Positions 1-25,160 of a DNA stretch of 25,160 nucleotides are shown one piece after another. Each line of letters begins with the position of its first letter. Within the stretch, counting starts at the first letter, position 1. The notes under the pieces are model-generated. The model ran no database searches. It was not told where the DNA came from and saw nothing but the letters and a program-made list of their open reading frames with translations. Source of the DNA: a virus; the IMG/VR virus record IMGVR_UViG_3300044961_000027, positions 1-25,160 of that record; one strand, given 5' to 3'. The translations under genes were made by a program, and so were the position numbers.

Positions 1-1053
1 AATGATAATGAAAAAAAAGAGACTGAAGATTTAGAAAAGAAAAGAAAAGAAGCATGGGAAAAAGAGTGGCAAAGGATAAAAATGCAAAACGAGCTTTTAG
101 AAGCAAAAAAAGAATACGAGAAGCAAATAATGTCAGAGATTATAAAACTTCGAAAAGAAACTGCTTTAAAGTTAAATGAAATTCCATTTGTTGATGAAAA
201 AATTATAGAGGAAGATGTAGATAAATTAGTGTTTGAGTTTAATAAAACATTAGACGGACAATTAGCGTTGTTTCAAGTTCAAAGAAATAATTTAAAATTT
301 GAATATGAGCAAGGAATAATTGATTATGAAGCATATCAAAGGAGATTAACTGAAATAAACAACAATGAAGTAGATTTAAGAAATCATAAAAAGTTAAAAG
401 AGCTTCAAGTTGCGAGCGAAATAACGGCATCCTTATTAAATCTAAATGAAGTAATTTTAGGCAATTCACGAGCTGGAGCAGAAATAGCAAAACAGTTAGC
501 TTTATTTCAAATAGGTATAGATACAGCAAAGGCAATAAGTACAATAACAGCAGAAATGGCAAAAGGCAATTTAACTCCAATTGAATATGGATTAAAAGTT
601 GCCAGCGGTATTGCCATTGTAACACAAAATATGTTAAGGGCAAAAAATTTGTTAAATCAAGACGTGCCAGCATTTGCAGAGGGAACAGAAAGAGTAACAG
701 GTGGCATTAAAGGTAAGGATAGTGTATTATCTTTGTTGATGCCTGATGAAGCCGTAATTAAGGCTAAAGAAAACATGAAACACGCAGGACTTGCTAAAGC
801 GTGGAATGCAGGTAGATTAGAAGATTATATTGCGGATAAATGGGTTTTGCCAGCTTTGGTAAATCAACAAAAGGCGTATGAGCAAAGTAAAGAAGTTTCC
901 TTAGCTAGAAACATTGCAAACTCAATAATGTTTAACGATAAAAACTTAATAAGAGCGCACAAAGCAGGAATGAGAACGCAATGGGAAACAACTGAATATT
1001 TAGCAGGAGTTATAAAGAAGTCTAAACGTAACCCATATTCACCACTTAACTAA
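1..1053 (+). CDS. Tape measure protein, C-terminal part (5' end outside window)
   Basis: The frame is open from base 1, so this is the last 350 residues of a longer protein. The first ~100 residues are charged and predicted coiled coil (many E/K/Q heptads). Then come hydrophobic Ala-rich helices (ASLLNLNEVILGNSRAGAEI, DTAKAISTITAEMAKG) and the motif FAEGTERVTGGIKGKDSV followed by LLMPDEAVIKAK. That pairing is typical of the C-termini of Bacteroidota phage tape measure proteins, which set tail length and are ejected with the DNA. An internal ATG at 82 exists, but the coding pattern continues upstream of it, so it is not the real start. The stop overlaps the next start by one base (TAATG), which suggests translational coupling to the tail-tip gene. 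Confidence 0.82.
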   Translation, partial: NDNEKKETEDLEKKRKEAWEKEWQRIKMQNELLEAKKEYEKQIMSEIIKLRKETALKLNEIPFVDEKIIEEDVDKLVFEFNKTLDGQLALFQVQRNNLKFEYEQGIIDYEAYQRRLTEINNNEVDLRNHKKLKELQVASEITASLLNLNEVILGNSRAGAEIAKQLALFQIGIDTAKAISTITAEMAKGNLTPIEYGLKVASGIAIVTQNMLRAKNLLNQDVPAFAEGTERVTGGIKGKDSVLSLLMPDEAVIKAKENMKHAGLAKAWNAGRLEDYIADKWVLPALVNQQKAYEQSKEVSLARNIANSIMFNDKNLIRAHKAGMRTQWETTEYLAGVIKKSKRNPYSPLN

Positions 1054-3122
1054 TGGATATTTCAGTTTACCTTAATAACACACTTTTACAAGACGAACCC
1101 AAAGGAATTGAGGGTATTGAAGAAGTTATAAAGCGAGATGATGAAGAGCTTGGAGGGGTTTTCATATCTTATGAAAGCGACTTGGAATTTTGGGGCGATG
1201 GGTATAGATTTATCTATAATGAATTTAAGCAAAATGGATTTTGTCGGTTTATAAATATTCGCATAGTAGATAACACGAATAACCGTGAGTTAAAGGGCAT
1301 AATAAGAGTAACAGCGTGTGAATTTGACTTACAAAGAGCAGTAGTAAAATGTCCTATTGATGATGATAATTTTGGAGCTTATATTTTCAATAATAAAAAT
1401 ATTAAAGCCAAATTAGATGTAGGTAAATCGAAGAATGGAGTAAACATTGCACCAGCACCGATAAAGTCTTGGACGTTGTTTAATCCGCAAGCACAAACAA
1501 CAAGCTCAAATAGATACGGGATAACTTACTATGATGCTATGTCTTTTTTAGTAAGTTTCATGTCAGATGGCAATATAGGCTTTAGGAGCAACTTTTTGCA
1601 ATTTGGCAGTAATAACCTTAATTGGGGAAGTCAGCTTGTTTTAATGCGAGGGTTGGAGGTTAGAACGTACATAAACACAACGGATAGCATAGTTACTATT
1701 TCTTTTCAGGACGCTTTTGATAACTTGCGTTCGCTTTTTCCTGTTTTGTTTGGAATTGAAATCGACAGCAACGGACAAGTATATTTAAGAATAGAAGAAG
1801 AAAGTTACTTTGCGAGCAATCAAAACGCTTTAGTAGTAGATTATCAGGATGACCTAATACTTTCATTCGATACGTTTAAACTTTACTCAAATCTGAAATT
1901 AGGTAGCGGTAAGGTTGCGAATTATAACGCATCTGCAAGTCCTCAGATACATAGTTTTCCACCTTTAAGATTTTTGCAGTTTCAGCAAGAAGAGTATCAG
2001 TTGCAAGGTACTTGTAATATAGATAAAATGAAAGATTTAAGTTTGACATATATTACAGACCACAACATAATTGAAGAACTTGTAGAAACCAATACTTCAA
2101 ATTCGGCTTATGATAATGATGTATTTATAGTTCAATGCGTAAGCGATAATATAAGAGAGGCTGTTGTAAATCAATTACAAGGTATAAACGCATGGCTGTA
2201 TAATGTTGGAATATCAAACAGAAGTGTTATTGAACGTTTTGGATTTGCTGGAAATATTGCATTTTATCAGTCAAATGTTGATGCTACTTTTATGGCAGAA
2301 AAGCCTTTAGATAGCACCTTTTATGCTGTTAGTAGATTTGCTGCTAATACACAACCAAACGAGGGCTTATATGCTACGTTTTCGGGATTTCCACCTGTTG
2401 CAAACTTCTTGCAAATAATACCTTATCCAAATGAAATATTTGATACTTCAAATACATACAACAATATATTATATGAATTTATAGCTCCAGCAACAGGATT
2501 TTATACATTCAATGTTGAGCAAGAATTTCAGATGTCTTTAAATGCAAGATATACGGGTTTGAATTTGTCAGGCCAAGCAGATACATTGCCAGCTTTAGTT
2601 AAAAATACATTATGTTTAGCCGTTTTAAGTAACTTAAATGTTTTGCAATTTGAATTTATAAATACTCGGATTTACGACAATAACGTGATAGGAGAGGATA
2701 TTAAAACCCAAAATATAAATCAGTCTATGTACTTGACAACAGGGCAAAAGGCTATTGTTTATGTACGTGCATTTATAAGATGCGCAAATCAGGTATTACA
2801 AAACGTGAACAATAATAATACAGGATATGAAGAAGATGTAATGAGTATTAGAGCAGGAGTATTTAAATGTACTGCAAGTTTAACAGGCGGTGGAGTTTAC
2901 AAGCCTAGTGATGCACAAAACTATTTTACAGCAAATTTAAAGTTTACAAATAAGACCACCCAAAATGAATGGGATAGTCTTAAATTTGGAATTGCAAAAT
3001 CAATATTTGTAAATCGGGACGGGCAAAATAATTATGTTAGCTGGGTAAATGAAATAAGAAGAAATTGGATAACAACAGCCACCGATTATACAACAATAAC
3101 AAATACTGATAATATATTATGA
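1053..3122 (+). CDS. Large tail-tip / distal tail structural protein
   Basis: 689 residues, directly coupled to the tape measure gene. In long-tailed phages this position is held by distal tail or baseplate hub proteins, which is the main basis for the call. The N-terminal ~120 residues are beta-rich with many charged turns (EEVIKRDDEELGGVFISYES) and could be a Dit-like or hub-like domain. The rest is long, beta-rich and Asn/Thr-rich with no catalytic motif I recognise. There is no signal peptide or membrane segment. It ends in an ATGA overlap with the following gene, so the two are probably made together and work in the same tail-tip assembly. The exact role (hub, Dit or fibre-anchoring protein) cannot be settled by reading alone. 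Confidence 0.6.
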   Translation: MDISVYLNNTLLQDEPKGIEGIEEVIKRDDEELGGVFISYESDLEFWGDGYRFIYNEFKQNGFCRFINIRIVDNTNNRELKGIIRVTACEFDLQRAVVKCPIDDDNFGAYIFNNKNIKAKLDVGKSKNGVNIAPAPIKSWTLFNPQAQTTSSNRYGITYYDAMSFLVSFMSDGNIGFRSNFLQFGSNNLNWGSQLVLMRGLEVRTYINTTDSIVTISFQDAFDNLRSLFPVLFGIEIDSNGQVYLRIEEESYFASNQNALVVDYQDDLILSFDTFKLYSNLKLGSGKVANYNASASPQIHSFPPLRFLQFQQEEYQLQGTCNIDKMKDLSLTYITDHNIIEELVETNTSNSAYDNDVFIVQCVSDNIREAVVNQLQGINAWLYNVGISNRSVIERFGFAGNIAFYQSNVDATFMAEKPLDSTFYAVSRFAANTQPNEGLYATFSGFPPVANFLQIIPYPNEIFDTSNTYNNILYEFIAPATGFYTFNVEQEFQMSLNARYTGLNLSGQADTLPALVKNTLCLAVLSNLNVLQFEFINTRIYDNNVIGEDIKTQNINQSMYLTTGQKAIVYVRAFIRCANQVLQNVNNNNTGYEEDVMSIRAGVFKCTASLTGGGVYKPSDAQNYFTANLKFTNKTTQNEWDSLKFGIAKSIFVNRDGQNNYVSWVNEIRRNWITTATDYTTITNTDNIL

Positions 3123-4738
3123 GTGCTTTAACATACATACCAAATCAACCTATATTATTTAAGCGTCCAAACGAAACTGAATGTTTGACGTGTGAAGAGT
3201 ACAAGCACTATCAATTAATAGATAAATCGGATATTTCTCAGGTTCAATTTAAAGTACAACCTTGTGGTAACTCAATAAATGTTCAACAAGATTGGAATAA
3301 TTATAATTTAGGTTTTGGTTGGTCTAATTATTTTGGGGCGTTACGCAAAGTGGCAACAAATTCTTTTTCATTGGCTTTACTTTCAGGCATAATAGCCCCA
3401 AATACCAACTACTTTGTAGAAGTGTCTATAAGAGAAATTAATGGCACTTTAGATTTAAGATTTAACACGGCTCAACAATTATTAAACGGTGTAGGACTGC
3501 ATAGGTTTGTTCTAAACTCTAGCAATTCAAATCAGTTTGATTTTCAAATATTCATGCAAGGTAATAGCCAAACAGTAACTATTGACTATATAAATATTTA
3601 TTCTTTAGGTGAAAATTTTATATTTTCAATTCACGATAAAGACGGCAACTACCAAACAGAAATAAACACGTTTAACAATCCCGATGCATTTGTATTTGCA
3701 GAAGACACGATAACGATTTCAATAGATTGGAATAGCTTAAACTTACCCGATGGCTGTTATCAAATTAGATATTCAGACCCGTGCGTAAATAATTGTGGAC
3801 AAAACGGGATTGTAAATGGTGGTTTCGCTAATAATTCAGGTTGGCAATTAGTTACTTCAAACAATAGGTTGAGTATAACAAACGGTAAGTTAAAGTTTAA
3901 TAACGTTGGTGCTGATTATGCTCAAAACGCAGCTACACTATGCAATGGCATACAGTATAGAGTAACATGGGACTTGGATGTTATCAATAACACACAAGCG
4001 TTTATAAGGATTGGAACAGCGACAGGAACGATTAGAACTGCAACAGGAACATATACAGAAATTATAACAGCAAACGGTAGTAATTTTGATATAGTTGTAG
4101 AAGATGCTGGCGGTGTTAGAAGGCCTTTGGCATTTATAGATAATGTAAAAGTAGAATTGGTTGATAAGTCGGAATTAGTGCCACAATTAGTTAGTAATTG
4201 GTTTGAATATGGTGAACACGATTGCACACTAATTATTAATGCTTGTAACTCAAATGATGGTTTAGGTTTTATTTTCGGTAATAGCGGATTTACTCCACGT
4301 TTACGAATAGACGGGGCTATTGTTAACGCTCAATATGATTTAAGTAGAGATACTATTTTATCGAGCATTGGCAATAAAGATGTTTACTTTGGAAGAAGAA
4401 GAAAAAACAAAGAATTAAGAGTACCTTTAAGTCCCGAATATTACCACGACTTTTTATCGCTTTTACCTTTGTTTAACAATGTGTATATAAACAACAAAGA
4501 ATATTTTGTTGAGAGCGATGGATATGAATTAGATTATAATTCCGACTTGCCAAACTTTGCAACTGCAACGATAACAATATCAGAAAAAACACAACATATA
4601 GAAACTAACAACGCAAATGTTAAAAATGTCGGAGGCTGTCAATTGCCACCTAACTATTTATTGTTAGTACAGGGTAATCAGCAAACAGATTTTGTAAATG
4701 ACATGGAACAATACGAACCAATTTTAATAAACGAATAA
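3119..4738 (+). CDS. Tail protein with carbohydrate-binding-like beta-sandwich repeats
   Basis: 539 residues, starting in an ATGA overlap with the tail-tip gene. Two stretches look like CBM or galactose-binding beta-sandwich modules. One is at roughly residues 45-165 (ending TIDYINIYSLGENF). The other, at roughly 230-350, starts NGGFANNSGWQL, includes LSITNGKLKFNN and ends FIDNVKVEL; this pattern is common in secreted and phage adsorption proteins. A Cys-rich junction (CYQIRYSDPCVNNCG) separates them and further Cys pairs lie near both ends. By position and domain type it is probably a virion protein that contacts host surface glycans or carries the fibre. No enzymatic motif was seen. Binding specificity is unknown. 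Confidence 0.6.
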   Translation: MSALTYIPNQPILFKRPNETECLTCEEYKHYQLIDKSDISQVQFKVQPCGNSINVQQDWNNYNLGFGWSNYFGALRKVATNSFSLALLSGIIAPNTNYFVEVSIREINGTLDLRFNTAQQLLNGVGLHRFVLNSSNSNQFDFQIFMQGNSQTVTIDYINIYSLGENFIFSIHDKDGNYQTEINTFNNPDAFVFAEDTITISIDWNSLNLPDGCYQIRYSDPCVNNCGQNGIVNGGFANNSGWQLVTSNNRLSITNGKLKFNNVGADYAQNAATLCNGIQYRVTWDLDVINNTQAFIRIGTATGTIRTATGTYTEIITANGSNFDIVVEDAGGVRRPLAFIDNVKVELVDKSELVPQLVSNWFEYGEHDCTLIINACNSNDGLGFIFGNSGFTPRLRIDGAIVNAQYDLSRDTILSSIGNKDVYFGRRRKNKELRVPLSPEYYHDFLSLLPLFNNVYINNKEYFVESDGYELDYNSDLPNFATATITISEKTQHIETNNANVKNVGGCQLPPNYLLLVQGNQQTDFVNDMEQYEPILINE

Positions 4739-4739
4739 A

Positions 4740-5939
4740 ATGAGCAAAAACGTACAACAAATGACTAATGCAGGTGCGCCTATTAATGGCGATTTGCTTT
4801 ATTTAGTAAGAAATGGGAATGACTATAAAATAAGAGTAGAAGATTTAATTCCAAACGTTGGAACAGGAGGTCAGCAAGACTTAACCTATACGCAATTAGC
4901 AACGCTTAAAGGAACAGGTACATTAGTTTCAGGGCGTACATACTTTATAACAGATAGAGATATTTATGTACGAGCGATTTCAGATAACCAACTTGAAACA
5001 TGGACTTTGTTGCTTCAAAGATTGCCTGATTGGAATAATATAACAGGCGACTTTCTAGGCGTTTGGCGTGCTTCATTAACTCCAAGCGTAGGCGAGTTAG
5101 TAGCATGGGACGGTGTTATGTATGAAAACACAACAGGCGTAAACGGTGCAAGTAATCCAACAATAGATACTATAAACTGGCTTGGAATAGCAACTAATGA
5201 CGGTCGATATAATATTGAATTTGCAGCATTGCTTTATGATTTTGATAATGATGTAAAGTTAAGGGTATTGGATAAGAGAGGTAATGATATAAACCAGCAA
5301 AGTATTGGTAGTTTTAAGTTCGGGCATGACGGAACGGCTAGAAATACAGTTATTTCTGGCGGTGTAGTTTATAATTTAAACTGCTATTCTGATTTTATAG
5401 GAAATACAGTAATTACTACTAACTTGAACTCTAACTTGAATTTAACTCCTTTTTATTATAATTTAATTGACGGACATAATTCTTTTACTTTTACATATAC
5501 TGGTACTGGCGGAGGTTCTTTTCAAGGTAATAAAGTTTATGTTAAAGAGGATATAACTATGACAGCAGCTTTTCAGCGTCAAGTGTTAGACAGGGATTAT
5601 TCTACTTTTTTTGCAACATTAGATGTTACAGGACTTACAACTATTGATATGACTAGTATAAAATGGGCTGGCGAAATAACACTAACAAGCTCAAACGCTA
5701 GTGAAGGAATTGGAAAAATTACCAATATGCCAAATCATAAAGTTAAAATACAAACTAATGGTTTTAAAGCCGATATGATACATGGGAATGTTGGAGTTGC
5801 TGATGAGGTGTTGAATAATACGGTTACAAATGTATCTCCTTTCATAAGGAGAATAGACACTTTTTCAGATAAAACATTTGTTGTTTATCAAAGTAACGGA
5901 ACACAACCGCTAGAAGTAAGTTTTGGATTTTACGTTTAG
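4740..5939 (+). CDS. Tail fibre / receptor-binding candidate
   Basis: 399 residues, one base after the previous stop. The N-terminal ~50 residues (NAGAPINGDLLYLVRNGNDYKI) look like a virion-attachment segment. TQLATLKGTGTLVSGRTYFITD (~residues 52-73, quoted in part: GTLVSGRTYFITD) is a motif I associate with Bacteroidota phage fibre proteins. The middle has a carbohydrate-binding-like patch (VGELVAWDGVMYENTT). The C-terminal ~250 residues are a long run of beta strands rich in Asn, Thr and Gly, as expected of a trimeric fibre shaft and tip. It is the last gene of the tail operon; a promoter and a new unit follow. It is a good candidate for the receptor-binding protein, but this is inferred from position and composition. 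Confidence 0.6.
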   Translation: MSKNVQQMTNAGAPINGDLLYLVRNGNDYKIRVEDLIPNVGTGGQQDLTYTQLATLKGTGTLVSGRTYFITDRDIYVRAISDNQLETWTLLLQRLPDWNNITGDFLGVWRASLTPSVGELVAWDGVMYENTTGVNGASNPTIDTINWLGIATNDGRYNIEFAALLYDFDNDVKLRVLDKRGNDINQQSIGSFKFGHDGTARNTVISGGVVYNLNCYSDFIGNTVITTNLNSNLNLTPFYYNLIDGHNSFTFTYTGTGGGSFQGNKVYVKEDITMTAAFQRQVLDRDYSTFFATLDVTGLTTIDMTSIKWAGEITLTSSNASEGIGKITNMPNHKVKIQTNGFKADMIHGNVGVADEVLNNTVTNVSPFIRRIDTFSDKTFVVYQSNGTQPLEVSFGFYV

Positions 5940-5943
5940 ACCC

Positions 5944-5973
5944 TTTGAAAATACAAAAACATATTTATATTTG
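5944..5973 (+). promoter_or_regulatory. Bacteroidota-type promoter for the 6043 gene
   Basis: TTTG at 5944-5947 (-33 element) and TATATTTG at 5966-5973 (-7 element TAnnTTTG) are separated by 18 nt. Predicted transcription would start around 5978-5980, leaving a ~60-nt leader that holds a hairpin. The same -7 sequence and spacing occur at 17669-17698, upstream of the exonuclease gene. Confidence 0.75.
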
Positions 5974-5993
5974 TCAAGTAGTCTATTGTGCCG

Positions 5994-6023
5994 AATATTC
6001 ACAGGCAAACAAACGTGAATATT
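5994..6023 (+). promoter_or_regulatory. 5' UTR hairpin upstream of the 6043 gene
   Basis: A perfect 9-bp inverted repeat, AATATTCAC (5994-6002) and GTGAATATT (6015-6023), encloses a 12-nt A/C/G loop. It lies downstream of the predicted transcription start and 19 nt before the ATG. It could stabilise the 5' end of a highly expressed late mRNA or act as a binding site. There is no U-tract, so it is not a terminator. Confidence 0.6.
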
Positions 6024-6042
6024 AATTTTAAATCATAAACAA

Positions 6043-6591
6043 ATGGGATGTATAAATTATAATTGCATTGACCCACTTGGAGAACATACCTTAAATACTT
6101 GCGGTGTTGAACGTCAAGGTGGGGCTTCTGCTTTAGTTTTATTTGAATGTGGAAGCCTACCAACAGATGCAACGGATGGGGCTGAAATAAACGCTCTAAT
6201 CGCAGCAGGTGAAGCATATCTAATTAAGAACGTAAACGTTTCTTATGGTGCAGCTTCGCCTATTGAAATCGACAGCAACGTACCATGTCAGCCACAAAGG
6301 GTTATCAACTACGACCGTGAGGGAGTATTAGTTGATAGTAACGTGAACGCTGCAAACGTTGAGTTTTACAACAAGATTTTTGCAGGTCGTGTATTTGGTG
6401 GTGCTATCATATTCGAGTGTGGTAATGAAGATGACCCAAAGGCAAAGTATATTAGTAAATCAATTACTTTCACAGGTTCGGACGTGTTGCCAAATACCGA
6501 TGGTGAGTGGCAAAGATTTGAGGCTACTTTTAAGTGGAAATCAAGAAAACCAAATGTTGAGGTAATAGACGTACCTCAAGGAGTATTATAA
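6043..6591 (+). CDS. Small abundant structural protein, possibly the tail tube (major tail) protein
   Basis: 182 residues, encoded alone between a strong promoter and an intrinsic terminator, an arrangement expected of a very abundant virion protein. The C-terminal half (AKYISKSITFTGSDVLPNTD, then WQRFEATFKWKSRKP) has the alternating beta pattern of tail-tube-like folds. There are six cysteines (residues 3, 8, 20, 36, 82, 126), four of them in the first 36 residues, which is notable for a small phage protein. It has no signal peptide or membrane segment. Position is unusual: tail tube genes normally precede the tape measure, whereas this follows the fibres and precedes the head genes. A head decoration protein is the main alternative. 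The function is inferred from context rather than a recognised motif. Confidence 0.45.
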   Translation: MGCINYNCIDPLGEHTLNTCGVERQGGASALVLFECGSLPTDATDGAEINALIAAGEAYLIKNVNVSYGAASPIEIDSNVPCQPQRVINYDREGVLVDSNVNAANVEFYNKIFAGRVFGGAIIFECGNEDDPKAKYISKSITFTGSDVLPNTDGEWQRFEATFKWKSRKPNVEVIDVPQGVL

Positions 6592-6596
6592 TTAAA

Positions 6597-6630
6597 AGCC
6601 CCCGATTAAGTTCGGGGGCTATACTTTTTT
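6597..6630 (+). terminator. Rho-independent terminator after the 6043 gene
   Basis: The 9-bp stem AGCCCCCGA (6597-6605) / TCGGGGGCT (6612-6620) has a 6-nt loop and is followed by ATAC and T6 (6625-6630). The stem is very GC-rich against an AT-rich background. The next ATG is at 6631, immediately after the T-tract. Confidence 0.9.
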
Positions 6631-7512
6631 ATGAAAACAAAAGGCATTATATTAATTAGTTTTGGTAAGCGTGGATATGGCTTTGCAGCTGTTAATTTAG
6701 CTGCAAGTTTAAAGTTTTATTCGCCTGAAATACCAATAACTTTATATACAGATGAAAACTGCATAAAACAAATTACATTAGACCGTTTAGGAGTGCTTGA
6801 TGATATTCAATTTCTGAAAGAAGAAGATTATAAAACAAACGGTAAAATTGACCCTGCAAAAATAAAGACTGACATTTACAAGTTTTGCAAGTACGATTAT
6901 AATTTATACTTAGATGTTGATGCTGTTTGTTTAAAGGATATAACGCCATTATTTGATGAGTTGATAAATAAAGGCGGTTACTATTATTCGCATATAGTTG
7001 GTTTGCATACAATAGACAAAGGACGTGATTTTAAAGATATGCAATGGGCGTATGCGGATGACATTTGGGAACAATATAATTTAGATAAAGATGCTGTATT
7101 GCCAGCGACAAATTCAAGTTTTCAATTTATAAAAAAATGCAAAGAAGCGGAAGAACTTTACAAACAAGTAAAAGAAAACTACGCAAATCCGATACCATTA
7201 GAAAAATTACGTTTAAAGTGGGGCGGTTCACAACCTGATGAACTGTACCTAAATATTGCTTTAGCACAAAAAGGTATAACAGGGAAAACAGAAAAAGAGT
7301 ATATATTTTTCGGGCATAACACAAAGCTAACTGTTAAAGATTTAGTTGATAATTACTATGTCCTTTCTGTTTACGGCGGCGTGAGATTTACCATGCTTAG
7401 ATTTAGAGAATTTTATGACAAGTTACTGCATAAGATTTTACCACAAATGAAAATGATGCACCATTATAAATTAATAACAATTTTACAAGACAAGCACGTT
7501 AATGGAAAATAG
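6631..7512 (+). CDS. GT-A type glycosyltransferase-like protein
   Basis: 293 residues. The N-terminus (GIILISFGKRGYGFAAVNLA) and LDVDAVCL (D95-V-D97, a DxD metal and nucleotide-sugar site) fit a GT-A fold glycosyltransferase of the GT8-like or capsular-type group. GGSQPDELYLNIAL (~198-211) looks like the conserved acceptor or metal-site region, and FGHNTKL (~227-233) could supply a late His. There is no signal peptide or membrane anchor, so it acts in the cytoplasm. The start codon sits directly behind the terminator T-tract with no visible promoter, so expression depends on read-through or a cryptic promoter. It overlaps the methyltransferase gene by 11 bases. The two may modify a virion protein, DNA or host surface precursors; the substrate is not evident from the sequence. 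Confidence 0.75.
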   Translation: MKTKGIILISFGKRGYGFAAVNLAASLKFYSPEIPITLYTDENCIKQITLDRLGVLDDIQFLKEEDYKTNGKIDPAKIKTDIYKFCKYDYNLYLDVDAVCLKDITPLFDELINKGGYYYSHIVGLHTIDKGRDFKDMQWAYADDIWEQYNLDKDAVLPATNSSFQFIKKCKEAEELYKQVKENYANPIPLEKLRLKWGGSQPDELYLNIALAQKGITGKTEKEYIFFGHNTKLTVKDLVDNYYVLSVYGGVRFTMLRFREFYDKLLHKILPQMKMMHHYKLITILQDKHVNGK

Positions 7513-8005
7513 ACATTCATGGAATAGCGAAGTAGAAGTATGCAAGTTTGTTGGTATTTTAGCTTCAATGATTAAAGCTAAAAACATTCTTGAAATAGGA
7601 GTATTTGAAGGAGAAACAGCAAAAGAAATTATTTTAAACAAAGACAAATCTGCAAACTATTTTGGAATAGATATAGCAGATTATCGCACAGATGAAGTGA
7701 AGACGTTATTTGATAAAAATAGAGCAGAGTTGATGTTAGGAAAGTCAATAGAAGTGTTGGAAAATATTAATCCTAAAAAATTCGACTTAGTGTTTGTTGA
7801 TGGCGACCATTCTTGGGAAAATGTTTTACCTGAATTTAAGGCAGTAGAACGTGTTTTAGCAGCTAATGGAACGATAGTTTACCATGATGCTATACACATG
7901 GAAGCTCCAAAAAAAATTACAAGCTATGCTAAGTTTTACGGATATAATGTTGTATACTTAAAAACACCAGAAGGAAGAGGAATTTCAATTATAAATAAGT
8001 TATGA
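7502..8005 (+). CDS. Class I SAM-dependent methyltransferase (Methyltransf_24-like)
   Basis: 167 residues, a short single-domain Rossmann methyltransferase. Motif I is ILEIGVFEGETA (residues 29-40, SAM-binding glycine loop). An acidic residue after strand 2 is in FGIDIAD (54-60). DLVFVDGDHSWENV (~95-108) is the hallmark VDGDHxxxxV segment of the family, and YHDAIH (~127-132) follows strand 5. It has no DNA-target-recognition region and no DPPY motif, so small-molecule, sugar or protein methylation is more likely than DNA methylation. It overlaps the glycosyltransferase gene and ends in an ATGA overlap with a small gene, which indicates one operon. A plausible role is O-methylation of a sugar placed by the neighbouring transferase; this is inference. 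Confidence 0.8.
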   Translation: MENRHSWNSEVEVCKFVGILASMIKAKNILEIGVFEGETAKEIILNKDKSANYFGIDIADYRTDEVKTLFDKNRAELMLGKSIEVLENINPKKFDLVFVDGDHSWENVLPEFKAVERVLAANGTIVYHDAIHMEAPKKITSYAKFYGYNVVYLKTPEGRGISIINKL

Positions 8006-8139
8006 AAACTAAAGAACCAAAAGCAAAATGCGGTGGTAAAAATAACGGTTGTTACTTTGAAACAATAGTAATAGACTATGTAGCACCAATTGAAGGGAAA
8101 TATAAACAAAGAATAGTTTATCAGATATGTTTGAACTAG
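8002..8139 (+). CDS. Small Cys-containing hypothetical protein (45 aa)
   Basis: A 45-residue frame starting MKTKEPKAKCGGKNNGCYFE, with an ATGA overlap to the methyltransferase stop and a 13-base overlap with the portal start. Cysteines at 10, 17 and 43 and the CGGKNNGC loop could bind a metal, but a complete four-ligand site is not present. The tight coupling on both sides supports a translated gene. I do not recognise a family. Confidence 0.5.
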   Translation: MKTKEPKAKCGGKNNGCYFETIVIDYVAPIEGKYKQRIVYQICLN

Positions 8140-9992
8140 ATTTTATTCAGCAACTTGTAAAAGAGAAAGTTGAAATTAGTAAATCTTCCGTAACTGCAAC
8201 GGATGTGATTTATAATAAACTATTTTCAAAAGAGATACAAGAAAAATATCCTGAATACTGGGACGGCTACAAAGAAGCCGTATCTATGTTAGATGCTATT
8301 CGTGTCCATGCTGAATATGGAATAACGCCTGATGTTCTTTTAGAAAAAAGAAGTCCAAACGAAACTAACAGCGAGCTTCAATACAGAAAGAATAATTACA
8401 GACAAACAACGCTGCAAGTATTTAAAGACTTTGAAAGTACGGTACAAAGAGCATTTCACGATACGAATTGGACGCTAACTTATAATGAAGATAGCGAAGC
8501 GTTTAAAGACGATAGTTTTCAGAAATATGTAGAGCAGGAATTACCTATTTATGGAAGTTTAGAAAACTTTGTAAAATTTGTTTTGCCTACCATAAAACTA
8601 AAAGATGCTAATGGAGTTATCGCTATTAAGCCTGTAAACTTAGAATACAAATTAAATTCAAATAATGAGCCTGTATTAGACGGTGATGCTTTGGTAACTC
8701 CAACTGTTTTTTATTATGATACAAAAAGAGTTTTAGCTTACGAGAAAGACAAGTACGCATTAGTTGAAACTTATGAGAAATCAAAGGTTGAATACGGTGG
8801 TAAGTTACAAAACATTGGACGTGTATTTGAATTTTATGATAATGAAAATATATGGATAATAAAACAATCAGGTAAATATATAGATTATACATTCGAGTAT
8901 TATCTGTATTTTAACCACGATACAGGCGTTTTGCCAGTGCATGACTTAATGGGAGTACCTTATTATCGTTCAGGTAAAATACTTTGGAAATCTCCGTTTT
9001 TATTTGCTGTACCAAACCTAGACACTTGTCTATTAGATGAAAGTAATATAACGGCTGTAAAGGCTTCTAGTGTTTACCCTTATAAGGTAATGATAGGCAA
9101 TATATGTGAGTTTGAAGATAGGAGTGGTAATAGATGTATTGACGGCATAATAGTAAAAGAAGATGGCAAACAATATACTTGTCCTTCATGTAATGGTAGT
9201 GGCTTAAAGAATAGAATGTCGCCTTTAGGAGTAATGTTATTAAAGCCTAAAACGGCTTTATCGGATAGTGAATTGCAGTATAATGGCGACCCTTTAAAAT
9301 ACGTTTCTCCAAGCATTGAAACAATTGAATTTTTAAGGCGTGAAGTAAAAGAACATGAGCAAAGAGCAAGGCGAATACTACACTTGCAAACTGCTGATAG
9401 TGGCGTAAACTTTGATAAGTCAAACGAAACTGCAACAGGTAGTGACAATAACTTAAAATCTTTATACGCATTTTTAAAGCCTATTTCAGACCAAATATTT
9501 ACACTTTACGAATGGTCGTTAAACACTATTGGTGTTATGCGTTACGGTAAGTCTTATTCAGGTGTTAATTTGATTTATCCGCAATCATTCGACTTTAAAA
9601 CAAGTGAAGATTATTTGAATGAAATTAATGAAGCTGTAAAAGTTGGATTACCTCCGATTGTTGTTCACACATTAATTTATAACTTCTTAAAAGCCACGTT
9701 CTACGCAGAGGGCAAAGTATCTAAAGCGTTTGATTTAATAGTTGAGATAGATAGGTTATTGCCGTTTACGAATGAAGAAATAGCTTTAAAATTAAGTAGA
9801 AATACAATAGAAAAGTGGGAGGAGATATTACATTCATCTGCTTATACTTTTATTGCTGAATTAGAAAAAGAAGATGAGAATTTTTGGAGATTAGATTTTG
9901 AAGTGCAAAAACAAAGATTGATTGAAAAGGCAAAGTCAAGGGCAGATGAAATGCCAAAAATTCAAACAGGCATGATTGATTTAGATATATGA
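8127..9992 (+). CDS. Portal protein with zinc-ribbon-like insertion
   Basis: 621 residues, the usual size for a portal of this type. The C-terminal half carries portal-like features: KYVSPSIETIEFLRREVKEH (~391-410), a long helix leading into ARRILHLQTADSG, and a region of alternating helices to the C-terminus. The head genes follow directly (Mu F-like, scaffold, capsid), which supports the call. A candidate zinc site lies in the middle: Cys327, Cys337, Cys352 and Cys355 (C-x9-C-x14-C-x2-C), ending in CPSCNGSGLKNRMSPLG. The protein would form the dodecameric DNA-entry ring at one capsid vertex. The stop overlaps the next start (ATGA). No terminase gene precedes it, unlike the usual order. Confidence 0.8.
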   Translation: MFELDFIQQLVKEKVEISKSSVTATDVIYNKLFSKEIQEKYPEYWDGYKEAVSMLDAIRVHAEYGITPDVLLEKRSPNETNSELQYRKNNYRQTTLQVFKDFESTVQRAFHDTNWTLTYNEDSEAFKDDSFQKYVEQELPIYGSLENFVKFVLPTIKLKDANGVIAIKPVNLEYKLNSNNEPVLDGDALVTPTVFYYDTKRVLAYEKDKYALVETYEKSKVEYGGKLQNIGRVFEFYDNENIWIIKQSGKYIDYTFEYYLYFNHDTGVLPVHDLMGVPYYRSGKILWKSPFLFAVPNLDTCLLDESNITAVKASSVYPYKVMIGNICEFEDRSGNRCIDGIIVKEDGKQYTCPSCNGSGLKNRMSPLGVMLLKPKTALSDSELQYNGDPLKYVSPSIETIEFLRREVKEHEQRARRILHLQTADSGVNFDKSNETATGSDNNLKSLYAFLKPISDQIFTLYEWSLNTIGVMRYGKSYSGVNLIYPQSFDFKTSEDYLNEINEAVKVGLPPIVVHTLIYNFLKATFYAEGKVSKAFDLIVEIDRLLPFTNEEIALKLSRNTIEKWEEILHSSAYTFIAELEKEDENFWRLDFEVQKQRLIEKAKSRADEMPKIQTGMIDLDI

Positions 9993-10897
9993 ATTTAAGC
10001 GATTATATCGAAAAAAAACAAGAATTATTAGATAGTGAGCCAGACTATTTCTTGAAGGCTGCAAACAAAGCCCAAAAGCAAATATTTCAGGATATACTTG
10101 AAGAAGTTAGTCGTCTTGAAACAAACAAAGACGGCACTATAAAAGCTACAAAAGCAAATCTATTGAAAATAGATAGTATTGCGGAAAAAATAAACAAGGC
10201 ATTTAAAGGCAGCGAATACGTAGAAGCTGTAAAGGCTTTTGCAAAAAGTTTTAGTGATATAAAAAAATTAAACGACGCTTACTTTGATAAGAATTTCGGA
10301 AAATCAACACGTGCAGATTTTGCAAATGAAGTTTTGAATTTGCAGCGACAAAGAGCCGTAGAGGCGTTAGTTGAAACAAGTCCGCAACGATTTATAAGCG
10401 ATATAAAGCCAATACTTGATAATGCAGTAGGCACAGGAGCAAGCTGGCGTGAAACTGTAAAAGAAATTAGAAAACTCGCAGAAGGAAACGAAGAAGTAGA
10501 TGGAAGGATTTTAAAATATGCAAAACAAATAACAACAGATGCATTTAATACGGCGGATGCACTTTATACGTTAGAAATATCAAATGGTTTAGGGCTTGAG
10601 TTTTATAGGTACGTTGGAGGAAAAGTAAAAGACACAAGGGATTTTTGCAGAGTAAGAAACGGCAATTACTATCATAAAGAAGAAGTAAAAGAATGGGGTA
10701 ATTTAAAAGAGTGGAATGGCAAAAATCCTAACACAAATCCAAGCACTATTTTTGTTTTAAGAGGTGGATATAATTGCAGACATACACTTGTGCCTGTATC
10801 AGCGGCGGTAGTTCCAAAAGACGTTTTACAACGTGCAATTAACAAAGGGTATTTTAGACCCTCCGAGAAAGAAAAAGAATTATTAAATTTGGCGTGA
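9989..10897 (+). CDS. Phage Mu F-like minor head / head morphogenesis protein
   Basis: 302 residues. The N-terminal half is helical and Lys/Glu-rich. The C-terminal domain carries the Phage_Mu_F (PF04233-type) signature: DTRDFCRVRNGNYYHKEEV (~215-233) followed ~25 residues later by RGGYNCRHTLVPVS (~258-271). The Cys220, Cys263 and His265 ligands fit the conserved C...CRH pattern of the family. Such proteins are minor capsid components made next to the portal and needed for head assembly or for protecting ejected DNA. The gene overlaps the portal stop by four bases, so the two are translationally coupled, and the position is exactly that expected for the family. Confidence 0.88.
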   Translation: MNLSDYIEKKQELLDSEPDYFLKAANKAQKQIFQDILEEVSRLETNKDGTIKATKANLLKIDSIAEKINKAFKGSEYVEAVKAFAKSFSDIKKLNDAYFDKNFGKSTRADFANEVLNLQRQRAVEALVETSPQRFISDIKPILDNAVGTGASWRETVKEIRKLAEGNEEVDGRILKYAKQITTDAFNTADALYTLEISNGLGLEFYRYVGGKVKDTRDFCRVRNGNYYHKEEVKEWGNLKEWNGKNPNTNPSTIFVLRGGYNCRHTLVPVSAAVVPKDVLQRAINKGYFRPSEKEKELLNLA

Positions 10898-10913
10898 ACA
10901 AAATAAATATATT

Positions 10914-11186
10914 ATGAAAGAAAACTATACAGAAAAAATTAGGACGATAAATTTAAAGAATGGTCGTGTTCAGTTTCTTGCTCCGCAATTAGCTGAAAAT
11001 ACCCCATTCTTAGAAAAACACGGTTTTAAAATTGATGACCCTGATTATTTTGCATGGCTAAATAAGTCAACTAAAGAAGAAGTAAAAGAAGAAGTTATTA
11101 TCGAATTTAAAGCTCAAATAAATGAAGAAACCAAAGATTTACAAATCGAAAAAGTAAAACCAAAACGTAAAACTAAAAAACAATAA
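10914..11186 (+). CDS. Small basic-tailed hypothetical head-module protein (90 aa)
   Basis: 90 residues between the Mu F-like and scaffold genes, 16 bases after the former and 3 before the latter. The N-terminal half (LKNGRVQFLAPQLAENTPFL, then HGFKIDDPDYFAWL) looks globular. The C-terminal ~35 residues are highly charged, ending KVKPKRKTKKQ, and probably disordered. No family was recognised. Its place in the head operon suggests a small capsid-assembly or accessory head protein. Confidence 0.6.
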   Translation: MKENYTEKIRTINLKNGRVQFLAPQLAENTPFLEKHGFKIDDPDYFAWLNKSTKEEVKEEVIIEFKAQINEETKDLQIEKVKPKRKTKKQ

Positions 11187-11189
11187 ACT

Positions 11190-12023
11190 ATGGAAGTAAA
11201 AGACCTATTAAACACTTTAGGAATTACAGAAGATATAAGAGATGTTTCAGAGTTCAAAAAAATTATTGAAGACAAATTTGTACCAGTTAGTGAAATTGCA
11301 GAAAGAAAAGAACTAATTGAACCAATAGTAAACAAAGCAATTGGCAAAAGAATTGGAAGCATAGAAACTTTGCTGAAGAAAACAGCAAAAGAACATGGAA
11401 TTGATATTGAAGGTGGCGAATTAAAAGACAAGCCAATTGAAGAAGTTACCAAACATTTGTTTGGAAAACTAACAGATGCACATACAAGTGTTGTAAAAGA
11501 CTTAAAGACACAATTAGACGGAAAGTCTGATGAAGTGTTGAAGAAGCTTCAAAAAGAGATTGAAGAGTACAAAACAAAATATAGCGAAGTTGAGAACCTA
11601 CTAAACGATACTAAAAACCAATTCACAAAACTTCAATCAGACAAAGAAAACGAAATAAAATCTTTTAAAATTGAAGTGAAAAAGAAGTCAATTTTTGACA
11701 CAATTGGATTTAAAAAAGATATGTCAGCGGTTGAGAAAACAGGTTTTGAAACGCTTTTAAATTCAAAGTATGCACTTGACTTAGACGGAGATGAAATAGT
11801 AGTAAAAGACAAGTCAGGCAAAAGAATTAAGAACGACAAAGTTGTTGGAGCGTTTAAAACATTTGAAGAAGTGTTAAAAGAAGAAGCAGAAGCAAACGGA
11901 TTAATAAGCAAAAATCCACATGGAGGTAAACCTGCATTTGTTGCTGCTACAACTACTACAACTACAACAACAGAACCTGCAAAAAATCAGATGACTTTCC
12001 ATCCTAAATTTGCAAGAAGATAA
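11190..12023 (+). CDS. Capsid scaffolding protein
   Basis: 277 residues, immediately upstream of the capsid gene. The central ~90-175 segment is a long coiled coil (KSDEVLKKLQKEIEEYKTKY and following) dense in K, E, Q and D, as in phage scaffolds. A small folded segment (~190-240) follows, then a linker with eight consecutive Thr (~254-261) and a short basic C-terminus, FHPKFARR. Basic C-terminal tips are used by scaffolds to bind the coat protein. I see no Ser-His or other protease motif, so it is probably a pure scaffold and not a protease-scaffold fusion; a maturation protease was not found in the window. Confidence 0.8.
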   Translation: MEVKDLLNTLGITEDIRDVSEFKKIIEDKFVPVSEIAERKELIEPIVNKAIGKRIGSIETLLKKTAKEHGIDIEGGELKDKPIEEVTKHLFGKLTDAHTSVVKDLKTQLDGKSDEVLKKLQKEIEEYKTKYSEVENLLNDTKNQFTKLQSDKENEIKSFKIEVKKKSIFDTIGFKKDMSAVEKTGFETLLNSKYALDLDGDEIVVKDKSGKRIKNDKVVGAFKTFEEVLKEEAEANGLISKNPHGGKPAFVAATTTTTTTTEPAKNQMTFHPKFARR

Positions 12024-12142
12024 TAGACTACAATAACGTGGCTTTGCGTGTCTAGCCAAACAAAAGACATGGTAGTGCCTATTTTCGGGGCATTGATAAC
12101 GAATAATAAATTAATCAATGTTTTACTTAAATAATCATTATC
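12024..12142 (+). promoter_or_regulatory. Leader region before the capsid gene with two small hairpins
   Basis: 119 non-coding bases separate the scaffold and capsid genes, the largest gap in the head module. Two weak hairpins are visible: TGGCT (12039-12043) / AGCCA (12054-12058), and one centred on TGCC (12076-12079) / GGCA (12089-12092) extendable to about 7 bp with G-U pairs. I found no convincing TTG-N17-20-TAnnTTTG promoter here. It may be a processed or stabilising leader that raises capsid expression. Confidence 0.35.
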
Positions 12143-13192
12143 ATGTCTTATATTTCAAATATAGTACAATCATGTCCTAATCTTCAAGATAGATTAGTAG
12201 CACATTTTTCGGCTTGTCCGATTTTAGAAAATTATCCTTTCTATCAATTTATGTTATCTGAAACCAATACAAGTGGTATTCAGCAAGCTGTTCATCCTGC
12301 ATCAGGTAAGCGTAGAACAGTTGAATTACGTTATCAGCAAAGATACTTAGAAAGCAATGTAACAGAGGGCTTCTCTGATTTTTGTTCTTCTGAAAACGAG
12401 CCTGGAGATAGCATCGAAACTTACACAATTGACGATAGCGACCGTGTAGGTATTTCAAGCGTTTTAAACGTTGAGCATTTTGCAGAGGCTTGTGACAGCA
12501 CGGCTTCTTATTTAGCAGCAGAAGTAGCTAGATTAATTGATGTAGTTGAGCGTAAGGTTGCAACAAAATATGCAAATGAAGCTGCATTATTGACTGGCAA
12601 ATGGTCTTCAGATGTAACTGTAAACGCACAAGACGAATTAGAATTAGATGTTGAATTGACTAGCGGTGAATTAAACCACAAAGCTGCTCAAATTCTTGCT
12701 CGTTCTTTGCAGAAAACAGGATATTGCGATACTCCAATTGTTTTCGCTGGTGATGACTATGTAAATTATGCAGAAGCATTACAAGCTGGTTGTTGTGCAA
12801 ATCAAGGTGTAGATTTGTCTGCTATTTTAGCTAAATATGGTAAGGCTACACTATACGATAAGCGTATTGCAGCAGCTTTAAACGGAGATGAGTACGGAAT
12901 TGTATTGCAACCTAAAGCATTACAGCCGTTATTCTACACAAAGGGTAATTGGAAAAATGAAGCACTATTAGGAGTGTTTGCTGGAACTCCGTCTAGCTAT
13001 ACTTCAACAACAATAGTTTCTCCAAACGGGTTGCCATTAGATGTATTTATTTCTGACAACTGTGCTAATGGAGGTCAAATTACTATATCTGTGAGCGTTT
13101 CGACTAAATTAGTTGGTATGCCATCAGATATGTTTGCAATTGGTGATGACTTAGATGGCGTTACATTTGTAAACAAAATTAAAGTAGTTTAG
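12143..13192 (+). CDS. Major capsid protein
   Basis: 349 residues, placed after the scaffold and followed by an intrinsic terminator, as expected for the most abundant head protein. RRTVELRYQQRYLESNVTEG (~57-76) fits an extended arm region. The middle, with LIDVVERKVATKYANEAALL (~131-150), resembles the long spine helix of an HK97-type fold. The C-terminal part (LVGMPSDMFAIGDDLDG) matches how Bacteroidota phage capsid proteins end. It contains about eight cysteines, including the pair in AGCCANQG. No signal peptide or membrane segment. Assignment rests on position, size and general pattern, and is mutually supported by the upstream scaffold and downstream terminator. Confidence 0.82.
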   Translation: MSYISNIVQSCPNLQDRLVAHFSACPILENYPFYQFMLSETNTSGIQQAVHPASGKRRTVELRYQQRYLESNVTEGFSDFCSSENEPGDSIETYTIDDSDRVGISSVLNVEHFAEACDSTASYLAAEVARLIDVVERKVATKYANEAALLTGKWSSDVTVNAQDELELDVELTSGELNHKAAQILARSLQKTGYCDTPIVFAGDDYVNYAEALQAGCCANQGVDLSAILAKYGKATLYDKRIAAALNGDEYGIVLQPKALQPLFYTKGNWKNEALLGVFAGTPSSYTSTTIVSPNGLPLDVFISDNCANGGQITISVSVSTKLVGMPSDMFAIGDDLDGVTFVNKIKVV

Positions 13193-13222
13193 TTGGCTAC
13201 TTTGTTTTCATAGTTTGGTTTG

Positions 13223-13255
13223 GGGGCGGTAGCTAATAACTGCCGTCCCTTTTTT
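13223..13255 (+). terminator. Rho-independent terminator after the capsid gene
   Basis: A 10-bp stem, GGGGCGGTAG (13223-13232) / CTGCCGTCCC (13240-13249), includes two G-U pairs, has a 7-nt loop and is followed by T6 (13250-13255). The next gene starts only 11 bases after the T-tract. Confidence 0.88.
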
Positions 13256-13266
13256 AAATATAATTT

Positions 13267-14262
13267 ATGGACTGCTTCAAAAATACAATAGGATTAAAAG
13301 AACAATGCACTTCTACAAGTGGACTTTACATTAATTCGCTTGGAATAAACGAAACAATGTTGAATGACATTATAACAAGTGAACATTCGAGTGCTTTGGA
13401 GTTTTTGGAAGAGCAGTCTAATTTTGCGGTAGAACAGATTAAGAGTTCGGTAATTTCAAAGCTATTGCCATACTTTAAAAGCAAAACTGTATTGCAAGAA
13501 GGTCATGTGGGTGAAATAAAAGATAATAAAATATTAGTAAGTGGAGTTAATGGAAAATACAGAGGTGTTTATTTAAACTTACTTAAAACAAATAGTTGGT
13601 TAAAAATGAATATTTCAAAAGGATATTTATTCACAAACTATACAGGTTCGATTGATTTAAAAATAATCGACATAACACAAGGGAAAATATTAGATACTAT
13701 TCAAGTTGATGCAGTAGCAGGTGAGAATGTCGAATTTAGTATCAACAAAGTATATAAAAATTTTAAACGAGGGCAAAAGTTATTTATTGGTTACGACACA
13801 ACAGGCAAAGACAGCTACAAGGTAGTAACAGACGCTGGATGTAATGGATGCAAGCTACCATCTACAAGTGGAAATAACTATGTTACTTTAATTCCAAAAC
13901 AATTAAATGTTGCAAGTTCTTTCACTTTTACAACGCTTGAAAATTCAAGTGATTTAGCAGGGCTTCAATTAGATTATTCAGTACAATGCGACCATGAAAG
14001 TTGGATGTGTACATTAAATAATTTACTTGCTACACCAATACTGTACAAGACGGCTTATTTAATTATGGATTACGCCCTAACAAATAGAACAAGGGTAAAC
14101 TACACAAAGATTGATATAGATTGGATAAAAGAAAGAAAAGCGGAATTTGATTTTGAATACAATCGACATATTCAATCGGTGCTTCAAAATGTAAATGCGC
14201 CTAATGATGCTTTATGTTTTATTTGTAATGACATCGTAAGGCACAACACTATGTTACCATGA
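13267..14262 (+). CDS. Head-tail region structural protein, unknown
   Basis: 331 residues, first gene after the capsid terminator. The order (capsid, this gene, a gp10-like protein, a tail-terminator candidate) places it where head-tail adaptor or head-completion proteins are found. The N-terminal third is helical (SALEFLEEQSNFAVEQIKSS). The middle is beta-rich with GSIDLKIIDITQGKILDT (~122-139). There are four Cys pairs or near-pairs: residues 3/14, GCNGC, QCDHESWMC and CFIC, suggesting a metal site or disulfides. The C-terminal ~70 residues are helical. I do not recognise a named family. It overlaps the next gene by four bases. Confidence 0.5.
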   Translation: MDCFKNTIGLKEQCTSTSGLYINSLGINETMLNDIITSEHSSALEFLEEQSNFAVEQIKSSVISKLLPYFKSKTVLQEGHVGEIKDNKILVSGVNGKYRGVYLNLLKTNSWLKMNISKGYLFTNYTGSIDLKIIDITQGKILDTIQVDAVAGENVEFSINKVYKNFKRGQKLFIGYDTTGKDSYKVVTDAGCNGCKLPSTSGNNYVTLIPKQLNVASSFTFTTLENSSDLAGLQLDYSVQCDHESWMCTLNNLLATPILYKTAYLIMDYALTNRTRVNYTKIDIDWIKERKAEFDFEYNRHIQSVLQNVNAPNDALCFICNDIVRHNTMLP

Positions 14263-14837
14263 CAGCGGATGAATTTGCTTTGAATTTACAGCGTAAAATG
14301 AACGCTTTGGACGAAGATAATAAGCCATTTGAAATAGGTGTTTTATCGGTAATTCAGGAGTTAATTCCGAGAATATTTGAAAGTGGTATAGCAACATATG
14401 AAAGTAGAATAGGAAGTTATAATTCGACAAATCCATTGTATGTAAATACTAATTTAAACGCACCGATTAAAGCTCCACCAAAAGGTAAAAACGGTGAAGC
14501 TAAATTTAAAAACGGCAAAACAAAAAAAACGACTTATTTTGAAAGTTATAAAGATTTTAGAAGTAAACAAGGGCGTGAAAGTAGTTTTGTGAATTTAGAT
14601 TTAACAGGCGAATTGCAAAGAGATATTGCAAAGGGTACAGGAGGAATAGATATTGATAGTTTTAGATTTGATAATAACGAATATCGAATAACAGTTGATA
14701 AAGATATAAACGTGAAAAAAGTTGAAGGTATGGAAGCTAAATACGGCAAACAAATATTTCAACCAACAGAAAGAGAATTGGAAGCAATGGTTAAAACAAT
14801 AGATTTTGAACTTAACAGATTTTTAAATGCTGAATAA
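14259..14837 (+). CDS. HK97 gp10-like / virion morphogenesis head-tail joining protein
   Basis: 192 residues. The C-terminal half has the pattern seen in HK97 gp10-like and phage virion morphogenesis proteins: VNLDLTGELQRDI (~109-121), a beta stretch (NNEYRITVDKDI), then EAKYGKQIFQPTERELEAM (~157-175), where a KYG...F.PT segment ends the fold. A basic Lys/Gly-rich linker lies at ~73-89. These proteins complete the neck between capsid and tail tube. The gene is coupled by overlaps at both ends (4 and 11 bases), and its position after the adaptor candidate is as expected for the family. Confidence 0.65.
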   Translation: MTADEFALNLQRKMNALDEDNKPFEIGVLSVIQELIPRIFESGIATYESRIGSYNSTNPLYVNTNLNAPIKAPPKGKNGEAKFKNGKTKKTTYFESYKDFRSKQGRESSFVNLDLTGELQRDIAKGTGGIDIDSFRFDNNEYRITVDKDINVKKVEGMEAKYGKQIFQPTERELEAMVKTIDFELNRFLNAE

Positions 14838-15672
14838 TTTAATAGAGTTTTTGCAATTAAAAGTTGCTGGAGTTTCATACATGGATAAAGTGTACGGACT
14901 TGCAGAACACGTTAGTAAAAACGAAAAAAAAGCTCCATTTATCTATTGTTCAAAAGGCGAATACAAAGAGATATTAATAGATAAAAACAAAGCTACAACA
15001 TACTTTAGAAAGGCTGGAAATGTAGGTTTAACAACAGAAATAATAGATAGCGGTGTAGCTTGTAGAAGTTATTATAACATATCAGTACCATTAGTTTTGA
15101 ATGTTTTTATTGAAAAAAAACACTTACCAATAGATGATGAATTTACAGATGATAGAGTTGCAAGCGATTTAATAAAGGCTATAACAACCAAAACAGGCGA
15201 TTTAAGGAAACTTCTAAAGGCAAAGAAAGTAAACGTATCAGTAAGTAGTTATTCTAATAATAACGAAGATATTTTAAGGCGTGAATATGTAAACTATGAC
15301 CTAAACGAAATTAATTTTAAGTGGGTTGTTTTAAGTTTAAATATTTCAGTTTCTGTAATAATAGACACCTTATGTTTTAATGAAATTTGCGATATTGACA
15401 CCGATATATTGCACGTGTTTAATTTTTGCAACGAAAGTACATTTGCAAGGTTGACAGATGAGCAAAAGGCTTGTTTATGTGATAAATTAGATTGTGGTGG
15501 TGGCGGTGAAGTTGAAATTAGAAATAGTGAAAATACTTTAATTGCAACAGTAGAAGCACCAGCTACATATATTTTGCCAGATGAAAATTACGAAGTGTAT
15601 GTAGATAGTGTTTTGGTAGATAGTGGAAGTTTTCCTGTTTACGGTAATCAGATAATTACAATAAATTTATGA
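14827..15672 (+). CDS. Tail terminator candidate with appended C-terminal domain
   Basis: 281 residues. Residues 1-185 form an alpha/beta unit consistent in size and position with a tail-terminator or tail-completion protein that caps the tail tube at the neck. Then a Cys-rich joint, FARLTDEQKACLCDKLDCGG (with a G4 stretch, ~217-237), leads to a ~50-residue beta-rich end (VEIRNSENTLIATVEAPATY, then VYVDSVLVDSG) that looks like a small Ig- or CBM-like surface module. The addition resembles a modular display domain grafted on a structural core. The start overlaps the previous gene by 11 bases; the stop is in an ATGA overlap with the fibre gene. Confidence 0.5.
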   Translation: MLNNLIEFLQLKVAGVSYMDKVYGLAEHVSKNEKKAPFIYCSKGEYKEILIDKNKATTYFRKAGNVGLTTEIIDSGVACRSYYNISVPLVLNVFIEKKHLPIDDEFTDDRVASDLIKAITTKTGDLRKLLKAKKVNVSVSSYSNNNEDILRREYVNYDLNEINFKWVVLSLNISVSVIIDTLCFNEICDIDTDILHVFNFCNESTFARLTDEQKACLCDKLDCGGGGEVEIRNSENTLIATVEAPATYILPDENYEVYVDSVLVDSGSFPVYGNQIITINL

Positions 15673-16535
15673 TACAAATTAATATAAACGACATATCAAA
15701 TAAGGTTAGAGCCACTTTACTAACAGGACTTAACACCGCTTTAACAGGGGTTATAACTGCGACTGATACGGTTTTAGAAGCCTTTGGTAAATTGCAAAAT
15801 CAGATAAACGGTAAGGAAAATACTATCACAATACTACCAATATCTAAAGGCGGAACGAATAGCGGTACTGCTTTAAACAACAGTCGAATAATGCAGTCAA
15901 GCGGTGGCGCAATAGTTGAAGCTGCTGCAATAACTGCTAATAGAGCCTTAGTAAGTGATGCGAATGGAATACCTGTTGCGAGTTCGGTAACAGATACAAC
16001 GCTTATATTTTTAGATGCCACAAGTTCGGTTCAAACGCAATTAAATCAGGCATTAAAATTTAGAACACTTGGTATAATCACAACACCAAGTTCGCATACA
16101 GGGATCGGAGGAAATACTATATTAGGTTCTATTTTTATCCCAGCAGGGAGAGTAGTAGCAGGAGATATGATAGATATATATTCTCGTAGCTTTAGAACGA
16201 ACGCAAATGGTACAATAACAGCAAGGGTTTATTTGTCTGCATCTCCCACGTCAATAGTAGGTGCTACATTATTAGGCGTTATGACAATGACAACTGCTCA
16301 ATTCACAGCGCCAATAACGAGAAAATTATTTGTTGTTGATAATACTACCGTTGCTGTATTTACAACAGGAGGGACAGTGATTGCTAATGATGAAAACGTT
16401 AATGCGACAGCTTCTCAAAACGAAACAGTACCAACTCTTGCGAGTGATACATATTTGGTGTTTACAGGTCAGTTGGCAAATTCAGCAGATGTAGTAACTT
16501 TACAAAGTGCAATTTCAAATAGATTTAGACAATAA
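15669..16535 (+). CDS. Tail fibre-like structural protein
   Basis: 288 residues in three parts. Residues 1-50 include LTGVITATDTVLEAFGKLQN, a repeat type common in trimeric phage fibre shafts. Residues 55-110 contain LPISKGGTNSGTALNNSRIM and RALVSDANGIPVASSV, the sequential SKGGTN / alternating S-D-x-G style of fibre collagen-like or beta-helical segments. Residues 130-288 are a globular, beta-rich, Thr/Ala-rich tip. No enzyme motif was seen. It is separate from the fibre genes at 3119-5939, so the phage probably carries two kinds of fibre or a fibre plus a capsid spike. ATGA overlap with the upstream gene indicates co-translation. Confidence 0.6.
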   Translation: MIQININDISNKVRATLLTGLNTALTGVITATDTVLEAFGKLQNQINGKENTITILPISKGGTNSGTALNNSRIMQSSGGAIVEAAAITANRALVSDANGIPVASSVTDTTLIFLDATSSVQTQLNQALKFRTLGIITTPSSHTGIGGNTILGSIFIPAGRVVAGDMIDIYSRSFRTNANGTITARVYLSASPTSIVGATLLGVMTMTTAQFTAPITRKLFVVDNTTVAVFTTGGTVIANDENVNATASQNETVPTLASDTYLVFTGQLANSADVVTLQSAISNRFRQ

Positions 16536-16545
16536 ATTAAAAAAT

Positions 16546-16902
16546 ATGGAAATAATAAAATTTACAGAAGAAGATAAAATAAAAGAGTTTGATGCTTTGA
16601 ACAAGTCAAAGTTGGTTGTTGCTGATAAGCACATCATTTATTTTAATGATACAGTAGAGTTTTTTAATTATTTAAAATCCTTGGAAAAACCCACTAAAAA
16701 AACAAAAGTAAAAGTTGATTTGGAAAAAGGTAAGATAGTAGCAATAGGAGATAATATAGATTATGAAGAAAATATTTTCGATGTATCGGAAGATTTACTT
16801 ATCCTCAACGAGGACGGTACATTTGATTATTCTGCAATTTTTAAACTAAATGTTGAAGTTGTAAACAATGAAGTTAAAATAAAAAATGACTTGGATAACT
16901 AA
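16546..16902 (+). CDS. Hypothetical protein, 118 aa
   Basis: The chosen start is the ATG at 16546, 10 bases after the fibre stop and preceded by an A-rich leader. An in-frame upstream ATG at 16507 would extend it by 13 residues into the fibre gene and is less likely. The protein begins MEIIKFTEEDKIKEFDALNK, is acidic, has no membrane segment and ends in a beta-rich half (LLILNEDGTFDYSAIFKLNV). I recognise no family. Its place between the fibre and the holin suggests a fibre-assembly helper or a small virion protein. Confidence 0.5.
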   Translation: MEIIKFTEEDKIKEFDALNKSKLVVADKHIIYFNDTVEFFNYLKSLEKPTKKTKVKVDLEKGKIVAIGDNIDYEENIFDVSEDLLILNEDGTFDYSAIFKLNVEVVNNEVKIKNDLDN

Positions 16903-17269
16903 TAAACTTACGATAATTTTGGCGTGGCTAACAATTTACTTTGCGCCTGTATATCCTTTAATAGCAGCGATAGGCTTCTTTGTGTTTGCTGATTTTTTAA
17001 CAGGAATACAAGCAGCTAAAAAAAGAGGTGAAAAGATTACAAGCAAAAAAATGAAAAGCACCGTAATAAAATTCGGTGCTTATGGAATTGCTGTTGTAAC
17101 ATCATTTTTAATCGAAAAATTTTTTTTGGACGGAATACCTGCGTTGAAAATTATATCAGGTTTAGTGGCGTTTATTGAGGTTAAGAGCATAAACGAAAAC
17201 ATGAAAGATATAACAGGTACGGATATATTCGGAGAAATTTTAAAACGTTTTCCAAAACTTAATAAATGA
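16886..17269 (+). CDS. Phage holin (toxin-secretion/holin-4 type)
   Basis: 127 residues with two hydrophobic blocks: ~8-38 (LTIILAWLTIYFAPVYPLIA, then FFVFAD) and ~63-103, broken by a basic loop (KKRGEKITSKKMKS). ADFLTGIQAAKKRG (35-48) and the later FIEVKSINENMKDITG (~96-111) match the D-x-x-T/S-G...K pattern and the S-I-x-E-N ending of the bacteriophage holin-4 family. It would form inner-membrane lesions that release the lysin at a set time. It overlaps the upstream gene by 17 bases and the DUF5675 gene by 4, giving a lysis pair. Confidence 0.85.
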   Translation: MTWITNKLTIILAWLTIYFAPVYPLIAAIGFFVFADFLTGIQAAKKRGEKITSKKMKSTVIKFGAYGIAVVTSFLIEKFFLDGIPALKIISGLVAFIEVKSINENMKDITGTDIFGEILKRFPKLNK

Positions 17270-17667
17270 AAGCCGAACTAATTAGACAAAATTACACAGA
17301 CAAGCAAGTAACAGGAGTTCTGCGAATACTTGACGGCACAAAGGTTGTAGCTTCTTTTTTTACTTTAGAATTGGCGTGGAAAAACAATCAGCGAAAAGTT
17401 AGTTGTATTCCTAAGGGAACCTATACCTGTGTGGCCAGAATTTCACCTAAATACGGAAGACATTTTCATGTTACCAATGTGCCTAATAGAGATTTAATAT
17501 TAATACATCATGGTAATTTTCATACCGATATTTTAGGATGTATATTAATTGGTAAGGCTCATAAGGATATTAATAAAGACGGTCTAATGGATGTTACTCA
17601 AAGTAAAGTTGCGATGAATGAATTTGTCGCATTGATGCCTGATAAGTTTGAATTGACTATAATTTGA
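17266..17667 (+). CDS. DUF5675 family protein, probable lysis enzyme
   Basis: 133 residues, coupled to the holin gene by an ATGA overlap. The DUF5675 signature is clear: SCIPKGTYTCVARISPKYGR (~46-65), FHVTNVPNRDLILIHHGNF (~67-85), HTDILGCILIGK (~86-97) and DINKDGLMDVTQSK (~101-114). The HHGN...GC spacing (Cys92) resembles the catalytic His/Gly-Cys element of L,D-transpeptidase (YkuD) folds, so an action on peptidoglycan is possible. The family is common next to holins in Bacteroidota phages. No signal peptide, so export would need the holin. Enzymatic activity has not been shown to my knowledge; the lysis role is inferred from position. Confidence 0.8.
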   Translation: MKAELIRQNYTDKQVTGVLRILDGTKVVASFFTLELAWKNNQRKVSCIPKGTYTCVARISPKYGRHFHVTNVPNRDLILIHHGNFHTDILGCILIGKAHKDINKDGLMDVTQSKVAMNEFVALMPDKFELTII

Positions 17668-17668
17668 T

Positions 17669-17698
17669 TTTGAAGTAAACATTTTTTGTTTATATTTG
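17669..17698 (+). promoter_or_regulatory. Bacteroidota-type promoter for the exonuclease unit
   Basis: TTTG at 17669-17672 and TATATTTG at 17691-17698 are separated by 18 nt. The element begins just after the DUF5675 stop. The start codon at 17718 is only 19 nt beyond the -7 element, so the leader would be very short (about 12-15 nt). Confidence 0.75.
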
Positions 17699-17717
17699 TT
17701 CGCAAAAACCAAACTAA

Positions 17718-18719
17718 ATGGGTAAACAAATAAGCGCACACGGTCAGATAATTATTGACGAGTTGGCTAAAACTGACTTGTCAAAAATTGACAAAACAGC
17801 ATTTTCACGTGAACTTAAAAAGAAATATCCAAGAGAATTTCGGGGGAAAGGAGTAGAAGCGATTAGGTCATTAGTTAGACTTTACACAGGCGTAAATGGT
17901 AATAAGCAAAGGCATTTGAGAAGATTTACTGTAAATCATAGCGCAAAAATTTTGATACTCGACATTGAAACTTTACCAATAGAAGCCTACACGTGGGGGA
18001 TATGGCAACAAAATATCGGAATAAATCAAATTAAAAAAGATTGGACGTTGCTTAGTTGGTCGGCAAAGTGGTTATTTGATAGCAGAGTTTATTCAGCTAT
18101 TTTAAACCCTAAAGAATGCAAGCAAAGAAATGACAAGCGAATTACAAAGGCAATATGGAGTTTGATTGATGAAGCGGATATTGTAATTGCTCACAACGCG
18201 AAAAAGTTTGATTTAAAAAAGTTAAACACTAAATTTGTAATGCACGGATTAAACAAGCCAAGCCATTATGAAGTGATTGACACTCTACCACATTTGAGAA
18301 AACAATTTGGATTTACTTCAAACAAATTAGACTATGTAAACAAGTTGTTAGGATTAGATAGGAAGAATGAAAGTGGAGATTTTACGTTGTGGGAGGCTTG
18401 TGTAAATGGTGATAAGCAAGCGTTGGAGCGAATGATAAAATATAATATCAATGACGTTGTAATACTTGAAGAAACTTACTTGAGAATAAGAAATTGGATA
18501 GTGCCACACCCGAATGTTGGACTTCATGTAGATGATAATTTAGTCGCCTGTCCGACTTGTGGAAGCGAACACTTAACAGAAACGGGAAAACACTACACAA
18601 CGCAAGTAAATCAATATACAGAGTTGAGATGCGATGATTGCGGAAGTTTAAGCAGAAGTCGCAAGTCAGTTACAAGTTTAAAGAAGAAAACCAAACTAAT
18701 TGTAAGCGTAGCAAAATGA
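17718..18719 (+). CDS. DEDDy-type 3'-5' exonuclease with C-terminal zinc ribbon
   Basis: 333 residues in three parts. Residues 1-70 are a basic helical N-terminal extension. Residues ~75-260 are an RNase H-like exonuclease: ILDIETLP (Asp82, Glu84; motif I), ADIVIAHNAKKFD (Asp165; motif II) and YNINDVVILEETY (Tyr242-x3-Asp246; motif III), giving a complete DEDDy set. Residues 278-308 hold CPTC and CDDC (Cys278, 281, 305, 308), a zinc ribbon that may bind DNA or partners. YprB-like or DnaQ-like exonucleases are the closest groups I can name. It probably trims or degrades DNA during replication or recombination. It starts a new transcription unit downstream of the lysis genes. Confidence 0.85.
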   Translation: MGKQISAHGQIIIDELAKTDLSKIDKTAFSRELKKKYPREFRGKGVEAIRSLVRLYTGVNGNKQRHLRRFTVNHSAKILILDIETLPIEAYTWGIWQQNIGINQIKKDWTLLSWSAKWLFDSRVYSAILNPKECKQRNDKRITKAIWSLIDEADIVIAHNAKKFDLKKLNTKFVMHGLNKPSHYEVIDTLPHLRKQFGFTSNKLDYVNKLLGLDRKNESGDFTLWEACVNGDKQALERMIKYNINDVVILEETYLRIRNWIVPHPNVGLHVDDNLVACPTCGSEHLTETGKHYTTQVNQYTELRCDDCGSLSRSRKSVTSLKKKTKLIVSVAK

Positions 18720-18774
18720 TAACAGCAAAATAAAAAGCCAAGGAGTTAGTTGAACTAAAAGAAATTGAAAAATT

Positions 18775-19053
18775 ATGACCATAGAACAAACTAACCAATT
18801 AATAGAACATAAGTTTGAAGAACTAAAACAGATTGCAATATCTAAAAATACTGCTTATAACGCTTCATTGTATAATCCTGATGGATTGTTTCAGCTAGAT
18901 GTAGTTGATGGTTTAAAAGCACGTATAAACGACAAATTGAATAGAATAAAAAGAGTAGGGCTTAAAGATGAAACTGAGGATACATTAAAGGATTTGATAA
19001 TTTACTTAATACACTTGGATATATGCTTGAATTTATTAACCTCACAGAAATAA
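18775..19053 (+). CDS. DUF1599 / nucleotide modification associated domain 1-like protein
   Basis: 92 residues. KNTAYNASLYN (~20-30), GLKARINDKLNRIKRV (~46-61) and ETEDTLKDLIIYLIHL (~66-81) match the K-N-x-x-Y ... R-x-x-D-K-x-x-R ... E-x-x-x-D-x-L-x-D-L-x-x-Y pattern of DUF1599 (Nmad1-type). This family appears in phages and in clusters linked to modified nucleotides, and its helical fold resembles MazG-like nucleotide pyrophosphatases. Here it would act on nucleotides in the cytoplasm, but substrate and reaction are unknown. It follows the exonuclease gene after 55 bases without a visible promoter and overlaps the next gene by 31 bases. Confidence 0.72.
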   Translation: MTIEQTNQLIEHKFEELKQIAISKNTAYNASLYNPDGLFQLDVVDGLKARINDKLNRIKRVGLKDETEDTLKDLIIYLIHLDICLNLLTSQK

Positions 19054-19337
19054 CTAGGAGTGAAAATAATGCAGAACTAGAGAGGAACAGGTATATAAAC
19101 GCCTTTGAAATATTCGATTTTGCACCAATTAACGAAAATGATTTAAGCAGAGGAATTGAAATAGAATTTAAGAATGGGAATATAAGAGAATACAAGTGTG
19201 ACATTATAGACTTTATGAAACTCTTACAACAAGCGAAAATAAAAGCATACGCAACCTTAATAAATGAAAGCAATGGGAACAATAATAATAGAAAACGAAA
19301 ACCAAAAAGTACAAGTCGAGCAAAATTTTCTAAATAG
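19023..19337 (+). CDS. Hypothetical protein with basic C-terminal tail (104 aa)
   Basis: 104 residues; the start lies 31 bases inside the upstream gene. The body (~1-82) has a compact charged alpha/beta look (GIEIEFKNGNIREYKCDIID), and the last 20 residues are an Asn/Arg/Lys-rich tail ending TSRAKFSK, which could bind nucleic acid. Part of this tail is read in the frame alternative to the next small gene. No family was recognised. Confidence 0.5.
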   Translation: MLEFINLTEITRSENNAELERNRYINAFEIFDFAPINENDLSRGIEIEFKNGNIREYKCDIIDFMKLLQQAKIKAYATLINESNGNNNNRKRKPKSTSRAKFSK

Positions 19338-19443
19338 TATTGAAGACGTAGAAGAATTGCTGGAGGCTTTACGTGGCGCATTAATTGCGACAGGTCATTC
19401 TTATATGTTAAATTACAAGATAACACTTAAAGAAAATGAATAA
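19273..19443 (+). CDS. Small hypothetical protein (56 aa)
   Basis: A 56-residue frame starting MGTIIIENENQKVQVEQNFL, with 65 bases overlapping the end of the upstream gene in another frame and 8 bases overlapping the spanin-candidate start. The second half (DVEELLEALRGALIATGHSY) is a clear amphipathic helix. The tight overlap with the next start and the regular coding pattern support translation. No family was recognised. Confidence 0.5.
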   Translation: MGTIIIENENQKVQVEQNFLNSIEDVEELLEALRGALIATGHSYMLNYKITLKENE

Positions 19444-19843
19444 AATATTTTACATCGCAATATTTTTGCTGACTTCATGCAGTGCGGAATGGCATTTAAA
19501 ACGTGCAATAAAAAAAGGTATTGAAGTAAAAAAAGACACGATTTCTTTACATGATACTATTTTAACGAAAGAAGTTTATCATGATACAACGGTCGTAACT
19601 AAACCAAACGATACGCTCACATTTTATAAAGACCAATGGCACGTAAAGATAGTACGAATTAACGATACATTGCACGTTCAAGGCGGTTGCAAATCAGATA
19701 CGCTTTATATCGAGCGAAAAATACCGGTTGATAGAATAGTCAATAAAATAGACTATTGGAGCGGAATTATAGTTTTCCTAAAATGGCTTGTAGTATTAGC
19801 AGCAATGCTTGTTGGTGGTTGGGTAGTGTTTAAGAAATTGTAG
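19436..19843 (+). CDS. Lipoprotein with C-terminal membrane segment, candidate unimolecular spanin
   Basis: 135 residues. An N-terminal lipoprotein signal peptide (MNKIFYIAIFLLTSC) has an LTSC lipobox with Cys15 as the lipidated residue. SAEWHLKRAIKKG follows. A 90-residue periplasmic stretch of beta/polar residues leads to a single C-terminal transmembrane helix (~110-132, IIVFLKWLVVLAAMLVGGWV) and a short basic end. Lipidated N-terminus plus C-terminal inner-membrane anchor is exactly the architecture of u-spanins, which join and fuse inner and outer membranes in the last step of lysis. The gene closes the transcription unit that starts soon after the holin. No homology search was possible, so the role is inferred from topology. 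Confidence 0.6.
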   Translation: MNKIFYIAIFLLTSCSAEWHLKRAIKKGIEVKKDTISLHDTILTKEVYHDTTVVTKPNDTLTFYKDQWHVKIVRINDTLHVQGGCKSDTLYIERKIPVDRIVNKIDYWSGIIVFLKWLVVLAAMLVGGWVVFKKL

Positions 19844-19887
19844 CATAAACAATTCACTAAGCCTTATTTTCTTATTTAATGACCGAT

Positions 19888-19912
19888 AAGCCCCTCAAAT
19901 TCGAGGGGTTTT
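19888..19912 (+). terminator. Terminator after the spanin candidate
   Basis: The stem CCCCTC (19891-19896) / GAGGGG (19903-19908) extends outward with A-T and G-U pairs (from 19888) and has a 6-nt loop. It is followed by TTTT (19909-19912). It ends the late-side + strand transcription unit and could also work in reverse for the minus-strand RNA, although no T-tract follows it on that strand. Confidence 0.75.
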
Positions 19913-19998
19913 AAATTAGCAGCCGACCAAGTCGCACGTTGGTTAAGTTCGGTTACGCTATCAGTTGTACACCTGCCGAACATTCTTATGAGCTGCTA
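19889..19998 (-). ncRNA. Candidate structured small RNA (three-way junction), minus strand
   Basis: The stretch 19917-19998 folds as a closed three-way junction. P1 is TAGCAGC (19917-19923) with GCTGCTA (19992-19998). P2 is GTTCGG (19947-19952) with CCGAAC (19976-19981), with a 23-nt loop. P3 is ACCAA (19926-19930) with TTGGT (19939-19943), with an 8-nt loop. A strong minus-strand promoter sits just upstream at 20001-20032, so transcription would begin at the edge of P1. The terminator hairpin at 19888-19912 lies at the far end, giving a transcript of roughly 100-110 nt. There is no open frame of note. The stretch is GC-richer than the surrounding DNA. It is not a tRNA (no T-loop, no anticodon arm in place). 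No known RNA family was recognised. Confidence 0.5.
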
Positions 19999-20000
19999 TG

Positions 20001-20032
20001 CAAATATACGAATATTATCTTACTTTTTCAAA
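20001..20032 (-). promoter_or_regulatory. Minus-strand Bacteroidota promoter
   Basis: Read on the minus strand, TTTTG ends at 20029 (TTG = complement of 20029-20031) and TATATTTG covers 20008-20001, with a 20-nt spacer. Both elements match the consensus exactly. It points away from the early genes and toward the structured RNA at 19917-19998. Confidence 0.7.
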
Positions 20033-20111
20033 AATTTGTCAATTTGCAGGCTTACTACCTAAAATTATTCTTATTGGTTTTCAATCAGTTACGATAAAAA
20101 GTTAAAATAAA
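20033..20111. other. Spacer between divergent promoters
   Basis: 79 AT-rich bases between the minus-strand promoter and the early plus-strand promoter. I see no gene, no clear inverted-repeat operator and no direct-repeat series. AATTTGCA occurs near both ends (about 20041 and 20111), which may be chance. Confidence 0.4.
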
Positions 20112-20143
20112 TTTGCATATTTTAAAAAGTCATTGTACTTTTG
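20112..20143 (+). promoter_or_regulatory. Early promoter for the 20182 gene
   Basis: TTTG at 20112-20115 and TACTTTTG at 20136-20143 are separated by 20 nt. An A-rich leader of about 30 nt precedes the ATG at 20182. The same TTGTACTTTTG core occurs at 20926-20936. Confidence 0.75.
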
Positions 20144-20181
20144 CTTCATCAAACTAAAACAAACAACTAAAACTAATAACT

Positions 20182-20553
20182 ATGAACTTAAATGAATTAT
20201 CAAAAAAATTAGGTTATAGCTTTACAGAAAAAGCAACTATAAACGGAAGTAGATATTACACTATTAATGGAGTTAAGTTTAGAGTTTCAGACCATAATCA
20301 ACCATCTAATTATGTTATAAGAGATTACTTTGATTTGGAAAATGAAGAGCAGATATTACATATAGTTAGCCATGAGTTGTTTGGATTTAATTATAATGTA
20401 CACTCTGACGAAAACGGTTATTATAAAATTATTAACGATGGTTCCGATGTTTATTATGAAGATATTACAAGAGATGAATATGATCAATTGTTAAAAATTG
20501 TAAATGCTAAGAAAGATTTTTTTATAAAAAATAATTTTAAATACAGTTTTTAA
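20182..20553 (+). CDS. Early hypothetical protein (123 aa)
   Basis: 123 residues, the first gene of the early region, directly behind a strong promoter. The protein is acidic and Tyr-rich (INDGSDVYYEDITRDEYDQL, ~92-111). Its N-terminus, LNELSKKLGYSFTEKATING, has a helix-plus-strand look, and RYYTINGVKFRVSDH follows. There is no membrane segment and no recognised motif. Small acidic first-early proteins in phages often counter host functions, but nothing in this sequence proves that. The A-rich start region is typical for the host group. Confidence 0.6.
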   Translation: MNLNELSKKLGYSFTEKATINGSRYYTINGVKFRVSDHNQPSNYVIRDYFDLENEEQILHIVSHELFGFNYNVHSDENGYYKIINDGSDVYYEDITRDEYDQLLKIVNAKKDFFIKNNFKYSF

Positions 20554-20554
20554 T

Positions 20555-20620
20555 ATGAAAACTAAAATCAAAATAATTTTAATTTGTTTAACTTTAATAA
20601 TTATCGAAAAATGGATGTAG
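20555..20620 (+). CDS. Possible 21-residue hydrophobic peptide
   Basis: A micro-frame, MKTKIKIILICLTLIIIEKW plus one Met, starts one base after the previous stop and ends inside the start region of the next gene. A basic N-terminus followed by a 14-residue hydrophobic core looks like a single short membrane peptide. It could equally be a coupling leader for the 20611 gene or not be translated. Confidence 0.3.
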   Translation: MKTKIKIILICLTLIIIEKWM

Positions 20621-20817
20621 CAACTATCAAACTAAGTAATGATGTCAAAGTTGAATGTCATTATACAATCGACAGAGCTGACCGTAGCGTTGGTATAATG
20701 GAAGATAGCGTAATAATCGAAAAGGTTTACTACAATGGAACGGATGTTACTAAACTTGTGAATGAATTAGATGTAAATTATTTTTCCGATTGGGAACAGC
20801 AAATAAAGGAACGATGA
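20611..20817 (+). CDS. Small early hypothetical protein (68 aa)
   Basis: 68 residues from the ATG at 20611 (MDVATIKLSNDVKVECHYTI), the first ATG in this frame. An in-frame TTG at 20584 would add nine residues but has no support. The protein is beta-rich then helical (DVTKLVNELDVNYFSDWEQQ). Its stop overlaps the next start (ATGA). No family was recognised. Confidence 0.55.
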   Translation: MDVATIKLSNDVKVECHYTIDRADRSVGIMEDSVIIEKVYYNGTDVTKLVNELDVNYFSDWEQQIKER

Positions 20818-20918
20818 AATTTAGGCGCAACAGTAAGGAACTTGCTATGTTAGACATGGCAGCCTTAATAATAGGAATGATGTTAGCAATTATTTTGCTG
20901 CATTATTTGACAAATTAA
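20814..20918 (+). CDS. Small single-pass membrane peptide (34 aa)
   Basis: MKFRRNSKELAMLDMAALII opens a 34-residue frame with a basic N-terminus and one hydrophobic helix (~15-32). The ATGA overlap with the upstream gene supports real translation. The -33 element of the next promoter lies in its 3' end. Function unknown; an inner-membrane topology with the N-terminus inside is expected from the charges. Confidence 0.5.
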   Translation: MKFRRNSKELAMLDMAALIIGMMLAIILLHYLTN

Positions 20919-20936
20919 AATTTATTTGTACTTTTG
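20906..20936 (+). promoter_or_regulatory. Early promoter for the 20951 gene
   Basis: TTTG at 20906-20909 and TACTTTTG at 20929-20936 are separated by 19 nt. The ATG at 20951 is 15 nt beyond the -7 element, so the leader is very short. It shares the TTGTACTTTTG core with the 20112 promoter. Confidence 0.7.
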
Positions 20937-20950
20937 TAAAAAATAAAACT

Positions 20951-21148
20951 ATGGAACAACTAATCAAAGGTTATTACGAATTTACCTACGTTGGTAAAGA
21001 TGAGGAATATGAAATCTACAAGATAGCAACTAACACAATAGGGTGTGCTACTATGCGCTTATTACTTGAAGAAATGCAAGATAAAAACTTGCACGCTGTG
21101 TTTGATTTTACAAATAAAAGAGTGCTAATTGCTGAACTACCATTTTAA
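20951..21148 (+). CDS. Small early hypothetical protein (65 aa)
   Basis: 65 residues (MEQLIKGYYEFTYVGKDEEY), a small alpha/beta protein with a central helix (ATMRLLLEEMQDKNL) and a final strand (VLIAELPF). It is the first gene of the recombination unit, 18 bases before the Rad52-like gene. No family was recognised; it may be an accessory factor of the recombination proteins that follow. Confidence 0.5.
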   Translation: MEQLIKGYYEFTYVGKDEEYEIYKIATNTIGCATMRLLLEEMQDKNLHAVFDFTNKRVLIAELPF

Positions 21149-21166
21149 CAAAAAACTAAATAAATT

Positions 21167-21691
21167 ATGGAAATTATCAAAAACGAATTATCAGAAATCG
21201 CAAGATTGCCTAAAGATTTAATGGCAGCTTGTCAGCAGTTTCAACAACAACTGCAAAAAAAACCGCCTCAAAATTCAGTTTTAACTTATGATTTTGCGGG
21301 TGAAAAGTTCCAATACTTGCCTATTTCATACTTAGAAAAATCTTTGAACAAGTATTTCTTTGGCATGTGGCAGTGGGAAATTATTGAAAGCAAAATAGTT
21401 GTTAATGAATTTGTGGTAACGGGAAATCTAAAGGTGTTACACCCAGTTACAGGCGTTTGGCTTACATATTCAGGTATTGGTTCAAGTCCTATACAGCAAG
21501 ATAAGGGCAGTAGTGTAAGTGAATTTATTAATACAAAAAAGGTTAAAGCACTTACTATGGGGGCGCCAAAATCAAACATTGAAGCCTTTAAAAACGCTTG
21601 TAAGAGAATTGGTAAATTATTTGGGCAGGACTTAAATAGAAAATTTGAAGAAGATTACACGCCATTTTACATAAAACCATTAAACGAATGA
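21167..21691 (+). CDS. Rad52-like single-strand annealing protein
   Basis: 174 residues. QYLPISYLEKSLNKYFFGMW (~49-68), NEFVVTGNLKVLHPVTGVWL (~80-99), YSGIGSSPIQ (101-110) and EAFKNACKRIGKLFGQDLNR (~139-158) match the pattern of Rad52/22-type phage recombinases. In these, a beta-hairpin sheet is followed by the K-x-A-C/x-K-R-x-x-x-x-F-G helix, with aromatic and basic residues lining the DNA groove. The protein would anneal complementary single strands in phage recombination. It overlaps the Cas4-like nuclease gene by four bases, giving the exonuclease-annealase pair known from Red-like systems. It is short of the typical ~200 residues and lacks a C-terminal acidic tail. Confidence 0.82.
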   Translation: MEIIKNELSEIARLPKDLMAACQQFQQQLQKKPPQNSVLTYDFAGEKFQYLPISYLEKSLNKYFFGMWQWEIIESKIVVNEFVVTGNLKVLHPVTGVWLTYSGIGSSPIQQDKGSSVSEFINTKKVKALTMGAPKSNIEAFKNACKRIGKLFGQDLNRKFEEDYTPFYIKPLNE

Positions 21692-22434
21692 TAAACATTA
21701 GCCCATCATTAGTGAATAAGCTGAATACAGCTTGTCCTAAACAAATTTATTACGAAAAAATAGAGCGAATTAAAACAGAGCCGTCCGAGCTTATGCTTAA
21801 AGGTAGATACTTTGAACACAATTTAATAGGTGGGACGGTTGACGGAGAAATTCCGGAATTGCCAAAACTAAAGAACGGGAGTAAATCAGCAGACGAAAAG
21901 GCATTGGAGGAATTATTAGAGTTTGCAAAGGAAGTATTAACTGCAAATGGAATTGATTTTGAAAGCGGACAAAAACAAGTAAGATTTGAACATGACGGCA
22001 TGAGCGGTGTAGTTGATTATATTGGTTTGGATTTTCTCAATAAAGACCGTATGGCGTTGTACGACTTGAAATATACAGAAACCAAGGAAGATGACCGTTG
22101 GAATGGGTGGGGAGATATTGAATATAAACCCGATGCAAAGTTTCAGGCTATACACTATATACGATTAGCCTATGAGGAGTTTAAAGTTTGGATGCCTTAT
22201 TACTTCGTTATTTTTGGGAAATCAAAATGGTTTAAGGTTATTAAAATAGTAGCAACAGAAAGTAGCATAGCAAATCATTCTGTGGCGGTTAATGCTTCAA
22301 AACAACGGTTGATTGAACTTGAAGCAAGCGGATGGAAGCCTACACCAATTTTGCAAAAGTGTATAAAGTGCCCTTTCAATTCAATATGTAGTGATAAATC
22401 ATTAAAGTCAGAAGTGGAGGTAGTTGAATTATGA
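21688..22434 (+). CDS. Cas4-like PD-(D/E)XK nuclease with Fe-S cysteines
   Basis: 248 residues. The nuclease motifs are visible in order: RYFEHNLIGG (Glu43), GVVDYIG (Asp110), ALYDLKYTE (Asp126, Lys128; the (D/E)xK motif) and KFQAIHYIRL (Gln153, Tyr157; the QxxxY motif). Cys16 near the N-terminus and Cys225, Cys228 and Cys234 near the C-terminus (KCIKCPFNSIC) fit the four-cysteine Fe-S site of Cas4 and AddB-type nucleases. It would resect DNA ends to single strands for the coupled Rad52-like protein. There is no CRISPR array nearby, so a recombination role is favoured over adaptation. Confidence 0.85.
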   Translation: MINISPSLVNKLNTACPKQIYYEKIERIKTEPSELMLKGRYFEHNLIGGTVDGEIPELPKLKNGSKSADEKALEELLEFAKEVLTANGIDFESGQKQVRFEHDGMSGVVDYIGLDFLNKDRMALYDLKYTETKEDDRWNGWGDIEYKPDAKFQAIHYIRLAYEEFKVWMPYYFVIFGKSKWFKVIKIVATESSIANHSVAVNASKQRLIELEASGWKPTPILQKCIKCPFNSICSDKSLKSEVEVVEL

Positions 22435-22661
22435 GTAGATTTATAGCGTTCAGTTTCGGGCTTATTATAGCGCTTTTAATCGTAAGACAAGACAAACTAT
22501 CGCACGAAAAAAGAAAGTGCGAAATAAAGGCTAAAATAGCCGAAAAACAGCTTGTAAGTTGTGCGGGCAAATATCGCAAGTTACTAACTTACGAAAATGA
22601 TAATTTTAAAAAAAGGGTAGAAAGGTTCTGTCCATGTATTAATCAATTGAATCAAAAGTAA
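22431..22661 (+). CDS. Small membrane-anchored hypothetical protein (76 aa)
   Basis: 76 residues, ATGA-coupled to the nuclease gene. An N-terminal hydrophobic segment (FIAFSFGLIIALLIV, ~4-18) is followed by a highly charged helical tail (SHEKRKCEIKAKIAEKQLVS) and a Cys pair near the end (CPC). It could be a small inner-membrane protein with a cytoplasmic or periplasmic coiled-coil tail. No lipobox is evident. Function unknown. Confidence 0.5.
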   Translation: MSRFIAFSFGLIIALLIVRQDKLSHEKRKCEIKAKIAEKQLVSCAGKYRKLLTYENDNFKKRVERFCPCINQLNQK

Positions 22662-22662
22662 A

Positions 22663-22887
22663 ATGGAAAACAAAAACAATTCAGGTGTGGCTTTTAAAAA
22701 TGACAAAAAAACCACCGAAAAACAACCCGATTACAAAGGAAAAGCAGTAGTTGACGGAGTGGAGAAAGAAATTGCAATTTGGGTGCGTGAAAGCAAAACA
22801 GGCACGAAGTACTTTAGCTTGATGTTTTCAGAGCCTTTAAAAAAGTCAGAAGGAGGTAAAAATGAAAGCGGAGATTTGCCGTTCTGA
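22663..22887 (+). CDS. SSB-like small protein with an SSB-type acidic C-terminal tip
   Basis: 74 residues. The core DYKGKAVVDGVEKEIAIWVR (23-42) followed by ESKTGTKYFSLMFSEP (43-58) looks like half of an OB-fold with aromatic DNA-stacking residues (Trp40, Tyr50, Phe51). The C-terminus is GKNESGDLPF, close to the DDIPF tip through which bacterial SSB recruits partner proteins. It sits just after the annealase and nuclease genes, where a single-strand binding protein would be useful. It is far shorter than a normal SSB, so it may bind ssDNA as an oligomer or act as a decoy for SSB partners. The coding end also contains the Shine-Dalgarno sequence of the next gene. Confidence 0.55.
   Translation: MENKNNSGVAFKNDKKTTEKQPDYKGKAVVDGVEKEIAIWVRESKTGTKYFSLMFSEPLKKSEGGKNESGDLPF
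22850..22857 (+). promoter_or_regulatory. Perfect Shine-Dalgarno sequence for the 22862 gene
   Basis: AAGGAGGT lies four bases before the ATG at 22862. Genes in this window otherwise lack such sites, as is usual for Bacteroidota, so this one stands out. It lies within the coding region of the SSB-like gene (codons for Glu-Gly-Gly), so it may partly be a by-product of that protein sequence. Confidence 0.6.
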
Positions 22888-23125
22888 TATAGGTCGCTTA
22901 GATTATCCTATCCATGTCTTAAAGGCGTGGGTAGGTGATATGGCTAGGGCTTTTCCTTTAAACGTAGATAGTAAAGATAAGCGTTCAGTATCAGATTATC
23001 ATCGACATTCAAACGAAATGATAAAACGGATAAAAGCCATTGAAACTGCCATAAAAATATTAGAAAAAGAAAACAGACAAAGTTTATTTGAAGAAGAAAT
23101 CAACGTAAAACTTTACAACTTATGA
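22862..23125 (+). CDS. Hypothetical protein (87 aa)
   Basis: 87 residues; it overlaps the SSB-like gene by 26 bases and has a strong Shine-Dalgarno sequence. DYPIHVLKAWVGDMARAFPL (~14-33) then a basic stretch (KDKRSVSDYHRHSNEMIKRI, ~38-57) and a final helix (ETAIKILEKENRQSLFEEEI). The look is of a small helical, possibly nucleic-acid- or protein-binding factor. No family was recognised. Confidence 0.5.
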   Translation: MKAEICRSDIGRLDYPIHVLKAWVGDMARAFPLNVDSKDKRSVSDYHRHSNEMIKRIKAIETAIKILEKENRQSLFEEEINVKLYNL

Positions 23126-23307
23126 AAACAATAGTAAAATTAATAGCTATTTATTTAATTGTATCAATAATTCTATCAATAGGTCTTATAGGTGCTAAGT
23201 TATCCGGTGGTAAATATAGTATTATAGGCATTATAATGAACCAATTTATAACCGTACCCGCTGCGATATACTTATATGAAAAACTAGAAAAAATATTTGA
23301 CTTATGA
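23122..23307 (+). CDS. Small two-helix membrane protein (61 aa)
   Basis: 61 residues with two predicted transmembrane segments (~4-26, LIAIYLIVSIILSIGLIG; and ~33-52, IIGIIMNQFITVPAAIYL) joined by a short polar loop. Overlaps of four bases at both ends show it belongs to the same unit as the HTH gene. No recognised family. A role in membrane-linked host interference is possible but unproven. Confidence 0.5.
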   Translation: MKTIVKLIAIYLIVSIILSIGLIGAKLSGGKYSIIGIIMNQFITVPAAIYLYEKLEKIFDL

Positions 23308-23489
23308 AAACAACCATAACCAAACAACTAAAGAAGCGAGGCTACAAGTTAAAGGAATTTGCTTTAATGATGGGTATTAGCGTTCAACACTGCTACAAAC
23401 TAAATAAACTCAAGAATAAGCGATTTTCGCAACAGCAATTAAAAGTGCTTAATGAATGCTTAGGCGATGATTGGCTGGAGATATTATAA
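23304..23489 (+). CDS. Small Cro/XRE-like HTH protein
   Basis: 61 residues. KKRGYKLKEFALMMGISVQH (~10-29) followed by CYKLNKLKNKRFSQQQLKVL (~30-49) has the helix-turn-helix layout of XRE-type DNA-binding domains, with ALMMGISVQ as helix-turn and YKLNK in the recognition helix. The size is that of a bare HTH domain, as in Cro. It may control the early promoters at 20112 or 20906, but no operator was found. It overlaps the upstream gene by four bases. Confidence 0.65.
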   Translation: MKTTITKQLKKRGYKLKEFALMMGISVQHCYKLNKLKNKRFSQQQLKVLNECLGDDWLEIL

Positions 23490-23507
23490 ATCTTTTAAAA
23501 CTAAACT

Positions 23508-23801
23508 ATGTTATACAATGACCATTTTCAGAATTTTAAGGTATATCAGATACCTAAAGCACAATTAATAATTGCAGATATTCCTTATAACTTAGGAAAT
23601 AATGCTTATGCTTCTAACCCTGCATGGTATAAGGCCGGTGATAATAAAAATGGAGAAAGCGAATTAGCGGGAAAAGAATTTTTTGATACTGAGAAAAATT
23701 TTAAACCAATGGATTTTAGATACTCAATAAAAAATGAAATATATAAAATAATATGGATTTGCAAAAACAAAACTAGAACAAATAAGCCCAACACTTTTTA
23801 A
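23508..23801 (+). pseudogene. Truncated DNA methyltransferase remnant
   Basis: The first ~70 residues look like the N-terminus of a phage adenine-type DNA methyltransferase: QIPKAQLIIADIPYNLGNNA (~14-33) holds the catalytic DIPY motif (variant of DPPY), followed by GDNKNGESELAGKEFFDTEKNF. From about residue 72 the pattern breaks into an unrelated Lys/Ile/Asn-rich tail ending TRTNKPNTF, and the frame stops. Full-length members are, to my knowledge, well over 200 residues and carry a SAM-binding motif (FxGxG) that is absent here. No remaining C-terminal part is visible before NinG, which starts one base later. It is probably a deletion remnant; a short functional DNA-binding protein is less likely. 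Confidence 0.7.
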
Positions 23802-23802
23802 A

Positions 23803-24330
23803 ATGAAAACTTGCAAGGTGTGTAAGTCGAAATTCGAGGCAAAATATTCAAGTCTTCAATTAGTCTGTTCGGCAAAATGCGCTTACGAATACGGACGTAA
23901 ACAAGTAGAAAAAAAGAACAAAGAAGCAAAAAAAGAAGCCAAAGAAAAACTCTTAACTCACAAAGATTATCTTAAAATGCTTCAAGTTGTATTCAATAAT
24001 TACATACGTTTAAGAGATAAAGACAAACCTTGTATAAGTTGCGATAAACCTTTAAAGGACAAATATGATGCAGGACATTACTTTAGTGTAGGTGGTTATC
24101 CGAATGTACGTTTTGATGAGTTTAACGTTTGGGCACAGTGTGTTTACTGTAATCAACATAAACGCGGTGCTATACATGAATATACGCAAGGACTCATTAA
24201 ACGAATTGGTGAAACTGAATTTAACTTACTTCGTGAGCGAGCATATCAAATGCCTTTAAAATTAAGCATTTTAGAAATTAAAGAAAAAATAAAATATTAC
24301 AAGTTAAAAATCAAAGAATTAAAAATGTAA
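23803..24330 (+). CDS. ninG: NinG / recombination-associated Zn protein
   Basis: 175 residues, close to the usual length of the NinG (Rap) family. An N-terminal zinc-finger-like set (Cys4, Cys7, Cys22, Cys26; MKTCKVCKSKFEAKYS) is followed by a basic helical middle (~31-50). Then come CISCDKPLKDKYDAGHYFSV (~77-96, with His92) and QCVYCNQHKRG (Cys113, Cys116, His119), an HNH-like zinc core. Lambda NinG acts in Holliday-junction-related recombination as a structure-specific nuclease. Here it follows the recombination module and a methyltransferase remnant. An in-frame upstream extension of ~17 codons exists but has no start, so ATG 23803 is chosen. Confidence 0.85.
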   Translation: MKTCKVCKSKFEAKYSSLQLVCSAKCAYEYGRKQVEKKNKEAKKEAKEKLLTHKDYLKMLQVVFNNYIRLRDKDKPCISCDKPLKDKYDAGHYFSVGGYPNVRFDEFNVWAQCVYCNQHKRGAIHEYTQGLIKRIGETEFNLLRERAYQMPLKLSILEIKEKIKYYKLKIKELKM

Positions 24331-24336
24331 AAAAGT

Positions 24337-24519
24337 TTTGCAGATTAAAATAATTATTGTAAATTATCACCCGAATGGAATAATACGCTTCACAACCGTA
24401 CCGTTCAAAAAAAGTAGGTAACATGATAAGAAAATTATTAATAAAGCCTTTGGCGAGTAAAGTGTGCAAGAGCCTACCTTGCGTTGTGAACACTTGAAAG
24501 TCAAGGGCTTTTTATATTT
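24337..24519 (+). promoter_or_regulatory. Candidate structured leader or small RNA region with promoter-like and terminator-like parts
   Basis: 190 non-coding bases. TTTG (24337-24340), 19 nt later TAAATTAT (24360-24367), is a weak promoter. Long-range pairing is visible: TTCACAAC (24389-24396) with GTTGTGAA (24483-24490), enclosing AGGTA (24416-24420) with TACCT (24475-24479). At the 3' side CTTGA (24493-24497) / TCAAG (24501-24505) makes a hairpin. AAGAGCC (24468-24474) can pair with GGCTTTT (24506-24512) before a T-rich run, a terminator-like arrangement that competes with the long-range fold. This could be an attenuated leader for the 24520 gene or a separate RNA. Confidence 0.35.
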
Positions 24520-24684
24520 ATGGATATAGAAAAAATAAAAAAGCACAACGACATTATTGTTGAACTTGAACGTGATTATGGAGATGCCTATTATTATTTA
24601 TTTGGTAAATGTATAATGCAAGGTATGGATATTGAAACAGCAATTTATTATTGTTGGAATAAACTTAAAAAAGAAAGAAAATGA
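24520..24684 (+). CDS. Small hypothetical protein (54 aa)
   Basis: A 54-residue frame, MDIEKIKKHNDIIVELERDY and a Tyr-rich remainder (GDAYYYLFGKCIMQGMD), largely helical. It begins just behind the structured non-coding region and its stop overlaps the next start (ATGA), which supports translation. Two cysteines are at residues 31 and 45. No family was recognised. Confidence 0.5.
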   Translation: MDIEKIKKHNDIIVELERDYGDAYYYLFGKCIMQGMDIETAIYYCWNKLKKERK

Positions 24685-25160
24685 GAAAGTATTTTAAATT
24701 TTATAAATCATATCATGATGTAATGAATGAATTAGAAGAAAAAGATAGGGTATCTTTTATATCAATATTATTAGACAAACAATTTTATTTTATTGAGCCA
24801 GACCTTAGTAAACTTTCTCCTATGGTTAAATTTGCTTATATAAGCGTAAAGCATTCTGTTGATACTCAAATAAAAGGATATGAAAGTTTAATGAAAAAAA
24901 AGGCAAAAAAAACAGAGCCTGAAATAGACCCTGCGCCAGGGGGGGGAGCAGACCCTGAAGAACAATATATAATACATAATACACAATACATAATAGATAA
25001 TAATATAATAGATAATAATATAATAGATAATATAGAAAATAAAAAATATAACTTTAAAAAAGAAATGATAAACTATGGTTTTGAAAAAGAACTTATAGAA
25101 GATTGGTTAGAAGTTAGAAAAAAGAAAAAAGCAGCAAATACACAAACAGCGCTTAATGGA
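24681..25160 (+). CDS. DUF6291-type phage replication protein (3' end outside window)
   Basis: The frame stays open for 160 residues to the window edge. The N-terminal domain (~1-72) matches DUF6291: YFKFYKSYHDVMNELEEKDR (4-23), ISILLDKQFYFIEPD (~28-42), KFAYISVKHSVDTQIKGYES (~50-69). A Lys/Pro/Gly linker follows, including a run of eight G (24939-24946, read Pro-Gly-Gly-Gly), and an Ile-Asn repeat (IIDNN). The second conserved stretch (~130-160: FKKEMINYGFEKELIEDWLE) is helical, as in phage replication-initiation proteins (DnaD/replisome-organiser-like), and supports the continuing frame after the G tract. It probably helps load the replication machinery. ATGA overlap with the previous gene. 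Confidence 0.75.
   Translation, partial: MRKYFKFYKSYHDVMNELEEKDRVSFISILLDKQFYFIEPDLSKLSPMVKFAYISVKHSVDTQIKGYESLMKKKAKKTEPEIDPAPGGGADPEEQYIIHNTQYIIDNNIIDNNIIDNIENKKYNFKKEMINYGFEKELIEDWLEVRKKKKAANTQTALNG
24939..24946 (+). repeat. G8 homopolymer in the DUF6291-type gene
   Basis: Eight consecutive G in an otherwise AT-rich gene; the frame is intact in this copy (Pro-Gly-Gly-Gly). Such tracts can change length by polymerase slippage. Confidence 0.8.
24990..25031 (+). repeat. In-frame 15-nt tandem repeat, about 2.8 copies
   Basis: ATAATAGATAATAAT at 24990-25004 and 25005-25019, with a partial third copy at 25020-25031. It encodes the linker repeat Ile-Ile-Asp-Asn-Asn and lies in frame between the two conserved domains of the replication protein. 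Confidence 0.85.

Follow-up and report, generated by a model that had tools for sequence, protein, structure and literature searches.

The minus strand of a 25,160-base virus record (the whole stretch that was analysed, hereafter the window) carries an element that we regard with high confidence as a genuine structured RNA, which folds as a compact three-way junction and recurs in four further viral contigs. Bacteroidota-type promoters are present in the window, whose credible protein genes all lie on the plus strand and none on the minus strand, as the first-pass annotation had also noted. The minus-strand locus is situated between two blocks of protein genes, in the gap (19844-20181) between the late genes, of which the last is at 19436-19843, and the early block, whose first gene starts at 20182. 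The GC content of the core is 49% as against 33% for the window, a value reached by 0.17% of 82-nt windows, and the rise over the surroundings described earlier is thus borne out. From promoter to hairpin the RNA is predicted to measure about 110 nt, and promoter, helices and homologues together lend sequence support to the promoter-driven three-way-junction RNA of some 100-110 nt that had been proposed. The features of the locus are collected in Table 1.

Table 1. Coordinates and properties of the RNA, its promoter, the adjoining hairpin and the surrounding cassette in the window
Feature	Position	Strand	Properties
Three-way-junction RNA core, 82 nt (P1, P2/P2b, P3)	19998..19917	minus	From folding and the homologues L118, L149, L150 and L151
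P1	19998-19991 with 19924-19917	minus	8 pairs, innermost U-G
P1 5' strand	19991..19998	minus	UAGCAGCU, partner GGCUGCUA; 3/8 pairs compensatory, 2 vary on one side
P1 3' strand	19917..19924	minus	GGCUGCUA
Junction J1/2	19982..19990	minus	CAUAAGAAU; AGAAU conserved (alignment)
P2	19981-19976 with 19952-19947	minus	6 pairs, GUUCGG/CCGAAC
P2 arm	19947..19981	minus	Inner P2b (CAG/CUG), apical loop GUGUACAA, conserved bulge AUAGCGUAA
P3	19943-19939 with 19930-19926	minus	5 pairs, ACCAA/UUGGU; conserved loop GUGCGA
Bacteroidota-type promoter, near-consensus	20032..20001	minus	TTTGAAAAAGTAAGATAATATTCGTATATTTG: TTTG 20032-20029, 20-nt spacer, TATATTTG 20008-20001
Neighbouring early promoter, not part of the RNA	20112..20143	plus	TTTG-N20-TACTTTTG; homologous in L002
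Hairpin CCCCUC-GAAUUU-GAGGGG	19908..19891	minus	Probable 3' boundary of the RNA
Accessory cassette (hairpin, RNA and promoter)	19850..20059		Absent from the matching L002 gap; left edge approximate

Folding recovered the same three helices that had been drawn in the first-pass annotation, with 8 (including a U-G), 6 and 5 pairs for P1, P2 and P3, respectively. The folding energy of the 84-nt core is ordinary (z -1.27, with 25 of 200 shuffles folding equally well), and the fold was therefore judged by its homologues instead. When the downstream hairpin was included the minus strand reached z -2.94, and the plus strand of the same locus folded at least as well (z -4.07).

When 2.9 million viral contigs were scanned with the unpaired or junction motifs, L118 emerged first and then L149, L150 and L151, all of them IMG/VR contigs, which a covariance model built from the window copy only recognized with cmsearch E values of 3e-20, 5e-13, 8e-12 and 5e-13, respectively. 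This gives five copies with four distinct sequences in three lineages, L149-L151 being close relatives of one another. In each copy the 19 pairs of the three helices are complete, and six of them show double-sided compensatory changes, three in P1, one in P2 (G-C to A-U in the L149 group) and two in P3, so that such changes, named beforehand as what would speak for the structure, were found in all three helices. As a control, the partners were slid by 1-3 columns, upon which pairing dropped to 16-43% and double changes to zero. The alignment was fitted to the window structure, a bias in favour of that structure; RNAalifold nevertheless finds P1-P3 unprompted, and L149 on its own folds into the same helices (z -4.1). 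In the window copy, furthermore, one P3 pair is missing on both sides (columns 66 and 75), a paired deletion, as would be natural for an RNA, made up of two single-base losses which are the only indels within P3 and which would shift a reading frame. Identical in all copies are the unpaired AGAAU, AUAGC[G/U]UAA and UUA and the P3 loop GUGCGA. The covarying helices and fixed loops in unrelated phages argue that the shape is under selection.

Two other accounts of this conservation were weighed. A short protein gene could begin at the ATG at 19983 on the minus strand, within J1/2-P2, and this frame is indeed open in all copies, its length being 35 codons for the window and 25-66 codons for the relatives. 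Between L118 and L149, however, it shows eight non-synonymous and three synonymous codon changes, its substitutions fit base pairing, and the paired deletion in P3 throws the window copy out of frame after codon 15 and yet removes both partners of a pair; a conserved peptide from this element is thus unlikely, and a protein gene as the explanation very much so. The element could also act as single-stranded DNA, for example as a recombination, nicking or replication site, as inverted repeats fold as DNA too and relatives differ in whether they have the cassette. Against this, the four wobble pairs seen in P1-P3 across the copies are all of the G-U type on the minus strand (A-C on the other), and it is on this same strand that a promoter stands 2 nt before P1; we consider the DNA explanation to have hardly any likelihood. 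Taken together, the wobble pairs and the promoter assign the RNA to the minus strand in the window.

The promoter of the window copy lies where the first-pass annotation had put it, although it is near-consensus rather than exact when compared with the sigma-ABfr consensus, TAnnTTTG at -7 and TTTG near -33 (PMC7366714). Minus-strand matches to TTTG-N17-21-TANNTTTG number three in the window, where about 1.1-1.8 are expected by chance, and the pattern match by itself is not significant; the remaining two fall within protein genes, leaving that of the RNA as the sole match outside genes. More near-consensus promoters of this type are found on the plus strand in intergenic positions (5944-5973, 17669-17698 and 20906-20936). 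By sequence, the window copy has its own promoter at the 5' end of the RNA, ending 2 nt before P1, and it is the only one among the five copies with a promoter directly at P1. The nearest -7 box upstream of the RNA is ∼100 nt away in L118 and ∼190 nt away in L149 and L150. With their boxes at such a distance, these other copies may be cut from longer transcripts or be cis elements, and the RNA 5' ends in L118 and L149-L151 may differ from that of the window copy.

At the far end, where a terminator hairpin had been described, the hairpin itself is present. The T-run that accompanies it is on the plus side (TTTTAAATT), the minus side has just CTTATC after it, and a terminator scan listed the hairpin on neither strand. 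In the RNA direction it would be a weak or bidirectional terminator at best; in the opposite direction, given this T-run, it is also the probable end of late plus-strand transcription.

The RNA is not a fixed part of this phage type. The closest relative, L002/L023, has 73% identity in the exonuclease, and L002 shares the late gene with the window and has a homologue of its early promoter region (score 74, compared with 45 for the best of 300 shuffles). The distance from the late stop codon to this promoter region is 216 nt in the window and 16 nt in L002, which lacks a block of ∼200 nt comprising hairpin, RNA and promoter. Gain in the window lineage and loss in L002 are both possible; in either case its absence from L002 marks the RNA as accessory, moron-like and dispensable for this phage type. 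Relatives retrieved through the adjacent exonuclease and the recombination exonuclease (L023-L103) were likewise without the element. The late gene bordering the gap, situated where the lysis region ends, encodes a 135-aa protein that begins like a lipoprotein (LLTSCSAEW) and has a hydrophobic segment in its C-terminal part; it had no Pfam or PHROG match and could be a candidate spanin-type lysis protein.

Comparison of the retrieved records places the carriers in three lineages. Apart from the RNA, the window has nothing in common with the L118 record at the translated level and nothing in common with the L149 record, and with L150/L151 its only common features are a fragment of a methylase and a short stretch of holin, two short, unlinked matches; a helicase-methylase block is common to the L118 and L149 records. 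The window contains a 97-aa frame (23508-23801) that corresponds at first to the beginning of a phage DNA methyltransferase (81% over 72 aa, L150) and then skips to a later part, ∼500 bases of L150 and L103 being missing, so that the gene looks internally deleted. The terminases of the carriers are near those of phages of Flavobacterium, Cellulophaga, Olleya and Nonlabens, which indicates that the other carriers, too, are probably Bacteroidota phages.

No neighbouring gene is common to all carriers. The position and orientation of the RNA in L118 and L149-L151 differ from those in the window: in the L149 lineage and in L118 it lies upstream of a co-directional gene, the downstream genes being different, and in L149-L151 it is found just downstream of the large terminase gene, from which it is >4 kb distant in L118. 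A conserved stretch, GGCAGCAAACTCAATTTAGTG, follows the RNA at 2416-2474 of L149 and at the same place in L150 and L151, and the subsequent genes differ among the three. In L118, a structured stretch at 3318-3421, between the -7 box and the three-way junction, consists of an outer stem, the hairpin AAGGUUUUUAACCUU and a D-arm-like GCAGACUGGUAGAGC, for which ARAGORN and Rfam returned nothing. Elsewhere in L118 (1378-1492), a second TATATTTG box leads after 2 nt into a closed stem of 19 bp that contains inner hairpins (z -4.8), the same layout of promoter and stem with another sequence, and this is possibly another phage small RNA.

That the RNA is undescribed, as had been suggested, is consistent with Rfam 15, in which no family matched the window at gathering thresholds. 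Relaxing the search to E 10 for the window, L118 and L151 copies produced no credible match, the best weak one being isrJ (E 0.2; 20 bits, cut-off 37), which rests largely on the terminal hairpin. A tRNA or tmRNA was ruled out, as ARAGORN found no cloverleaf. The element was not found in ∼395 sampled Bacteroidota genomes with a single-sequence covariance model (R1) and an exact motif pattern, and further covariance searches of Bacteroidota draws and of one class of 98 were empty, with only 10-43 candidates scored per genome; as the draws from the phylum consist largely of the same genomes, more weight is due to the negatives from R1 and the pattern. Likewise, blastn did not find it in annotated phages, four isolate phages picked by terminase similarity to the other carriers gave no match, and neither did plasmids searched with the L118 copy. 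The negatives in genomes and annotated phages suggest an RNA that is rare or restricted to phages.

Several other candidates were discarded. The pattern TAGCAGCTCATAAGRA occurred in 20 contigs that, by blastn and by eye, had nothing beyond the pattern in common; two matches to CCAACGTGCGACTTGG were rejected likewise as pattern only; TCGGCAGG-N-GCGTAACCGA returned only L118 and unrelated loci; and the five matches of a genome-contig scan with GTGTACAACTGATAGCG were all due to chance. A blastn match in a Klebsiella phage (83% over 41 nt, E 0.6) was dismissed, there being no R2 match.

As to function, neither the control of an adjacent gene nor base pairing with one particular phage mRNA seems to be the task of the RNA. 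In the window its strand has no gene downstream, and it is therefore not a leader in this phage, where it should act in trans. The fixed loops and junction, the drifting helices, the accessory nature and the recurrence in unrelated phages of probably one host phylum fit a conserved host target (a protein or RNA-protein complex) better than the regulation of a particular phage gene. Our preferred reading, held tentatively and with slightly less than even confidence, is that of a stand-alone, accessory 'moron' RNA which would act in trans mainly on a host protein or RNP, as a decoy or inhibitor; action against a host target had been one of the options offered in the first-pass annotation. In such a scheme the host polymerase would make the RNA from its promoter, the apical loop of P2 (UGUAC/UGCAC) might kiss the P3 loop (GUGCG) so as to lay P2 and P3 side by side, and the arms so arranged might display the unpaired AGAAU, AUAGC[GU]UAA and GUGCGA as one surface. 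The RNA could then bind a host protein or RNA-protein machine, a host target for which we argue by exclusion, and the outcome would be counter-defence or host takeover. Every copy allows five L2-L3 pairs, among which C-G and U-G are exchanged, and 4% of shuffled loops reach five; the kissing contact is thus only modestly better than chance and is taken as a lead, the palindromic loop alternatively serving dimerisation.

Three other functions were considered alongside this one. A base-pairing regulator, whose loops would pair with phage or host mRNAs and time late and early expression, for which the c4/CI immunity RNAs of phages P1 and P4 are the model, is a rather unlikely but serious alternative, in that the locus is flanked by the late block and the early one, has a divergent promoter of its own and contains conserved unpaired segments. 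When J1/2, L2 and L3 were compared with the start regions of the phage's own genes, however, no pairing exceeded the chance best, barring a marginal value for J1/2. The differing position and orientation of the RNA in the other lineages also count against it, as does the relative with the same early promoter region and no RNA, and on the same grounds the role in a late-early switch put forward in the first-pass annotation is unsupported. The placement upstream of a co-directional gene in L118 and the L149 lineage, together with the loop-loop complementarity in all copies, would suit a cis-acting leader or riboswitch that controls a downstream gene through L2-L3 kissing in an arrangement resembling that of purine riboswitches. 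We find this improbable, as the window encodes nothing downstream on the RNA strand and has a hairpin after P1, the downstream genes vary among the carriers, and no riboswitch family of Rfam matches. The resemblance to the purine riboswitch extends to the P1-P2-P3 layout and a possible loop-loop contact; the core letters are different. Finally, a multimeric RNA with a structural or packaging role in the virion, comparable to phi29 pRNA, is called to mind by the three-way junction and its conserved palindromic loop (UGUACA; GUGCAC), which could pair between molecules, and by the location next to the large terminase gene in L149-L151. The chances of this appear slim, since an essential packaging component would not be expected to be missing from the closest relative and from the four isolate phages chosen by terminase, and since Rfam gave no match and the L118 copy is remote from the terminase. 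Both RNAs are phage-encoded three-way junctions with loops that in principle are pairable between molecules; the new RNA differs in being accessory, in its position and in the host phylum.

Among known systems, the accessory, trans-acting RNA that we favour can be set beside GibS, a host regulator and intergenic small RNA of ∼145 nt in Bacteroidota with its own sigma-ABfr promoter (PMC7366714). The two are of one size class, are both intergenic and have the same kind of promoter; GibS combines hairpins and a terminator with a 5' region that is single-stranded, in contrast to the closed three-way junction of the phage RNA, which so far is confined to phage contigs. Small RNAs encoded by phages have been reviewed (PMC12197685), and these, including IsrK of Gifsy-1 (PMC4825925), resemble it in being encoded between phage genes and probably in acting in trans, and show no match to it in sequence or structure. 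Phage morons, too, are self-contained transcription units present in one phage and missing from the same gap of a relative, with the difference that their product is a protein and that of the present cassette an RNA.

To our knowledge, phages have yielded few structured small RNAs so far, and the literature searched describes none from Bacteroidota phages. On the sequence evidence, the RNA is real and so far unnamed. It is conceivable, though we would rather doubt it, that it represents the first known phage RNA family which blocks a host defence or machine as a folded RNA and is passed among unrelated Bacteroidota phages. A covariance model and a natural pair of phages with and without the RNA (the window and L002) are now to hand, and a compact accessory RNA that recurs in unrelated phages offers a concrete and testable subject for work on how phages and hosts interact through RNA in one of the major bacterial phyla.
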